From positions 1 to 64,000 of the forward strand of contig CAKZVC010000023.1 of NCBI GenBank assembly GCA_937922235.1: a stretch of 64,000 nucleotides of DNA, in the 5' to 3' direction. Positions within the stretch are counted from its first letter, which is position 1; each line of letters starts with the position of its first letter. The translations under genes were made by a program, and so were the position numbers. Under the pieces are notes generated by a model. It saw only the letters and a program-made list of their open reading frames with translations. It was not told the DNA's origin and did not search any database. Below, piece by piece: positions 1 to 64,000 of this stretch. Source of the DNA: an uncultured Acidimicrobiales bacterium (GTDB lineage: Bacteria; Actinomycetota; Acidimicrobiia; Acidimicrobiales; SHLQ01).

Positions 1-241
1 GGCCGTCTGCCTCGAGCGAAATGTCGTCGACAGAGTCGGCGGGGACGACGATGACGATGCCCGTCGAGACCGAATCTGCCGCGTCAACCGAGCGCTGCAG
101 CACCGATCGTCCACCAAGATCTGCGAACTGTTTCCGACCGCCAAAGCGAAGTCCGGAGCCGCCAGCAACGACGATCGTCCACACAGCCTCAACTACTTTT
201 CTTTGCATCTCTTCGGGCGAAGAGGCACGACGGTGGCTCAT
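1..241 (-). CDS. ispD: 2-C-methyl-D-erythritol 4-phosphate cytidylyltransferase, N-terminal part only
   Basis: Cut by the left edge; about 80 N-terminal residues are visible. The segment VWTIVVAGGSGLRFGGRKQF matches the nucleotide-binding loop of IspD (GxGxRxG followed by KQ), and is followed by L-GGRSVLQRSVDAA as in the family. IspD couples CTP to methylerythritol phosphate in the non-mevalonate isoprenoid pathway. The start is taken at the ATG at 241, 20 bases from the divergent crp start; an ATG at 208 is an alternative and would leave a more usual N-terminus. The catalytic C-terminal half lies outside the window. Confidence 0.85.
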   Translation of the reverse strand, partial: MSHRRASSPEEMQRKVVEAVWTIVVAGGSGLRFGGRKQFADLGGRSVLQRSVDAADSVSTGIVIVVPADSVDDISLEADG

Positions 242-246
242 GTCAC

Positions 247-252
247 TAGTAT
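247..252 (+). promoter_or_regulatory. -10 hexamer of the crp gene in a 20-bp divergent gap
   Basis: TAGTAT lies nine bases before the crp ATG. The complementary strand reads ATACTA/TACTAG just before the ispD ATG, so one near-symmetrical ACTAGTAT block may serve both genes. No Shine-Dalgarno is present for crp, so its mRNA would be leaderless or nearly so. Confidence 0.45.
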
Positions 253-261
253 CGCCTTGTC

Positions 262-921
262 ATGGTTGAAACCTCACTTCTCACCTCAGTAGATCTTTTC
301 CGCGATGTTGACGAGGCTGTGGCCTCCGAGCTCGCAGCAGCAGCGACTGAAAAGTCGCTCTGGCGCGGCGACATCTTGTTCAGCGAGTCGCAGGAGCCCG
401 ACGCGCTGTACATCGTCATCTCTGGACGCATCGCTATCGCCAACAAGTCGATCGACGGTCGCGAGTCCGTCGTTGCCCTCATGGAAGACGGCGACCTGTT
501 CGGCGAGATGGGCTTGTTCGACGGGCTTGGCCGATCGGCCGAGGCCCGCGCGCTCGAGCCATCCAAGGTCGCCGAGATTCCCTACGGCCCGGTCAAGGCG
601 GTCTACGAAGAGCACCCTGACCTGCTGTGGCGTGTGGTCGATATGTTGGCCCGCCGCCTGCGCTCGATGGATGAGGCCCTGGCCGACTCGGTCTTCCTCG
701 ACGTCACCGGCCGTACAGCCAAGCGTCTCCTCGAACTCGCTGGCGACTCTGACGAGTTCACGTTGCCGATCACTCAGGAAGAACTGTCCGGCATGGTCGG
801 CGCCTCACGCGAGCGCGTCAACAAGGCAATCTCGGCATTCATTCGCCTCGGCTGGCTCAGCCAGACAGACCGCCGCTACACCATCACCAACCGCAAGCAG
901 CTCGAGATTCGTTCGCGCTAA
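262..921 (+). CDS. Crp/Fnr-family regulator, GlxR/Crp type
   Basis: A 219-residue cyclic-nucleotide-binding regulator. Residues 10-120 form the beta-roll; FGEMGLF (Gly81-Glu82) and Arg91-Ser92 occupy the positions that contact cAMP in CRP, so ligand binding is plausible. Residues about 170-200 (ITQEELSGMVGASRERVNKA) form the helix-turn-helix, with the recognition helix SRERVNKAIS typical of the GlxR/Mycobacterium Crp group. Length fits that family (about 225). It is divergent from ispD with only 20 bases between the starts. The stop codon TAA is the first element of a palindrome. Targets cannot be told from this window. Confidence 0.9.
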   Translation: MVETSLLTSVDLFRDVDEAVASELAAAATEKSLWRGDILFSESQEPDALYIVISGRIAIANKSIDGRESVVALMEDGDLFGEMGLFDGLGRSAEARALEPSKVAEIPYGPVKAVYEEHPDLLWRVVDMLARRLRSMDEALADSVFLDVTGRTAKRLLELAGDSDEFTLPITQEELSGMVGASRERVNKAISAFIRLGWLSQTDRRYTITNRKQLEIRSR

Positions 922-969
922 TTTCTCTGCCCCGTTTCAGACCTGTCAGGTCCGTTTTGGGGCAGAAAT
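921..969. repeat. Palindrome overlapping the crp stop codon (TGCCCCGTTTCAG family)
   Basis: Imperfect inverted repeat with outer arms ATTTCT..GCCCC / GGGGCAGAAAT and centre ACCTGTCAGGT. It begins at the last base of the crp TAA. A near-perfect copy of the same family is at 20488-20524. It could act as a terminator without a U-tract. Confidence 0.8.
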
Positions 970-972
970 CTC

Positions 973-1186
973 TTTATGGGGACAGTCCCCATAAAAGCGC
1001 GCACTAGCACTACGGGTGCAGCGACTCCGTCGCGATTTTGCACCCTCCGCTGCTAGCTAGATGACGTCCCCTCCGGGGGCCGTTCATGCGCCACGGAGGC
1101 TGAACGCCCGAGGCGCTGATTGCTGACCACAGCATCCGCCTTGTGGGGACAGGCCCCATTCCCTTTACGGGGACAGTCCCCATAAA
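973..1186. repeat. Three GGGGACAG(T/G)CCCC palindromes in the 922-1298 gap
   Basis: Copies at 973-995 (TTTATGGGGAC A GTCCCCATAAA, perfect 11-bp arms), 1144-1158 (TGGGGACAGGCCCCA) and 1164-1186 (one mismatch to the first). The 377-base gap holds no convincing gene; apart from palindromes I see nothing in it. The unit resembles the short palindromes that RAYT transposases mobilise. Confidence 0.75.
1014..1045. repeat. Nested palindrome
   Basis: Outer arms GGGTGCA / TGCACCC enclose an inner hairpin GCGAC TCC GTCGC. The inner core GCGACTCCG recurs inverted (CGGAGTCGC) in the centre of the palindrome at 1248-1304, so the two are related. Confidence 0.65.
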
Positions 1187-1247
1187 AACGCGAAAACCGA
1201 TCTCCAAAACAGATGGAAGCGAACAGGGGGGCGAAGGGGACGACGCG

Positions 1248-1304
1248 TTGTAATTCCTTTCGCCAAAATCGGCGGCGGAGTCGCTGGCGAAAAAGGAATT
1301 ACAA
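1248..1304. repeat. Long palindrome covering the stop codon of the GNAT gene
   Basis: Arms TTGTAATTCCTTTCGCCA (1248-1265) and TGGCGAAAAAGGAATTACAA (1285-1304) pair almost completely. The stop codon of the acetyltransferase (1301-1299, minus strand) is inside the right arm. Confidence 0.8.
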
Positions 1305-1790
1305 CCACTTCTCGTAGTAGGCGACTTCTTCGTCGGGGCCGTAGGGGCGGGCTCGGCCCATTTCGGTGAAGCCGAACTTTTGGTGGAAGTGATGTGAGTG
1401 CGGGTTGTCGGGGACCGTATTGACTTCGGCGGCGAGCACGCCTTTTCCGAAGCCGATAGCCCAGGCCTCGAACGCGTTGTACATCGATGGTCCGAGGCCC
1501 TTTCCTTGTGCTGATGCGGTGACGGCAACTCGGTCGACGTAGGCCAACTCGCTTGAATACTTGGCGGCGAAGTGCCCGAAGTTTGGGCTGGTGTATTCGG
1601 GGGCTGCGTCGTTGTCGAGCCCGATGAGAAAGCCGAGCGGCACGTCGTTGTCGTCTTCAGCAACGATGAAGAACGCCGCGATCCGAGCGAAGAACTCGAG
1701 CTTCTCGGCGTCCATCTCGCCTACTGCGGGGACGTTCTCCTCGTTGATTCGTAGGACAGCCTCGGCATCGGCGGGTTCATATGCGCGCAT
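1299..1790 (-). CDS. GNAT-family N-acetyltransferase
   Basis: A 163-residue protein with the GNAT fold: DRVAVTASAQGKGLGPSMYNA (about 92-112) is motif A with the acetyl-CoA pyrophosphate loop Q-x-x-G-x-G/x variant (QGKGLG). HHFHQKFGFTEMG near residue 135 is the motif B region where the family usually has a Y/F-E-K-x-GF signature. Substrate unknown. The ATG at 1790 lies six bases from a TAGGCT -10, implying a leaderless transcript. Its last codons (KWL-stop) lie in a palindrome. Confidence 0.85.
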   Translation of the reverse strand: MRAYEPADAEAVLRINEENVPAVGEMDAEKLEFFARIAAFFIVAEDDNDVPLGFLIGLDNDAAPEYTSPNFGHFAAKYSSELAYVDRVAVTASAQGKGLGPSMYNAFEAWAIGFGKGVLAAEVNTVPDNPHSHHFHQKFGFTEMGRARPYGPDEEVAYYEKWL

Positions 1791-1802
1791 CGTCCGAGCC
1801 TA
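1791..1802 (-). promoter_or_regulatory. Leaderless promoter of the GNAT gene
   Basis: On the minus strand TAGGCT (1802-1797), six bases, then ATG at 1790. Same geometry as several other genes here (see the leaderless finding). It directly abuts the palindrome at 1805-1857. Confidence 0.55.
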
Positions 1803-1804
1803 CG

Positions 1805-1857
1805 CGAATCTGTGGAGTCTGATGATCGAATATCGAACACCAGACTCCACAGATTCG
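1805..1857. repeat. Palindrome with perfect 17-bp arms between two minus-strand genes
   Basis: Left arm CGAATCTGTGGAGTCTG (1805-1821) and right arm CAGACTCCACAGATTCG (1841-1857) are exact complements; loop of 19 bases. It lies 19 bases after the stop of the ABC permease and just upstream of the GNAT -10, so it could be a terminator for the former or an operator for the latter. Confidence 0.8.
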
Positions 1858-1876
1858 TAGTTGTAGCTAGGGGGGG

Positions 1877-4420
1877 TTAGTCGGCGATTGCTTGGAGGAC
1901 GTCGAGCTTGCCGGCACGGCGGGCGGGCATGAACCCGGCGACCAGACCTGCGAGCGACGCCACGGCCACGAGGACTGCGAGCGACACCCACGGGATCGAC
2001 AGGTTGTTGAGGATCTCCTCCGGAGTAGCTACGACGACGAGCGCACCGAAGATGATGCCGACTGCGGCACCGAGGAGTGCTCCGACGCCTGACACGATCG
2101 CCGCTTCCCAGCGGACCATGCGATGCATCTGGCTTCGGGTCATGCCGACTGCACGAAGGAGGCCGAGCTCACGAGTCCGCTCGAAGATCGAGAGGGCCAT
2201 CGTGTTGACGATGCCGATGAATGCGATGAGGATCGCCAGTCCGAGGAAGCCGGAGAGGATGTAGAGCAGGTTGTCGACCTGACTCGTGATCTCTTCGCGG
2301 TACTCCGTCGACGACTGCGACACGATCTGCGGGTACTTATCGCCGATGGCGGCGATGGCCGCATCAGCGTCAGCCTGCGACACTCCGTCAGCGGCGGAGA
2401 CTGCGACCCAGTCGTAGTTCTCCTGTTCGGCAACGGTGTTCCATCGAGCGTCGGTCACGAGAACTCCCCAGAAGATGCTTGCATCTTTGAAGATGGCCGC
2501 AACCGTCATGTCGGCTGTGCTGCCATCGTCGAGGGTCATGGCGACGGTGTCGCCGAGACCGACACCCATCTCTTCTGCCGACGCCTGACGGATCGCCAAG
2601 GAGTCATCGTCGATGTCTGCGTAGCTGCCCTCGAGCAAGTTGAGGTCGAAGGCTTCGTCAATGCGGTCGAAGTCGACCGTGGCGACCTCGACATCGCTTT
2701 CGACGCCTTCAGCCAATGGTGTCGAACCGACAACTTCGGTGCTCCAGTACTTGACCCCAACAACATGATCGAGTTCGGGCGCTGCGTCCATATCGTCGGC
2801 AACTGCCGTCGGCACCAAGCCGTCGACGCCTGGGAAGGCGGCGTAGTCAGCCTGCACCGTTGATTCGAGCAGCTCGTTCAAGTCGCTCTTGAGCGTCTGG
2901 CCAACAACGAACGCCATCGAGACCAATGACAGGCCGATCATGAGCGCAGCAGCAGTTGTTGCGGTGCGCTTTGGGTTTCGAGCTGCGTTTTCCTTCGCCA
3001 GTACGCCGGGTCGGTTGTAGACCTTGGCGATCGGCGCACCGAGTGTCCTCGAGATCGGCGCCGCTACGAGCGGACTCAACAGCGTGATGCCGACGAACAG
3101 AATCGCAGCGCCAGCTCCAAGCAACCCGAGCAGCAGAGCCGTGCTGTCGATGCCGCCGAACAGCGAGACCCCGGTGAATGCAGCGCCCGCCACAGCGAGC
3201 ACTGCGCCAAGAACGATGGAGCGCTTGCCGACCTGGGTGTCTAGGCCGTCGTGACCCGAGATCGCCGTGACCGGCGGAATCCGACCAGCCTTGCGGGACG
3301 GCACCCAAGCCGACAGCGCCGTTACGACGACTCCGACGCCAATACCGATCGCAGCTGTTGGCAGCGTCAGTGGCTTGTCGAAGTCGGGAAGATCAGCGCC
3401 GATTGCGTTGAGGAACGCCTCAACTCCGTACGCCAGGGCAACGCCGACGCCAAGCCCGATGACCGAAGCGACCAGGCCGACGACGAGTGCCTCGCCCATG
3501 ACCGCCCGGCGCACCTGCTTGGGCGTGGCACCAACGGCTCGTAGCAGCCCAAGTTCGCGAACCCGCTGGCTCATCACGATGTTGAACGTGTTCGCAATGA
3601 TGAAGATCGACACGAACAGAGCCACGATTGCGAACGAGCGAAGCACCCAAGCAAACACGCTGATGAACGAGTTGAACTCGGCGGTGGTCTCGGCGTTTAG
3701 GTCGCCGTTGTCCTGCACGAGATAGCCGTCAGCGAGTGACGCTTCGATGTCTTCTTGCACCTCGGGGATCGAGCGGCTGCCGTCAGTTGCGATAGAGACC
3801 GAACCGAAGTTGTCTGCATCGAAAAGCTCCTTCGCAGTGTTGGTCTCGAAGGCGAGCAACGTCGCTCCATTGGTCTGATTGTTCTCACCAAACCGGAAGG
3901 TACCAACGAGCTCTGCCGACGTGAGGCCTTCGGTCGTTGGCACGATGATGTCGTACGTCTCGCCAACGACGAATCCTTCTCGCTCGGCCGACCCCATGTC
4001 GACCACCCATTCACCGGGCCCTTCTGGGGCTCGACCGGTTTCGATCGTGGTCGGGTTCAGCTGATCGTCAAGGGTCCAGCTGTTTGCGATGACGGGTGGG
4101 CCTTCGGGAAGGACTGCGCTTCCGTCTGCCCGTGTCGGATAGACGTTGTCGGTGTTGTACTCACCAATCGCAATCCGAACACCCTCAACGTTGTTGATCG
4201 TGTCGAGTTCGGTTTGGGTGAGCGGCACGTCGTCGTCTCGTGAGACGGCCAGGTCGGTGCCCTGAACGATCTCGGCGGCGAGGCTGCCGAAGGAGGCCCG
4301 AAGGCCGTCGCTCAGCACGTTGGCTGAGGTGATGAAGCCGACGCCAAGAACGATGGCGAGGGCGGTCAGAGCGAGACGTATCTTGTTCGCTCCGAGATTT
4401 CGTCGGGTGATGTTCCACAT
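1877..4420 (-). CDS. ABC exporter permease, MacB/FtsX type with duplicated core
   Basis: 847 residues. A first membrane helix (about 13-36) is followed by an extracytoplasmic MacB_PCD-like domain (about 40-250), then three helices with the FtsX motif SQRVRELGLLRAVGATPKQV (about 284-303). A central hydrophobic block (405-455) precedes a second extracytoplasmic domain, and a second FtsX unit with ERTRELGLLRAVGMTRSQM lies near residue 760. This duplicated layout is common in Gram-positive lipoprotein/peptide exporters partnered with LolD-like ATPases, whose gene lies 14 bases upstream. Substrate unknown. The C-terminal helix ends in FMPARRAGKLDVLQAIAD, the usual ending of this family. Confidence 0.9.
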   Translation of the reverse strand: MWNITRRNLGANKIRLALTALAIVLGVGFITSANVLSDGLRASFGSLAAEIVQGTDLAVSRDDDVPLTQTELDTINNVEGVRIAIGEYNTDNVYPTRADGSAVLPEGPPVIANSWTLDDQLNPTTIETGRAPEGPGEWVVDMGSAEREGFVVGETYDIIVPTTEGLTSAELVGTFRFGENNQTNGATLLAFETNTAKELFDADNFGSVSIATDGSRSIPEVQEDIEASLADGYLVQDNGDLNAETTAEFNSFISVFAWVLRSFAIVALFVSIFIIANTFNIVMSQRVRELGLLRAVGATPKQVRRAVMGEALVVGLVASVIGLGVGVALAYGVEAFLNAIGADLPDFDKPLTLPTAAIGIGVGVVVTALSAWVPSRKAGRIPPVTAISGHDGLDTQVGKRSIVLGAVLAVAGAAFTGVSLFGGIDSTALLLGLLGAGAAILFVGITLLSPLVAAPISRTLGAPIAKVYNRPGVLAKENAARNPKRTATTAAALMIGLSLVSMAFVVGQTLKSDLNELLESTVQADYAAFPGVDGLVPTAVADDMDAAPELDHVVGVKYWSTEVVGSTPLAEGVESDVEVATVDFDRIDEAFDLNLLEGSYADIDDDSLAIRQASAEEMGVGLGDTVAMTLDDGSTADMTVAAIFKDASIFWGVLVTDARWNTVAEQENYDWVAVSAADGVSQADADAAIAAIGDKYPQIVSQSSTEYREEITSQVDNLLYILSGFLGLAILIAFIGIVNTMALSIFERTRELGLLRAVGMTRSQMHRMVRWEAAIVSGVGALLGAAVGIIFGALVVVATPEEILNNLSIPWVSLAVLVAVASLAGLVAGFMPARRAGKLDVLQAIAD

Positions 4421-4434
4421 GTTGTCCAGCTCCC

Positions 4435-5199
4435 TTAGCGGTTGCTCGACGAGCGGAGCGCGGCGAGGATCGTGTCGGTGGTTGGCTGGCGTAGCTCGTC
4501 GACGATGCGGCCGTCGGCAAGAAAGAGCACTCGGTCGGCATAGGAGGCAGCGACTGGGTCGTGCGTGACCATGACAATCGTTTGCTGGTACTGCTGCACG
4601 GCTCGCTTCATGAAGTCGAGGATTGCCGCACCGGTCTGGCTGTCGAGGTTGCCGGTGGGCTCATCGGCGAAGACAACCTGTGGTCGGCTGGCAAGAGCTC
4701 GGGCCACGGCAACTCGCTGCTGCTGACCACCAGACAGTTCGTTCGGCTTGTGGTCGAGCCGGTCGCCAAGACCGACGGCCTGTACTACTTCGTCGATCCA
4801 GGCCATGTCTGCATTTGCCTTGCCCAGGTCGATCGGCAGCGAGATGTTCTCGGCCGCCGTAAGTGTCGGGATGAGGTTGAACGCCTGGAAGACAAAGCCG
4901 ATCTTCGTGCGGCGGAGAAGGGTGAGGTCTTTCTCGGAAAGGACCGAAAGGTCAGTGTCGCCAATGACGACTCGACCGGAGGTGAGTCGGTCGAGTCCAG
5001 CGAGGCTGTGCATCAGCGTCGACTTGCCCGAGCCCGATGGGCCCATGATTGCGGTGAACTCGCCGGTCGGAAACGAAACGTCGACCTTGTTGAGTGCTGT
5101 TACCTGTGTGTCGCCGGAGCCGTAGATCTTCGTGGCACCTTCGGCGTAGGCCGCAATGGTGGTGGTTGGGGCTGATGTGTGTGGTTCGAGCAAGGTCAT
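4435..5199 (-). CDS. ABC transporter ATP-binding protein, LolD/MacB type
   Basis: 254 residues with Walker A GPSGSGKST (about 53-61), Q-loop VFQAFNLIPTLTAAEN, signature LSGGQQQRVAVARAL, Walker B VVFADEPTGNLDS and H-loop VTHD. The EPTGNLDS sequence is diagnostic of the MacB/LolD/FtsE group. It is the first gene of a two-gene operon with the permease downstream and would energise it. The upstream 168-base gap contains a set of small inverted repeats that may regulate the operon. Confidence 0.92.
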   Translation of the reverse strand: MTLLEPHTSAPTTTIAAYAEGATKIYGSGDTQVTALNKVDVSFPTGEFTAIMGPSGSGKSTLMHSLAGLDRLTSGRVVIGDTDLSVLSEKDLTLLRRTKIGFVFQAFNLIPTLTAAENISLPIDLGKANADMAWIDEVVQAVGLGDRLDHKPNELSGGQQQRVAVARALASRPQVVFADEPTGNLDSQTGAAILDFMKRAVQQYQQTIVMVTHDPVAASYADRVLFLADGRIVDELRQPTTDTILAALRSSSNR

Positions 5200-5204
5200 G
5201 GTGT

Positions 5205-5341
5205 CTCCCAGATGTGTGGGAGCTGCCCGCTGCAGCCCCGCACTTCACACCTTTCAGGAAAGACCTCGACCCGTCATCAGGGCTGTGCCCTGGACTTTCT
5301 TCTCAGGGTTTACCCTGACAACCCCTGAGACCAACCTCAGG
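5205..5341 (-). promoter_or_regulatory. Cluster of small palindromes upstream of the ABC exporter operon
   Basis: Four inverted repeats lie in the leader: CTCCCA/TGGGAG (5205-5222), AGGGC/GCCCT (5279-5291), TCAGGGT tt ACCCTGA (5303-5318) and CCTGAG/CTCAGG around 5324-5341. The 5303-5318 repeat looks like a dimeric operator. The radA stop is also nearby, so one of them may terminate radA transcription. Role inferred. Confidence 0.45.
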
Positions 5342-5367
5342 AGACCACTTGGAGTAGACCACCTGAA

Positions 5368-6891
<1,524 letters not shown>

Positions 6892-6903
6892 GGCCGCAGA
6901 CTA
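6892..6903 (-). promoter_or_regulatory. Leaderless promoter of radA
   Basis: TAGTCT (minus strand, 6903-6898), six bases, ATG at 6891. It overlaps the stop region of the small gene upstream, so radA would have its own promoter. Confidence 0.5.
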
Positions 6904-7149
6904 CGCAGCGACTGTGACAGTCAAGTTTTCGACTTCAGCGGAGATCGCAGCCGAGTCTTGCGATGACGCAAGTGTCAGCTCTGGCTTCGATGCCGCCTCC
7001 AACGCAAAGAGGTGCCGGTAGCGGGCAGCAACTTCAGCACGCTGCTCGGCGGTTGCCGCTGACCGGAGCGCCCGGTGGTACACGGACAGATGCCGACGAC
7101 GGCGAGCAGCGGTCGTCGGGGAAGTGGTAGCGGCAGTACGGGTGTGCAT
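6901..7149 (-). CDS. Small basic hypothetical protein upstream of radA
   Basis: 82 residues starting MHTRTAATTSPTTAARRRRH; the ATG at 7149 has GAGG seven bases upstream, so I prefer it to the longer frame that begins at 7245. The middle (residues 20-55) is predicted helical and Arg/Ala-rich, and the C-terminus is acidic and Val-rich. I do not recognise a family. It ends nine bases before the radA start. Confidence 0.5.
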   Translation of the reverse strand: MHTRTAATTSPTTAARRRRHLSVYHRALRSAATAEQRAEVAARYRHLFALEAASKPELTLASSQDSAAISAEVENLTVTVAA

Positions 7150-7253
7150 GAGAAACCTCAACGTGTTCGGGTTACTCCGCCCGAGGGAAGAACCATAGAC
7201 GAACAACTGTTCGGGTACAACCGTTCGACGCAAGTTTCTCTTCACTCCGACCC

Positions 7254-7308
7254 GAATATCGGTCCAAACTGACGCGTTTCGGTCGGTTTGGACCGGTGGT
7301 CGTTCGCC
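7254..7308. repeat. 55-bp palindromic direct repeat, left copy
   Basis: Contains CGGTCCAAAC / GTTTGGACCG arms. A copy with three mismatches lies at 8293-8347 in the same orientation, bracketing the DUF559 pseudogene (1,039-bp period). Confidence 0.85.
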
Positions 7309-7349
7309 ACAGACACGATGTCAGAGCCCAACCGTATGGTGTGTCCATC

Positions 7350-8311
7350 ATGCGATACGACGATGCACTCGGTGCGTTTGTCGAGCTTGCAGCCTCCCGA
7401 CATAACGCAGTTCATTCTTCCGAGGCCGCCGAAATCATAGGAACCCGACAACTTCGCTCCGCTGAGAAGAGCGGCATCGTCTATCGGCTCTATCCGCGAG
7501 TCTGGGCGAATAACCAGCCTCCCGGCGACAACCCAACAAATCCTCCGCGCGGCGACCCTGTCGTCAGAGAACGCTGCAGCAACGGCCACGTCAGCAGCTT
7601 GGCTGCATGGATGGCTTCCAAAGCCGCCTATCCGGCCAACCATCTGGTTACCAACTGACCGGAAATCCCGCTCCACCGAGTGTGACGTTCAAAAGTGGGC
7701 ACAGATCGATGCCAGCCGAGACATCACGACCGTCAACTTCATACGCACACTGAATCCGGCTGCGACACTGTGCTCGATCGGGCCGCATGTCGAGACGCCG
7801 ATGCTTGAGCGCTGCGTCGATGAGTTTCTTCGCACCGGATCGATTCGGTGGTTGCGTGACTCGATGAGCGGCTCGATTCCCACAAGCCAGCTGGGGTCGC
7901 CATGCTTCGAAGCGTTCTCAACAACGAGGCGAGGGTTGCTGGAGCCCCGACAGTTGGTTCGAGCGGGTGACCGCATCTCTAATTGCGGTGCCCTGGCTCC
8001 CTGACTTCACACTCCAACACGAGGTCGTCACTCGAGACGGACGGTTTCGCATCGATATCGCCTGCCCAGCGTTGAAGCTTGGCGTCGAAGCACATAGTCG
8101 GACGTTTCATTTCGGCGCCGGCAAGGAGGACGCCGACAACGTTCGAGATCTCGCATTGAGTTCGCAAGGGTGGCAGCTGCTGTACGTGACCTGGAGCCAG
8201 ATCCAAGACCCAGATACGTTCGTGCGAAGCTTCGCCGACGCCGCTTGTGCACGAGCCGAACTACTCGGGATCGAACTGCCGGCGTTGAGGTCGAATATCG
8301 GTCCAAACTGA
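7350..8311 (+). pseudogene. Frameshifted DUF559 (nuclease-like) gene with AbiEi-like N-terminus
   Basis: Three reading frames each carry a piece of one protein. ATG 7350 to about 7545 gives an AbiEi-antitoxin-like start (MRYDDALGAFVELAASRHN), the second frame about 7550-7900 gives ILRAATLSSENAAATATSAA and WLPTDRKSR, and the third about 7920-8311 gives FTLQHEVVTRDGRFRIDIAC followed by LKLGVEAHSRTFHFG and a C-terminus SNIGPN. The last frame contains the DUF559 core (R-x-RIDIA and VEAHS replacing the usual VEvDG). The intact homolog in this window is at 51511-52422. The C-terminal SNIGPN-stop is encoded by the repeat copy at 8293. At least two frameshifts, so it is probably not functional. Confidence 0.75.
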
Positions 8312-8347
8312 CGCGTTTCGGTCGGTTCGGACCGGTATTCGTTCGCC
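8293..8347. repeat. 55-bp palindromic direct repeat, right copy
   Basis: GAATATCGGTCC..GGACCGGTATTC arms. It encodes the last six codons and the stop of the DUF559 pseudogene and ends one base before the -10 of the next gene. Confidence 0.85.
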
Positions 8348-8359
8348 TACGATCGGTGG
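8348..8359 (+). promoter_or_regulatory. Leaderless promoter of the 114-residue membrane protein gene
   Basis: TACGAT, six bases, then ATG at 8360, immediately after the right palindromic repeat. Confidence 0.5.
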
Positions 8360-8704
8360 ATGGTTCTGAAATACGCCCGATGGATGGGCGCCATGTTGAT
8401 TGCGGTCGGCGTGCTGAATCTTGGACTCGCAGCGAGCTCAGGCGAGCTCACGAGTGCAGCCGTAGGGGCGATGTTGACGATCCTTGGTGTGCTGATGATG
8501 ACGAAGCCGCCGGTCGTGCTGTCTCACGACTCGATCGAGATGAAGAACATGCTCGGCAAGACAGTCAGGACGTACGAGCTCACGAACGCCAAAGTCGAGG
8601 TGCGTGATCGGAAGATCTTCGTTGACGACAAGCGCCGGGTTGCCCTTTGGTATCTCGACACCGACGAGCAAGCCGTTCGAGACTTCTTCGAGGCGAGCAG
8701 TTAG
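8360..8704 (+). CDS. Small membrane protein, unknown function
   Basis: 114 residues. Two hydrophobic segments (about 8-28 and 34-48) are joined by a short loop, followed by a soluble C-terminal domain (50-114) of alternating beta-type sequence (VVLSHDSIEMKNMLGKTVRT, KVEVRDRKIFVDD) resembling a PH-like or bacterial PH fold. No family recognised with confidence. The start is fixed by TACGAT six bases upstream. It converges on trhO, and the two stop codons share four bases (TTAG). Confidence 0.7.
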   Translation: MVLKYARWMGAMLIAVGVLNLGLAASSGELTSAAVGAMLTILGVLMMTKPPVVLSHDSIEMKNMLGKTVRTYELTNAKVEVRDRKIFVDDKRRVALWYLDTDEQAVRDFFEASS

Positions 8705-9618
8705 TCGAGCACCTGACCTACGTGACGCTCGCCGCGGGCCTCGGCAGCGCGTTGTTGGCGGTGACGCTCGCGCAGGCTCTCCATCTTCTCGGGGGTCAGA
8801 CCCCCAAAGCACGCCGGGCATGAGACGCCGTCTTCAAACTCAGGCGACAGCTTGTCGCCCTCGGCGAGCACTCGGCGACATCCGCGGCAGAGCTCGTAGT
8901 CGCCTGCCTGCAGGTCGTGATCGACGGTGACCCGCTCGTCGAAGACGAAGCACTCGCCTTCCCACATCGACTCAGTCGCAGGCACCTTCTCGAGGTAGTT
9001 GAGGATGCCGCCGTTGAGATGGAGTACTTCGGGGAAGCCTTTGTCGAGCATGTACGACGACGCCTTCTCGCACCGGATTCCTCCGGTGCAGAACATGGCG
9101 ACCTTGGTATGCGTTTCTGGGTCGAGGTTCTCGTCGACCCAATCGGCGAATTCACTGAACGCCTCGGTCTTTGGGTCGACCGCTCCGGTGAATGTGCCGA
9201 CCGAGATCTCTTCGACGTTGCGAGTGTCGATGACCAATACCTCGGGGTCGGAGATGACCTCGTTCCAGTCGGCCGGGTCGACGTAGGTGCCGACGACGGC
9301 GGTTGGGTCGACGTCCTGACGCAAGGTGACGATCTCGTTTTTGCGTCGAACTTTCATGCGCTTGAACGGTGGGTCGTCAGTGAACGACTCTTTCGTGGCC
9401 AGGTCGTAGAACCGGTCGTCAGAGCGAAGCCAGCCGAACAGGTCGTTGGTCGATTGGCGACTTCCCGAGATCGTGCCGTTGATGCCTTCTGGGGCGATCA
9501 GGATTGATCCGAGCATCTCGAGCTCGAGACAATGGGCCAACAGCTCGCTTCGGAGCGCGTCGATGTCGTCGATCGCAACGAACTTATAGAACGCAGAAAC
9601 GATAATCTCTCCTGACAC
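8701..9618 (-). CDS. trhO: tRNA uridine(34) hydroxylase TrhO (rhodanese family, YceA)
   Basis: 305 residues. Residues 1-100 form the N-terminal domain (FYKFVAIDDIDALRSELLAH, IAPEGINGTISG) typical of TrhO. A rhodanese domain follows (about 112-215) with the active-site loop FCTGGIRCEKAS, catalytic Cys177 and a second Cys183. Two CxxC pairs (CRGC about 244, CPAC about 270) suggest a zinc site. TrhO makes 5-hydroxyuridine at the wobble position of tRNA with oxygen. Start GTG at 9618 with TATCCT seven bases upstream. Confidence 0.92.
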   Translation of the reverse strand: MSGEIIVSAFYKFVAIDDIDALRSELLAHCLELEMLGSILIAPEGINGTISGSRQSTNDLFGWLRSDDRFYDLATKESFTDDPPFKRMKVRRKNEIVTLRQDVDPTAVVGTYVDPADWNEVISDPEVLVIDTRNVEEISVGTFTGAVDPKTEAFSEFADWVDENLDPETHTKVAMFCTGGIRCEKASSYMLDKGFPEVLHLNGGILNYLEKVPATESMWEGECFVFDERVTVDHDLQAGDYELCRGCRRVLAEGDKLSPEFEDGVSCPACFGGLTPEKMESLRERHRQQRAAEARGERHVGQVLD

Positions 9619-9646
9619 ACCGTTCAGGATACGGCCCGAGCACAGC

Positions 9647-9660
9647 TGCGACAGTCGCTA
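9647..9660. repeat. Small palindrome at the exonuclease stop codon
   Basis: GCGAC A GTCGC (9648-9658) overlaps the first base of the stop triplet of the exonuclease gene. Confidence 0.4.
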
Positions 9661-10188
9661 CTTCTTGGGGATTTTCAAGCCCATCTCGGCGATAGCCAGG
9701 ACAGCTCCCGCATTCCCGGTCGCATCGTCGAGTGCGTTGTGGGTGTGCGCCGTCGTCCGAAGCTTCTTCCACTCAGAGGCTTTGAACGAGTCGCCCTTCA
9801 GGCCCGAGTACATGTCACCAATACGGCGGGACGAAAAGCCAAAGGGATTCTTCAGTCCGACAAGCGCGAAGTAGTACGCCATAAAGGCAGCATCGAACCC
9901 GTTGTTGTCAGAGACGAGCACCGGTCGACCCGAAGAGGTCTTACTCAGCCATGCAACAAGGTCGTTCATTGCCTCAGCAACGGGCCGCCCGTTCGCACGG
10001 AGGTAGTCCATCGACATTCCACCAACGGCGAGCGCCTCCTCGATGCACCCTGCGTCCTCGAGCGGCTGAAGTTCGGCGTAGAAGGTGTCATCCAAACCCT
10101 CGCGGACACCCACGACGCCAAAGGAGGTCATCGAATACAGCCCGGGCACGGGACCGTTCGCTTCCACATCTACACAGAACCAAGTCAT
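9658..10188 (-). CDS. DEDDh-type 3'-5' exonuclease domain protein
   Basis: 176 residues starting MTWFCVDVEANGPVPG. Asp7 and Glu9 (D-x-E), a middle acidic motif DNNGFDAAFM (about 97-106) and HTHNALDDATGNA (about 150-162, H-x4-D) give the complete DEDDh metal-binding set. It has the single-domain size of RNase T/oligoribonuclease-like enzymes. A longer frame starts at 10248, but its extra 20 residues are low-complexity basic and do not fit the fold. Substrate not deducible. Downstream of a divergent ackA-pduL gene. Confidence 0.8.
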   Translation of the reverse strand: MTWFCVDVEANGPVPGLYSMTSFGVVGVREGLDDTFYAELQPLEDAGCIEEALAVGGMSMDYLRANGRPVAEAMNDLVAWLSKTSSGRPVLVSDNNGFDAAFMAYYFALVGLKNPFGFSSRRIGDMYSGLKGDSFKASEWKKLRTTAHTHNALDDATGNAGAVLAIAEMGLKIPKK

Positions 10189-10295
10189 GCCACTAGTGCA
10201 CCATAGGTGGCGGCCCGATCGGCATCGGGCGCGCTCTAGACGACACACGACGATCGACTGATCAGCGCATCGATTCGCCCCAAACGCGCGACCCG

Positions 10296-10307
10296 TAGGC
10301 TGGCCAG
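10296..10307 (+). promoter_or_regulatory. Leaderless promoter of ackA-pduL
   Basis: TAGGCT (10296-10301), six bases, ATG at 10308. Confidence 0.55.
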
Positions 10308-12101
10308 ATGAACGTCTTGGTCATCAACTGCGGTTCCTCCAGCGTGAAGTTTGCGCTCTTCGACGGCGACGAGGAGCTGGTGGCTCAGGGGAAGCGGGAG
10401 CGGCTTGGTTCAGATGCGGCGCAACATCGCGAGACCCACAAGGAAGCAGTCGCAGCCATCTTCGAGTCGGTCAGCGGTCACCAGATCGACGCGGTTGGCC
10501 ATCGCGTCGTGCACGGCGGCGCCGACATCACCCAGTCGCAGCAGGTGAACCAGATGGTGCTCGATGCAATCGAAGAGCACATCCCCGATGCGCCGATGCA
10601 CAACCCGTTTAGCAAGGCGGCCATAGAGTCGGCCCAAGAGGTCTTCCCCTCGGTCCCCCACGTGGCGGTGTTCGACACAGCGTTCCACGCCCGCATGCCT
10701 CGCCGCGCCACGACCTATGCCATCGACCAAGACGTCGCCGATCGCCATGGCATTCGTCGCTTTGGCTTCCACGGCATCTCACACGAATACGCAGCGGGGA
10801 TAGCGGCCGAGTTTCTCGAACGGCCGTTGAACGAGCTCCGTCTCATCACCCTGCACTTGGGCAACGGCGCCAGCGCATGTGCGGTCGAGTTCGGCCGCTC
10901 GACCGAAACCAGCATGGGCAACACCCCGCTCGAAGGTCTGGTGATGGGCACCCGGTCAGGCGACGTCGACGCTGGCGTATTGCTATCCCTTCTTCGCAGC
11001 GGCGAGTTCACCGTCGACGAGCTCGACGACCTCCTCAACAACAAGAGCGGCTTGCTCGGCCTATCGGGGCAAGGCAACGACCTGCGCGAGATCCAGCAAG
11101 CAGCGGCCGACGGCGACGACCGAGCTCGCCTCGCCATCAACGTCTTCGCCCATCGGGCCCGCAAGTACATCGGTGCGTACGCCGCGGCGATGGGTGGCGT
11201 CGATGCCATCGTGTTCACCGGCGGCATCGGCGAGAACAGCGCGTCGATGCGTCGGCGCATCCTGCAGCGGCTCGAGTTCCTCGGGTGCGTGCTCGACGAA
11301 GACCGCAACCACGACGCCAGCGTGCACAGCGACCAGGACCACGCCCTCATCACGACGCCTCGGTCACGCGTCGAGGCGATCGTCGTCAAGACGAACGAAG
11401 AGCTCATGATCGCTCGGGAAACCAAGCGCGTTGTCGACGCGTCGGAACGACCCACACCGAAGACGATCCCGATCGCCATCAGCGCCCGTCACTGCCACCT
11501 CACTGAAGAGACGTTTGCCACGCTCTTCGGTGCCAACGCAACACCAACCCCGATGAAAGACCTCTCGCAGCCCGGTCAGTACGCGTGCGAGGAACAGGTG
11601 ACAGTCATCGGGCCACGCAACCAGATCGAACGAGTGCGCTTGCTCGGTCCACTTCGCAAGGCCAACCAGGTCGAGATCTCGCGGACCGACGAGTTCCACC
11701 TCGGCATCGACGCGCCGGTGCGCCGCTCGGGCAACGTGAGAGGATCGGCGCCAGTCACGCTGCAGGGGCCAGAGGGAACCGTGAAGCTCACCGAGGGACT
11801 CATCTGCGCTCACCGCCACATCCACATGCATCCCGACGACGCTCAGGCGTTCGCGGTCTCCGATGGCGACGAAGTGGCCGTGGCTATCACGGGCGGCAAT
11901 CGAGACCTTGTGCTCGGCGATGTCACGATTCGCGTGCACGAGAACTTCCGGCTTGAGATGCACATCGACACTGACGAGGCGAACGCCGCCGAGCTGGGCA
12001 AGAATGCCTTGGCCACGCTCAGCCCGGTCGACGTCGATGACGACGCATATGCCGTCTATACATCGCTCGCGGCAACCGCCGCGCTGACCAGCTTGGGCTA
12101 A
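10308..12101 (+). CDS. Fused acetate kinase and PduL-type phosphate acyltransferase
   Basis: 597 residues in one frame. Residues 1-365 are acetate kinase: NCGSSSVKFALFDG, HRVVHGG, ARMPRRATTYAID, RFGFHGISHEY, HLGNGAS, GTRSGDVDAG and FTGGIGENS. After a short linker rich in Thr/Pro (about 372-384), residues 385-590 are a complete PTAC/PduL domain: ARHCHL, LSQPGQYACEEQVTVIGPRN, VRLLGPLRKANQVEISRTDE, APVRRSG, AHRHIHMHPDDA and HIDTDEANAAELG. The metal-binding His pairs ARHCHL and AHRHIHM are intact. The fusion would convert acetyl-CoA (or propionyl-CoA) plus phosphate and ADP to acid, CoA and ATP, or the reverse, in one chain. No microcompartment gene is nearby and no encapsulation peptide is obvious. 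Leaderless start. Confidence 0.93.
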   Translation: MNVLVINCGSSSVKFALFDGDEELVAQGKRERLGSDAAQHRETHKEAVAAIFESVSGHQIDAVGHRVVHGGADITQSQQVNQMVLDAIEEHIPDAPMHNPFSKAAIESAQEVFPSVPHVAVFDTAFHARMPRRATTYAIDQDVADRHGIRRFGFHGISHEYAAGIAAEFLERPLNELRLITLHLGNGASACAVEFGRSTETSMGNTPLEGLVMGTRSGDVDAGVLLSLLRSGEFTVDELDDLLNNKSGLLGLSGQGNDLREIQQAAADGDDRARLAINVFAHRARKYIGAYAAAMGGVDAIVFTGGIGENSASMRRRILQRLEFLGCVLDEDRNHDASVHSDQDHALITTPRSRVEAIVVKTNEELMIARETKRVVDASERPTPKTIPIAISARHCHLTEETFATLFGANATPTPMKDLSQPGQYACEEQVTVIGPRNQIERVRLLGPLRKANQVEISRTDEFHLGIDAPVRRSGNVRGSAPVTLQGPEGTVKLTEGLICAHRHIHMHPDDAQAFAVSDGDEVAVAITGGNRDLVLGDVTIRVHENFRLEMHIDTDEANAAELGKNALATLSPVDVDDDAYAVYTSLAATAALTSLG

Positions 12102-12139
12102 CCCCTAGACCAGATTCGCCGCCTGACGTACCGTTGGGT

Positions 12140-12550
12140 ATGGCGACACAAACGAGCAATGCGCAAATGGACAAGGTGCAGATCGGCAATTCTCGGGAGT
12201 CGACGACGGGGCGTTTGGTGCTGCCGATCAGTTCCGCGCTCGCGGCCGTTCCGTACGCAGCGATTGCGCTGCTCTACCTTTTCGCATGGGACACAAGCCG
12301 CAGGTTCGGGGCATGGCCAACGCCCAGCACGCCCGACCCCAAAGATGCCAGCGAGACCTTGTACACGCTGACCTTCTTCGGCTTCCTAGCTACCTTGCCA
12401 GCGATGTTCGCTCTGGTTGTCGGGCTGCCACTCGTTCGCCGCTTCCAACTTCAGAGAGTCGACAAGGGCATCATGCTCTTCGCCGTTGCCGGCTGCACAG
12501 CCTTGGCCTACGTCTTCGCCGGAGACCTCGGCGTTTGGTTCGCCGACTGA
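12140..12550 (+). CDS. Small multi-pass membrane protein, unknown function
   Basis: 136 residues from the ATG at 12140, with TACCGT five bases upstream; a TTG at 12134 would add two residues. Three hydrophobic stretches (about 30-48, 73-95, 106-127) and a Thr/Ser/Pro loop between the first two. I do not recognise a family. It follows ackA-pduL by 38 bases on the same strand but has its own -10. Confidence 0.65.
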   Translation: MATQTSNAQMDKVQIGNSRESTTGRLVLPISSALAAVPYAAIALLYLFAWDTSRRFGAWPTPSTPDPKDASETLYTLTFFGFLATLPAMFALVVGLPLVRRFQLQRVDKGIMLFAVAGCTALAYVFAGDLGVWFAD

Positions 12551-12580
12551 TCGACACCACTCTTGCAGCGACGCTTCTAC

Positions 12581-13231
12581 TCAGATACTTGCGTTAGGGC
12601 CATCGATCAGCACAATGTTAGGAAGAGGCAACGGCACCTTCGCCACAACACCCCAGTCACCTCGCACGTGCAGCCCGCCGTCCACGAAGGCGAGGTCCTC
12701 AGGGTAGTGATCTGTGTCGCTCTCGACCGAAGATCCCGCACCGAGCTGAACGTGGACATCGCACTCGGTAAGGAGACCGGTGTCGATCTCCAGAACCTGC
12801 ACCGTGCACCAGTGCGCCTCGCACACATCGATAAGCAAATCGTCATCGTCAGTGTCGACTTCACCTGCGAACAAGCCCGGATTTCCGGCCCACGCCATGG
12901 CCACCGTTCGTCCATCGCCCGAAATGACCGGCACATTCCCGACACCGTGCACGTACGGGACGCTCGTGACGTGTCGGAGTGGGTTCAGTTCAAACAGCTC
13001 GTACCCAACCTCGTTTTGCCCCGAGTACACCCACACAATGAGGTGTGTTTCATCGGCAGACATCACGAACTCCCTGCCTGCGTAGCCGGACTCTGGGTGT
13101 GGAAGAACCACTGTGTTGATTCCATCACTGACCCGAAGAGCGGGATAGGTCGGGTCCACACGAATGGCTCGACCATCGCTCGTCGACACCTCCGTCAAAC
13201 CGCCGAACACGCCTTGCGTAGTTTCAGTCAT
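12581..13231 (-). CDS. Hypothetical protein with beta-propeller-like repeats
   Basis: 216 residues with alternating short beta-strand motifs (FVMSADETHLIVWVYSG, VPVISGDGRTVAMAWAG, AFVDGGLHVRGDWGVVAKV) suggestive of WD40/TolB-like blades, but no complete family signature. Acidic stretch VDTDDDDLLIDV near 125. Its start overlaps the stop of the upstream 495-residue gene by four bases (ATGA), so the two are translationally coupled. Confidence 0.6.
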   Translation of the reverse strand: MTETTQGVFGGLTEVSTSDGRAIRVDPTYPALRVSDGINTVVLPHPESGYAGREFVMSADETHLIVWVYSGQNEVGYELFELNPLRHVTSVPYVHGVGNVPVISGDGRTVAMAWAGNPGLFAGEVDTDDDDLLIDVCEAHWCTVQVLEIDTGLLTECDVHVQLGAGSSVESDTDHYPEDLAFVDGGLHVRGDWGVVAKVPLPLPNIVLIDGPNASI

Positions 13232-14715
13232 CTGGCCAGGCTTGGGGTCACCGGCGAACTCAACCGTGTTGAAGCCCTCGATCGCTGGATAACCATGTGA
13301 GGTACACCGTCAGTTCCGAACGCGTGTGCAACCGCGGCGACCGCCGCTTCTTTGTGGCGAGCCACCACTCGCACCCACGTTCGTGCACCATCTGCGTAGA
13401 CGTAGCCTCGGAACTCTTCGAACGGCGCGTCTTCGACATACCGGCCGGCTAGGCGTGCTCGATAACGCTCAGCATTGGACCCGCTCAAACCGAACCTCTG
13501 TCGACGCTGATGAAGAAAGAAGAGGCGGTCGAGATTGTCGAGCGAGAACGGCAGCGGTGGTACCTCTATGTAGTCGGTTGTCGACTCGGGCCACGCATCT
13601 CTCGTTGAACTGCGGACGGAGAATGAATATCCCTCTCCAAAGTGACCAACCACGGCCACCTCGGCGGTGGTGTGGCATGCCGCCATCACTCGGAGATCAA
13701 TCCGTTCGTCATCGATCTCGATATCGCCTTCGAACAGTCTGAGCTCGGCGTGCTCGTGCAACTCGGCAGTCACCTGCTTGCGGACGTAGTCGAGGAAGTC
13801 GTCGGTCACCCCGGCATGGCCGTTTGTTCGCTCCTCTAGAACTCGAGCGAATGAGATGTCGAAGAGCTTTTCAGAGAAAGGAAGTGCTGGCAGTTCGATC
13901 ATCTTGCGAACGACGTCGGGAGCTGGTGACGGTCTCTTCTCATCGCGGACGCTTAGTGAGCGAATTTCGCCGAAGTGTGCCTTGAGCGCGGCTCGAGCAG
14001 CGAAGGGCGTTCGGGCCCTCACGCGGACGCGCCGGAACTCATCACCGACTCGACAACTCCCTTTGTACGAACGGAGTGGGGTGTCCTCCTGGTAGCTCTG
14101 AGAAAGCCCGACCATCAGTTTCTCGAACCGCTCCTCGCCGATCGCATCTCGGTAGCTGAGACTCGCAAGGCGGTGACGCTCGGAGGCAAGCACCCCCGCT
14201 GAGAACGGAATGCTCGGAATCGTCGTGTACGTAAAGAGGCCGTCGCGGCAGAACCACTTGCGTTCAAGGTCGGCCCCGTCATTCGCCTCGACTAGGCGCT
14301 CAAAATAGTCTTCACTGCCAGGTTCGGGGCAGTTAAGCATGGCCGTGATGAAACGGTCGGGGGGCTGGTATCCGTGTTCGGTGATGTAGTGATCGATTCG
14401 ACCCGGAGCAAAGAAGACCTCGCTTTCACCAGGGATGAACATGTTCGTATGCGAGCCTGCGAGGAGAGACGCACCTTCATTCTGGCTCTCACATATAGAG
14501 CACCTGTGCAATCCTCGGAAGCTCAACGATGTGTAATCGCGGAACTCGTGCTGCAGCGAAACCGATTGTTCAACAACCGACGCATCGACAGACCCCTTTG
14601 TAAACGGTTCGGGATGTTCTATCCACCCAACGAACAACAGCGGACACGCCCAGCTGGCTGAGTCATACGGGCCGCGGTGGTATCGCCCCTCGGTCAAGTC
14701 CGGAGTGTGCGCCAT
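13228..14715 (-). CDS. Large hypothetical protein with a CxxC-containing N-terminal module and repeated domains
   Basis: 495 residues. Residues 10-75 contain GPYDSASWACPLLFVGWIEH, then FRGLHRCSICES, a Cys-x-x-Cys module. The remainder shows three related units, each opening with a short LPFS-type motif: IPSIPFSAGVLAS (about 167), LPALPFSEKLFDISF (about 275) and VPPLPFSLDNLDRLF (about 392), followed by a helical stretch and a beta-rich segment with RVRVRARTPFAARAALKAHF or WVRVVARHKEAAVAAVAHAF. So the protein looks like one N-terminal module plus three diverged copies of one domain. No function recognised. Coupled to the 216-residue gene downstream. Confidence 0.6.
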   Translation of the reverse strand: MAHTPDLTEGRYHRGPYDSASWACPLLFVGWIEHPEPFTKGSVDASVVEQSVSLQHEFRDYTSLSFRGLHRCSICESQNEGASLLAGSHTNMFIPGESEVFFAPGRIDHYITEHGYQPPDRFITAMLNCPEPGSEDYFERLVEANDGADLERKWFCRDGLFTYTTIPSIPFSAGVLASERHRLASLSYRDAIGEERFEKLMVGLSQSYQEDTPLRSYKGSCRVGDEFRRVRVRARTPFAARAALKAHFGEIRSLSVRDEKRPSPAPDVVRKMIELPALPFSEKLFDISFARVLEERTNGHAGVTDDFLDYVRKQVTAELHEHAELRLFEGDIEIDDERIDLRVMAACHTTAEVAVVGHFGEGYSFSVRSSTRDAWPESTTDYIEVPPLPFSLDNLDRLFFLHQRRQRFGLSGSNAERYRARLAGRYVEDAPFEEFRGYVYADGARTWVRVVARHKEAAVAAVAHAFGTDGVPHMVIQRSRASTRLSSPVTPSLAR

Positions 14716-14763
14716 TCATGAAACGTCGGCAATCCAGTTCGACGACCTAAGCGGTCGCTGACC

Positions 14764-15687
14764 CTACCGCTCAGGAAACGGAGTCACCGACAGCTCGTCG
14801 GCAACGACGACGTCGTTGTGGTATTTCGATGCTTCTTCGAGGAAGACGTTGTTGTCTTGGTAGCGGGCCGAGAAGTGGGTGAGGACGAGGCGCTTCGCAC
14901 CGGCTTCGGTGGCGTACTCGCCGGCCCAGCGGGCCGTCATGTGCTTGTACTTCTCAGCGAGCTCGACTTCGGCGTGCACGTAGGTCGACTCACACACCAT
15001 GAGGTCGACATCTCGAGCGAGGTCGAGAATCGAATCGCACGGCAGCGTGTCCATGATGAAGGCCATCGACTGACCACGCTTGGGCACAGTCACCTCGTCG
15101 ACCGTCACGGTCCCGTTCGGTCCGTCGAGTGAGCCTTCTCGTAGCAGGCGTCCGACGTCGGGGCCAGAGATGCCGGCCTTCTCTAGTAGTGCGCTGTCGA
15201 CCGAGACGCTGTCTGGTTCGTCGATGCGGTATCCGTAGGTCGAGTCTCGGTGCTTCAGCGGATAGGCCGACAGTGTGAGGTCGCCGAAGGTGGCTTGCTG
15301 ACCCGCTTCGAAGATCGGCCGCTGTTCAACGTTGGAGGTGTCGTGGAAGATCGATGCGTGGCGGAGGCGGTCGAAGTATTCCTGCCCGTCACCGGGGTAG
15401 AAGATCGGCAGCGAGCCAAGGCCCTTTGGGTGCGAGCTGCTGTCGAACGACCGGCGTTGGATGACGCCAGGTAGTCCTAGACAGTGGTCACCGTGGAAGT
15501 GCGTGACGCAGACGGCGGTTGCCCGGGCGATGGCGATTCCTGCGAACGTACAGCCTCGCTGGGTTCCCTCACCAGGGTCGAAGAGGAACAGCTGATTGTC
15601 CCATCGAAGCGCATAGCTGTTGTGCGCCCGCAGGCGCGTCGGCAACATCGATGCCGTTCCCATCGCGATAAATTCTCGTGCAGCCAC
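14764..15687 (-). CDS. rnz: Ribonuclease Z (tRNase Z)
   Basis: 307 residues, metallo-beta-lactamase fold. The metal motif THFHGDHCLGLPG (about 61-73), FIMDTLPCDS (about 210), VCESTYVHAE (about 231) and the terminal LTHFSARYQ (about 269) are the standard tRNase Z set. It cleaves the 3' trailer of tRNA precursors. Length matches bacterial short-form enzymes. Start GTG at 15687; TACTCA lies four bases upstream. Confidence 0.92.
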   Translation of the reverse strand: MAAREFIAMGTASMLPTRLRAHNSYALRWDNQLFLFDPGEGTQRGCTFAGIAIARATAVCVTHFHGDHCLGLPGVIQRRSFDSSSHPKGLGSLPIFYPGDGQEYFDRLRHASIFHDTSNVEQRPIFEAGQQATFGDLTLSAYPLKHRDSTYGYRIDEPDSVSVDSALLEKAGISGPDVGRLLREGSLDGPNGTVTVDEVTVPKRGQSMAFIMDTLPCDSILDLARDVDLMVCESTYVHAEVELAEKYKHMTARWAGEYATEAGAKRLVLTHFSARYQDNNVFLEEASKYHNDVVVADELSVTPFPER

Positions 15688-15756
15688 CGAATGAGTATCG
15701 CCTATCTCGGCACGCTTCTCGTTTCACGTGCTGATCCTGTGGACAGCACGTATTGC

Positions 15757-15768
15757 TAATGTCGTGTC
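15757..15768 (+). promoter_or_regulatory. Leaderless promoter of the 82-residue coiled-coil gene
   Basis: TAATGT, six bases, ATG at 15769. Confidence 0.5.
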
Positions 15769-16017
15769 ATGACGGCACCGGCAGATCATCTCGTCACTCG
15801 GGAAGACATGCACGCGAACACTGCTCTGCTGCGTGGCGAGATGGCTGAGCTCCGGGCTGAGCTCCGTAGCGAAATGGCTGAGCTTCGTGCCGACATGACT
15901 GAGCTCCGGGCAGACATGGTGGCTGGGTTTGCGACGGCGAAGGTCGAGACGCAGCAGCTGATCGTTGCTGGCATGGTGGCGAATGCGATCGCGGTAATTG
16001 CTGCGTTGCTGACCTAG
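15769..16017 (+). CDS. Small coiled-coil protein with a C-terminal hydrophobic anchor
   Basis: 82 residues. Residues 10-55 hold repeated seven-residue units (EMAELRA / EMAELRAD / DMTELRAD) predicting a parallel coiled coil, and residues 63-82 (LIVAGMVANAIAVIAALLT) form a membrane anchor ending at the C-terminus. The layout resembles DUF1640/CCDC90-like small proteins, but I would not assign one. Convergent with the PPOX gene, with a shared CTAG at the stops. Confidence 0.65.
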   Translation: MTAPADHLVTREDMHANTALLRGEMAELRAELRSEMAELRADMTELRADMVAGFATAKVETQQLIVAGMVANAIAVIAALLT

Positions 16018-16439
16018 CCGGCGAGGTCGTCCATAGCCGTAACCTTGGCGGCGGTCAGCCGGACGATTCGCTCACCCGGCACTCCATTGCGTTTGCCGAA
16101 TTCCTCGGCCCGATCAGCGCCCATGTATCGTCCGCCGATTCGTGTTGCCACCGCACGAACTGCTTCGAGCTCGTCTTCGAACGAGATGGATCCGTCTACT
16201 TTGACGAACGCATACGGCGGAGCCTCCATGTCGACAACCAGACTGGCCCGACCCTCTCGGGCGAGCGCCTTTGCCTTACCGCTGTCGCTGTGCGTGTTGA
16301 AGATGATGTCGTCGCCGTCGAGCACAAACCAGATCGGGGCGACGTGCGGTGCACCGTTCTGTCCCACCCAGGCCAATTTTCCTGTTCGAGTTCCTTCGGA
16401 CAGGAACGCACGGGTTTCTTCAGCCGTCATCTCACGCAT
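16014..16439 (-). CDS. PPOX-class (split beta-barrel) flavin/F420-binding protein
   Basis: 141 residues: GKLAWVGQNGAPHVAPIWFV (about 19-38), IIFNTHSDSGKAKALAREGR (about 45-64) and a C-terminal RLTAAKVTAMD are typical of the small PPOX proteins of actinobacteria, many of which bind coenzyme F420 (Rv1155 group). The Lys pair after SG fits F420 phosphate binding, but F420 rather than FMN is an inference. Strong Shine-Dalgarno AAGGAGG six bases before ATG. Confidence 0.8.
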   Translation of the reverse strand: MREMTAEETRAFLSEGTRTGKLAWVGQNGAPHVAPIWFVLDGDDIIFNTHSDSGKAKALAREGRASLVVDMEAPPYAFVKVDGSISFEDELEAVRAVATRIGGRYMGADRAEEFGKRNGVPGERIVRLTAAKVTAMDDLAG

Positions 16440-16465
16440 GTGGCCTCCTTGTCGATACGACTTGT

Positions 16466-17488
16466 CTAGCCGACGGCGTCAGAGTCGAGGGCCCGTTCGG
16501 AGAATCGCACGTCGACCTTCATCGTCCGAAGTGGTTGAAGGGCAACGAACGCCATCCTTAACCACACCGCCAGGAAGCTCACGAAGACGCCGAGAACGAT
16601 TGCAATGCCGTCATCGAGCGGATCGTTGCTGGTGGACGTGTTCGCCAGTCCCCAAATGATGAGGGATGCAACGGGCACGACAACGATCAACGTCGCGGTC
16701 ACCTTGAGACGGCGGCTGAAAACCGGGGCAAGCCACACCAGCAGGAGAAACGGCAGCCGCCAGAGTGGGCCGACGGCGAGGTGAAGAAACGGCAGCACAA
16801 GTGCCGCCACTGCTCTGCCGTCGATCGTGGTCGAGTTCACCGTGCCAGCCGCGAGGCGTTTGGCGCCATCCCGCCTCGACAGGAACACGTCAATGAGCAC
16901 GAAGAGCGCTGGCAGCGCCGTGAACATCGTGATCAGCGCAACTGAGTACATCGGAACTTCGTTGATGTGAGACTCCTGCAATCCACCATCACGCCACCAC
17001 GGAGTCCGCTCGACAAAGAGATCGACCTGCGAGCCAGCAGCGAAGGTCGAAAGCAGGAGGAGCCCCGGCAATGCAACCCGTCCGTTGCGGAGATGTTCGA
17101 TGCATCGTCGTCCAGCGACGAGCCCCAAGAGGAATGACGTGATCAGCAGAACATCGACAGCTCGCTTCCAGAACCGGGCTGAGGCATCTGCCGGTGGAAC
17201 CTCGATCATGTCCCAGGCAAAGAAGTGTGTTTCGTAGGACAGGACGGGCGGGCCGAACAACAGGAAAGCAACCGGGAAACCAGCAAGCCACCATGGCAGA
17301 TCGCGTGCGGCGCGGGCCCCAGCAGATCGAGCAGCTAGCAGCGCTATCGATCCGACGTCGGCGGTAGTGATCGGGTGACCCGAAGTCTCTGCTTCAGCGA
17401 GGTGTGAGCGAAGTTCTTGGGCGCGGCTATCGCTTCCGGTGTGCCGAGAGAGTCGTTCGGCGATCCGTCGCGAGAGCGACGAGTTCAT
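16466..17488 (-). CDS. Integral membrane protein partnered with a PadR regulator
   Basis: 340 residues. An N-terminal soluble helix (1-45, SRRIAERLSRHTGSDSRAQE) is followed by about seven hydrophobic segments (67-85, 110-125, 140-155, 180-205, 227-245, 255-280, 298-315). Such proteins with an N-terminal helical domain are often encoded behind PadR regulators in actinobacteria. Its start overlaps the PadR stop by four bases, so it is probably the regulator's main target. Specific function unknown. Confidence 0.7.
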   Translation of the reverse strand: MNSSLSRRIAERLSRHTGSDSRAQELRSHLAEAETSGHPITTADVGSIALLAARSAGARAARDLPWWLAGFPVAFLLFGPPVLSYETHFFAWDMIEVPPADASARFWKRAVDVLLITSFLLGLVAGRRCIEHLRNGRVALPGLLLLSTFAAGSQVDLFVERTPWWRDGGLQESHINEVPMYSVALITMFTALPALFVLIDVFLSRRDGAKRLAAGTVNSTTIDGRAVAALVLPFLHLAVGPLWRLPFLLLVWLAPVFSRRLKVTATLIVVVPVASLIIWGLANTSTSNDPLDDGIAIVLGVFVSFLAVWLRMAFVALQPLRTMKVDVRFSERALDSDAVG

Positions 17489-17814
17489 GCGAGCAAGCCT
17501 CGCGTGCTCGGGTTCATCCGGGCAATGGCTGCTTGGGCGGTCTGAGCTCGGCGGCTCGCCTCCGCTGTCAACGTTTCGATGCCGGTTTCGGTGAGGCGGT
17601 AGTAACGCCGCATCCGTCCATCAACGGTGTCTTCTCGATCGATGATCACCAGGTCACTCGACACGAGTTTGTCGATGGCGTGATAGAGGGATCCGGGTCG
17701 CGGGGTGTGGTGGCCGTCAGAGAGCTGACGGATCTCATCAGCGATGGCGTATCCGTGCATCGGTCCGCGTGCAAGCGATGCCAAGATCAGAAAGCGTTGT
17801 TCGTTGAGCCGCAT
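17485..17814 (-). CDS. PadR-family transcriptional regulator
   Basis: 109 residues from the ATG at 17814 (the longer frame to 17889 has no conserved sequence). LASLARGPMHGYAIADEIRQ (about 11-30) and TPRPGSLYHAIDKLVSSDLV (about 37-56) form the winged helix, with RRYYRLTETG as the wing. The short C-terminal helix fits subfamily 2 PadR proteins. Upstream, TATATT lies seven bases before the ATG within an AT-rich stretch containing the palindrome CGTATATACG (17837-17846), a likely autoregulatory site. Forms an operon with the membrane protein. Confidence 0.88.
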   Translation of the reverse strand: MRLNEQRFLILASLARGPMHGYAIADEIRQLSDGHHTPRPGSLYHAIDKLVSSDLVIIDREDTVDGRMRRYYRLTETGIETLTAEASRRAQTAQAAIARMNPSTRGLLA

Positions 17815-17819
17815 ACGAA

Positions 17820-17850
17820 CAAATATACCTAACCTACGTATATACGCAAG
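17820..17850 (-). promoter_or_regulatory. Promoter and probable operator of the padR operon
   Basis: Minus strand holds TATATT as -10 and the palindrome CGTATATACG just upstream. AT-rich against the surrounding DNA. Confidence 0.45.
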
Positions 17851-17901
17851 TGCCGTACGTTCGCGCTCCTGCTTCACGGATACAGGCAAGCCGTCATCTA
17901 C

Positions 17902-17930
17902 TTGACAACTTGGTTAATTAGCGAATACGT
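17902..17930 (+). promoter_or_regulatory. Promoter/operator of the arsR-type operon
   Basis: TTGACA (17902-17907), 17-base spacer, ATACGT (17925-17930), then nine bases to the ATG. The spacer and start region hold GTTAATTAG and GTTAACTAA, a repeated AT-rich element suitable as an ArsR-family operator. Confidence 0.55.
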
Positions 17931-17939
17931 TAACTAACG

Positions 17940-18293
17940 ATGTCCGCGCACCCGCTTACCTCCGAACAACTCGACCACGTCTTCACCGCGCTCGCCAACT
18001 CCACCCGTCGATCTATCCTCACCACCCTCGCGAACGGCGAGGCCAGCGTGAGCGAGCTCGCCGAGCCATTCGATATGTCGCTTCCCGCCATCTCGCGGCA
18101 CATCAAGGTGCTTGAACGTGCCGGGCTCATAACCCAAGGCCAGCGAGCGCAATACCGTCCCTGCAATCTCAACGCCGACACGCTCGGCGCCGTCGAGGAC
18201 TGGGCAAGAGAACGCCGCGACACGTGGCACGCCAGCTTCGACCGGCTCGACACCTATCTCAACCAACTACAAGAAACGAAGAACACGAAATGA
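17940..18293 (+). CDS. ArsR-family (SdpR-like) transcriptional repressor
   Basis: 117 residues: LANSTRRSILTTLANGEASV (about 19-38), ELAEPFDMSLPAISRHIKVLERAGLI (about 40-65) is the winged helix. No Cys metal site is present, so it is of the non-metal SdpR/ArsR class that usually pairs with an SRPBCC/AHSA1 gene, as here: the next gene's ATG overlaps this TGA stop. Probably represses its own operon. Confidence 0.9.
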   Translation: MSAHPLTSEQLDHVFTALANSTRRSILTTLANGEASVSELAEPFDMSLPAISRHIKVLERAGLITQGQRAQYRPCNLNADTLGAVEDWARERRDTWHASFDRLDTYLNQLQETKNTK

Positions 18294-18766
18294 CTGAACC
18301 AAACTGGGTAACCATCGAACGCACCTTCGCGGCTCCGATCGACACGGTGTGGAGCATGTGGGCTGAAGCCGAGCACTACGCCAACTGGTACGGCCCAATG
18401 GGTGCAACGATTCCAACGGCAAACATGGACGTCCAGGTCGGCGGGAAGCGTCTGATCTGCATGGAAATGCAAACCCCCAATGGTGAAATGCAAATGTGGT
18501 TCACGGGTGAGTTCACTGAGGTCACCCCCGTCACGCGTCTCGTCTACACCGACATGATGTGCGACGCCGACGGCAACCCCACTCCCCCAGAAGCAATGGG
18601 CCTGCCTGCTGACCACGACATGACGACCTCGGTCATCGTCGAGCTCGAGGACCTCGATGGGTCTACGAAGATGACGATGACCCACGTCGGCGTTCCCGCT
18701 GACTCACCAGGCGGCCAGGGATGGGTCATGGCCATCGACAAGCTCGAAGCCGCGCTCGCTTCCTAG
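18290..18766 (+). CDS. SRPBCC/AHSA1-family protein
   Basis: 158 residues starting MTEPNWVTIERTFAAPIDTVW, with a hydrophobic-ligand-binding START-like fold: WAEAEHYANWYGPMGATIPT (about 26-45), FTEVTPVTRLVYTDMM and the C-terminal PGGQGWVMAIDKLEAAL. These proteins are typical partners of ArsR regulators; ligand unknown. ATGA overlap with the regulator gives translational coupling. It converges on the acyl-CoA synthetase gene with three bases between stops. Confidence 0.85.
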   Translation: MTEPNWVTIERTFAAPIDTVWSMWAEAEHYANWYGPMGATIPTANMDVQVGGKRLICMEMQTPNGEMQMWFTGEFTEVTPVTRLVYTDMMCDADGNPTPPEAMGLPADHDMTTSVIVELEDLDGSTKMTMTHVGVPADSPGGQGWVMAIDKLEAALAS

Positions 18767-18769
18767 CGC

Positions 18770-20389
18770 TTAGGAATCTCGCTCGCGGAGTTCGACGCGA
18801 CGGATCTTGCCCGAGATCGTTTTGGGAAGTTCGGTCACGTATTCGATTTCTCGCGGGTACTTGTACGGAGCGGTCGTGGTCTTCACGTGCTCTTGTATCT
18901 CGGCGGTCAGCTCGTCGCTGCCTTCGAAACCGGGAGCCAAGATCACGAACGCCTTCACGATGTTGCCTCGGTCGGGGTCGGGCTTGCCTACTACGGCAGT
19001 CTCGGCCACGGCCGGGTGTTCGATCAGCGATGACTCGACTTCGAAGGGGCCAATCCGGTACGCCGCTGACAAAATGACATCGTCAGCCCGCCCAACAAAC
19101 CATAGATACCCGTCTTCGTCTCGGAAGGCTCGATCGCCGGTGTAGTACCAGCCGTTGCGAAAGACCTCGGCGGTTCGTTCGTCGTCTTGCCAGTAGCCCT
19201 GAAAAAGTCCGATCGGGCGCGGTTCGGTTGATACGCAGATGTTGCCCTCTTCCCCATCGGCGCACACGTTGCCGTCGTCGTCGACCACATCGACGTGGAC
19301 CCCGGGCGCCGGAAGGCCCATCGACCCTGGCTTGACCGGTTCGGACGGGTAGTTGGCAACCAGCACTACCGTCTCAGTCTGCCCATAGCCGTCATATGGG
19401 GTTGTCCCGGTGGCATTCCTCCACGTCTCGATCACCTCAGGGTTCAACGGCTCACCGGCGCTCGTGCAATGACGAAGCGTCGACCAGTCGTAGGTGGCGA
19501 GGTCCATTTGTGCGAAGGCCCGGTACAGCGTCGGAGGGGCGCAGAACGAGGTGACCTCGAGTTCGCTCAGAAGCGTGAGCATCCGGTCGAAATCGGGTTT
19601 GCCGATGATGTTCCACATGACGAGCGTCGAGCCAATAATCCACTGACCAAACAGCTTGCCCCACGCGGCTTTGGCCCAGCCGGTGTCCGACACCGTCCAG
19701 TGCACGTCTTCGGGCGTGAGGTCGTGCCAGAAGCGCGCGGTGATCTCGTGACCGAGCGCGTAAACACCCACGTGCTGAACCATCTTTGGACCGCCTGTCG
19801 TGCCCGACGTGAAGTACAACAGCAGCGGATCGTCCGGCGTGGTGTTAGCAACCTCGGCCGGCTCGTCCGTCATGGCGGCCTGTCCTTGGGTAAAGCCGAT
19901 CCACCCGTCGCGTTCTTCGCCAACCACAAACGCCGCCCGAACGGTTGGGCACTCGGCTCGTACCTCATCGAACCGTTCGGCTGCTGGCTCGTCGCACACA
20001 ACCGCCGTGGCACCCGACTGTTGAACTCGGTACAGCTGATCCTTAGACATCAGCTGGTTTGTACCAGGCATCGGCACCGCACCGATCTGGAAGCATCCAA
20101 GGAGCGCGGCATAGAACTCGACGATTCGGGGAACCTGAACAAATACCTTGTCGCCCCGCCCAATCCCGTTGGCCCGCAGGAGGTGGGCTGTCCGATGAGA
20201 CATATCGGCAAGCTCGGCGAACGAATACCGGTTGATCGTGATCCCATCGGGCTCGATCGCAATGAGCGCGGTCTTCTCCGGCGTCTCGGCGGCCCGAGCA
20301 AACATCACATCCCCGGTGAAGTTGAACGTCTCCGGAATGTCCAGTTTGAAACTGGAACGTGTCTCTTGATAGCTCGTCATGTTCGGCAT
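18770..20389 (-). CDS. Acyl-CoA synthetase (AMP-forming), medium-chain/ACSM-like
   Basis: 539 residues of the ANL superfamily. P-loop YFTSGTTGGPKM (about 192-203), A5 motif YDGYGQTE (about 333-340), YYTGDRAFRDEDGYLWFVGR (about 411-430) and the C-terminal PKTISGKIRR with the adenylating Lys. The N-terminal part resembles medium-chain acyl-CoA synthetases. It activates a carboxylic acid to its CoA thioester in the cytoplasm; exact substrate unknown. Leadered start: AGGGGGA eight bases before the ATG. Confidence 0.9.
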   Translation of the reverse strand: MPNMTSYQETRSSFKLDIPETFNFTGDVMFARAAETPEKTALIAIEPDGITINRYSFAELADMSHRTAHLLRANGIGRGDKVFVQVPRIVEFYAALLGCFQIGAVPMPGTNQLMSKDQLYRVQQSGATAVVCDEPAAERFDEVRAECPTVRAAFVVGEERDGWIGFTQGQAAMTDEPAEVANTTPDDPLLLYFTSGTTGGPKMVQHVGVYALGHEITARFWHDLTPEDVHWTVSDTGWAKAAWGKLFGQWIIGSTLVMWNIIGKPDFDRMLTLLSELEVTSFCAPPTLYRAFAQMDLATYDWSTLRHCTSAGEPLNPEVIETWRNATGTTPYDGYGQTETVVLVANYPSEPVKPGSMGLPAPGVHVDVVDDDGNVCADGEEGNICVSTEPRPIGLFQGYWQDDERTAEVFRNGWYYTGDRAFRDEDGYLWFVGRADDVILSAAYRIGPFEVESSLIEHPAVAETAVVGKPDPDRGNIVKAFVILAPGFEGSDELTAEIQEHVKTTTAPYKYPREIEYVTELPKTISGKIRRVELRERDS

Positions 20390-20487
20390 CAGTGTCCCCC
20401 TGTTGTCGTCACCAACGTAGGCAATTCAGCGGACAGAGGGCACCGCCACCTGGCAGTTTGACAAACCACCCCTCCTGTAAAGATTCT

Positions 20488-20524
20488 TGCCCCGTTTCAG
20501 ACCTGTCAGGTCTGAAACGGGGCA
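20488..20524. repeat. Perfect 37-nt palindrome (TGCCCCGTTTCAGACCTG family)
   Basis: Two perfect 18-base arms around a single T. Same family as 921-969. It lies beside the bidirectional terminator in the 236-base gap between the acyl-CoA synthetase and the giant gene. Confidence 0.85.
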
Positions 20525-20530
20525 GAAAAA

Positions 20531-20575
20531 CGGGGAGGCCCGGCCGTTCCTTTCGGAGCTGCCGGGCCTTCCTCG
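20531..20575 (-). terminator. Intrinsic terminator of the giant DUF11 gene, probably bidirectional
   Basis: Stem GAGGCCCGGC / GCCGGGCCTTC with a 16-base loop, followed by five Ts on the minus strand and five Ts on the plus strand. Confidence 0.8.
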
Positions 20576-20590
20576 TTTTTGTGTCGATTT

Positions 20591-20625
20591 ACTGACCTCT
20601 ACGGTCAGTTTTTCTGTACAAATCT
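20591..20625. repeat. Palindrome abutting the stop codon of the giant gene
   Basis: ACTGACC/GGTCAGT inverted repeat followed by TCTGTACAAATCTC, the same right-arm sequence as in 37017-37067. It ends at the base before the stop triplet (20628-20626). Confidence 0.65.
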
Positions 20626-23600
20626 CTAGTTGCGGTTTTTGCGACGCTCGATGTAGGCGAGCTCGTCTTCTTCCTTGCGGCCGAACAGCACGAGTGCTGC
20701 GCCGAGGAAGAACAGACCGAGTGCCCAGGAGAGGAACACGATCGTCCACGTCGTGCCGGTTACCGCCAGCGGCGGTGCGGCCTGCGCAACCACGATGCCG
20801 GCGTCGACCGTTGGGTCGAACTGGCCAGCGATCAGGTTGTACGTCGTTGTTGTGCCGTCGAGCGCAACGTCGGAGTCAGTTGCATCGTTCGTTCCCGAGT
20901 TGCGGGAGGTGAACGTGCGACCCTGCGGATCGTTGAACGTCACGGTGTAATCGCCCGGTGGAAGACCACGTACCGCCCAGTCACCATTCGCATCGGTGAT
21001 GTCCGTGCCGAAGATCTCGCCAGTCGCCACGTTGATGACGTTGACCCGAACTCCAGACACGCCCGTCTCGGTTCCATCCTGAATTCCGTCACGATCGGCG
21101 TCGAACCACACCAACGAACCAATGCCGGCAGCTGGCGTAAAGCCGAAGTCGACGGTGAAGTTGTCGTTGCCATCAGGCTCATCACCAATCGACAGCACGA
21201 TCGGCTCCGAAACCGCCCCGTCACCGAGAACGAACGATCCGTTGTCATCGGAGTCGAGGTCGTTGTCTGGATCTGGGGCTATACCTGCAGTCGTGTTGTT
21301 GCCGGTCGAGGTCACCACGTTGTTCAGTGGTCCACCTGGTGCGAAGTTCGATGCGATGACCGCAACAACGTACGTGCCCTCTTCGAGATCATCGAACAAG
21401 TAGAAGCCACCCGAGTCAGTGACCTGGGTGCGTGGCTGACCGGCTGCATCGAGAACAGGGTCGCCGTTCTCGTCGAGCAGCACGAGGGTGACGCCCGCAA
21501 CCGGTGCTTCGTTCGGATCAAAGATGCCGTCGTTGTCATCGTCGAACCAGACGACGTTGCCAAGCGACAAGCGCACGTTTTCTTCGACAAGGAACGGAGC
21601 CGGATCGTGATCGTCCTCGTCACCAGCGGCGTTGTCGATCTCATCATCGGTGATTGGACCGTCATCGTTGACGTCGGTGTTCGGCGTCGAGTCGATGTCG
21701 TTGCCGTCATCGTTCGAGATCTCTGCGGCGTTCAGCTGTGCGCCGATCGTCGGGTTGATCGCCGTCATCGTGATCGTGACGTCTACCGAGTCGCCCGCAG
21801 CGATTGGGCCGACGGTCGTGACGGCAGTGCCATCACCGTTGTCGGTCCACGCTGCGCTGTCGGCTGCGGCCGAACTGAGGTCAAAGCCGGCCGGGAAGAA
21901 GTCGGTGACCTCAACGCTCGCCGCATCGACGGTGCCCTGGTTGAACACGGTGATGGTGAACGTGATGTCGTCGCCGATATCGATCACACCATCGGTTGGG
22001 TTGCCGCCGGTGTCGGAGGTGTAGACCTTGCGAAGTGCGAGGTCGTACGCCGCAACAGTCAGCGGTGCATCGTCGATGTCATCCTCGCTCGGAGGTGTGC
22101 CGTCGTCGTTCGGGTTGGTGTTCGGAGTTGAGTCGATGTCATCACCATCGTCGGTGCTGATCTCGGCCCAGTTCACGAGCGGACCAGCGCCTGGGGTGGC
22201 AGCAGTCAGCGTGATCGTCACCGACGTCGACGCACCAGCAGCAAGCGGGCCAACCGTGGTGGTTGCCGTGTTGTTGGCGTTGTCGGTCCACGCTGCGCTA
22301 TCGGCAGAGGTTGCACTCAGGACGAAGCCAGCTGGGTAGTAGTCGGTGATATCGAAGGATGCGGCATCAACCGTGCCCTCGTTGGTCACGGTGATCGTGA
22401 ACGTTGCGTCGTCGCCAGCTTGGATGACACCGTCGGTGGCGTTGCCATCGGTGCTCGTGTCAGACGTGAAGTCCTTCACGAGTGCGAGGTCGTAGACATC
22501 GACGGTCAGGCCAGCAATGTCGTGATCGTCCTCATCAGCTGCACCGTTCCCGTCAGGTGTGCCATCGATGACGTTGTCGGTTGGTGCGCCTGGCGCAGCC
22601 GGCTGGTTGTCGTTCGCAACATCGACATCCGGGGTCGAGTCGACATCGTTGCCGCTGTCCGCACTCACCTCAGCACCGTTGACGATGTCGCCGGCATCGG
22701 TTGCCGTCACGGTCATCGTGACAGGGATGTCGACCGAAGCGCCAGCGGCCAGCGGCCCACCGGTGAAGGTCGCCGTACCGTCAGCGTTCGGGGTCCACGT
22801 TGCATCGTTCAGCGTCAGACCTGCAGGGACATAGTCAGTCACGTCGAACGTCGGAGCGTCAAGCGTGCCCTGGTTGGTGACGGTGATCGTGAAGACCACG
22901 TCGTCGCCGGTCTGGACTCGCCCGTCGGTGGCGTTGCCGTCAGCGCTCGTGTCGGACGTGTAAACCTTGGCGAGCGCCAGGTCGAACGTTCCAACAGTGA
23001 TGCCCGCGATGTCATGATCGTCGCTGTCTCCAGCGGTGTTGTTCGTGACATCGTCGGTCGGATCACCCGGCGCAGCTGGCTGGGTGTCGTCGGTTGGATC
23101 GGTATCAGGGGTCGAGTCGATGTCGTTGCCATCGTCCGAGCTGATCTCCGCAGTGTTCACCGAGACACCAGGTGCGGCGCTATCGACGGTGGCGACGAGC
23201 GTGATGTCGGTCGATGCGCCAGCGGCGAGTGGGCCTCCGGCGATCGTGGCCGAGCCATCAGGGTTCGGTGACCAAGTTGGGTCGTTGAGCACGAAGCCTG
23301 CTGGCAACGTGTCGGTGACCTCAAACGTAGTGGCGTCGATCGTGCCCTGATTGATCACCGTGATCGTGAAGGTCACCTCGGAGCCGTTCTCGGTCAGACC
23401 GTCAGTCGGATCGCCGAAGCCATCGTCAGTCACGGTCTTAATGAGAGCGAGGTCGAAGTTCTCTACACCGACAGCAGCCGGGTCGTGATCGTCTTCATCG
23501 CCAGCGGTGTTGTCGATGACGCCGTCGGTTGGGTCGCCCGGGCTCGATGGCTGAGCGTCGTTGGCGACGTCAGCATCTGGAGTCGAGTCGACATCGTTGC

Positions 23601-26600
23601 CGTCGTCGGCTGAGATTTCAGCCCAGTTGACGTACTGACCTGGGGTAACGACTCCGGCGGTCATGGTGACCGTGATGTCGACCGATGCGCCAGCGGCCAG
23701 TGGGCCACCGGTGATCGTTGCGGTGTCGTTGCCATTGTCGGTCCAGGCTGCATCGTTCAAGGTGAAGCCAGCAGGCAAGTGATCGGTTACGTCGAACGTC
23801 GCTGCGTCGACCGTTCCCTGGTTGGTCACGGTGATCGTGTAGGTCACGTCAGCACCGGTGTCGATGACCGCATCGGTTGGAGCGCCGAACGTATCGGACG
23901 TGTACTCCTTGGTGAGTGCGAGGTCATAGAGCTCGACGGTGACGCCAGCGATGTCGTGATCGTCGCTGTCACCAGCCGTGCCGTCAATGACGTCGTCGGT
24001 CGGGGCACCTGGAGCAGCCGGCTGAGCATCGTCAGCTGGGTTGCTATCTGGTGTCGAGTCGACATCGGTGCCGTCGTCAGCACTGATCTCGGCAAGGTTG
24101 ACGGCTTCACCTGGGACGACGGCGGTAGCCGTCAATGTCACAGGGACGTCGAGGGTTCCACCTGCAGCGATCGGTCCGGCAGCGATGGTGGCGGTGCCAT
24201 CAGCGTTGTCGGTCCAGGCTGCATCGTTGAGCACAAAGCCAGCAGGGATGTAGTCGGTGATGTCGATGGTGTTCGCATCAACCGTTCCCTGGTTGGTGAT
24301 CGTGATCGTGAAGGTGACATCTGCACCATTCTCGATGACACCGTCTGTCGGATCAGCATGGGTATCGGAGGTGTACACCTTGGTGAGTGCAAGGTCGTAG
24401 TTGACGATCTGCACACCGGCAGGGTCGTGGTCATCTTCGTCGCCAGCGGTGTTGTCGATGACGTTGTCAGTCGGAGCTCCTGGAGCTGCCGGCTGACTGT
24501 CGTTCGCTTGAACAGCATCAGGAGTCGAGTCAACATCGGTGCCGTCAGCAGCCGAGATCTCAGCCCAATTCACCGCATCGCCAGGTGCGGCAGAGTCAGC
24601 GGTGAGCGTGATCGTGATGTCGGTCGATGCACCGGCCGCAAGCGGACCAGCATCGATCGACGCGGTGCCATCAGCGTTGTCAGTCCAAGCTCCCAATGCG
24701 ACTTCGGCCGCACTGAGGACAAAGCCGGAGGGGTAGTAATCAGTAACCGTGAACGTGGTTGCATCGATCGTGCCCTGGTTGGTCACGGTGATGGTGAACG
24801 TTGCGTCGGTACCGTTCTCGAGGATGCCGTCGGCTGGAGCGCCGAAGGTATCGGACGTGAACACCTTGGTGAGTGCAAGGTCGTACTCGACAACATCGAT
24901 TCCAGCGATGTCGTGATCGTCCTCATCGCCGGCGGTGCCGTCAATGACACCATCGGTTGGGTCACCTGGTGCAGCTGGCTGGTTGTCGTTGCCAACGGTT
25001 GCATCAGGAGTCGAGTCGATGTCTGCGCCATCGTCAGCGCTGATCTCGGCCAGGTTGACGTTCGTACCAACGGCCGGGTTCTGCGCAGTGAGGATGATGG
25101 TGATATCGGTCGAGGCGCCAGCCGCAAGCGGACCAGCGTCGATCGACGCAGTCGCACCATTGTCGGTCCAAGTTGCGTCGTTGAGAACGAAGCCAGCAGG
25201 GATGTAGTCAGTAACCGTGAAGGTGGTTGCATCGATCGTGCCCTGGTTGGTCACGGTGATCGTGAAGACCACATCGCTTCCAGCCTGCACCTGGCCGTCG
25301 GTCGTGAGACCGAACGTGTCGGCGGTATAGACCTTCTCGAGAGCGAGGTCGTAGTTCGCAACCGAAACGCCAGCCGGGTCGTGATCATCTTCGTCACCAG
25401 CGGTGTTATCGATGACGCCGTCGGTCGGAGCACCCGGGCCAGCAGGCTGAGCATCGTCGGCGATGTTCGCATCCGGAGTCGAGTCGACATCGTTGCCATC
25501 ATCAGCCGAAATCTCCGCCCAGTTGACGTACTCACCAGGCGTCACTGCCGTGGCCGTCAACGTGATCGTGATGTCGGTCGAGGCACCAGCCGCAAGCGGA
25601 CCAGCGTCGATCGACGCAGTCGCACCATTGTCAGTCCAAGTTGCGTCGTTGAGAACGAAGCCAGCAGGGATGTAGTCAGTAACCGTGAAGGTGGTCGCAT
25701 CGATCGTGCCCTGGTTCGTGACCGTGATCGTGAAGGTCACGTCTGCGCCATCAGCGATGACGCCGTCAGCGGCAGCACCGAAGGTGTCGGACGTGTACTC
25801 CTTGGTCAACGCAAGGTCGTATGAGCCAACGCTTACGCCGGCCGGATCGTGATCATCCTCATCACCGGCGGTGCCGTTGATGTCGTTGTCAGTTGGAGCT
25901 CCCGGCCCAGAAGGCTGAGCGTCGTTGCCAACAATCACATCTGGGGTCGAGTCAATGTCCGTGCCATCGTCAGCGGAGATTTCCGCCCAGTTGACGTAGT
26001 CGCCATCGGCTGCACCGTTTGCGGTGAGCGTGATGGTGATGTCGGTCGAGGCACCAGCCGCAAGCGGACCAGCATCGATCGACGCCGTTCCATCGGCATT
26101 GTCAGTCCAAGCTCCTGCAGCTACTTCGCCCGCACTCAGGTCAAAGCCGGAGGGAAGGTAGTCGGTGACCTCGAACGTGGTGGCGTCGAGGGTTCCCTGG
26201 TTGGTCACGGTGATCGTGAAGGTCACGTCCGAGCCGTTCTCGATGAAGCCGTCGGTGGTGTTTCCGAGCGTGTCAGATGTGTACACCTTCGCCAATGCGA
26301 GGTCGTAGTTGGCTACCGAAACCGCAGCGACGTCGTGATCATCCTCATCGCCGGCAGTTCCATCGATGACATTGTCGGTCGGAGCTCCAGCGCCAGCGGG
26401 CTGGTTGTCGTTCGCCTGAACAGCGTCTGCGGTCGAGTCAACATCGTTACCGTCATCGGCACTGATCTCGGCCCAGTTCTCAAACGATCCTGGAGCAACC
26501 GTGGTCGCGGTTGTGGTGATGGTGATGTCGGTGCTCGCACCAGCCGCAAGCGGACCAGCATCGATCGATGCCGTTCCATCTGCGTTGTCAGTCCAAGCTG

Positions 26601-29600
26601 CATCATTCAGATCGAACCCAGCAGGGAGATAGTCGGTGATCGTGAAGCTCGTAGCGTCGATCGTGCCCTGGTTCGTAACCGTGATCGTGAACGTCACGTC
26701 AGCACCCTGTTCGATGACGCCGTCAGCCGGATCTGCGAACGTGTCCGAGGTGTAGACCTTCTGGAGTGCGAGGTCGTACTCGGCAACCGTGATACCGGCC
26801 GGATCATGGTCATCGCTGTCGGCCACGCCATTCCCGTCAGGTGTGTTGTCCACAACGTTGTCGGTCGGAGCGCCTGGGCCAGCAGGCTGAGCATCGTCGG
26901 CGATATTCGCATCCGGAGTCGAGTCGACATCGTTGCCGTCATCACCCGAGATCTCTGCCCAGTTCACGTGGTCACCAACTGGAGCGCCGTTGGCAGTCAA
27001 GGTGATCGTGATATCGGTACTTCTACCGGCAGCAAGAGGACCAGCATCGATCGACGCGGTGCCGTCAGCGTTGTCAGTCCACGCTCCCGCAAGAGCCTCG
27101 CCCGCACTCAGGTCAAAGCCAACAGGGATGTAATCGGTAACCGTAAACGTGGTCGCATCGATCGTGCCCTGGTTCGTGACCGTGATCGTGAACGTCACGT
27201 CATCACCGGTCTCAACAACGCCATCAGTAGCAGCGCCACTGGTGTCAGATGTGTAGACCTTGATCAGAGCGAGGTCGAAGTTCGCAACGGAAACGCCAGC
27301 CGGGTCGTGATCGTCCTCATCACCGGCGGTGTTGTCGATAACGCCATCGGTCGGCTCGCCCGGACCAGCGGGCTGAGTGTCGTTGCCCTGGGTGGCGTCT
27401 GGGGTCGAGTCAACGTCGACGCCATCGGCAGCCGAAATCTCCGCCCAGTTAACCGAGTCGCCGGTAGGCGCCGCGGTAGCCGTCAGCGTGATCGTGATGT
27501 CGGTGCTCGCACCGGCCGCAAGCGGACCGGCGTCAATCGATGCGGTCGCACCGTTGTCGGTCCACGCAGCATCGTTCAGCACGAAGCCGGCGGGGATGTA
27601 GTCAGTGACCGTAAAGGTCGCGGCGTCGATCGTGCCCTGGTTCGTGACCGTGATCGTGAACGTCACGTCTGAGCCATTCTCGATGATGCCGTCAGCAGCA
27701 GCACCGAAGGTGTCGGACGTATACACCTTCTGGAGTGCAAGGTCGTACTCGCCAACGGTGATACCCGCAGGGTCATGGTCGTCTTCGTCACCAGCGGTGT
27801 TATCGATGACGTTGTCGGTCGGGGCACCCGGCCCAGCAGGCTGAGCATCGTCAGCGATGTTCGCATCCGGAGTCGAGTCGATGTCGTTGCCGTCATCAGC
27901 AGAAATCTCGGCCCAGTTCACGTGATCGCCAACAGGAGCGCCATTGGCGGTGAGCGTGATGGTGATGTCGGTCGACGCACCGGCAGCCAGCGGACCGGCA
28001 TCGATCGACGCAGTGCCATCGGCATTGTCCGTCCAAGCTCCTGCAGCTACTTCGCCCGCACTCAGGTCAAAGCCGGAGGGAAGGTAGTCGGTGACCTCAA
28101 ATGTGGTCGCATCGATCGTGCCTTGGTTGGTAACGGTGATGGTGAAGACCACATCATCACCAGCCTGAACAACACCATCGGTCGGAGCGCCGGACGTGTC
28201 GGAGGTGTAAACCTTCTGCAGCGCGAGGTCGTAGTTCGCAATAGCGACTGCGGCGACATCGTGATCGTCTTCATCAGATGCACCAGCAGCGTCAGCGGTG
28301 TTATCGATGACATTGTCGGTCGGGTCGCCAGCAGCAGCTGGCTGGTTGTCGTTCGCCTGAATCGCGTCAGGAGTCGAGTCAACATCGTTGCCATCGTCAG
28401 CCGAAATCTCCGCCCAGTTCTCGAACGAACCTGGGGTTGAGACAGTGGCCGTCGTGGTGATGGTGATGTCGGTAGAGGCACCAGCAGCCAACGGGCCAGC
28501 ATCGATCGACGCCGTGCCATCAGCGTTGTCTGTCCACGCCGCATCATTCAGATCGAAACCGGCAGGGATGTAATCGGTGACGGTGAAGGTCGTTGCATCG
28601 AGCGTGCCCTGGTTCGTCACGGTGATCGTGAAGGTCACGTCAGCGCCAAGCTCGATAACGCCGTCGGTTGGAGCACCAGCGGTGTCCGAGGTGTAGACCT
28701 TCTGAAGTGCAAGGTCGTATGCCTCAACCGTGATACCCGCAGGGTCATGGTCGTCACTGTCGCCAGCGGTGTTGTCCACGACGTTGTCGGTCGGTGCACC
28801 CGGGCCGGCAGGCTGAGCATCGTCGGCGATGTTCGCATCCGGAGTCGAGTCGATGTCGTTGCCGTCATCAGCCGAAATCTCCGCCCAGTTCACGTGATCG
28901 CCGGTAGGCGCCGTCGCAGCCGTGAGGGTGATCGTGATATCAGTTGAAGCGCCAGCCGCAAGCGGGCCAGCATCAATCGAAGCGGTCGCACCGTTGTCAG
29001 TCCACGCCGCATCGTTCAGCACGAAGCCAGCAGGGAGATAGTCGGTCACCGTAAACGTGGTTGCGTCAAGCGTTCCCTGGTTCGTCACCGTGATCGTGAA
29101 CGTCACGTCATCGCCGATTTCGACGACTCCGTCAGTAGCGGCGCCAGTGGTGTCTGAGGTATACACCTTCTGCAACGCAAGGTCGTAGCTCTGAATGGTG
29201 ACGCCAGCAGGGTCCTGATCGTCTTCATCGCCGGCGGTGCCGTCGATGACGTTGTCGGTCGGTGCGCCTGGCGCAGCCGGCTGGTTGTCATTGTTCGGGT
29301 TCGTATCTGGGGTCGAGTCAATGTCGATGCCATCATCAGCAGAGATTTCTGCCCAGTTGACCGACACGCCGTCAATGGCGGTCGTTGCGGTCATCGTGAT
29401 GGTGATGTCGGTGCTCGCACCTGGGGCAAGTGGGCCACCGGTGAAGTCAGCGGTGCCATCGGCGTTATCGCTCCACGCAGCGTCGTTCAAGATGAAGCCT
29501 GCGGGCAGGTAGTCGGTAACGGTGAAGGTGTTCGCCTGTACCGAGCCCTGGTTGGTGACGGTGATCGTGAACGTAGCGTCGGTGCCGTTTTCGAGCACAC

Positions 29601-32600
29601 CGTCGGTCGTGTTCGCAAAGGTGTCCGAGGTGAACACCTTGATCAGCGCGAGGTCGTAGGTCTCGACCGTGATTCCGGCCGGGTCATGGTCGTCTTCATC
29701 GGCAACGCCGTTCCCGTCAGGTGTGTTGTCGATGACGTTGTCGGTCGGAGCACCCGGACCAGCAGGCTGAGCGTCATTGCCGATCGTTGCGTCTGGGGTC
29801 GAGTCGATGTCGTTACCACTGTCGGAGCTGATCTCCGCCCAGTTGACGTAGTCGCCATTCGCAACACCGTTGGCGGTCAAGGTAATCGTGATGTCGGTAG
29901 AGGCACCAGCAGCCAGCGGGCCACCAGTGAATGTCGCCGTGCCGTCAGCATTGTCCGCCCAGTCTCCTGCAGCCACCTCAGCAGCGCTGAGATCAAACCC
30001 AGCAGGGAAGTAGTCGGTGACTTCGAAGGTCGCCGCATCAAGAGTTCCCTGGTTCGTCACGGTAATCGTGAAGGTCACGTCGCCATCAGGAGCGATGGCT
30101 CCATCGGTCGGGTTCGCAGACGAATCTGAGGTGTAGACCTTGGTGAGTGCGAGGTCGAAGTTCGCAATGCTCACTCCTGCAACGTCATGGTCATCCTCAT
30201 CACCGGCGGTGTTGTCGATGACGCCGTCGGTCGGTTCACCAGGTGCAGCAGGCTGATTGTCATTCGCCTGAACAGCGTCAGGAGTCGAGTCAACATCCAC
30301 CCCATCGTCAGCGGAGATCTCGGCCCAGTTCTCAAACGAACCTGGGGTGGTGGAGGTCGCGGTCATCGTGATGGTGATGTCGGTCGACGCACCGGCCGCA
30401 AGCGGGCCAGCGTCGATCGATGCGGTCGCACCGTTGTCGGTCCAAGCAGCATCGTTGAGCGTGAAACCAGCAGGGAGATAGTCCGTGACCGTGAACGTGG
30501 TTGCGTCGATCGTGCCTTGGTTGGTCACCGTGATCGTGAACGTCACGTCCGAACCATTCTCGATGATTCCGTCAGTGGTGTTCGCAAAGTTGTCAGACGT
30601 GTACACCTTCTGCAACGCAAGGTCGTACGTGGCAACAGTGATTCCCGCCGGATCATGGTCGTCCTCATCACCGGCGGTGTTATCGATGACGTCATCGGTC
30701 GGAGCTCCCGGGCCAGCAGGCTGGGCATCGTTGCCGATCGTGGCATCCGGAATCGAGTCAACGTCGTTGCCGTCATCGGCCGAGATCTCGGCCCAGTTGA
30801 CGTAGTCGCCATTTGGCGCACCATTAGCAGTCAGGCGGATGGTGATATCGGTCGACGCGCCAGCAGCAAGCGGGCCACCCGAGAAGGTTGCCGTGCCGTC
30901 AGCATTGTCGGTCCAGTTACCTGCAGCCACCTCGGCAGCGCTGAGATCAAACCCCGAGGGGAGGTAGTCAGTGACCTCAAAGGTCGTTGCGTCAGTCGTG
31001 CCTTGGTTGGTGACCGTGATCGTGAAGATCACATCGCCGCCGGGCGACACGACGCCGTCTGCAGTCGGAGCGGTCGTATCGGAGGTATAGACCTTCTGCA
31101 ATGCGAGGTCGTAGTTCGCAACGGTCACACCAGCAGGGTCATGATCGTCCTCATCTCCGGCAGTGCCATCGACGACGTTGTCGGTCGGAGCTCCTGGAGC
31201 TGCCGGCTGGTTGTCGTTCGCCTGGACAGTGTCCGTCGTCGAGTCGACATCGATACCGTCGTCAGCCGAGATCTCGGCCCAGTTCACTGCGTCGCCAACA
31301 GTCGCACCGTTCGCGGTGAGCGTGATGGTGATATCGGTGCTTGCGCCAGCAGCAAGCGGGCCACCCGAGAAGGTTGCCGTGCCGTCAGCATTGTCGGACC
31401 AGTTACCTGCAGCCACCTCAGCAGCGCTGAGATCAAACCCAGCAGGGAAGTAGTCGGTTACGTCGAACGTGGCCGCATCGAGCGTGCCCTGGTTCGTCAC
31501 CGTGATCGTGAACGTGACGTCAGCGCCATCTTCGATGACGCCATCCGTGGAGTTGCCCGACGAGTCGGATGTGTACACCTTCTGCAGTGCAAGGTCGTAC
31601 GTTCCGACCGAAACGCCAGCAGGGTCATGATCGTCGCTGTCAGCCACGCCATTCCCGTCAAGTGTGTTGTCGATGACGTCGTCGGTCGGGGCTCCTGGAG
31701 CTGCCGGCTGGGCGTCATCGGCGATGTTCGCATCGGGAGTTGAATCGACGTCGTTACCGTCATCAGCGGAGATCTCCGCCCAGTTCACGGCTTCACCAGC
31801 AGCAGCACCATTTGCGGTGAGCGTGATGGTGATGTCGGTCGATGCGCCGGCGGCCAACGGGCCAGCGTCGATTGACGCAGTTCCATCAGCGTTGTCGGTC
31901 CAAGCTCCGTCATTCAGATCGAAACCGGCAGGGATGTAGTCAGTGACCGTAAAGGTTGTCGCGTCGACAGTGCCCTGGTTCGTGACGGTGATAGTGAAGG
32001 TCACGTCAGCACCATCGCCAATGACTGCGTCGGTGGTGTTGCCGAAGGTGTCGGAGGTGTACACCTTCGTCAACGCGAGGTCGTACGCCTCGACGGTTAC
32101 GCCAGCAGGGTCATGATCGTCCTCATCGGCCGCGCCATTCCCGTCAAGTGTGTTGTCGATGACATTGTCTGTCGGAGCTCCTGGAGCTGCCGGCTGGTTG
32201 TCATTCGCTTGGACAGTATCGGTTGTCGAGTCGGCGTCATTGCCGTCGTCAGCCGAGATCTCCGCCCAGTTCACAATGTCGCCGGCGCCGCTCGAGGTCG
32301 CGGTCGTCGTGATGGTGATGTCGGTACTTGCGCCAGCAGCGAGCGGGCCACCCGAGAAGGTTGCCGTGCCGTCAGCATTGTCGGACCAGTTACCTGCGGC
32401 CACCTCGGAAGCGCTGAGGTCGAAGCCAGATGGGAGGTAGTCGGTGACCTCGAAGGTCGCCGCATCGAGCGTGCCTTGGTTCGTCACCGTGATCGTGAAC
32501 GTCACATCCGCGCCCATCTCGATGACGCCGTCGGTTGTGTTGCCGAAGGTGTCCGAGGTGTACGCCTTGGTCAGCGCGAGGTCATATACCTCGACGGTAA

Positions 32601-35220
32601 CTCCAGCAGGATCGTGGTCATCACTGTCGGCCACGCCATTCCCGTCAAGTGTGTTGTCGACCACGTTGTCGGTTGGAGCGCCCGGGCCAGCAGGCTGTGC
32701 ATCATCAGCGATGTTCGAATCCGGAATCGAGTCGACGTCATTACCGTCATCAGCCGAAATCTCCGCCCAGTTCACGGCTTCGCCCTGAGCTGCACCGTTG
32801 GCGGTCAGCGTAATCGTGATATCCGTGGACGCTCCAGCGGCAAGCGGGCCGCTCGTGATCGTTGCTGTGCCGTCAGCGTTGTCGGTCCAGTTACCTGCGG
32901 CCACCTCGGAAGCGCTGAGTTCGAAGCCAGAGGGAAGGTAGTCAGTGACCTCAAAAGTCGTCGCGTCGATCAGACCCTGGTTCGTCACCGTGATCGTGAA
33001 CGTCACATCTGAGCCGTCCTCGATCGCACCATCGGTCGTGTCCTCAAAGCTGTCCGAGGTGTACACCTTCGTCAGCGCAAGGTCGTACGGAAGTGTAAAC
33101 CCGGCGTCGAATGTGTGGTCGTTCTCTCCAGGTCCGCCCGTCGTCACCGGAATCGTGGTGCCGACGAGATCGGAGTCTGTTGCATCGGGGTTCGATGTTG
33201 ACCCGACATTCGCCATGGTTGGTTCGAGGTCAGACGGCGAAACGCCACCCGGAAGCGGTGAGGTTGTCGTCGAAGCGTCGAAACCAAGCACGTAGTCCGT
33301 ATTCGGTGCAACACCCGAAGCGCCATCGAAGATGTACGTGCCGTCGGCGCTAGTCGTAGTCGTCGCGAGAACCGTCGATCCGTCAGCGGCATAGAGGGTG
33401 ACCTCAACGCCAGCTAGGGGCTGTTCGCCGGGATCTTGGATGCCGTTGTTGTCGAGATCGAACCACACGCGGTTACCAATCTCAACTCCGGAGGGTGTGC
33501 ACACCTGAAGGTTGAAGACCGAAACATCTCCTGCAATTCCCTTCGGATCGTTCGGGGTGCCGTAGTCGATAGCGCCCAGTGGCGTGGCAAGTCCGGCAGT
33601 AGGCGCCGATGAAGCAAGCACTGCAAGGCCATGTGGTCCGGCTTCGGACAGAACATCAGCCGAAGTCACCGCATACTGGGTCGTGCCGGTGGACGGATTG
33701 TTGTAGAAGTCGACTCCGCCGTAGTTGTCTTCGAGTCCAGCGTCTCCTGTTTCACTTACGTTCAACGCACCGTCATCGCCGGTGAAGAGACCGGCTCCGT
33801 TTGCAGTAAGCCGATGCGTTTGCCCCTGGTGGTTGTATGCGGCATGCGGATTGTCGTCACATCCGACTCGCAGGCCCGCCAACATCTCGCCACTGGGGAT
33901 GATCTCCAGATCGGAAACGAAGTGCGTCAAGTTATTGTTCAAGAACCCAGGGTCAGGTTCACCTGCCGTCGAAATCGCAATCGTCTGATTCAGTGTTTCT
34001 GACGCCGAGTCTCGATGAATCGTGACGCCGCCGACGGTTGATGACGGACCGGTGAATCCGCCGTCAGTGGTGAGATCAACCGACCAAACCTCGACGCCGG
34101 ACACGGTGCCCCAGTACAAACGAGTGCCATCGTTCGACGTCTCGAGAGCATATGGGACCCGCCCATTGGCCATGCCGGCCGATCCGTCGTCATTCACGTC
34201 AACGTCATATGCATCGAGGATCGTTCCATCCATCGCGATGCGGTAGATATGGCCGTCCTCCCAGTTGGACACGAAGAGCTGATCGTTGGTTTCGTCGTAC
34301 ACGATGTTGCCCAGACCAACGCCCGACGTTCGAGTCAGCGTGTCGTTGTCCTCACAGTCCTGATGGGTAAAGGTCGCGGTCTGCTGAGGAAGTTGGACGA
34401 GGACCGAGGGCGCTCCCGAAACTGCGTCCATTTTGTAGACGGTGCCTGCTGCTCCGAGATCGTTCGCTCCGCCGCCGATCGCTCCGTACTGAGTAATCGC
34501 ATCCCGCGATCCGGCAGCCGCGTTGGTGTAGAAGCGGTGAGAGTAGTTACTCGATGCGGTCGCAAACATGTCTCCGCGCGTGTTGTCGATGGCGGTACCA
34601 AACAGATTGCCGAGCTGATCGATGTGCCAATCCGGGTGGTGGAACATAGGAGTCGTGGTCGTCTGATTCTGTCGACCTGTGGCCGGCACGGTGGACGAGA
34701 TGTCCAGCAGGCCGAAGGCGTCCTTTGGCAACGCAGGGTCGACGACTGCAGAACAAGAGACCGAAGCGGCGTACGTGCGAAGCAGCGCGTTCGCGGGCGG
34801 CTGTCGGCACACTTCTGGAACGACTGCACCAAAGTCGACACCCGCTGACTCCGGCGTAGCAAAGGTCACCGATGATTCCGAATCCGCGCCGACTGGACCT
34901 TCGGAGTAGTCGGTCGGGAGATTGGTGAACTCGATCCGATATTGCGCACCATCGTCTAGTCCACTGATCGTGTAGTCGCCGTTGGAATCCGATGTCGCAG
35001 ATCCGGCGGCAATGCCTTGTGCGTCGTATGCGGTAGCGACCACACCGGCAAGGCCTTGCTCGCCGACGTTGGCTCCATCTTCGTTCTCATCAACGAAAAT
35101 CGTTCCGCTGACGTCGCCCGAAGCTGCGAGTGCGACGGTGGCCTGCAATGCCAAACCAGCTGCGCCAACGGCGAGAACTAGCAAACTCAGCAGCAGACTG
35201 CGGCCCAGATTTCTAAACAT
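20626..35220 (-). CDS. Giant secreted, wall-anchored protein with 24 DUF11 repeats (LAxTG sortase substrate)
   Basis: 4,864 residues from the ATG at 35220, chosen because it opens with a signal peptide (MFRNLGRSLLLSLLVLAVGA, cleavage after ALA-AS) and has AGAGGA upstream; a frame to 35319 adds 33 residues of no known kind. Order: SdrD-B-like domain (about 35-130), a beta-propeller-like region (about 140-600; DNTRGDMFATASSNYSHRFY, NDQLFVSNWEDGHIYRI), second SdrD-B (about 605-700), then 24 tandem DUF11 units of about 160 residues (about 705-4545), each opening with YDLAL-K-YTSD and containing VTFTITVTNQGT and NWAEISADDG. Two more SdrD-B domains follow (VVWFDDDNDGI, LVWFDADRDGI). The C-terminus is LAVTG (20769-20755), a hydrophobic span and a charged tail RKEEDELAYIERRKNRN, as for class-E sortase substrates. 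Very acidic, suited to calcium binding; probable surface stalk or adhesin. Confidence 0.9.
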   Translation of the reverse strand: MFRNLGRSLLLSLLVLAVGAAGLALQATVALAASGDVSGTIFVDENEDGANVGEQGLAGVVATAYDAQGIAAGSATSDSNGDYTISGLDDGAQYRIEFTNLPTDYSEGPVGADSESSVTFATPESAGVDFGAVVPEVCRQPPANALLRTYAASVSCSAVVDPALPKDAFGLLDISSTVPATGRQNQTTTTPMFHHPDWHIDQLGNLFGTAIDNTRGDMFATASSNYSHRFYTNAAAGSRDAITQYGAIGGGANDLGAAGTVYKMDAVSGAPSVLVQLPQQTATFTHQDCEDNDTLTRTSGVGLGNIVYDETNDQLFVSNWEDGHIYRIAMDGTILDAYDVDVNDDGSAGMANGRVPYALETSNDGTRLYWGTVSGVEVWSVDLTTDGGFTGPSSTVGGVTIHRDSASETLNQTIAISTAGEPDPGFLNNNLTHFVSDLEIIPSGEMLAGLRVGCDDNPHAAYNHQGQTHRLTANGAGLFTGDDGALNVSETGDAGLEDNYGGVDFYNNPSTGTTQYAVTSADVLSEAGPHGLAVLASSAPTAGLATPLGAIDYGTPNDPKGIAGDVSVFNLQVCTPSGVEIGNRVWFDLDNNGIQDPGEQPLAGVEVTLYAADGSTVLATTTTSADGTYIFDGASGVAPNTDYVLGFDASTTTSPLPGGVSPSDLEPTMANVGSTSNPDATDSDLVGTTIPVTTGGPGENDHTFDAGFTLPYDLALTKVYTSDSFEDTTDGAIEDGSDVTFTITVTNQGLIDATTFEVTDYLPSGFELSASEVAAGNWTDNADGTATITSGPLAAGASTDITITLTANGAAQGEAVNWAEISADDGNDVDSIPDSNIADDAQPAGPGAPTDNVVDNTLDGNGVADSDDHDPAGVTVEVYDLALTKAYTSDTFGNTTDGVIEMGADVTFTITVTNQGTLDAATFEVTDYLPSGFDLSASEVAAGNWSDNADGTATFSGGPLAAGASTDITITTTATSSGAGDIVNWAEISADDGNDADSTTDTVQANDNQPAAPGAPTDNVIDNTLDGNGAADEDDHDPAGVTVEAYDLALTKVYTSDTFGNTTDAVIGDGADVTFTITVTNQGTVDATTFTVTDYIPAGFDLNDGAWTDNADGTASIDAGPLAAGASTDITITLTANGAAAGEAVNWAEISADDGNDVDSTPDANIADDAQPAAPGAPTDDVIDNTLDGNGVADSDDHDPAGVSVGTYDLALQKVYTSDSSGNSTDGVIEDGADVTFTITVTNQGTLDAATFDVTDYFPAGFDLSAAEVAAGNWSDNADGTATFSGGPLAAGASTDITITLTANGATVGDAVNWAEISADDGIDVDSTTDTVQANDNQPAAPGAPTDNVVDGTAGDEDDHDPAGVTVANYDLALQKVYTSDTTAPTADGVVSPGGDVIFTITVTNQGTTDATTFEVTDYLPSGFDLSAAEVAAGNWTDNADGTATFSGGPLAAGASTDITIRLTANGAPNGDYVNWAEISADDGNDVDSIPDATIGNDAQPAGPGAPTDDVIDNTAGDEDDHDPAGITVATYDLALQKVYTSDNFANTTDGIIENGSDVTFTITVTNQGTIDATTFTVTDYLPAGFTLNDAAWTDNGATASIDAGPLAAGASTDITITMTATSTTPGSFENWAEISADDGVDVDSTPDAVQANDNQPAAPGEPTDGVIDNTAGDEDDHDVAGVSIANFDLALTKVYTSDSSANPTDGAIAPDGDVTFTITVTNQGTLDAATFEVTDYFPAGFDLSAAEVAAGDWADNADGTATFTGGPLAAGASTDITITLTANGVANGDYVNWAEISSDSGNDIDSTPDATIGNDAQPAGPGAPTDNVIDNTPDGNGVADEDDHDPAGITVETYDLALIKVFTSDTFANTTDGVLENGTDATFTITVTNQGSVQANTFTVTDYLPAGFILNDAAWSDNADGTADFTGGPLAPGASTDITITMTATTAIDGVSVNWAEISADDGIDIDSTPDTNPNNDNQPAAPGAPTDNVIDGTAGDEDDQDPAGVTIQSYDLALQKVYTSDTTGAATDGVVEIGDDVTFTITVTNQGTLDATTFTVTDYLPAGFVLNDAAWTDNGATASIDAGPLAAGASTDITITLTAATAPTGDHVNWAEISADDGNDIDSTPDANIADDAQPAGPGAPTDNVVDNTAGDSDDHDPAGITVEAYDLALQKVYTSDTAGAPTDGVIELGADVTFTITVTNQGTLDATTFTVTDYIPAGFDLNDAAWTDNADGTASIDAGPLAAGASTDITITTTATVSTPGSFENWAEISADDGNDVDSTPDAIQANDNQPAAAGDPTDNVIDNTADAAGASDEDDHDVAAVAIANYDLALQKVYTSDTSGAPTDGVVQAGDDVVFTITVTNQGTIDATTFEVTDYLPSGFDLSAGEVAAGAWTDNADGTASIDAGPLAAGASTDITITLTANGAPVGDHVNWAEISADDGNDIDSTPDANIADDAQPAGPGAPTDNVIDNTAGDEDDHDPAGITVGEYDLALQKVYTSDTFGAAADGIIENGSDVTFTITVTNQGTIDAATFTVTDYIPAGFVLNDAAWTDNGATASIDAGPLAAGASTDITITLTATAAPTGDSVNWAEISAADGVDVDSTPDATQGNDTQPAGPGEPTDGVIDNTAGDEDDHDPAGVSVANFDLALIKVYTSDTSGAATDGVVETGDDVTFTITVTNQGTIDATTFTVTDYIPVGFDLSAGEALAGAWTDNADGTASIDAGPLAAGRSTDITITLTANGAPVGDHVNWAEISGDDGNDVDSTPDANIADDAQPAGPGAPTDNVVDNTPDGNGVADSDDHDPAGITVAEYDLALQKVYTSDTFADPADGVIEQGADVTFTITVTNQGTIDATSFTITDYLPAGFDLNDAAWTDNADGTASIDAGPLAAGASTDITITTTATTVAPGSFENWAEISADDGNDVDSTADAVQANDNQPAGAGAPTDNVIDGTAGDEDDHDVAAVSVANYDLALAKVYTSDTLGNTTDGFIENGSDVTFTITVTNQGTLDATTFEVTDYLPSGFDLSAGEVAAGAWTDNADGTASIDAGPLAAGASTDITITLTANGAADGDYVNWAEISADDGTDIDSTPDVIVGNDAQPSGPGAPTDNDINGTAGDEDDHDPAGVSVGSYDLALTKEYTSDTFGAAADGVIADGADVTFTITVTNQGTIDATTFTVTDYIPAGFVLNDATWTDNGATASIDAGPLAAGASTDITITLTATAVTPGEYVNWAEISADDGNDVDSTPDANIADDAQPAGPGAPTDGVIDNTAGDEDDHDPAGVSVANYDLALEKVYTADTFGLTTDGQVQAGSDVVFTITVTNQGTIDATTFTVTDYIPAGFVLNDATWTDNGATASIDAGPLAAGASTDITIILTAQNPAVGTNVNLAEISADDGADIDSTPDATVGNDNQPAAPGDPTDGVIDGTAGDEDDHDIAGIDVVEYDLALTKVFTSDTFGAPADGILENGTDATFTITVTNQGTIDATTFTVTDYYPSGFVLSAAEVALGAWTDNADGTASIDAGPLAAGASTDITITLTADSAAPGDAVNWAEISAADGTDVDSTPDAVQANDSQPAAPGAPTDNVIDNTAGDEDDHDPAGVQIVNYDLALTKVYTSDTHADPTDGVIENGADVTFTITITNQGTVDANTIDITDYIPAGFVLNDAAWTDNADGTATIAAGPIAAGGTLDVPVTLTATAVVPGEAVNLAEISADDGTDVDSTPDSNPADDAQPAAPGAPTDDVIDGTAGDSDDHDIAGVTVELYDLALTKEYTSDTFGAPTDAVIDTGADVTYTITVTNQGTVDAATFDVTDHLPAGFTLNDAAWTDNGNDTATITGGPLAAGASVDITVTMTAGVVTPGQYVNWAEISADDGNDVDSTPDADVANDAQPSSPGDPTDGVIDNTAGDEDDHDPAAVGVENFDLALIKTVTDDGFGDPTDGLTENGSEVTFTITVINQGTIDATTFEVTDTLPAGFVLNDPTWSPNPDGSATIAGGPLAAGASTDITLVATVDSAAPGVSVNTAEISSDDGNDIDSTPDTDPTDDTQPAAPGDPTDDVTNNTAGDSDDHDIAGITVGTFDLALAKVYTSDTSADGNATDGRVQTGDDVVFTITVTNQGTLDAPTFDVTDYVPAGLTLNDATWTPNADGTATFTGGPLAAGASVDIPVTMTVTATDAGDIVNGAEVSADSGNDVDSTPDVDVANDNQPAAPGAPTDNVIDGTPDGNGAADEDDHDIAGLTVDVYDLALVKDFTSDTSTDGNATDGVIQAGDDATFTITVTNEGTVDAASFDITDYYPAGFVLSATSADSAAWTDNANNTATTTVGPLAAGASTSVTITLTAATPGAGPLVNWAEISTDDGDDIDSTPNTNPNDDGTPPSEDDIDDAPLTVAAYDLALRKVYTSDTGGNPTDGVIDIGDDITFTITVFNQGTVDAASVEVTDFFPAGFDLSSAAADSAAWTDNGDGTAVTTVGPIAAGDSVDVTITMTAINPTIGAQLNAAEISNDDGNDIDSTPNTDVNDDGPITDDEIDNAAGDEDDHDPAPFLVEENVRLSLGNVVWFDDDNDGIFDPNEAPVAGVTLVLLDENGDPVLDAAGQPRTQVTDSGGFYLFDDLEEGTYVVAVIASNFAPGGPLNNVVTSTGNNTTAGIAPDPDNDLDSDDNGSFVLGDGAVSEPIVLSIGDEPDGNDNFTVDFGFTPAAGIGSLVWFDADRDGIQDGTETGVSGVRVNVINVATGEIFGTDITDANGDWAVRGLPPGDYTVTFNDPQGRTFTSRNSGTNDATDSDVALDGTTTTYNLIAGQFDPTVDAGIVVAQAAPPLAVTGTTWTIVFLSWALGLFFLGAALVLFGRKEEDELAYIERRKNRN
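21590..33100 (-). repeat. Array of 24 DUF11-coding repeats, about 480 bp each
   Basis: 24 YDLAL/FDLAL openings counted. Long stretches are near-identical in DNA between units, such as GGTCACGGTGATCGTGAA on the plus strand, which recurs in most copies. Terminal units (repeats 21-24 and unit 1) are more diverged than internal ones. Copy number should be treated with care in a short-read assembly. Confidence 0.9.
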
Positions 35221-35313
35221 GAATAGATGTCCTCTACTACGGTCAGGCGCGTTCGCACCGAGACCCACAACAACCTTGTGAGGGTCAATCGGACTACACG
35301 TGTCGAAATTGAG

Positions 35314-35346
35314 ACCCAAGTTCTGGGCACAGTGCCCAAGTTGGGT
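35314..35346. repeat. Nested palindrome upstream of the giant gene
   Basis: Arms ACCCAAGTTCTGGGCAC and GTGCCCAAGTTGGGT pair except for two extra bases and one mismatch. Lies about 95 bases upstream of the giant gene start, in the 232-base gap to larE; could be an operator. Confidence 0.6.
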
Positions 35347-35419
35347 TCACAGGTGAAGCGAGGTCCATTCCCGCGGGGTACATCTATCCCCTGCTACCGA
35401 CTGATATCGGGACAAATTG

Positions 35420-35438
35420 CCGACTGGTAGATAGTCGG
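35420..35438. repeat. Hairpin after the larE stop
   Basis: CCGACT / AGTCGG with a seven-base loop, 15 bases beyond the larE stop codon; probable U-less terminator. Confidence 0.4.
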
Positions 35439-35452
35439 AACGACCGGTTCGG

Positions 35453-36253
35453 TTAGTTCTCGAGGCTTAGGTTCAAATTGCCAGATCGCAGACCCTCGAG
35501 GTCCAACGTGACATAGCGGTACCCAGATTGTTGGACTGCTGCAATGACAGCCTGTCGACTTTCGATAACGCGAGCGAGCGACTCGACAGGCACTTCGATG
35601 CGAGCGATCTCTTCGTAGTGTCGGACTCGGATTTCGGGAAAGCCCATCTGCTTGAGCGCAAGCTCGGCACCCTCAATACTCGTCAAGCGCTGGATCGAGA
35701 CGGGCGTGCCGTAAGGGATGCGCGATGACAAACAGGCTGCTGCGGGCTTGTCGGCAGTTCGCAAACCGAGGGTGCGGCTTGCCTCACGAACGGCGCCCTT
35801 GTCGAGCCCGGCCGAGACCATTGGGAACGCCGCTCCCCGTTGCGCCGCTGCATGTTGGCCGGGGCGGTGATCGCCAAGGTCGTCGAGGTTGACGCCCAGC
35901 ACCACGGTTGCGTCGAGCTCGTCGGCGATTGGCTGCACGGCATCCATGAGCGCGTCCTTGCAGTGGAAGCATCGGTTGCCGTCGTTCAGCCGATAGGCCG
36001 CGTTCTCCATCTCGTGGGTGGTGACCTCGCGCCAGTCGAGACCCCAGTCTTCGGCGAGCGCTTCACATTCGTGACGCTCAGCGCCCGCAAGCGATGGAGA
36101 GACAGCGGTGACGGCGACTGCGTTCTCGGCCCCCAACGTGTCTGCTGCGACAAACGCGAGCAATGCCGAGTCGACGCCGCCACTAAAGGCAACAACGACT
36201 CGCTCGAGCTTCTGTAGTTCTTCGCGCAGCGACGCGAGTTCTTGCATGACCAC
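35453..36253 (-). CDS. larE: LarE-like ATP-dependent sacrificial sulfur transferase (PP-loop)
   Basis: 266 residues. PP-loop AFSGGVDSALLAFVA (about 22-36) binds ATP; NRCFHCKDAL (about 92-101) gives a CxxC; KPAAACLSSRIPYGTPVS (about 168-185) carries the Cys that serves as sulfur donor in Lactobacillus LarE. LarE adenylates and sulfurates the pyridinium dicarboxylate precursor of the nickel-pincer cofactor. No larB or larC is nearby, and the three Cys could support a 4Fe-4S version. An ATG at 36247 is an alternative start. Confidence 0.85.
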   Translation of the reverse strand: MVMQELASLREELQKLERVVVAFSGGVDSALLAFVAADTLGAENAVAVTAVSPSLAGAERHECEALAEDWGLDWREVTTHEMENAAYRLNDGNRCFHCKDALMDAVQPIADELDATVVLGVNLDDLGDHRPGQHAAAQRGAAFPMVSAGLDKGAVREASRTLGLRTADKPAAACLSSRIPYGTPVSIQRLTSIEGAELALKQMGFPEIRVRHYEEIARIEVPVESLARVIESRQAVIAAVQQSGYRYVTLDLEGLRSGNLNLSLEN

Positions 36254-36312
36254 AGTCTGGGGGCATCTTGCTCAGTCATCCACCTGGCCGAGCAAGTTGA
36301 TTGACTCAAGAC

Positions 36313-37008
36313 ATGGAACTTCTGAATGCATCGGTGCTGGTTGTTGGGGCAAGCGGCGCCCTGGGATCGGCAATAACTCGTCGGCTCGCAGACAGCGGAG
36401 CGAAGGTGACGGCGGTTGGACGCCGCGTTGAGGCTCTTGACGAGCTGACCGCAAGCTGCCCAGCTGGGGCTGTGCATGCAATCGTTGGCGATCTTCGAAG
36501 CTCAGATGTTGCGCAAAAGGTGGTTCATGCCGCCGTCGAGCACGGTGGTCAATTGCAGCTTGTCGTGAACGCCGTTGGTGTCGTGGCTTTTGGCGATGTC
36601 GCCGAGCTCGAAAGCGACGTGCTTGAGGAGCTGTTCCTTACCAACGTGTTCAGTTCAATCTTCGTGGCCCAGGCTGCGCTTCCGGTGATGGCTGCTGGGT
36701 CGACGCTCGCGTCTATCAGTGGGGTCATTGCTGAACGCAACATGCCGGGCATGGCCGCCTACGGAGCATCAAAAGCGGCGTTGCGCTCCTTTAACGAAGG
36801 ATTCGCTCGTGAAGCTCGCCGCCGCAAGGTGCGGGTTCTCGACATTCGGCCACCGCACACAGAAACGGGCCTCGTCGACCGCGCAATCGCTGGCACCGCC
36901 CCCAAGTTCCCCGAAGGCCTCAGCACCGACTCGGTTGCTGACACGATCGTCGCGTCTCTCCTCGACCCCACCATCACCGACGTCCCCGCCTCCACCTTCG
37001 GGACATAG
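36313..37008 (+). CDS. Short-chain dehydrogenase/reductase
   Basis: 231 residues. Rossmann motif VLVVGASGALGSAI (about 9-22), NAVGVVAFGD (NAG-type motif, about 82), Ser in SISG (about 135) and catalytic YGASKAA (about 150-156). An in-frame TTG at 36301 would add four residues. The stop is followed after seven bases by the palindrome at 37017. Substrate unknown. Confidence 0.88.
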   Translation: MELLNASVLVVGASGALGSAITRRLADSGAKVTAVGRRVEALDELTASCPAGAVHAIVGDLRSSDVAQKVVHAAVEHGGQLQLVVNAVGVVAFGDVAELESDVLEELFLTNVFSSIFVAQAALPVMAAGSTLASISGVIAERNMPGMAAYGASKAALRSFNEGFAREARRRKVRVLDIRPPHTETGLVDRAIAGTAPKFPEGLSTDSVADTIVASLLDPTITDVPASTFGT

Positions 37009-37016
37009 GACTCCCA

Positions 37017-37067
37017 AGATTTGTACAGACTTTCCGACCACTACGGTCTGAAAGTCTGTACAAATCT
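37017..37067. repeat. 51-nt palindrome between the SDR and nnrE genes
   Basis: Left arm AGATTTGTACAGACTTTC, right arm GAAAGTCTGTACAAATCT, perfect 18-base arms; inner CGACC / GGTCT continue with mismatches. The right arm supplies TACAAA, which lies six bases before the nnrE GTG. Confidence 0.85.
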
Positions 37068-37070
37068 CTT
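37059..37070 (+). promoter_or_regulatory. Possible -10 of nnrE inside a palindrome arm
   Basis: TACAAA (37059-37064), six bases, GTG at 37071: the same spacing as other leaderless genes here. Confidence 0.35.
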
Positions 37071-37775
37071 GTGGTTGAATTTTCTCGGGTTGATGCTGAC
37101 GCAATTGGATGGTTAACGACCGATCAGATGGTCGAAGTCGACCGGATCATGATCGATGAGCTGCACATCGAGCTCATCCAGATGATGGAGAACGCGGGTC
37201 GAAATCTGGCGAGGCTTGCGATCGACCGCTACTCCCCGTCCAAGGTTGTGGTGTGTGCCGGGACGGGCGGTAACGGTGGAGGTGGGCTGGTTGCCGCACG
37301 CCATCTCCATGTGGCCGGTGTCGACGTCGAGGTGGTCCTGTCGAGTGACGCCGACGGTTTCTCCGGCGTCCCACTCCATCAACTCGATGTCGTAACTCGC
37401 TTGGGCGTGGACAGTGCGACGTCGATTTCCGCCGAGGCTGATCTGATCGTCGACGCGCTGATCGGCTATTCGTTGCGAGGCGCGCCGCGGGGACGTGTTG
37501 CTGAGCTCATCTCAGAGGTCAACGCAGGCGCAGCTCCAGTGCTCGCCCTCGACACGCCATCTGGGCTCGACACGACGACCGGCACCGCACACGACCCACA
37601 CATTTCAGCCGACGCCACGCTCACGCTTGCTCTCCCGAAGGTTGGCCTTCGAGATCAGCCATCGGTTGGCGAGCTCTTCGTCGCTGACATTTCGGTTCCA
37701 CCGTCGGTGTATGTCGAACTCGAGGCAGGCCCGGCCCCCGACTTCAGCCGCGGCAGCATCGTGGCCGTGAGCTAA
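37071..37775 (+). CDS. nnrE: NAD(P)H-hydrate epimerase (YjeF N-terminal domain, stand-alone)
   Basis: 234 residues. MIDELHIELIQMMENAGRNLARLA (N-terminal helix with the ENAGR motif), VVVCAGTGGNGGGGLVAARHL (Rossmann loop; GNGGGGL in place of the common GNNGGDG), VDALIGYSLRGAPRG and LALDTPSGLD (catalytic/K+-site Asp-Pro-Ser-Gly) are present. It repairs hydrated NAD(P)H by epimerisation. The usual fused dehydratase domain (NnrD) is absent. Replacement of the second Asn/Asp in the loop by Gly is a slight departure from the consensus. Confidence 0.85.
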   Translation: MVEFSRVDADAIGWLTTDQMVEVDRIMIDELHIELIQMMENAGRNLARLAIDRYSPSKVVVCAGTGGNGGGGLVAARHLHVAGVDVEVVLSSDADGFSGVPLHQLDVVTRLGVDSATSISAEADLIVDALIGYSLRGAPRGRVAELISEVNAGAAPVLALDTPSGLDTTTGTAHDPHISADATLTLALPKVGLRDQPSVGELFVADISVPPSVYVELEAGPAPDFSRGSIVAVS

Positions 37776-38485
37776 ATCCGGTAGGGCAGCAAACGCTCAT
37801 AGGCAGCTTCGGATTCGGCGAGCGCGTTTTCGATCGACGGCAACAGCTCAACGGTTTTGGCGACTGGCGGCTTCCATCCGGTTGAGGCCCAGACGCCGTC
37901 GTACCAGTGCCTTGCCCACACGCCATCCTCAGGCTTTGGCCCAGCTGGCCACGACAACACGGCCGGATCGAACGCAATGCCGATGCGTTTGCACACTTCG
38001 GTCAGGACACGGGTCGGGTTCTCGAGCAATCGCGACGTCTCGATAACGATTGGCTCTTGGCCGGCAGCGAGAAGCAAGTCGAGAATCTGTACAAGTTCTG
38101 GGTAGCCGGTGTCGGCAATGGTCGAGTTCGGCATCTGCACCTGCCACGACGTCAAGAGGTCGTGGGGGTTTCGAGTCAGGATCACGTTGGCGCACGACGG
38201 TAGGAACGAAAGATCGAGATCGCCGATGTGCTTAGCGATCTGCTTGAGGTACACGATCGGCGTGTCGTAGTCGCCGAGGATCACCTCGTCGATCACCTCT
38301 TTCCCATTCGTGCTCTGCGACACGAGCACCTCATCTCGCCCTGGATGCTCACGGCCAGACTCATGGAGGTAATAGGCGTACAGCGGTTCATCGACGACGG
38401 TCGTGTCAGCGCGCTGACGCCACGAGTACATCATTGCCGTCGAAAGGCTCCGAGGCCCCGACCACATGTTGATCCGGAGGGTCAC
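37772..38485 (-). CDS. Sulfotransferase-family (P-loop) protein
   Basis: 237 residues from the GTG at 38485, eight bases after the upstream stop; an ATG at 38467 gives MWSGPRSLSTAMMYSWRQR as N-terminus. WSGPRSLSTAMM is the PAPS 5'-phosphosulfate-binding loop variant found in sulfotransferase-like proteins that co-occur with class-IV aminotransferases. VDEPLYAYYLHES and ILTRNPHDLLTSW (3'-phosphate motif) follow. Substrate unknown. Its stop overlaps that of nnrE by four bases (CTAA). A longer frame upstream overlaps the monooxygenase gene and is not protein-like. Confidence 0.78.
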   Translation of the reverse strand: MTLRINMWSGPRSLSTAMMYSWRQRADTTVVDEPLYAYYLHESGREHPGRDEVLVSQSTNGKEVIDEVILGDYDTPIVYLKQIAKHIGDLDLSFLPSCANVILTRNPHDLLTSWQVQMPNSTIADTGYPELVQILDLLLAAGQEPIVIETSRLLENPTRVLTEVCKRIGIAFDPAVLSWPAGPKPEDGVWARHWYDGVWASTGWKPPVAKTVELLPSIENALAESEAAYERLLPYRI

Positions 38486-38492
38486 CGCAGAA

Positions 38493-38810
38493 CTATCGGT
38501 CGCTTGGAGCGCCAAGCACAGACTTCGTTGGATCGTCATAGCGATAGATCGAACGCTCGATGGTGCCGAGCTTGCCCAGCTTCTCTTGGAACACCGCCAT
38601 GTGCGGCACGACAAAGTGCGCCTGAATGTGCTCGTCCGACTCCCACTCCTCGAACAGGTGAAACAGCGTCGGGTCGGTGAGGTCGGCCGACATTGTGTAC
38701 GAAACACATCCGGCTTCTTTCGCTGTCTCGGCCATCATCCACGACATGGCGTCGATCGCCGCGTCACGATCTTCGGGCTGGATGCGAAAGGTTCCCGCTA
38801 TGAGCAACAT
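38493..38810 (-). CDS. Antibiotic-biosynthesis-monooxygenase (ABM/YgiN) domain protein
   Basis: 105 residues: GTFRIQPEDRDAAIDAM, EAGCVSYTMSADLTDPTLF and FHLFEEWESDEHIQAHFVVPHM are the ABM ferredoxin-like fold. Small cofactor-independent oxygenases or quinone-modifying enzymes have this fold; the substrate is unknown. It lies between the aminotransferase (nine-base gap) and sulfotransferase genes in one operon. Confidence 0.85.
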   Translation of the reverse strand: MLLIAGTFRIQPEDRDAAIDAMSWMMAETAKEAGCVSYTMSADLTDPTLFHLFEEWESDEHIQAHFVVPHMAVFQEKLGKLGTIERSIYRYDDPTKSVLGAPSDR

Positions 38811-38819
38811 GGTGTTTCC

Positions 38820-39743
38820 TTAGTCTTGGCGACTCTGAACATCGGCCGCGATGGCCTCACGATAGAGCTCGACGAGGCGGTCGGTCATCGGCCCGCCACC
38901 GGTGCCGTCACCAATCGTGCGTCCGTCGACCTCGCGCACAGGGGTGAGGCCGCCAAACGTTCCGGTGACAAACACCTCGTCGGCCGCATATACATCGGTC
39001 AGCGAGAAGTTCTTCTCGATCGCCGGGATGCCGGCCGCACGAGCGACTTCGAGCACCAGGGCCCGCGTGATGCCGGGCAAGTTATAGAACCCGGTCGACG
39101 TCCATACCTCTCCCTGCTTGACGATGAAGAAGTTCGTGGCGTTGCATGTAGCCACCGCGCCGTTGACGTCGAGCATGAGCGCTTCGTCAGCGCCGGCGCC
39201 GACGGCTTGGATCAGCGCGATCACTTCGTGAAGCTTCGAGTGACAGTTGAGGTTCTGGTCGAGCACATCGGGGCCCGGGCGGCGCACGGTCGCGGTGAAC
39301 AGCGAAATGCCTTCGTTCGTGACCGTCGGATCAGCTTTCTTATGTTCGGCGATGATCACCACATTGGGTCCACCGATGGTGTTCGACGGATGCTGCGATG
39401 GCGTCTTCTTGGTGCCACGGGTAATCATCAGTCGAACGTGAACGTTGTCGTCCATGTTGTTGCGATCGACTGTTGCCTGCAGAGCAGCGACGATGTCCTC
39501 GCGCGTACCGATGTCGAGATGGGTGGCCTTGGCTCCCGCAAACAGTCGATCGAGGTGCCGGTCGAGGAATGCAAACACCCCGTGGTGCAACCGGATCCCT
39601 TCCCAGATTCCGTCGCCGACGAGGAAGCCGCTGTCGAACACCGAGATCTTGGCTTCGTCACGCGGAAAGAACTCGCCGTTGATGTAGATCTGCACATCCG
39701 CGTTGCGGTCATCGGCAACGGCGGCATGGGTACTTTTGCTCAT
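38820..39743 (-). CDS. Class-IV aminotransferase (branched-chain/D-amino-acid type)
   Basis: About 307 residues from the ATG at 39743 (a GTG just before it overlaps the upstream stop). IYINGEFFPRDEAKISVFDSGFLVGDGIWEGIR (split: fold-type IV N-terminus), catalytic Lys in NLNCHSKLHEV (about 170-180), EALMLDVNGAVATCNATNFFIV and EVFVTGTFGGLTPVREVDGR. PLP-dependent transamination of branched-chain or D-amino acids is likely; which one is not fixed by sequence. First of three genes with the ABM and sulfotransferase genes, directly after the DUF885 gene. Confidence 0.88.
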   Translation of the reverse strand: MSKSTHAAVADDRNADVQIYINGEFFPRDEAKISVFDSGFLVGDGIWEGIRLHHGVFAFLDRHLDRLFAGAKATHLDIGTREDIVAALQATVDRNNMDDNVHVRLMITRGTKKTPSQHPSNTIGGPNVVIIAEHKKADPTVTNEGISLFTATVRRPGPDVLDQNLNCHSKLHEVIALIQAVGAGADEALMLDVNGAVATCNATNFFIVKQGEVWTSTGFYNLPGITRALVLEVARAAGIPAIEKNFSLTDVYAADEVFVTGTFGGLTPVREVDGRTIGDGTGGGPMTDRLVELYREAIAADVQSRQD

Positions 39744-39745
39744 CA

Positions 39746-41413
39746 CTATCCCTGAGGTATTTGCGCTCGGACCCGTTCACGGAGCAAATCGAGGCCGACC
39801 GACCCCACACCGAGAACAGTCGAGTGAAACAGCTTTGGATCGAAGTCGCCAACCGCACGCCATTCTTCTCGAAGATCGAGGATGGCCTGCTCGCCCACCT
39901 TGTAACTAATCGCTTGGCCCGGCCACCCCATGTAACGGAGGATCTCCGAGGTCGCTTCGTCATGGGTAAGGAATCCACGAGTGTTCATAAGCTCGTGAGC
40001 AATCTCAAACGTCCAAGACTCGCCGGGATGGAACGTGACGTCATCAGGGATGGGGAGGTCGAGGTGGATGCCAATGTCGATTGCGACGCGTGCTGATCGC
40101 ATGAGCTGGCTTCCTAGAAGTCCGACGCGATACTCCGGCCGTTCGAGGTAGCCGAGTTCGCCCATCAGATGCTCGGCGTAGAGCGCCCATCCCTCGCCCG
40201 ATCCCGGATACCAGACCAAGCTTCGGTGATAGCGGGACAGGTCGTCGCGCAGTGTGTTTTGGACTCCGACCTGGAGGTGGTGGCCCGGGAATCCTTCGTG
40301 GTAGGCCGTGGTGATCTCGCCGAAGAGCGGAATGTTCTTTCGACCCTCGACCGGGTACCAGACCGATCCTGCTCGAGTGAAGTCTTCCGATGGGCCCACG
40401 TAGTAGGCCGCAAGCGACCCGCCAGCAGGCACGACTTGCACATCGATCGTGCGAATCTCTTCAGGTACGTCGAAGTGCACGCCTTCGAGGTTCTGAAGCG
40501 CCTGGTCCTGGCGGTCCTTCATTACGGAGATGAACTCGTCGACGGTGGCCGCAGCGTATTCGGGACTTGTTCGGAGACGTTCGAGCACGTCGAGCGTTGG
40601 AGCGTCAGGGTCGATCTCGGCGCATGCGGCTTCCATGTCAGCCCAAAGACGCTCAACTTCGTCCCACCCCCACCGGTAGGTGGAGCGGAGATCGAGCCGT
40701 GTTCCGAGGAACGTCTCAGCAGCGGACAGGTACCGCTCCTCCCCCACTCCGTCCTGTTCGGCGGCGTCGGAGAGATACGTGGCAAGAAACGTGTTGAACG
40801 ACGCATAGGTCGCCTTCGCTCCATCAATCGCCGCATCGAGTCGCTCGAGGTAGCGGCTGGTGTCGACGGGCGAATCCGCAAGGCGCTGACGAAGGGGATC
40901 GAAGGGCGACTCGTCGCTCGACGCCAACGCGCCTTGCTCCATCACTGCCTCGACCTGGCGGCGGCTCACCACGTTGCCGACGGAACGTCCCTCCTCGAGC
41001 GTGGCTTGGTAGCCGGCCATGAACGGCGCTGTTGTTTCGAGCCGTTGAAGAATGGCCTCCCAGTCATCGTCGGTTTGATCGGTCATCGAGCCGTAGATGA
41101 ACCGACCCCACTGGTGCGGCGATTCGATGTTGTTCAACTCGTAGTGGTGGCCGCTGGCGTCGAGGTATCGAAGGTGCGCATCGCAGTCTTCGACAAGCAC
41201 GCGCTGAGCAAGCTGGTGGCGATCATCGGGTGCAGGACAAGCAAGAGCATCGGCCTTGAGTTGGGCATAGAACTCGCGTTTCACGCTGTGCCCGGCAGGT
41301 GACAGGTCGGGCCATGCATTGTCGTACCCAGCGATACCCGAATAGGTCGCGTCAACCGGGTTGAGTGCAGCAGCCTGATCGACCGCGCGATCGCTGAGTT
41401 CAAAGATGTCCAT
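39746..41413 (-). CDS. DUF885-family metallopeptidase-like protein
   Basis: 555 residues. The zinc-binding signature AYHEGFPGHHLQ (about 389-400) is the DUF885 variant of HExxH, followed about 30 residues later by GEGWALYAEHLMGELGYL, supplying the third ligand. No signal peptide, so cytoplasmic. The N-terminus MDIFELSDRAVDQAAALNPV is typical of the family. Many DUF885 proteins are presumed carboxypeptidases. The stop overlaps the GTG/ATG of the aminotransferase gene. Confidence 0.85.
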   Translation of the reverse strand: MDIFELSDRAVDQAAALNPVDATYSGIAGYDNAWPDLSPAGHSVKREFYAQLKADALACPAPDDRHQLAQRVLVEDCDAHLRYLDASGHHYELNNIESPHQWGRFIYGSMTDQTDDDWEAILQRLETTAPFMAGYQATLEEGRSVGNVVSRRQVEAVMEQGALASSDESPFDPLRQRLADSPVDTSRYLERLDAAIDGAKATYASFNTFLATYLSDAAEQDGVGEERYLSAAETFLGTRLDLRSTYRWGWDEVERLWADMEAACAEIDPDAPTLDVLERLRTSPEYAAATVDEFISVMKDRQDQALQNLEGVHFDVPEEIRTIDVQVVPAGGSLAAYYVGPSEDFTRAGSVWYPVEGRKNIPLFGEITTAYHEGFPGHHLQVGVQNTLRDDLSRYHRSLVWYPGSGEGWALYAEHLMGELGYLERPEYRVGLLGSQLMRSARVAIDIGIHLDLPIPDDVTFHPGESWTFEIAHELMNTRGFLTHDEATSEILRYMGWPGQAISYKVGEQAILDLREEWRAVGDFDPKLFHSTVLGVGSVGLDLLRERVRAQIPQG

Positions 41414-41522
41414 TGCGCGAACCTACCCGCAGGCGGAACTGGGTGCACCGTCCACAGGCGGATCGAGCGGGTAGCCCGAAGCTGCGAAGCCGGTTCGGGC
41501 GGAAAGGCGCTTGCGTTCCGCA

Positions 41523-41557
41523 GGCGGGTCGAGGGCGCTACGCGCCCGGATCCCGCC
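41523..41557. repeat. Palindrome spanning the stop codon of the ornithine-cyclodeaminase-like gene
   Basis: GGCGGG..GGGCGC TAC GCGCCC..CCCGCC; the stop triplet (41540-41538) is in the centre of the hairpin. Confidence 0.65.
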
Positions 41558-42500
41558 CCGCGGTGAAGACGAGCTTGGCGGCGGCTACGTCTTCGAGGGC
41601 GAAGCCGGCGCTCTTGAACATGGTGATCTGATCGTCACTGGTTCGGCCTTTGTGGGCACCAGTGGCGAGTTCGGCCAGGTCGGCAACGATGTCATCGACC
41701 GTGATAATCCCAGCTGCGATTGGTTGGGCTAGATCGCCTGCGATGATTCCGTCGCTACGAGTGTCGGCAAAGACGGCAGCTCGGCGGACGACGTCATCGT
41801 CAGACTCCCGCATCTCGGGCGTGAACGAACCGATCAGGTCAACGTGGGCACCGTCTTTCAGAAGGGCTCCTTTGACAAGCGGCGACGTCGCTCCGGTGAC
41901 ACAGGTGATGACGTCAGCTTCGGTAACCGCAGCGTCGAGATCGTCTGCGACTCGTGCCGGGATGTTTTCGGCGACTAGCGAGTTCGAGACCCTCAGTGCC
42001 TTGTCGTTATCGCGGCCCCACACATCGACGATGTCGTAGTCACGAACCGCACAGTGAGCGAGCGCGGTCATCGGTGAGAGCGCACCGGTTCCGACTACGA
42101 GAAGTCGCTTTGCATCAGCCCGGGCCAAGCGCTTCGCCGCTACCGCTGAGGCAGCAGCAGTTCGCCTCGTGGTGAGCTCGTTTCCGTCGCATGCACCGAG
42201 GAGCGTTCCGTTCGCTCCACTGAACAACAACACGCCGGCGTTGATGGTGGGCAGGTCGAGCGCGCCGTTGTCCGGGAAGAACGTCACGGCCTTGATGGCG
42301 ATGACGTCACCTGCCACCCAGCCGGGCTTCATCAGCAGCGCTGCATCGTTTCCGTTGGCATCAGGAACGGTGTGCACGGTCCGCTCGGGGGCGTGGGCGC
42401 CTTCAACGTGGAGGATCTGTTCGATGGCCGAGATGAGTTCTGGCCATGGCAGCAGCTCGCTGACCTGTTGTGGGGAGAAGAACTGCGGGTTACCTGCCAT
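41538..42500 (-). CDS. Ornithine cyclodeaminase/mu-crystallin family protein
   Basis: 320 residues from the ATG at 42500 (MAGNPQFFSPQQVSELLPW). NAD-binding LLVVGTGALSPMTALAHCAV (about 126-145), VWGRDN, DVITCVTGATSPLVKGALLK and DGAHVDLIGSFTPEMRE are family motifs. Members deaminate ornithine, reduce imino acids or act in ectoine or opine breakdown, so the substrate is open. It overlaps the DUF1989 gene by 11 bases and is the last gene of a three-gene operon. Confidence 0.87.
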   Translation of the reverse strand: MAGNPQFFSPQQVSELLPWPELISAIEQILHVEGAHAPERTVHTVPDANGNDAALLMKPGWVAGDVIAIKAVTFFPDNGALDLPTINAGVLLFSGANGTLLGACDGNELTTRRTAAASAVAAKRLARADAKRLLVVGTGALSPMTALAHCAVRDYDIVDVWGRDNDKALRVSNSLVAENIPARVADDLDAAVTEADVITCVTGATSPLVKGALLKDGAHVDLIGSFTPEMRESDDDVVRRAAVFADTRSDGIIAGDLAQPIAAGIITVDDIVADLAELATGAHKGRTSDDQITMFKSAGFALEDVAAAKLVFTAGRDPGA

Positions 42501-43338
42501 GGGACCTGTCGTAGTTGTTGGGGGCACTTCCAGTCCAACCGTCGAGCGCACTGTTCGTCGAGTCGTACACCTCAACCAGGAGCGGATAGCAGGCTGCATC
42601 GTCATCGCTATGCGATGCTGCGCAATCGCCGCCGGGACACGCCGATAGGGCGCCGATCAGGTCGATCTCGGCTATGAACTCGATGAAGTCGCCGGGCCGA
42701 ACTGGGCTGGCCTTCATGAAGTACTGATGGGTGTCCTTGGTGAATCCCGTGCACATGAAGACGTTGAGGACGTCGTGCACGTGATGTTCGATGTCGGCCA
42801 TGGGTTGGCCGGTTTCGTCGGCGAGCGCTCGGGTGAGGTTGCTGTGGCAGCAGTAGTGATAGTCCGTGCCGTTCAACGTTTGCTGGGTGTATGGATCGCA
42901 GCGGGTGCCGATGACGTCGTGCACTCCGCCGCCGTCGTCATCCCAGCCGTACCACTCAAGCGTGTCGTGGGTGATCGTCGCCATCGGTCGCAGGTGGGGC
43001 AGATTGCTCCACATCCGATCGCCACGGGTGAGATGGCTGGCGTGAAGCTGACGAGTCTTGCCGCTGAAGAACCGTTCGTTCAGATCGTCGCGACTGAAGA
43101 GGTTCAGGTCGCCGACTTGAGAACCCTCGACGCTCACGATCCGAAAGAACTGGCCTTTGGCAACATGAAAGGTCCTGGCCTGACGAGGGGGCACGAGGAC
43201 TTCGTCAACCATCGTCAACTCGGCCCGGGCCGCCTCGTAACGACCCATATCGACCTCGGGCAGGTTCTCGACGTCGTAGCAGACCACGGGTTCCGCAGCT
43301 CGTCGCTGAGCGGCATCTGCTGGTTCGGGTATGGACAT
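42490..43338 (-). CDS. DUF1989 (urea carboxylase-associated) protein
   Basis: 282 residues: VLVPPRQARTFHVAKGQFFRI, GSQVGDLNLFSRDDLNERF, THDTLEWYGWDDDGGGVHDV, CDPYTQQTLNG, and the C-terminal CPGGDCAASHSDD and PLLVEVYD. These match the DUF1989 family associated with urea carboxylase and amino-acid breakdown; its enzymatic role is not settled. The ACPGGDC motif and His residues could bind metal. Two bases separate its start from the upstream cupin stop. Confidence 0.85.
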   Translation of the reverse strand: MSIPEPADAAQRRAAEPVVCYDVENLPEVDMGRYEAARAELTMVDEVLVPPRQARTFHVAKGQFFRIVSVEGSQVGDLNLFSRDDLNERFFSGKTRQLHASHLTRGDRMWSNLPHLRPMATITHDTLEWYGWDDDGGGVHDVIGTRCDPYTQQTLNGTDYHYCCHSNLTRALADETGQPMADIEHHVHDVLNVFMCTGFTKDTHQYFMKASPVRPGDFIEFIAEIDLIGALSACPGGDCAASHSDDDAACYPLLVEVYDSTNSALDGWTGSAPNNYDRSHGR

Positions 43339-43340
43339 AC

Positions 43341-44360
43341 CTACGCCTCCTCGGCCGTGATCGCCACGTGCAACACGGTGACGTCGTCAGTAACAGCAAC
43401 GAGCGACCACGCTTCATCTCTTGGCACGGCGATCGAATCGTCGATTCCAAGATCGTGGGTCACGCCGCTACGGGTGATCGTCGCCGAACCAGTGAGCACG
43501 AAGAGCAGACAGAGGTCACCATCGTGTGTTCCGGACAGCGGCTCACTTTCACCTGATCCTCGTAGCACCCGGACCGAGGCAATCCCGCCTGTGGCCTCCT
43601 CGATGCCAGTGGCTCGCTGCTGCCAGCCCGAGCCGGCGTTGGTCCACTCGGTGTCGTCGGCGCGATCGAAGCTAAAGCGTTGGCCGCCGAAGTTGCGCTC
43701 GGTATCGATGGTCGCTGTCGGCAACTCGAATTCATGCTCAATGTAGGTGGGGTGTTCGGCCGGGGACGCAATCTCGACTACTTCAAGCCCACCATCGCTG
43801 GCGAGTACGCGGTGGCGGATGTTCGGCGGCTGCAGAACGCAATCCCCCTCGGTCATCCAGAACGAATCGCCTTGGTCTTCGTAAACGACCTCCACCCGAC
43901 CGCGTCGGCAATAGATCATCTGGAACCGAATGTCATGGTGATGGACATAGTCGGGAACGGGACCGGGTTCGCTAATGCGAATGTGAGAGGCAATGACTCG
44001 ACCGCCGTGACGCTTAGGGATGAGGTCGCGATAGTGCATGCCAGCACGCCCCACACCCCACTCGCCGCCCTGCATGTGGACGAACTCGTCGCTGAAGCCC
44101 GATGGCGGGAAGACCTCCTCACGCTCTCGGAGCTCAACCCCCGCAGACAGCGTCGACGCTTCGGCTAAGCCATTCACCAACACCGTCGATGCCGATGCAG
44201 TTGACGTCGTATCGAGCCGGAGCCTGATGCCATCAGCGGAGAGCTCGGCAACCCGAGGTGCATCGGCTGGGAAGATGACGTCGAGACGAAAGCCGTTCTT
44301 CTCGAGAACAGAAATATCGGCTGTCAGATCAGATGACGGCAGCTCGACAGCGGATGACAT
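43341..44360 (-). CDS. Bicupin protein, possibly with a glyoxalase-like N-terminal segment
   Basis: 339 residues from the ATG at 44360. The first 60 residues (VLEKNGFRLDVIFPADAPRV, DGIRLRLDTTSTAS) resemble a VOC half-domain. A cupin follows (about 115-220: YVHHHDIRFQMIYCRRGRVE, GDCVLQPPNIRHRVL) with His ligands for a metal, then a second, metal-poor cupin (about 245-339; GDLCLLFVLTGSATI). Opens the operon with DUF1989 and the OCD-like gene. Function unknown; metal-dependent dioxygenase or isomerase activity is possible. Confidence 0.75.
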   Translation of the reverse strand: MSSAVELPSSDLTADISVLEKNGFRLDVIFPADAPRVAELSADGIRLRLDTTSTASASTVLVNGLAEASTLSAGVELREREEVFPPSGFSDEFVHMQGGEWGVGRAGMHYRDLIPKRHGGRVIASHIRISEPGPVPDYVHHHDIRFQMIYCRRGRVEVVYEDQGDSFWMTEGDCVLQPPNIRHRVLASDGGLEVVEIASPAEHPTYIEHEFELPTATIDTERNFGGQRFSFDRADDTEWTNAGSGWQQRATGIEEATGGIASVRVLRGSGESEPLSGTHDGDLCLLFVLTGSATITRSGVTHDLGIDDSIAVPRDEAWSLVAVTDDVTVLHVAITAEEA

Positions 44361-44447
44361 GGCTGCAGCCTTTCGGAATCTGTGTGCACTTGTCCACCCC
44401 GGCGGTGGCAAGGTGCACAAAATCTCCGAGCTCGCTGGAAAACGAGA

Positions 44448-44473
44448 GAGGCCCGGCCTTACGGCCGGGCCTC
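44448..44473 (-). terminator. Terminator hairpin after livK
   Basis: GAGGCCCGGCC TTAC GGCCGGGCCTC: perfect 11-bp stem, then a TCTCGTTTT stretch on the minus strand. 45 bases after the livK stop. Confidence 0.75.
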
Positions 44474-44517
44474 ATACGTTCGTCACTCCCCGAGGAGAGT
44501 GTGAAAGCTATTCGTTA

Positions 44518-45903
44518 CTACGAAGCGAAGGTGTACTCAGCAAGAGCTGCGTCTGCACCGTCGTCGCCGTAGGTGTCGATACGGAACGAAGCAGCAGCAG
44601 GCTCGCCTGCGTCAACGAACTCGTATGGGCCACCGAGGCCGTCGTAGTCGATGTCTTCGCCGGCCTTGACCAGCTCGATGCACTCAGCGAATGAGGTGCA
44701 CTTGGTGCCGTTCTTGGTTACCTCGTTGATCTCTGCGGCGATTGCCTTGCCACCGTCGCTGTTAGCAACTGCGGCTGCGAGAGCAACAATGATGACCGAG
44801 TCGTAGGTCTCTGCACCGTAAGCGGTCTCTTCTGGGCCGCCCATCTCTTCTTCAAGACGCTCGATGAAGTCCGAGATCGAACCAAGGTCTACCGAAGGAA
44901 TGGTCTGCTTCATGCCATTGAGGATGGTTGGGTCAGAGAGCTCGCCCTGAAGGCCAGCGTTACCGTCAACGCCCCAGACGTTCGTGTCAGAGGTTGGGCC
45001 AACGCCACGCTCGTGCATGGTGGTGACGATGTTTGCCGACTCAGCGAAGCCGATGATGACAACAGCGTCTGAACCAGCAGCAACGATTGAGTCAACCTCA
45101 GCGTCGAAGCTCTCGGTGTCAACTGCGTAACCAATGAACTCGTCAACGGTTGCGCCAGCGTCCTCAAGGTTTGCCTTGAGAGCGTCAGCAAGACCGGTTC
45201 CGTATGACTCCTGGCGGAAGAGAACCGAAACAGTGGCGTTGCCCTGCTCGATGATTGCGTTCGCAAGAACGCGGCCCTGGAGGAGGTCAGACGGAGCGGT
45301 ACGGAAGTACAGGCCGTTGTCGTCGTAGGTGGTGAAGTCCGGCGAGGTGTTCGCTGGCGAGAACTGGATTACGCCAGCGCCAGTGATCTTGTCGATAACG
45401 GTCTTCGATACAGCTGAAGAAGCTGCACCCATGATGGCGTCAGCGCCTTCTGCGAGAAGACGGTCGACCTCGACGTTTGCCGTGTCGGTGGTGGTGTCGC
45501 CAGAGTCGCCCTGGATAAGAACGATGTCCTTACCGAAGACGCCGCCAGCGGCGTTGATGTCTGCAGCTGCAAGCTCAGCGCCTGCAACCTCAGCTGGGCC
45601 GAGGAACGCAAGGTCACCAGTTACAGGAAGGATCGTGCCGATGACGAGCTCGCCTTCGACGTTCTCCTCCATGGCCTCTTCTTCTTCCATGGCTTCCTCT
45701 TCTTCCATGGCCTCTTCTTCTTCCATGGCTTCTTCTTCTTCCATGGCTTCCTCTTCTTCCATCGCCTCTTCTTCAGGCGCGTCCGTTGCTGCAGGCGCGT
45801 CTTCGGCGTCGACAGTGTCGGTGGAATCAGAACCTGAGCAAGCTGCGGCAACCATGGTGATTGCAAGCAACATGCCGAGGAGCTTCAGCATTCGTTGTGA
45901 CAT
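44518..45903 (-). CDS. Branched-chain amino-acid-type ABC transporter substrate-binding lipoprotein
   Basis: 461 residues from the ATG at 45903 with GAAAGG upstream. Lipobox LAITMVAAAC near residue 22 gives a lipidated Cys. A linker of AMEEEE repeats (about 43-80) follows, then a Peripla_BP_6 (LivK-like) domain: LVIGTILPVTGDLAFLGPAE, ADAIMGAASSAVSKTVID, FRTAPSDLLQGRVLANAI and YGAETYDSVIIVALA. Binds amino acids or similar solutes outside the membrane for LivHMGF upstream. Separate from livF by a terminator and 200 bases, so it has its own promoter and can be made in excess. Substrate not fixed. Confidence 0.9.
   Translation of the reverse strand: MSQRMLKLLGMLLAITMVAAACSGSDSTDTVDAEDAPAATDAPEEEAMEEEEAMEEEEAMEEEEAMEEEEAMEEEEAMEENVEGELVIGTILPVTGDLAFLGPAEVAGAELAAADINAAGGVFGKDIVLIQGDSGDTTTDTANVEVDRLLAEGADAIMGAASSAVSKTVIDKITGAGVIQFSPANTSPDFTTYDDNGLYFRTAPSDLLQGRVLANAIIEQGNATVSVLFRQESYGTGLADALKANLEDAGATVDEFIGYAVDTESFDAEVDSIVAAGSDAVVIIGFAESANIVTTMHERGVGPTSDTNVWGVDGNAGLQGELSDPTILNGMKQTIPSVDLGSISDFIERLEEEMGGPEETAYGAETYDSVIIVALAAAVANSDGGKAIAAEINEVTKNGTKCTSFAECIELVKAGEDIDYDGLGGPYEFVDAGEPAAASFRIDTYGDDGADAALAEYTFAS
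45667..45775 (-). repeat. 18-bp minisatellite in livK
   Basis: Five to six tandem units of 18 bp encode AMEEEE (unit GCCATGGAAGAAGAAGAG with small variants). Slippage would change linker length in steps of six residues without altering frame. Confidence 0.85.
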
Positions 45904-46045
45904 ATGTGTGGACCTTTCCAATCCGTGGATCACGACCCCTCCAAATACGGGCAGATCCATTGCGAAGGAAATACTAGAGGTTGAATGCCCTGGACTCAAC
46001 GCGCCCCCTGGTATTCGCGACCATTCTTTACACGCCCGAAAACGA

Positions 46046-46075
46046 CCAAAACCGCCCCATTTCGGGCGGTTTTGG
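46046..46075. terminator. Terminator between livF and livK
   Basis: CCAAAACCGCCC / GGGCGGTTTTGG, perfect 12-bp stem with a six-base loop. 30 bases after the livF stop. Confidence 0.75.
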
Positions 46076-46104
46076 CACGATTACTCGAAACTATTGCGAA
46101 TATG

Positions 46105-46842
46105 TCAATCGCGAGTTTGCTGCGCAAGCGTGCCCAAGTAGAGCGCGATCACGTTCGGGTCGGTCAGAAGGTTCTGACCGGTGTCGGTGTACGCATTCGT
46201 TCCTTGGTCGAGGACATAGCCCCGATCGCAGATTTGCAGACAGCGAGCAGCGTTCTGCTCGACCATCACTACAGCGACTCCGCTCGAGTTGATCTGCTTG
46301 GTGTTGATAAAGACCTGGTCCTGAAGCACCGGCGACAAACCAGCCGATGGCTCGTCAAGAAGCAGTACCTCTGGGTCCATCATCAATGCCCGGCTCATCG
46401 CCAGCATCTGGCGCTCACCGCCAGAGAGCGAGCCCGCACGTTGTCCAAGACGCTCACCAAGACGAGGGAACATGTCGGTCACGAACGCGAGGCGATCCTT
46501 GAAGGTGTTTGGACGCAAGAACACGCCCATCTCCAAGTTCTCCGCGATCGTGAGCGACGGGAAAACGTTGTTGTTCTGTGGGACGTAGCCAATGCCGCGG
46601 CTCACGAGCTCGTGGGCGGTCATGTTGCTGATCTCTTCGCCCTTGAACTTGACCGAGCCCTCACGCACGTTGAGCAAGCCAAAGAGGGCCTTGAGCAGCG
46701 TTGACTTACCCGCACCATTCGGACCAATAATGCCAACCAACTCGCCAGGAGCAAGTTCGAGCGAGCACCCGTTCAAGATGTCGACGCCAGGCAGGTAGCC
46801 AGCACGCACGTTGTCGACGTGAATGAGGAGTTCCTTACTCAT
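46105..46842 (-). CDS. livF: Branched-chain amino-acid-type ABC transporter ATPase LivF
   Basis: 245 residues. Walker A GPNGAGKST (about 40-48), Q-loop PQNNNVFPSLTIAENLEMG, signature LSGGERQMLAMSRAL, Walker B LLLDEPSAGLSP and H-loop VEQNA are LivF type. Its start shares one base with the livG stop (TAATG). Confidence 0.93.
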   Translation of the reverse strand: MSKELLIHVDNVRAGYLPGVDILNGCSLELAPGELVGIIGPNGAGKSTLLKALFGLLNVREGSVKFKGEEISNMTAHELVSRGIGYVPQNNNVFPSLTIAENLEMGVFLRPNTFKDRLAFVTDMFPRLGERLGQRAGSLSGGERQMLAMSRALMMDPEVLLLDEPSAGLSPVLQDQVFINTKQINSSGVAVVMVEQNAARCLQICDRGYVLDQGTNAYTDTGQNLLTDPNVIALYLGTLAQQTRD

Positions 46843-47813
46843 TATTCTTCCTCCTCGAAGGTCAAGTCGGTGTCGTGATGCGAGCCGAGGTACGCATCGA
46901 CCACCGCTTGGTTCGCAGCGATTGCGTCAGGTGTGCCTTCGGCAATGATCTTGCCTTCAGCCATAACCACGACCCAGTCAGAGATGTCACGGACGACGTC
47001 CATGTCGTGCTCGACGAAGATCACGGTGCGGCCTTCAGCACGGAGCTGCTTGACGTGACCGAGCAACGACTGAGTCAGCGCTGGGTTCACGCCTGCCATT
47101 GGCTCATCGAGCATGACGAGCTCGGGTTCGGTCATGAGCGCACGGGCCATCTCAACAAGTTTGCGCTGACCACCCGACAGGGTGCCGGCGAACTCATCGG
47201 CCATGTGTGTCATGTTGAAGCGGTCGAGCAACGCTCGAGCCTGGGCCTCAACCTTGTTCTCACGGCCGCGCCAGGCTGGGGTAAACAATGCCGTCAGGAA
47301 CTTCTCGCCCGGCTGATCCTTCGCTCCGAGCTTCATGTTGTCGAGCACAGTGAGCTTCGAAAGTGCTTTGGTGAGCTGGAACGTGCGGACCATGCCGCGA
47401 GCTGCCAGCTTGTGGGAGGCAACGCCGTCGATCGACGTGCCGTTCAATTCGACGTGGCCCTCATCGGGAGCATCGAAGCCGGTGAGCAGGTTGAAGAACG
47501 TGGTCTTACCTGCGCCGTTTGGCCCGATCAGCGCGGTGATAGCACCGCGCTGAATGCGCACCTCGGCGACGTCGACAGCCGTGAGGCCACCAAACCGCCG
47601 CACGACGTTCTTGGCGACGAGGATCTCGTCGGGCTTCTTGCTGCCCGGGGTTGGATCGACATTGTCGAAGATGCCTTCGATCGGGTTCGGGATGTTGACC
47701 ATTTCGGCCGATCCCGCACCGCCTCCTCCGGCGGTGGCGCCGAGGACAATTCCAGAACTGCTATCGCCTTGTTCGAGCTCGGCTGAATCCGTTGAATCAC
47801 TGTTATCGGTCAT
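46842..47813 (-). CDS. livG: Branched-chain amino-acid-type ABC transporter ATPase LivG
   Basis: 323 residues. The ATPase domain begins near residue 65 (LVAKNVVRRFGGLTAVD) with Walker A GPNGAGKTTFFNLLTG, the LivG-specific insertion region (RGMVRTFQLTKALSKLTVLDN), signature LSGGQRKLVEMARAL, Walker B LVMLDEPMAGVNP and the C-terminal LivG motif AYLGSHHDTDLTFEEEE. The first 65 residues (TDNSDSTDSAELEQGDSSSG, acidic then Gly-rich) are an extension absent from E. coli LivG. Overlaps livM by 11 bases. Confidence 0.93.
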   Translation of the reverse strand: MTDNSDSTDSAELEQGDSSSGIVLGATAGGGGAGSAEMVNIPNPIEGIFDNVDPTPGSKKPDEILVAKNVVRRFGGLTAVDVAEVRIQRGAITALIGPNGAGKTTFFNLLTGFDAPDEGHVELNGTSIDGVASHKLAARGMVRTFQLTKALSKLTVLDNMKLGAKDQPGEKFLTALFTPAWRGRENKVEAQARALLDRFNMTHMADEFAGTLSGGQRKLVEMARALMTEPELVMLDEPMAGVNPALTQSLLGHVKQLRAEGRTVIFVEHDMDVVRDISDWVVVMAEGKIIAEGTPDAIAANQAVVDAYLGSHHDTDLTFEEEE

Positions 47814-48816
47814 CGAGTGCCATCTCCTCTCGAGATCCGAAGATGCCTTGAGGTCGGAACCACATGAGCATCATGAGCGTGAAGCCGAAGATCACGAAGC
47901 GAAGCTGATCGACGTTCAGAATGCTGAGGTTCAACCAGGTCTCGAGCGTGTCGGAAAGATCGGTACCGATGAGCTCACGCATGAACGTGATCAGGCCGGA
48001 GATCAGCGCCCAGTAGATGATCGAACCAGCGACTGGCGACCACACCTTGCCCACACCACCGATGATCAACACAGTCCAGATGAGGAACGTGATGACTGGG
48101 TTGAACGTGTCGGGCTGGACCGACTGCTTTGCGATGACCTGCATCATGCCGGCGACGCCACCGATGACACCACCGAGCACGAGCGCCTGCATCTTGTAGG
48201 AGTAGGCGTTCTTGCCGAGTGCACGAGCAGCGTCCTCGTCTTCACGGATCGACTTGAGAACACGGCCCCAAGGACTGCGAACGAGCTGCCAGTTGAGAAG
48301 CACGAACAGCAGCACGAGCGACCAGCCAACGACCATCATCCAGAGGTCCTGAGCTCGGTACTCGAAGAAGAAGAACCGGTAGCTCTGGTTGCCAGGCTTG
48401 TCGAAGATGTTCAGGGCAAAGAAGTCATCAGCAAAGTCATTGATGCCTTCCGATGCGCCGGTGCGCTCACGGTTACCGCGCCAGCGAACGAAGATTCGTA
48501 GCGCCTCGGAAGCGGCGATGGTGGTGATACCGAGATAGTCCGAACGCAACCGAAGCGTCGGAACGCCGAGCAGCAACGCCAGAGCAACACAGAACAGCAC
48601 ACCGACGACAAGACCGAGCCAGAAGCTCTGATCGAGCCAGAACACGGTCATGCCAACGCCGTACGCGCCCGCAGCCATGAACCCGACGTGCCCGAAGTTC
48701 AGCAAGCCGGTGTAGCCGAAGTGAATGTTCAAACCAATCGCAGCCATCGCAAACACCATCGCGTTTACACCGATGGACTGTGAGAAGAACTGCGTGAGAA
48801 TAATGTCCCAGTTCAT
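47803..48816 (-). CDS. livM: Branched-chain amino-acid-type ABC transporter permease LivM
   Basis: 337 residues with eight to ten hydrophobic segments. GLNIHFGYTGLLNFGHVGFMAAGAYG (about 27-52) is the conserved LivM start; the EAA-like loop SIREDEDAARALGKNAYSYK (about 195-215) contacts the ATPases; it ends LMMLMWFRPQGIFGSREE. Start overlaps the livH stop by one base. Confidence 0.93.
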   Translation of the reverse strand: MNWDIILTQFFSQSIGVNAMVFAMAAIGLNIHFGYTGLLNFGHVGFMAAGAYGVGMTVFWLDQSFWLGLVVGVLFCVALALLLGVPTLRLRSDYLGITTIAASEALRIFVRWRGNRERTGASEGINDFADDFFALNIFDKPGNQSYRFFFFEYRAQDLWMMVVGWSLVLLFVLLNWQLVRSPWGRVLKSIREDEDAARALGKNAYSYKMQALVLGGVIGGVAGMMQVIAKQSVQPDTFNPVITFLIWTVLIIGGVGKVWSPVAGSIIYWALISGLITFMRELIGTDLSDTLETWLNLSILNVDQLRFVIFGFTLMMLMWFRPQGIFGSREEMALDDR

Positions 48817-50195
48817 TAGCCGATCCTCTCTGCTTTGCCGAGCAAGCCTTGAGGCCGGAACATCAGTACCAGCACCATGGCGAGCAGGGCGACCATGTTC
48901 TTCAACTCAGGGTCGAGGAACAGTGTTGACAAGTTGATGACGAGCCCGATGACGATTGCACCGAGCAGTGCGCCGTATGCCGTACCCAGACCGCCAAGTG
49001 TTACAGCAGCGAAGATCAGTAGCAGGATGCGGAAGCCGAAGTCCCACTTGGTCTGATCGAGAGCGAAGAACGCACCACCGAGTGCTGCGGCCGAAGCACC
49101 GAAGATCCAGACGGTCGAGATGACCTTCTGCACATCGATGCCGGAAGACTCTGCGAGGTCGCGGTTGTCGGACACTGCTCGCATGGCCTTACCCATGCGA
49201 GTCATGGTGAGCAGTAGGCCGATTGCGATGAGCACGCCAACCGAGATGCCCATGGCGATGAGGTCCTTCGGAGTGAGTTCGACCGGACCGATCGACATTG
49301 CACGTTGTGCGGTGTACTGGCGGAACGAACGAGGCGAGCCACCGAAGAAGTACACGAAGATGTAGCGCAACAGGATCGAGAGACCGATCGTGATCACCAT
49401 CTGCGCAATCAGGCTGATTCCCTGACGGCGCATCGTGCGGAACATCACTCGGTCGAGGATGTAGCCGAGCAGGCCGCCAGTGATCATGCCCAAGATGATG
49501 GCGAAGACCAGGTTCGTCCCATCACCGAACGGCGCCGGTAACGGTGCGAGGAAGCCGATCATGCCGGCGAGCCCATAGAAGTTCCAGAAGTAGGTCATCA
49601 GACCGCCGAATGTGACCATCTCCGCATGAGCGAAGTTCACCAAGCCGGTCGTGCCGTAGATGAGCGACAGCCCAATCGCAGCCATTGCCAGGTAGAGACC
49701 TTGCTTCAGCCCTTCGACCGTCAGCTGCGCAATCCGTCGACCATCGATGCCACTTGAATCAGCGGCTGCCGCAGCTGCGGCGGCGCCTTCACCGGTGACG
49801 AGAGCAAACAACACTCGTTTGTCCTTGTTGGCTTCGACCAACACGGTGAGCTGAGCTCGATCGGCATCCTTCAGCGCAATCCCTTCCGGGAGCGATGCGG
49901 GATCGAGCGTGACGACATACTCGCCAGTCTCAGGTACAGGTATCGATAGCTTGCCTTCAGCGTCGGTCGTAGCTTCGCCGACGCCTTCAACGGTGACTAT
50001 CGCACCTTCGACGGGAACTTGTTCGCCCGCCTCATCTTTGTACCGGAGCTGCGTGACGATCGACTGTCCACCTTCATCTTGAGCCAGCGCGGGGCTGACA
50101 AGTCCAAGGATTGAACAGACGACGATCAGAAGTCCGGCCAGGGGTTTCCATTGCGCCATTGCTTTGGTGCTCTCCTGTCGTATACGAGCGGTCAT
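48816..50195 (-). CDS. livH: ABC transporter permease LivH with an N-terminal secreted Ig/carboxypeptidase-regulatory-like domain
   Basis: 459 residues, against about 300 for ordinary LivH. Residues 1-38 are a cleavable-type signal (AGLLIVVCSILGLVSPALAQ); 45-130 form a prealbumin-like domain (VEGAIVTVEGVGEATTDAEGKLSIPV, LDPASLPEGIALKD) with the pattern of carboxypeptidase-regulatory domains; 133-150 is an Ala-rich linker; about 155-459 is a normal LivH permease (GLSLIYGTTGLVNFAHAEMV, VSDNRDLAESSGIDVQKV, LVLMFRPQGLLGK). The extra domain would sit outside the membrane, near the binding protein. Confidence 0.88.
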   Translation of the reverse strand: MTARIRQESTKAMAQWKPLAGLLIVVCSILGLVSPALAQDEGGQSIVTQLRYKDEAGEQVPVEGAIVTVEGVGEATTDAEGKLSIPVPETGEYVVTLDPASLPEGIALKDADRAQLTVLVEANKDKRVLFALVTGEGAAAAAAAADSSGIDGRRIAQLTVEGLKQGLYLAMAAIGLSLIYGTTGLVNFAHAEMVTFGGLMTYFWNFYGLAGMIGFLAPLPAPFGDGTNLVFAIILGMITGGLLGYILDRVMFRTMRRQGISLIAQMVITIGLSILLRYIFVYFFGGSPRSFRQYTAQRAMSIGPVELTPKDLIAMGISVGVLIAIGLLLTMTRMGKAMRAVSDNRDLAESSGIDVQKVISTVWIFGASAAALGGAFFALDQTKWDFGFRILLLIFAAVTLGGLGTAYGALLGAIVIGLVINLSTLFLDPELKNMVALLAMVLVLMFRPQGLLGKAERIG

Positions 50196-50286
50196 GAGAG
50201 TATCTCCTCTCCCGCAAATTCAACAAAGCGACGCCAAATCGTTACGTAAGTACTTTGTCGGTTCTTACTAGGCCCATCACCATTGC

Positions 50287-50298
50287 TACGGTCACCCC
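50287..50298 (+). promoter_or_regulatory. Leaderless promoter of the FAD oxidoreductase gene
   Basis: TACGGT (50287-50292), six bases, ATG at 50299; located in the 103-base divergent gap with livH. Confidence 0.5.
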
Positions 50299-51420
50299 AT
50301 GTCGGCACCCTGGTTTGATGTTGCGATCGTCGGTGGGGGCATTGCTGGAGTTGGCGCTGCGGCAGGCGCGATCGATTCGCACTCGATCGTCGTGCTCGAG
50401 CAAGAAAACGAGCTTGCACATCACACGACCTCGCGGTCCGCAGCGGTGTACATCGAAAACGAAGGCGGTCCAGTCTTCCACCGGTTGTCGACCGCGAGCC
50501 GACCGTTTTGGGATGCTCACCCTGGATCGGAAACGCCGCTCATCACGCCGCTTGGTGTGCTCAAAGTAGGCGACGAATCGATGGCTGATGCATTCATGGC
50601 CGAGGTCGATGAAGCATCACGGGTGACCCCTTCGATCCGCTTTGTTCGAGATGAAGCATTGCTTGCGATTTGCCCCGCATTGAACCTCGACATCGTCAGG
50701 GTTGGCATGCACGAGCCAACCGGCGGCGCGATCGACGTCATGGGTACCCATCAGCTGTTCCTTCGCACCGCCCGAGCTGGTGGCGCTGACATCTGGCGGA
50801 ACGCTCGACTCAACGCTGCGACGCGGGTCGGCGAACACTGGGAGATCGAGACCGAGGCCGGCCCGGTTCATGCGGCCACGATTGTGAATGCTGCAGGTGC
50901 GTGGGGCGACGTGGTTGCCGAACGCTGCGGTGTGGTTCCGGTTGGGCTGAACCCCCTGCGGCGAACTGCCTTCACCACCACGATTTCCGATGACCCGGCT
51001 GGTTGGCCGTTGGTCTATTCCGGGATCGACGAATACGAGTGCTACTTCAAGCCCGAGGCAGGCAACCAACTGCTCGGATCGCTATCCGATGAGCAGCTCT
51101 CGGAACCGTGCGATGCCCGGCCCGAAGAGATCGATATCGCGCTGGCCATCGACCGCATCAACACGATTAGCCATGTGGGTGTTCGCTCGGTCAACACCAC
51201 CTGGGCTGGGCTTCGCACCTTTGCCCCCGACCGCAACCCCGTGCTCGGTTGGGACGACATGTCCGCTGGGTTCATGTGGCTCGTCGGACAAGGTGGATGC
51301 GGCATCGTTACCTCTCCAATCGCAAGCGAAATCGTCGGCACGCGCCTCCGGGGCGAACCACTCCCCGAACGGGTCACAGACCTCGGCCTCACAACCGAAA
51401 CCCTCGCCCCCCGCCGCTAG
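50299..51420 (+). CDS. FAD-dependent D-amino-acid oxidase/dehydrogenase-type enzyme
   Basis: 373 residues, DAO superfamily. FAD motif VAIVGGGIAGVGAA (about 8-21), LEQENELAHHTTSRSAA (Glu binding ribose, then the FAD-covering loop), VNAAGAWGD (about 197-205), and the C-terminal TWAGLRTFAPDRNPVLGWDD and GQGGCGIVTSP. The layout is closest to D-arginine/D-amino-acid dehydrogenases. Divergent from the liv importer, which may supply its substrate. Stop TAG is directly followed by a palindrome. Confidence 0.85.
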   Translation: MSAPWFDVAIVGGGIAGVGAAAGAIDSHSIVVLEQENELAHHTTSRSAAVYIENEGGPVFHRLSTASRPFWDAHPGSETPLITPLGVLKVGDESMADAFMAEVDEASRVTPSIRFVRDEALLAICPALNLDIVRVGMHEPTGGAIDVMGTHQLFLRTARAGGADIWRNARLNAATRVGEHWEIETEAGPVHAATIVNAAGAWGDVVAERCGVVPVGLNPLRRTAFTTTISDDPAGWPLVYSGIDEYECYFKPEAGNQLLGSLSDEQLSEPCDARPEEIDIALAIDRINTISHVGVRSVNTTWAGLRTFAPDRNPVLGWDDMSAGFMWLVGQGGCGIVTSPIASEIVGTRLRGEPLPERVTDLGLTTETLAPRR

Positions 51421-51530
51421 AGATTTGTAAAGGAAAAAGTACCTGTGAGGTATCAAATCCTTCACAAAAACTGAGACGAGGGATTTGTGAAGGATTTGGA
51501 CCCTGTGGGGTTACTTTTTCTGCACAAATC
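51421..51530. repeat. Two tandem ATTTGTGAAGG-type palindromes, left boundary of the DUF559 unit
   Basis: First palindrome 51422-51469 (ATTTGTAAAGGA..TCCTTCACAAAA) starts right after the oxidoreductase stop; second 51482-51530 (GATTTGTGAAGG..CTGCACAAATC). The second encodes the last residues (GFVQKK) and stop of the DUF559 gene. Confidence 0.85.
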
Positions 51531-52422
51531 CCAGGAGGTCGGAGAGTGTCTTGGCGCATTGACCAGGCCGGTTGGTGAGATCGGTGGCCGTGAAGCGAAG
51601 TGGGGTCCATCCGGCTTTGACCAACGCGTTCTGTCGTCCGCCGTCATTGGCAATTTGCTCGGGACTCGAGTGAAACGAAGCGCCGTCGATCTCGACGAAC
51701 ACCCGCTCAGCAATCCACGCGAAGTCGAGACGCAAGTGACGCCCGCCGACCTGAACCGGAAGTTGTGGGACCGGGCGCTGGATGCCGAACCGATCGCAGA
51801 CCTCGAGAAACTGCACCTCAAGGCCCGATTCACAGAAATCGATTCCGGCCGGAAGGGCATCGAGTACTCGTTCCAACACACCGGTGCCATTTCGACCTTG
51901 CTTGCTCGTCCGTTGGCGCATCATCCATACGTCCCGCGGCAAGACGAGCTCGATGGCAATCGCGTGTCGCAGGATCCGAAGCACCTCATGCTCGGGAAAC
52001 ACGAGTCCGAGGTCGCAGATGGTTCGTTCAGGCGTAGTGACTGGGATGCCGTCGACTTCGGTGACGTCGGATGGCTCGAGGTCGCGGGAACGATGGACGA
52101 CAACGCCCTCGAGCATGGCGGTTCTCGGATAGCGAATCGAAACCTCGATCTCTTCGTCAACGGTGCGGAAGCCCCACAACCGCGAGCCAGCGCGATGTGA
52201 TGCGACGGCCTGCGCCGAAAGAACAGCGACCAGCAACTCCTGCTCCCACGACCGCGAGGTGCCGGCGAGCTGTACCACACCTTTGGCTCGACGCTGGAGA
52301 AAGCCGTCATCGACTCGCGCCGCCACCATTCGTTTCGTGAAGCCCGCCTCGAGTAGTTGGGCTGCCGTCAGTAGCCCATGTTGGTGTGTCGCAAGAGTAT
52401 TGAGTTCCGTGAAAGACGCCAT
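51511..52422 (-). CDS. DUF559 nuclease-like protein with AbiEi-like winged-helix N-terminus
   Basis: 303 residues from the ATG at 52422 (TACAAC six bases upstream). Residues 1-60 (FTELNTLATHQHGLLTAAQL, RVDDGFLQRRAKGVVQLAGT) resemble the AbiEi antitoxin N-terminal domain; 65-180 is the middle region (AVLSAQAVASHRAGSRLWGF, TPERTICDLGLVF). Residues 205-300 carry a Vsr/PD-(D/E)xK-type core: SGLEVQFLEVCDRFG (Glu), RLDFAWIAERVFVEIDGASFH (Asp, then Glu-x-Asp). All expected acidic positions are present. No adjacent toxin gene. The final codons lie in the boundary palindrome. Confidence 0.8.
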   Translation of the reverse strand: MASFTELNTLATHQHGLLTAAQLLEAGFTKRMVAARVDDGFLQRRAKGVVQLAGTSRSWEQELLVAVLSAQAVASHRAGSRLWGFRTVDEEIEVSIRYPRTAMLEGVVVHRSRDLEPSDVTEVDGIPVTTPERTICDLGLVFPEHEVLRILRHAIAIELVLPRDVWMMRQRTSKQGRNGTGVLERVLDALPAGIDFCESGLEVQFLEVCDRFGIQRPVPQLPVQVGGRHLRLDFAWIAERVFVEIDGASFHSSPEQIANDGGRQNALVKAGWTPLRFTATDLTNRPGQCAKTLSDLLGFVQKK

Positions 52423-52434
52423 CCCACCGTTGTA
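52423..52434 (-). promoter_or_regulatory. Leaderless promoter of the DUF559 gene
   Basis: Minus strand TACAAC, six bases, ATG at 52422. Confidence 0.4.
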
Positions 52435-52474
52435 GTCAGCACCACTGACACGATCTCCGCCAGCGTGATCACGG

Positions 52475-52585
52475 AAGATTTGTGAAGGATTTGATACCCC
52501 ACAGGTGCCCTTTTCTCCACAAATTCCTGGCCTCAGTTTTTGTGAAGGATTTGATACCCCACAGGTACCTTTTCCTTCACAAATC
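52475..52585. repeat. Two tandem ATTTGTGAAGG-type palindromes, right boundary of the DUF559 unit
   Basis: Palindromes at 52476-52524 and 52537-52585, both containing GATTTGATACCCCACAGGT. They differ slightly from the left pair. The last one abuts the stop codon (52588-52586) of the ABC ATPase gene. Confidence 0.85.
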
Positions 52586-53578
52586 TCAGGTGATGGTGAC
52601 GGGGGTGCCTTGTGGGTGGTGGCAGGCGACCCAGTGGTCTTCGCCGAACTGTTCGAACTCGGGCACGGTCGTCGTGCACACCTCGGTTGCGTACGAACAG
52701 CGGGTGTGGAACCGGCAACCGCTCGGCGGGTTGAGCGGCGACGGCAGCTCACCCGAGAGCGAACCATCGTCGGAGATTCCCGAGCCAGGCACGGCCGAGA
52801 GCAGAGCCTGAGTGTACGGGTGTGTTGGATTGTCGAAGATGCTGTCGGCATCACCGACCTCTGCAACCCGGCCGAGGTACATGACCAGCACGCGGTCGCT
52901 CACGTTGCGCACGACGGCAAGGTCGTGGCTGATGAACAACATGGTGAGATCGTGCTCGCTCTTTAGGTCATCGAGCAGGTTCAGAATCTGCGCCTGCACC
53001 GAGACGTCGAGCGCACTGACTGGCTCGTCACAGATCAACACCTTCGGATCGAGTGCGAGCGCACGAGCGATGCTGATGCGCTGGCACTGGCCGCCAGAGA
53101 ACTGGAACGGCTTGCGATCTTTGTACTGCGGATCGATACCGACCGATCGAATCAGCTCGTCGAGCCGAGCATCGGTCCATGCGCCATGTGTTCCCCAAAT
53201 CTCGACGCCCTCGCTGATGATGTCCCAGATCGAACGACGCGGGTTCAGTGCCGAGATCGGGTCCTGGAAGATCATCTGCAGGTCGGTCCGGACCTTGCGC
53301 AGTTGTTCTTTGTCGAGTGAGGCCAGGTCGGTGTCGTCGTAGGAGACCGTGCCAGAGGTCGGAACAGGAAGCTGAATGACCGCTTTCGCGGTCGTCGACT
53401 TGCCGCAACCGGACTCGCCAACAATGCCTAGGGTTTCCCCTGCCATCACGTCGAACGAGACGTCGCTGACGGCCTGGACAACCCCACCCTTGGCCGCTGG
53501 GAACTCGACAACGAGATTCTCCACGCGAATGAGTGGGCTGCCGTCGCTGCGAAGCGAGGTAGTTCCAATACCGACCAC
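52586..53578 (-). CDS. Dipeptide/oligopeptide ABC transporter ATPase (OppF/DppF type)
   Basis: 330 residues. Walker [15 protein letters not shown] (about 53-66), [18 protein letters not shown], signature [15 protein letters not shown], Walker [18 protein letters not shown], and the C-terminal oligo_HPY domain ([15 protein letters not shown], four Cys as in the 4Fe-4S-binding subgroup). Last gene of the importer operon. Its start shares a base with the upstream ATPase stop. Confidence 0.93.
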
Positions 53579-54579
53579 TACGACACTCCCTCAGAGACCG
53601 GCGCCGAATTGAGCGGGTTGAAACACGAGTACGCGTGCGCCGACCCAACTTCGGTTTCGATAAGCGGCGGGATAGACGATCGGCATTCATCGGTCGCCTG
53701 CGAGCAGCGCGGCGCGAACGGGCACATCGCGGGTTCGATCGCCAGGTTCGGCGGGCTTCCAGGGATCGGGTCGAGGCGAGTGCCCCGAGGCATCGTCATG
53801 TCAGGGATCGCCCGCTGGAGCGCATCGGTGTATGGGTGACGGGTGTCGGCGAACACCTCGCCCGTGGGCGCCGCTTCCATCACCCGCCCGCCGTACATGA
53901 CGGCAATCTTGTCGGTGCGGTCCTTGACCACGCCCAGGTCGTGGGTGATCAAGATGAGCGCCATGTTGAGATCGCGTCGCAGACCATCGAGCAGATCGAG
54001 AATGTCGCGCTGCACCGTGACATCGAGTGCGGTCGTGGGCTCGTCCGCGATCAGTAGGGCCGGATCGTTCGCTAGCGACATAGCAATGACAACACGTTGG
54101 CGCATACCGCCGGAGAGCTCGTGCGGGTACTGCCGCAATCGAGCCGCTGCATCGGGCATCCGAACAAGGTCGAGCAGTTCAACTGCCCGTGCCTCAGCCG
54201 CAGACTTCGACAGGCCGCGGTGGTATCGCATCCCCTCCATCATTTGCGCGCCAATGCGCTTGACCGGGTTGAGCGACGTCATCGGGTTCTGGAAGACCAT
54301 TGCCACGTCGACGCCGTAGAAGTGCTTGCGACGCTTCTTCGACATGGTGAAGACGTCCTCACCGTCGAAGGTCACCTTGCCGCCGATCTTTGCCGTCGAG
54401 GGAAGCAAGCCCATGACGGCCTTCATGGTGACCGACTTGCCTGAGCCTGACTCGCCGACGATTCCGAGCGCTTCGCCACGTGCAACGGACGTGCTCACCG
54501 AAGACACTGCGTAGACCGGACCGGCGGCGGTTGCGAACTCGACAGACAGGCCGTCGAGCTTGAGCAGATCGTCGCTCAC
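53578..54579 (-). CDS. Dipeptide/oligopeptide ABC transporter ATPase (OppD/DppD type)
   Basis: 333 residues. Walker [15 protein letters not shown] (about 38-51), [19 protein letters not shown], signature [15 protein letters not shown], Walker [16 protein letters not shown] and the C-terminal [14 protein letters not shown] oligo_HPY motif. The start overlaps the permease C stop by four bases. Confidence 0.93.
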
Positions 54580-55466
54580 AGTGCAAGCTCCTTCGCATCA
54601 AGAACCTCGCGGAGTCGGTCACCAGCAAAGTTGAGGGCCAGAACCGTCAACGTCACGATGGCGATCGGGATCAGCGCAGCGTGTGGGCCATCAATGAGAA
54701 ACTGCTTCTCACTGCCCGAGGCGAAGATCTGCTTGCCCCAGCTCTGTCCGCCTTCGACCGAAACGCTCAAGAACGCAAGCGTGCCCTCGGCAACGATGGC
54801 GATGCCCATGCCGAGCAGCGCCAGCGCTGACATCGGGATAACAACGTTGGGGATGATTTCGCGGATCAGGATACGACTGTCTTTCGCTCCGAGAATGCGT
54901 GCTGCCTGCACGAACTCTCGCTCGGCGAACACCAGAGTCTGCGCTCGGGCGAGACGGCCAACCGGCGCAATGGCGAGGATGCCAAGCGTCATCGAGATCC
55001 AGAGCAGCGAACGTTCGGTGAGCTCGGTGATCAGGATCGCCAGCAACAAGGCAGGGAACGACAGGAGAACGGTGAACATGAACGTCACGACCTTGTCGAA
55101 GACCCCACGGAAGTAGCCGGCTGCGATACCGAGTGAGCCGCCGACGAGAAACCCGATCAGAACAGCAATGAAGCCAACCAAAAGGCTGGTGCGAGCTCCC
55201 CAGATCGAAATCGACAGAACGTCCTTCCCAACGGCGTCGACGCCAAACCAATGATCGGCCCCAGGACCTTCGAACGGCGGCGCAAGCCGAGTTTCGGTTG
55301 GGTCAGGAATGGGAAGCACGGGCGCCAGAAGTGCGAGGACAGAGACGAACAGCAGCCAGCCAACAGCGAGCCAGAAGCTCACCCCGAGGCGTGCGCGAAG
55401 GCTCTTGCCCTCGGGAAGAACGATCTCTTCGACGATGTCGCTGTTGGCGATGTCGGTATCAGGCAT
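54576..55466 (-). CDS. Dipeptide/oligopeptide ABC transporter permease (DppC/OppC type)
   Basis: 296 residues from the ATG at 55466, which overlaps the upstream permease end by eight bases; a frame to 55535 adds unlikely residues. N-terminal OppC_N helix (VSFWLAVGWLLFVSVLALLA), FGVDAVGKDVLSISIWGARTSL, then the permease fold with the EAA loop REFVQAARILGAKDSRILIREIIPN (cut here: FVQAARILGAKDSRILIREI). Six membrane segments. Confidence 0.92.
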   Translation of the reverse strand: MPDTDIANSDIVEEIVLPEGKSLRARLGVSFWLAVGWLLFVSVLALLAPVLPIPDPTETRLAPPFEGPGADHWFGVDAVGKDVLSISIWGARTSLLVGFIAVLIGFLVGGSLGIAAGYFRGVFDKVVTFMFTVLLSFPALLLAILITELTERSLLWISMTLGILAIAPVGRLARAQTLVFAEREFVQAARILGAKDSRILIREIIPNVVIPMSALALLGMGIAIVAEGTLAFLSVSVEGGQSWGKQIFASGSEKQFLIDGPHAALIPIAIVTLTVLALNFAGDRLREVLDAKELAL

Positions 55467-56412
55467 CGAATTGCACCCGTGGATCGAGGAACGAGTAGAG
55501 CAGATCGACCAGCACGTTCGCCGCCACGAAGACAACTGAGACGATCACCACGACAGCGAGCACCACGGGGAAGTCGTCGCGGACGATCGCTTCAATGACC
55601 TCGGCGCCGATGCCTGGGATCGAGAATTGCCGTTCGACGACGAGCGACCCACCGATCAACGCGCCGACCTGAATACCGAAGACCGTGAGCAACGAGAACA
55701 GCGACGGGCGAAGCGCATGACGAAAGAGGATGAACCATTTCGAGAGGCCCTTTGCCCGAGCGACCGTGATGAAATCTTCCTGCAGCGTGGTGATCAGGTC
55801 GGTGCGCAGCAGCCGCTGATACGTCGCGATCAACGGAATAGCGAGCGACATCGCAGGCAAGGTCAGCGATCGGATCTGGGCCCCGAACGTCTCGTCGTCG
55901 TACCTCGTCGGAAAGATCTCCCATTTGGTCGCGAACAACCAGAACAGCAACACCGCGAGCGCGAAGACCGGAATGCCGAGCATGACGAACGACGTCACTG
56001 TCGACACTTTGTCGACCGCCTGATACGCGCGCGACGATGCCCACATTGCCCAGGGGACCGAGACGAGCAGCGCGACCAATTGGGCGTAGATCATCAGCGT
56101 CACGGTGACGGGCACCTTGTCCTTGAGGATCGAACTGACGCTCACCTGGTTCTGATAGCTGCGACCGAAGTCGCCGGTGACGAGGTCACCAACCCAACGG
56201 CCGTACCGAACCGGAAACGGTTCATCTAGATGGAACTGCTCGCGTGCTTCGGCCCGAGCTTCAGCTCCCTGCTCGCCAGCCTCGTCGAGTGCGAGGGGTC
56301 CGAGGATGTTGAACAGCGGGTCACCGAGGTAACTCATTGCTCCGAAGGCAACTACCGTCACCGCGAAAATCACGAGGATGAACTGCAGGAAGCTACGAAG
56401 GATGAGTCGCAT
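55459..56412 (-). CDS. Dipeptide/oligopeptide ABC transporter permease (DppB/OppB type)
   Basis: 317 residues, six membrane segments. N-terminal LRSFLQFILVIFAVTVVAFG, periplasmic GEQGAEARAEAREQFHLDEP, PVRYGRWVGDLVTGDFGRSY, EAA loop DFITVARAKGLSKWFILFRH (about 228-247) and LVERQFSIPGIG near the end. Pairs with the DppC-type subunit to form the channel. 23 bases after the binding protein stop. Confidence 0.92.
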   Translation of the reverse strand: MRLILRSFLQFILVIFAVTVVAFGAMSYLGDPLFNILGPLALDEAGEQGAEARAEAREQFHLDEPFPVRYGRWVGDLVTGDFGRSYQNQVSVSSILKDKVPVTVTLMIYAQLVALLVSVPWAMWASSRAYQAVDKVSTVTSFVMLGIPVFALAVLLFWLFATKWEIFPTRYDDETFGAQIRSLTLPAMSLAIPLIATYQRLLRTDLITTLQEDFITVARAKGLSKWFILFRHALRPSLFSLLTVFGIQVGALIGGSLVVERQFSIPGIGAEVIEAIVRDDFPVVLAVVVIVSVVFVAANVLVDLLYSFLDPRVQFDA

Positions 56413-56435
56413 GACGGAGGTGGGTCGCTATGGAC

Positions 56436-58184
56436 TTAGTTCGTGAGGAACGCCTGGTCGAGACGAGGCACGCCACGAGTCTGGCATGGCAGTGGAGCTC
56501 CACCGGGAGCACTTGCGTCACACAGACCGCCGACGTTCAGGCCGGAAGCGACGGTCCAGTTCGTGTGAGTGGCCAACACATACTGGTAGCTCTCCTGGAT
56601 GTTCTTCTGAATGTCCTGCCAGATGGCGTAGCGAGTGTCGAAGTCCTGCGATGCACGCTGCTCGAGGAATAGCGCATCGCGGTCCTCGTTGCAGTTCCGG
56701 GCCCAGTTGATCGAGAGCGCCCCGATGGTTGAGCAGGTCAGGAACGCACTGTCGACATCGGGGTCGGAGAAGCCGTGATAGCGCCAGCTTGCGAACTGGT
56801 ACTGACCAAAGATGACTTCCTGGATGTGGATGTCGTTCGGGATGGTCTGCACCGTGATGTTGAAGTGATCGGACATTGCATCGCTGACCACGTCAAAGAT
56901 CTGATCGTTCGACAGGTTGATGTCGTACTGGTACTCGGTGTTGACCTTGCCGTCGGTGCAGCTCTCGGGCACCTCTGCGCAGTACTCGGCAATGAGCGGC
57001 GCAGCGAGCTCGGGCATGTCGACTTCCTGCTTGATGCTTGGATCGTGAAACGGGTTCTCCGGGGAGAACAGCGAGTCGGCCATGAGCGACGTGCCCTGAT
57101 CGACGAACGTCGCGTAGTCCTCGCGAGGGAAGAGGTGTGTAGCAGCCTTGCGGACACGGATGTCGTCGAAGGGCGGCACCTGCGCGTTCATGGTGAAGAA
57201 GAATTCCTCACCGCTGTTGTCCTCGATGCGCTGGACTGCATCGCCCTCTTCACGGAGTGGGCGGATCATCAGACCGGCGGTTCCGTGAACGACGTCAAGG
57301 TCGCCCGCGAGCAGCTGTTCTGCGCGGGTGCCAGGCTGCGGCACAGGGAAGAACTCGATGCCGTCGAGGGAGATGTCGACGTCGTCACGCCACCAGTTCT
57401 CGTTCTTGACGAGGACGGTTGATGCGTCCTGGCTGCGATCAGCAAGAACAAACGGGCCGGCGCCGACTGGGGCCTGATCGAGCTCGGGGTTCGCTGCTGC
57501 TGCTTCGAGCCAAGCTGGCGAACCGATCATTCCGAGCTGCTCGGCAAAGTAGACGGGCAGGCTTGCGTTTGGTCCGCTTGCGTTAAGGAGGAAGGTCATG
57601 TCATCGACGAGTTCGACGGGGTTTTCTGCGTCGAATGCTGGCTTGAAGACGAGCGAGGTGAGTGGGTCGGCGAGGAAGGCTTCGATCGTGCCGACAACGG
57701 CAGCTGCGTCGAACGGAAGTCCATCGCTGAATTCGATTCCTGGACGTACCTTTACTTCCCAGGTGGTGAAGTCGTCGTTCGGCGTCCAGCTTTCGGTCAT
57801 GTTGTTGTGCCAGGTGCCCTCGGCATCCACGACGACGAGTGTGTCGAAGATGGCAGTTGCCACCATGATCGGGCCACGGTTAAGTCCGGTGTTGGTTGGA
57901 TTGAGTGAGCCAGCTTCGGTCTGGAGGCCGATTCGGAGCGTTCCGCCTTCGACTACTTCGACGGCATCGTCTTCGGCCGAAACAACATCTGACCCATCAG
58001 CGGTTTCATCGGCTCCACCCTCGGGAGTCGAGTCGCTTTCGTCAGGCTCAGGCGCCTCGGTTCCGTCACCTCCGCTGGTGGTAGCCCCGTCTCCGTCGTC
58101 ACCGCCTCCGGTGCATGCAGATGCGACGAGCGCAAAAGTAAGTAGAACAGCAAGCAGGCGATGGAAAGCCTTGATGTTGATCAC
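56436..58184 (-). CDS. Dipeptide/oligopeptide-type ABC transporter substrate-binding lipoprotein
   Basis: 582 residues from the GTG at 58184, with GAGGGG eight bases upstream; longer frames lack a signal. Lipobox LTFALVASAC (Cys near 24), then an acidic/Gly linker (25-70), then SBP_bac_5: GGTLRIGLQTEAGSLNPTNT, WEVKVRPGIEFSDGLPFDAA, APVGAGPFVL and VRKAATHLFPREDYATFV. First gene of the five-gene importer. The ligand may be a peptide or another small solute. Confidence 0.92.
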   Translation of the reverse strand: MINIKAFHRLLAVLLTFALVASACTGGGDDGDGATTSGGDGTEAPEPDESDSTPEGGADETADGSDVVSAEDDAVEVVEGGTLRIGLQTEAGSLNPTNTGLNRGPIMVATAIFDTLVVVDAEGTWHNNMTESWTPNDDFTTWEVKVRPGIEFSDGLPFDAAAVVGTIEAFLADPLTSLVFKPAFDAENPVELVDDMTFLLNASGPNASLPVYFAEQLGMIGSPAWLEAAAANPELDQAPVGAGPFVLADRSQDASTVLVKNENWWRDDVDISLDGIEFFPVPQPGTRAEQLLAGDLDVVHGTAGLMIRPLREEGDAVQRIEDNSGEEFFFTMNAQVPPFDDIRVRKAATHLFPREDYATFVDQGTSLMADSLFSPENPFHDPSIKQEVDMPELAAPLIAEYCAEVPESCTDGKVNTEYQYDINLSNDQIFDVVSDAMSDHFNITVQTIPNDIHIQEVIFGQYQFASWRYHGFSDPDVDSAFLTCSTIGALSINWARNCNEDRDALFLEQRASQDFDTRYAIWQDIQKNIQESYQYVLATHTNWTVASGLNVGGLCDASAPGGAPLPCQTRGVPRLDQAFLTN

Positions 58185-58361
58185 GGATGGTCCCCTCAAA
58201 CAATGGCGCGGTGTAACGCCGGTCACATGGTGACTTACTCATCAGTAACAAGCAAGTCACGAGCAGGCCACGACTGTAGCGGTGCACCTATCGCTGCACC
58301 GAAATCGGCTGGACCGATTTATTCTCCAGCCCCAACCATCGAACCCATCGGGTTTACAGGC

Positions 58362-58479
58362 TTTGGTGCCTGGCACCAAACACTCCGATGGTGCCTGGCA
58401 CCATTTCGCTGCCCGCTCGATCGCGGGTCATCAATTCGATGCACCCGAACCCGATTTCCTGCGAATGGTGCCAGGCACC
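58362..58479. repeat. GGTGCCTGGCACC palindromes on the 3' side of the RAYT gene
   Basis: TTTGGTGCC T GGCACCAAA (58362-58380), ATGGTGCC T GGCACCAT (58388-58404) and GGTGCC A GGCACC (58468-58479), all perfect. The rest of the 58185-58361 gap shows nothing beyond the importer promoter region. Confidence 0.85.
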
Positions 58480-58483
58480 GGAG

Positions 58484-59125
58484 CTAGGCGGCCGTGCCTG
58501 GCTCCGTTTGCTTTGGCTCCGTTTGCTCAGCGATCGGGTCCGGCCCGAGGATCGCTGGCGGTCGGTCGGCATCGAGGATCCGATCGATCTCGCTATTGAA
58601 GGGACCCTCCACGTACATCGAGTACGCCCGCCGAGTGCCAAAGAGCTGCAGCGTGAACGACGTTGTCAACCAGTCCTTCCTTCGGCGCAGTCCAGTGAAC
58701 TGCCCATAGGACGACCAGATGTAGCGATCGAGCTCATCGAACCCGAGATCGATTGGGTTGCGATGGATGTACCGCGTCACGGCCATGAGGTACGAATCCT
58801 CGGTGATCAAGCTGGCGAAGTACCTGGCCTTGAACAGTGGCCCATCCCTGTTGTGACGCCGATTGAACTCACGGACGTAGATAGACATGGCCCGATGCAT
58901 CGCCCTATCGAGATTGGGCTTGCGTGTAAATACGAGGATATGGAAGTGATTTCCCATGAGGCAGTACGCGTGGATCTCGACCTCGAACAACTCCACTGAC
59001 TCTGCGAGTAGCTCAAGGAATCTCATCCGGTCGACATCCGATCGGAAAATGTCCTGGCGCGCGGCGCCTCTGTTTGTGACGTGGTACCAACCATCCGCTT
59101 GAAGCGGACGAAGTTCCCGTGGCAT
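58484..59125 (-). CDS. REP-associated tyrosine transposase (RAYT, Y1/IS200-like)
   Basis: 213 residues from the ATG at 59125. DGWYHVTNRGAARQDIF (about 11-27), HUH motif MGNHFHILV (His60, His62), FNRRHNRDGPLFKARYFASL and RYIHRNPIDLGF (likely nucleophile Tyr119) are the RAYT set; length fits. RAYTs cut and join single-stranded DNA at REP palindromes. Both sides carry GTGCCTGGCAC palindromes, the expected substrate. A longer upstream frame runs through those palindromes and is not used. Confidence 0.9.
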   Translation of the reverse strand: MPRELRPLQADGWYHVTNRGAARQDIFRSDVDRMRFLELLAESVELFEVEIHAYCLMGNHFHILVFTRKPNLDRAMHRAMSIYVREFNRRHNRDGPLFKARYFASLITEDSYLMAVTRYIHRNPIDLGFDELDRYIWSSYGQFTGLRRRKDWLTTSFTLQLFGTRRAYSMYVEGPFNSEIDRILDADRPPAILGPDPIAEQTEPKQTEPGTAA

Positions 59126-59230
59126 AGCTCTATTCCTTCTCACTTGAGGTTCTGGGGGAAGTGAGTTGCAGTCCGAGAACTGCAGAGGAAGAGACTCCAA
59201 GTGTGCGCCGCAGCCGCGTCTCGCGCCAAC

Positions 59231-59351
59231 TTTTGTACCTGGCACCAAATGGCCGATTCGTGCCAGGTACAAAACTGCGGGACTGACCAATGTTGGAACG
59301 GCCTTTCGGAGCTGCGACACGCGCTCGGCGAGGCTTCGGTGCCTGGCACCG
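59231..59351. repeat. GTGCCTGGCAC/GTACCTGGCAC palindromes on the 5' side of the RAYT gene
   Basis: 59231-59274: arms TTTTGTACCTGGCAC and GTGCCAGGTACAAAA (perfect, 15 bases) around a 14-base loop. 59337-59351: CGGTGCC T GGCACCG, four bases from the CoA-transferase stop codon. The rest of the 230-base gap holds nothing recognisable. Confidence 0.85.
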
Positions 59352-59355
59352 TTAG

Positions 59356-60558
59356 TTAGGCGAGGGCGATGATGTTGTCGTCGGCGAGACGCCCGATCTC
59401 GGCAGTCGACAGGCCTAGCTCGGAGAGGATGGCCTCGGTGTCGGCGCCGAGCGCGGGGGCCGGGGCTGGTTCGACCGACAACATGCCGTCGAACGCGATC
59501 GGTGAGCCGGGTGAGAGGTACGTGCCGATATTGGGTTGTTCGACCTCACGGAAGAGTTCGCTTTCGGTCGAGCACCTCGGATCGTCGGCGACGAGTTCGA
59601 GGAAGTGCTGATATCGACCCCAACAGACGCCAAGATCGTCGAAGCGTTCGGCGAGCTCAGCGAGCGTGTGTGAGCCAGTCCACTGCTGCATAACTGCTTT
59701 GATCTCTTCTCGGGCTGCAAACCGAGCTCCCTCGTCACCAAAGTCGAGCGATTGTTGTTCGCCAATAGCGGCCACGAGCTCGGTGGCGTCGGTGGCCTCG
59801 AGCAGCGAGCGCCACTGTTTGTTCGAGATGCCCACGGTGTAGATCTTCTCGTCGTCTGCCGTCGTGAACATCGCCCCGAACGCTCCATACAGATCGTTGC
59901 CGAACCGTTGGCGTTCCGTACCGAGCACCTGAGCCTCGCCAACATGACCCAACGCCGATACCGCGGCCAAGGCGACATCGAACAGTGCAAGCGACATGTT
60001 CGACCCCTTCCCTGTTCGGGTGCGATGACGGTCGGCAGCGAGCATGCCCAGTGCCGCTGTCTGCCCGCAGATGAGGTCCCACGCAGCGAGAACGTTGTTG
60101 ACGGGCTGATCGTGTTCGACGGGGCCGGTCACAAACGGGAATCCAATCGCTGCGTTGACCGTGTAGTCGAGAGCGGTGCTGCCGTCGCGGTTGCCGGTGA
60201 CGGCCAGCATGTTCAGATCAGGCTTTGATACCGATAACGCCTCGTACGACATCCACCCGCGCGCCGGGAAGTTCGTCAGAAAGTTGCCCGCTTCGGTGAT
60301 GAGCTCGGTCAAGATCTCTCGAGCGCGGTCTGAGCGAAGGTCGGCTGCGAGCGAGCGCTTGTTCTTGTTCAAGCCAGCCCAGTACAGCGAATCCCCTTCG
60401 TCGGTGAGCGGCCAACGCTTGTAGTCGATGCCGCCGCCCAGCTGGTCGAAGCGGATGACCTCGGCCCCGAGCTGTGCCAGCGTCATCCCACCGCTCGGCG
60501 CCGCCACAAAGGCTGATCCTTCGATAACCCGCATGCCATCCAGCGGCGGAACGTTCAT
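59356..60558 (-). CDS. Class-III CoA-transferase (CaiB/BaiF family)
   Basis: 400 residues, normal for the family. MRVIEGSAFVAAPSGGMTLAQLGAEVI (N-terminal CaiB start; see PSGGMTLAQLGAEVIRF), GLNKNKRSLAADLRSDRAR (CoA-binding), the catalytic Asp in the region NRDGSTALDYTVNAAIGF and GALSALGHVG-type mid region. Transfers CoA between carboxylic acids. Divergent from the DMSP-lyase-like cupin gene with 34 bases between starts, so a role in the same pathway is a reasonable inference. SD GGGAG present. Confidence 0.88.
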   Translation of the reverse strand: MNVPPLDGMRVIEGSAFVAAPSGGMTLAQLGAEVIRFDQLGGGIDYKRWPLTDEGDSLYWAGLNKNKRSLAADLRSDRAREILTELITEAGNFLTNFPARGWMSYEALSVSKPDLNMLAVTGNRDGSTALDYTVNAAIGFPFVTGPVEHDQPVNNVLAAWDLICGQTAALGMLAADRHRTRTGKGSNMSLALFDVALAAVSALGHVGEAQVLGTERQRFGNDLYGAFGAMFTTADDEKIYTVGISNKQWRSLLEATDATELVAAIGEQQSLDFGDEGARFAAREEIKAVMQQWTGSHTLAELAERFDDLGVCWGRYQHFLELVADDPRCSTESELFREVEQPNIGTYLSPGSPIAFDGMLSVEPAPAPALGADTEAILSELGLSTAEIGRLADDNIIALA

Positions 60559-60580
60559 GTCATCTCCCGAGCGTGCGAAC

Positions 60581-60592
60581 TACTATCGCGGC
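60581..60592 (+). promoter_or_regulatory. Leaderless promoter of the DMSP-lyase-like cupin gene
   Basis: TACTAT (60581-60586), six bases, ATG at 60593. Confidence 0.55.
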
Positions 60593-61183
60593 ATGTCTAG
60601 CACGTGTGCGTTCAATGGGATCCTGACCGAGGCTCGGTCGATGCTTGCCGGTGTTGATGAGGCCATGGCCCAGGCGTTTGTCACCCTGATCGACACGACC
60701 ATGAATGGCGACATCATCACGTCATCACAGCCGTTCCCGCTCGACGACAAGCCCGACCTCGTCGCACTCGCAAACGATCACACCCGATCGATCGTGCAGA
60801 CGATCGAAGACACGTCGCCCGAGATCAACTGGTGGCAAAGCTCAGCCGAACGTGTGCCGCCGGGGTGGCAGCATCGCAGCGCCGCCACCGAGCTCATCGG
60901 GCCCGAAGGCTCGATCGTCGGCTCAGGCACCGAACGATTTGGTCTCTTCTACCTCTCGGCCAACATCGACTACCCAAACCACTGGCACAACGCCGAGGAG
61001 TTCTATCTGATCCTTGCGGGGTCCGGCGAGTGGACCATCGATGGCGTGACCAAGCGAAACGGACCGGGCGACTACAGCCGCACGCCCTCGCTCGCCCACC
61101 ACCGCATCGTCACCGGAGACACGCCAATGTTGGCCATGTGGGGTTGGTCCGGCGACACCAGCTTCGACAGCTACGCCTACTAG
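60593..61183 (+). CDS. Cupin protein resembling dimethylsulfoniopropionate lyases (DddQ/DddL-type)
   Basis: 196 residues from the ATG at 60593. A helical N-terminal half (1-90) is followed by a cupin core: PPGWQHRSAATELIGPEGSI, FGLFYLSANIDYPNHWHNAE with His130, His132, Glu136 and Tyr138 in the metal/active-site motif HxHxAEExY, then LAHHRIVTGDTPMLAMWGWS with a further His at 169/170. The HxHxAEExY motif, the closing W-x-GD and the length fit the DMSP lyase family, where Tyr acts as base. Not proven; other cupins share the fold. Divergent from a CaiB CoA-transferase. A frame starting at 60428 overlaps that gene and is rejected. Confidence 0.6.
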   Translation: MSSTCAFNGILTEARSMLAGVDEAMAQAFVTLIDTTMNGDIITSSQPFPLDDKPDLVALANDHTRSIVQTIEDTSPEINWWQSSAERVPPGWQHRSAATELIGPEGSIVGSGTERFGLFYLSANIDYPNHWHNAEEFYLILAGSGEWTIDGVTKRNGPGDYSRTPSLAHHRIVTGDTPMLAMWGWSGDTSFDSYAY

Positions 61184-61189
61184 CGTCAG

Positions 61190-62020
61190 TTAGCCGTTGC
61201 TGCGAAGGCGCTTGAGCAGCCAGCGAAGAAGAAGTAGACCGATTGCGCCGCCAGCAGCTTGCGCTCCGTACTGCTTTGCGAGCGTCTTGCCCAGACCGAT
61301 ATCGCCAAGGTCGAGCACATTGTCGTCGTCCTCGTCGGCCTTCGCCGTTGGAGCGGCCGCCGGAGCAGGCGTTGAGGCTGGGGCTGCAATGTCGGGAGCC
61401 GCAGCCGGGGCCGGGGCGCCCTGAGGGGTAGCCGCGTGCGCGGGCGCCGGAGCGTCAGCGGGAACTGCCGACTGAGGAACAGGAGGCGGGCTCGGCATGG
61501 TTGGAGGAATAGTGGCGCCTCCAACGGCGGCGGTGGTTGCGGCCGCGCTGGCTGCGGCGATGCCATCGATGGTTGCTGGCTCGGCGATCTTGGCTTCGAG
61601 GCACTCGGCGAACTGCCCGAGCAGCTTGGTCGAGATGTCCTGCATCACGCCTCGGCCAAACTGGGCGACCTTTCCGGAGACCTTGAGGTCGGTCACGATG
61701 TCGACGGTCGTCTGATTGCCGACAGGGGTCATCTGCGCGGTGATCAGCGCCTGAGCGTTACCGGCGCCGCGCGTGTCACGGCCCTTGCCGTTGATGATGA
61801 CCTTGCGGGCAACCTCGTCCTTCTCGACAAACTCGGCCTGACCCTTGTACTCCGCGGTGACAGGGCCGACCTTGATCTTGATCCCGCCCTTGAACACGTC
61901 GTCGGTCGCGTCGGTCAGCTTCGCACCGGGTAGGCAGGGAGCAATTTCAGGAATGTTGGTGAGCAAATCCCACGCTTCATCGATCGGTGCGTCAACGGTG
62001 AATGAGTTCGTGATCTCCAT
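61190..62020 (-). CDS. CoxG-like (carbon monoxide dehydrogenase subunit G) SRPBCC protein
   Basis: 276 residues. Residues 1-150 are a CoxG/SRPBCC domain (FTVDAPIDEAWDLLTNIPEI, CLPGAKLTD, GGIKIKVGPVTAEYKGQAEF). Residues 155-235 are an Ala/Pro-rich low-complexity linker, and 245-276 (KTLAKQYGAQAAGGAIGLLL) form a hydrophobic C-terminal anchor. CoxG tethers CO dehydrogenase to the membrane in Oligotropha, and the anchor fits that. No coxLMS genes are in the window, so the partner enzyme is unknown. Probably first or last of a minus-strand operon with the hydrolase and SDR. Confidence 0.82.
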   Translation of the reverse strand: MEITNSFTVDAPIDEAWDLLTNIPEIAPCLPGAKLTDATDDVFKGGIKIKVGPVTAEYKGQAEFVEKDEVARKVIINGKGRDTRGAGNAQALITAQMTPVGNQTTVDIVTDLKVSGKVAQFGRGVMQDISTKLLGQFAECLEAKIAEPATIDGIAAASAAATTAAVGGATIPPTMPSPPPVPQSAVPADAPAPAHAATPQGAPAPAAAPDIAAPASTPAPAAAPTAKADEDDDNVLDLGDIGLGKTLAKQYGAQAAGGAIGLLLLRWLLKRLRSNG

Positions 62021-62029
62021 GACCGGACG

Positions 62030-62932
62030 TTACCGCGCATTCAGGAATGCAGCGATTTCACGCAACGACTCAGCAGCTTCCGGAAGCTCATCGTAGAACT
62101 CAAATACGTGCCACAAACCCGGCCACACATTGCATTCGACCTCGACCCCAGCTCGCCGAAGTTGACGAGCAAGGCGAATCGTCATCTCGCTCAACAAGTC
62201 GCGAGTTCCCGTGGTGAGAACCGTCGGGGGCAGGCCCTTCATCGAGCCGAACAGCGGAGAAACCGCCGGGTCGTCGAGCGCGTAGTCGACGGCATAGACC
62301 CCAGCGACGTCGAGCATGAGCTGATGCGAAAGCGACGGGTCACGGTCGACAACAAGGCCGAACAGTTCGCGATCGACGCGAAGGTCGACCGCGGGTGAGA
62401 GCAGCCCGAGGGCCACGGGCGCCGGCACTCCCTCAGCAACGGAGCGCTGCACGGTGAGTAACGCGAGGTTCCCACCGGCGCTTTCACCGGCAACGAGCAA
62501 CCTGCCACCTGAGCCAGCCAGTTCCCGATACACCGCCATGCAGTCATCGCTTGCTGCCGGGGCCGGGTGCTCGGGAGCAAGCCGATACCGCGGCGCAATC
62601 ACTTCGACGCCGCACCATTCGGCGAGAGCGCCAATGACGGGCATGTCGGTTTCTGGGTCGCCAACGATGAAGCCACCGCCGAAGACGTAGAGCATCGAGC
62701 CGTTGGCTGTGCCGCCAGTGGTCGATCGAATACGAAGACAATCAACGCCACCAACAACGACGTCGGCGAACTCGAGCGAGTGTCTCGTGGTGGCTCGATC
62801 GACCGCTGCCGCGAAACCGTTCTTGGCTTCGGCACGTCGCTCATCGATCTTCGAGAAGTCGATCGGTTCGGTGTCGGGCGCGTACGACTCCCGTTTGGCA
62901 ATTGCCTCTTGACTCGGCTCCCCCGCGCTCAT
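62030..62932 (-). CDS. Alpha/beta hydrolase of the HSL/lipase family
   Basis: 300 residues. Oxyanion motif YVFGGGFIVGDP (about 80-91; FGGG in place of HGGG), APRYRLAPEHPAPAA, nucleophile GESAGGN (Ser about 147), Asp in TGTRDLLSEM (about 247) and His near WHVFEFY (about 277). This is the hormone-sensitive-lipase esterase family. The change of the first His of HGGG to Phe is unusual. Start overlaps the SDR stop by four bases. Confidence 0.87.
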   Translation of the reverse strand: MSAGEPSQEAIAKRESYAPDTEPIDFSKIDERRAEAKNGFAAAVDRATTRHSLEFADVVVGGVDCLRIRSTTGGTANGSMLYVFGGGFIVGDPETDMPVIGALAEWCGVEVIAPRYRLAPEHPAPAASDDCMAVYRELAGSGGRLLVAGESAGGNLALLTVQRSVAEGVPAPVALGLLSPAVDLRVDRELFGLVVDRDPSLSHQLMLDVAGVYAVDYALDDPAVSPLFGSMKGLPPTVLTTGTRDLLSEMTIRLARQLRRAGVEVECNVWPGLWHVFEFYDELPEAAESLREIAAFLNAR

Positions 62933-63675
62933 CGAGCCGTGTACCCGGCGTCGACGTGGACGATCTCGCCCGTCATGTAACTCGCATCGTCCGACGCAAG
63001 AAAGGCGACGACCTTGGCAATCTCGATCGGCTCGGCGAGTCGCTTCATTGGGATCGTGGCGTCGGCCATTGCTTGAAGGTCAGCTTCGGTCGGTGTGGTC
63101 TCGCGCTGCGACGACAACATCGGCGTCCGCACCTCGCCCGGGGCCACGGCGTTGACTCGAATGCCCTGCTCGACGTGGTCGAGGGCCATTGCCCTGGTGA
63201 GTTGATGCACGGCACCCTTCGACACGCAATAGGCGGTGGCACCAGCAGAACCAACACCGCCCCAGATCGACCCAAAGTTCACGATCGAACCGCCACCGGC
63301 CGCAGCCATGTGCCCGACCGCTGCCCGGCACAAATAGAACATGCCGTTGACGTTGACCGCCATGACCCGATCCCAGTCGGCATCGTTCGTGCCCAACGCA
63401 TCGGCCCGATGGATCGTGCCTGCCGCATTCACCAGAACATCGACCTGACCGTGTTCGGCGACGATGCGATTGATCGTCTCGGTGCAGAAGTTCGAATCGG
63501 CCACGCTGCCCTTATACGCGTGGCCGCTGATCGAGCCGGCGACAGACGCTACGTCGGGTGAGACATCGATAAGACACACGGTGGCACCCTTCTCGGAGAA
63601 GAGTTGTGCCGACGCCTTCCCCATCCCCGACGCCGCTCCGGTAACCGCGACAACCTTGCCCGTGAAGTCAGACAC
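62929..63675 (-). CDS. Short-chain dehydrogenase/reductase (classical, 3-oxoacyl-ACP reductase-like)
   Basis: 248 residues from the GTG at 63675 (VSDFTGKVVAVTGAASGMGK), overlapping the preceding gene by eight bases; an ATG at 63717 would give a 50-base overlap. TGAASGMGKA (about 12-21), NAAGT (about 84), Ser in VNFGSIWGG (about 134) and YCVSKGA (about 147-153) form the catalytic set; it ends GEIVHVDAGYTAR. NAD(P)-dependent; substrate unknown. Confidence 0.9.
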   Translation of the reverse strand: MSDFTGKVVAVTGAASGMGKASAQLFSEKGATVCLIDVSPDVASVAGSISGHAYKGSVADSNFCTETINRIVAEHGQVDVLVNAAGTIHRADALGTNDADWDRVMAVNVNGMFYLCRAAVGHMAAAGGGSIVNFGSIWGGVGSAGATAYCVSKGAVHQLTRAMALDHVEQGIRVNAVAPGEVRTPMLSSQRETTPTEADLQAMADATIPMKRLAEPIEIAKVVAFLASDDASYMTGEIVHVDAGYTAR

Positions 63676-64000
63676 CGGGTACCCAACTTTCTGTTTGTAC
63701 GCCGAGCCCGTCGGCAATGCGATTCACATACGCGTAGTAGCCGATCACTTCGGCGATGTCGAGGATGTCACGATCGGTGAAGCCGGCTGCACGAAGCTCG
63801 TCGACATCGGCGAGCGTCATCGCACCAGGGGTATGTGTGAGCTTCGCTGCGTAGTCGACCATCGCCCGACGAGGGGGCGAGAGCTCGGCGGTGCGCCAAT
63901 CGGATTCGATCGCGGCGAAAAGCTCGTCGTCTTTCAGAAGTCGGCGCAGACCGCGCCCGTGATGCACCACTCAATAGTGGCAATGGTTCTCGAACGACAC
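63668..64000 (-). CDS. AhpD-like/carboxymuconolactone-decarboxylase-family protein, probable selenoprotein, 5'-truncated by the window
   Basis: Read from the right edge: VSFENHCHY, then TGA (63973-63971), then VVHHGRGLRRLLKDDELFAA and on to the stop at 63670-63668. In this family (peroxidase-related/AhpD) the motif is NxCxYC-x-x-HHG; the TGA stands exactly where the second, peroxidatic-type Cys belongs, so it is read as selenocysteine. The sequence stays family-like on both sides (LSPPRRAMVDYAAKLTHTPG, DRDILDIAEVIGYYAYVNRI). A bacterial SECIS-type hairpin follows the codon at the right distance. Ordinary gene calling would start at the GTG just after the TGA and lose the active site. At least nine residues precede it inside the window; the start is outside. 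Alternative: a nonsense mutation. Confidence 0.8.
63943..63973 (-). promoter_or_regulatory. Predicted bacterial SECIS element
   Basis: After the TGA come 18 bases, then the loop GGTCT (63952-63948) closed by the stem GGCGC / GCGCC (63957-63953 and 63947-63943). The spacing and the loop GGTCTGC equal those of the E. coli fdhF SECIS as I recall it. Confidence 0.75.

Follow-up and report, generated by a model that had tools for sequence, protein, structure and literature searches.

The analysed window (64,000 nucleotides from an uncultured actinobacterium, positions 1-64000 of contig C23 of a 4.4 Mb draft genome in 118 contigs) ends within a gene for an AhpD-like, putatively antioxidant enzyme that is interrupted by an in-frame UGA codon, and this UGA very probably encodes selenocysteine (Sec) in the active site. 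A functional selenoprotein gene, with Sec insertion predicted from frame, hairpin and orthologues, is the best explanation and one that we hold with high confidence. For a prediction from sequence the evidence is unusually strong, and it points to a bacterial group that keeps selenium in an AhpD-like enzyme. The features of the gene are as follows.

63668..64000, minus strand: 3' part of the AhpD-like TIGR01926 selenoprotein gene, predicted from its frame and orthologues
63971..63973, minus strand: in-frame TGA, codon 93, read as Sec, second position of CxxU
63980..63982, minus strand: codon of Cys90, first Cys of CxxU, the resolving thiol by homology
63959..63961, minus strand: codon of His97, putative proton-relay His (His137 of Mycobacterium tuberculosis AhpD)
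64016-64018 of the contig, just past the window edge, minus strand: codon of Glu78 (Glu118 of M. tuberculosis AhpD)
63942..63958, minus strand: predicted bacterial SECIS hairpin, 18 nt after the UGA
63668..63970, minus strand: 100-residue GTG ORF of the standard translation (ORF list), without the redox motif

The in-frame TGA and the selenocysteine machinery

The full gene encodes 193 residues and runs on the minus strand from an ATG located 249 bases past the window end (contig position 64249) to a TGA stop at 63668-63670. It contains one in-frame TGA, at codon 93, and the sequence around the predicted Sec is ...VVSFENHCHY-U-VVHHGRGLRRLL.... The first-pass annotation, made from the window alone, had followed the frame upstream of the GTG through the TGA and had placed the TGA at the second Cys of a CxxC motif (ENHCHY-U-VVHH). 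Both claims are borne out, the latter by the frame and by the homologue column; the true start, which it had suggested looking for beyond the window, is indeed there, making the gene longer than the interval noted. Its statement that standard annotation truncates and disables the protein agrees with the standard translation, which starts at the GTG, the codon immediately after the TGA, and yields a 100-residue fragment without the active site. Between the gene and ten relatives, the differences at the three codon positions number 127/99/342 over the 70 codons before the TGA and 172/145/395 over the 80 codons after it. This third-position bias on both sides of the TGA is of the coding type.

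Among 19 genomes of the family, the genome of the window and nine others contain a close orthologue (the nine at 69-81% identity), each with one TGA, which stands at the same codon throughout; the remaining nine have remote matches or none. The named relatives, with 69-75% identity, are Acidimicrobiales metagenome-assembled genomes (MAGs), in keeping with the earlier description of the protein as an actinobacterial example. When 395 genomes from the class were searched with a profile, 164 had a match, and from these 80 further loci were chosen to join 30 loci as alignment rows. A strong orthologue (E < 1e-70) was found in 79 of the 395, among the matches listed and not counting genome G347, where the gene is cut by a contig end. 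A search of 396 genomes of the phylum added two orthologues from outside the class, both with TGA. The 127 aligned rows were reduced to 122 for the tree by removing L053, L054 and L065 (copies of L020, L028 and L050), L163 (cut by a contig end; it has the TGA) and L040 (remote). In the resulting clade of the window's gene, clade A, the Sec codon is TGA in 88 of 89 rows, the exception being a TTA in L088. In that locus (contig C116 of G324) the SECIS stem is intact and compensated, and the TTA represents either an error or a recent loss. Homologues carry TGC or TGT at the redox column in 14 cases, and GCC (Ala) in one distant row, L158, so that the column, which the first-pass annotation had proposed as a check, holds Sec or Cys with this one exception. 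Four distant homologues with TGC or TGT (L036-L039) share their genomes with the Sec gene. A second genome collection contributed five loci, with TGA at this codon in all five. We mostly rejected these as independent support: the gene sequences of L047, L048, L049 and L050 are identical to those of L022, L023, L029 and L065, which had already been counted, leaving L051, from a Planctomycetota MAG, as the sole additional locus with TGA at the Sec codon.

The genome has the complete set of Sec genes that the first-pass annotation had named for a search: selA, selB, selC (tRNA-Sec) and selD. selA, selB and selD all lie on contig C64, the first two side by side, and two tRNA-Sec genes on contig C41; all score above their cut-offs, and ARAGORN agrees on the tRNAs. 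SelB possesses the C-terminal winged-helix domain. SelD (L019) forms the rear part of a fusion protein that begins with a pyridine-nucleotide-disulphide oxidoreductase domain; PMC2398784 describes fusions of Ndh with SelD. Across the family, selA is found in 17 of 18 further genomes. Among the matches listed for the class, it is present in 73 of the 79 genomes with the selenoprotein gene vs 186 of the 316 without it (Fisher p = 1.9e-9); the six clade genomes lacking a selA match are drafts, all at most 84% complete. The two tRNA-Sec genes (C41, 73-164 on the plus strand and 2063-2154 on the minus strand) are inverted, differ by one base and lie near the contig end, a pair that is either a duplication or an assembly artefact.

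Elsewhere in the genome, locus L005 (contig C40, 62734-65813) contains two tandem tRNA-like sequences, at 1321-1404 and 1501-1581 of the locus, that are 76% alike. The second, with the anticodon CUA, has 8 bp in its acceptor stem and 4 bp in its T stem, and we take it to be allo-tRNA-like; ARAGORN calls it tRNA-Pyl and does not call the first. No pylS scored above the cut-off in 11 genomes, and the tandem pair has no full-length match in the 18 further family genomes.

Three readings of the TGA other than Sec have to be weighed against these data. A premature stop in a decayed gene, with the 100-residue ORF or nothing being made, would agree with standard translation, which gives that ORF only; it is very unlikely given that the TGA is retained in 88 of 89 rows, the differences on both sides are of the coding type and the hairpin described below is conserved. 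A sequencing or assembly error for TGC or TGT might be suspected in a draft of 118 contigs, and the first-pass annotation had named it as a risk, but one TGA stands in the same gene and at the same codon in nine other family genomes. The TGA is therefore real, and we consider the error reading refuted, its residual probability being negligible. Reassignment of UGA to an ordinary amino acid would by itself fit the read-through frame, and we found nothing else in its favour; it is extremely improbable, as the selenoprotein gene itself ends in UGA, its neighbours are full-length under translation table 11 and the full Sec system is present.

The hairpin downstream of the TGA

The predicted SECIS hairpin has a five-base-pair stem, GGCGC/GCGCC (63957-63953 paired with 63947-63943), closing a GGUCU loop (63952-63948) 18 bases past the TGA, as the first-pass annotation had described. 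A sixth, outer pair (63958/63942) is formed in 72 of 86 distinct orthologue rows and absent in the gene of the window. The suggested likeness to E. coli fdhF is also correct: in NC_000913 the fdhF GGUCU loop lies at exactly +18, whereas the stem sequence is different. The bacterial SECIS model in a 2026 review (PMC13188914) specifies a loop of 3-9 nt, a stem of 4-16 bp, G in the first two loop positions, a spacing of 16-37 nt and a minimum free energy of at most -7.5 kcal/mol. Our hairpin falls within this model (loop 5, stem 5, GG, spacing 18), the isolated hairpin having a folding energy of -9.9 kcal/mol.

Folding the 45 bases after the TGA, as had been proposed, gave a mixed result. The hairpin taken alone agrees with the bacterial SECIS model, but the 45 nt as a whole have their lowest energy in another structure and fold no better than shuffled sequences (z -0.71; 49 of 200 shuffles fold as well). 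We therefore rejected single-sequence folding as proof of a SECIS. The presence of a hairpin was rejected as proof for a similar reason: among 20,000 synonymous recodings of the same peptide, 38% contain a loose bacterial SECIS-like stem (at least 5 bp), and 1.7% contain a 5-bp stem whose loop is exactly GGTCT at +18. The Rfam SECIS_1 model (RF00031) failed to match the gene and was also silent in all 14 controls; a second Rfam scan gave four matches, none of them a SECIS.

What decides on the reality of the SECIS is not folding energy but conservation and covariation across orthologues. The exact GGTCT hairpin at +18 with 5 bp is found in 86 of 90 orthologous loci (including L065, a copy of L050); the other four have a GGGCT loop (two loci), an A-G mismatch in the closing pair (one) or a mismatch in the outer pair (one). 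None of the 14 Cys homologues has this hairpin. In the 86 distinct rows 96.9% of the stem cells are paired vs 91.0% in shuffles, with none of 500 shuffles as high, and when the partner strand is slid, pairing reaches at most 57.0%. Pair 18-30 is GC in 61 rows, CG in 12, GU in seven, AU in four, UA in two and unpaired in none; all four Watson-Crick forms are thus seen. Its two bases are the third positions of codons 98 and 102. Codon 102 encodes Arg in 90 of 90 loci; at codon 98, Arg is encoded 78 times, Gly 11 times and Val once. Substitutions that stay within CGN or GGN are therefore silent. The tree requires at least 10 changes at stem position 18. Two other pairs have switched completely: two rows have UA for CG at 21-27, and one row has UA for GC at 17-31. 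Pairs with changes on both sides number three, a count that 20 of 500 shuffles also attain; the number of further pair types is attained by 1 of 500, and the values of the remaining three measures by 0 of 500. With two usable pairs on starred branches, an independent-pairs test on the tree could not reach significance. On this comparative evidence, the SECIS of the clade is under selection and is kept by compensatory change at third codon positions.

Fold, active site and predicted function

The protein was scored with Cys written for Sec. It matches the TIGR01926 peroxidase-related enzyme family with 140.5 bits (cut-off 81.8). The only Sec-labelled NCBIfam model that it matches is NF041238 (alkylhydroperoxidase-related (seleno)protein), a Sec-aware model of an AhpD relative with 357 positions, and this match is far below the cut-off (39.1 vs 175 bits). 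Sequence comparison places peroxidase-related proteins, 2pfx and 3c1l among them, closest among the solved structures. An AlphaFold model, again with Cys for Sec, has a pLDDT of 95.7 and a pTM of 0.90, and its best match in the PDB is 2prr (TM 0.85), with 2prr, 2pfx, 3c1l and 6k40 all at about 0.8-0.85. 2pfx, 3c1l, 2oyo, 2prr and 6k40 share the fold with 29-33% identity in structural alignments; 2pfx, 3c1l and 2oyo carry Cys where our protein has Sec, as seen in three sequence alignments. The debrominase Bmp8 (6ohi, 6ohj) is also among the structural matches.

The proton relay of M. tuberculosis AhpD consists of Glu118, Cys130, His132, Cys133 and His137 (PMC3141380). By spacing, these residues correspond to Glu78, Cys90, Tyr92, Sec93 and His97, placing Sec93 at the equivalent of Cys133. 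The all-helical AhpD-like fold and the relay (Glu, Cys, Tyr/His, Cys, His) are thus present, with Sec as the second Cys. Glu78, Cys90, Tyr92 and His97 are invariant in 50 aligned Sec and Cys homologues; the Sec/Cys invariance of column 93 in this alignment (A4) is by choice, as L158 with its Ala codon GCC was left out. Pseudomonas aeruginosa PA0269 resembles our protein in the spacing of Glu, Cys, Cys and His and in having Tyr between the two active-site positions, but has Cys instead of Sec; its chains are 24-26% identical to our protein in structural alignment. This distant homologue is reported to be a weak peroxidase (PMC3141380).

From homology, the predicted fold and the relay residues, the enzyme is most likely a selenol hydroperoxidase. 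In the mechanism that we envisage, SelB-GTP-Sec-tRNA would bind the hairpin, UGA would be decoded as Sec and the product would fold like the AhpD-like peroxidase-related proteins. With Sec93 acting for Cys133, Cys90 for Cys130 and Tyr92 for His132, Glu78 and His97 would complete the relay. Sec93 most likely attacks the hydroperoxide to give a selenenic acid, which Cys90 would resolve to a selenenylsulfide, and a reductant would then recycle the latter.

The selenoprotein gene belongs to a run of genes on the minus strand.

62929..63675, minus strand: short-chain dehydrogenase (SDR), probable GTG start, overlapping the selenoprotein gene end by 8 nt
62030..62932, minus strand: alpha/beta hydrolase (Abhydrolase_3, Pfam), next in the run
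61190..62020, minus strand: CoxG-family protein (Pfam), next in the run

In this genome the SDR is possibly co-transcribed with the selenoprotein gene. An SDR lies beside the gene in 7 of 90 loci, and no neighbour is conserved in more than 15 of the 90 (the flanks span at most about 2.5-3 kb and are often cut by contig ends). Since the neighbourhood is not conserved, it names no substrate or partner, and we rejected it as a guide to function. Pfam scanning of six neighbouring proteins revealed no peroxiredoxin. Further along the window, a cupin protein on the plus strand (60428-61183) matches a Pfam DMSP lyase family and adjoins a class III CoA-transferase (59356-60558, minus strand). Upstream of the selenoprotein start, at 64268-64289 of contig C23, is a perfect 8-bp inverted repeat, GGCGTTCA/TGAACGCC, either a terminator or an operator.

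Could the selenoprotein be something other than chiefly a peroxidase, namely a selenol/thiol adaptor that returns a peroxiredoxin to its reduced state, as AhpD does with AhpC, or an enzyme of the same fold that reduces another substrate? AhpD itself has been described as an adaptor that has peroxidase activity (PMC3141380), the model matches the debrominase Bmp8, and the gene overlaps an SDR gene and precedes a hydrolase gene. Against this, the 50 aligned rows show no variation in Glu, Cys, Tyr and His of the relay, there is no peroxiredoxin among the six scanned neighbours, and no partner is shared by more than 15 of the 90 loci. We regard such a function as possible, though rather unlikely, and prefer the predicted selenol hydroperoxidase.

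A selenocysteine clade centred on Acidimicrobiia

On the tree, two neighbouring clades are set off from most Cys homologues: clade A, with 89 rows of which 88 have Sec, and clade B, with 18 rows that all have TGA. The tree was made quickly; its long branches, and the support of only 53 for the split that has clade A on one side, call for caution. The SECIS of clade B differs: most rows place a GGUC loop at about +25. Here 87.3% of the stem cells are paired; both-sides changes number one, reached by 280 of 500 shuffles, and the covariation score is reached by 3 of 500. The clade B SECIS is thus, by sequence comparison, supported less well than that of clade A. The members of clade B (L137-L145, L147-L154, L164) are CxxU proteins that also occur in a genus with genomes of about 1 Mb; our guess is that these small genomes are Actinomarina-like.

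Sec also appears in other parts of TIGR01926. L183 and L184 (from G570 and G628) have TGA at the column, whereas the five other members of their family that were read (L185-L189) have Cys; the two probably represent a separate switch between Cys and Sec. L177-L179 have TGA at the Sec column too. This pattern suggests that Cys and Sec have been exchanged repeatedly inside TIGR01926. Three remote CMD/AhpD-like frames in genomes of the family (L035, L044, L045) have TGA at the CxxU position and are probably more AhpD-like selenoproteins.

AhpD-like selenoproteins with CxxU have been described from the Sargasso Sea ('AhpD-like protein', COG2128; PMC1088965) and from GOS data ('AhpD-like 1'; PMC2398784), and one with MCB9421940.1 as the example is entered under TIGR01926 in the 2026 review (PMC13188914). 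They have the same CxxU and a stem-loop after the TGA. A clostridial genome, too, is listed with an AhpD-like selenoprotein of COG2128 (PMC1794560). The first-pass annotation was therefore right that such proteins are known, and the kind of enzyme is not new. As for the actinobacterial Sec clade, we found no description of it in the parts of the literature that were searched, and one may still be published; the word 'actinobacteria' has no occurrence in the main texts of PMC2398784 and PMC13188914. What the analysis adds, on the sequences compared, is an Acidimicrobiia-centred clade in which no Cys member was seen among 89 tree rows (88 Sec, one TTA), with covariation indicating a SECIS under selection.

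We lean towards a broader reading, in which clade A has been Sec-only since its origin and is selenium-dependent. Together with the other Sec lineages (clade B and further TIGR01926 members), it would form a stronghold of AhpD-like selenoenzymes that helps to keep the Sec system and is largely lost to annotation. The Sec-only part of this reading spans Acidimicrobiia, the two other genomes of the phylum and the one Planctomycetota MAG. With NF041238 scoring so far under its cut-off, the same annotation loss may well affect many Acidimicrobiia genomes. The SECIS of the clade makes selection on RNA structure visible through covariation at third codon positions, and the clade as a whole provides a natural test of why Sec, and not Cys, stays in a putative peroxidase.
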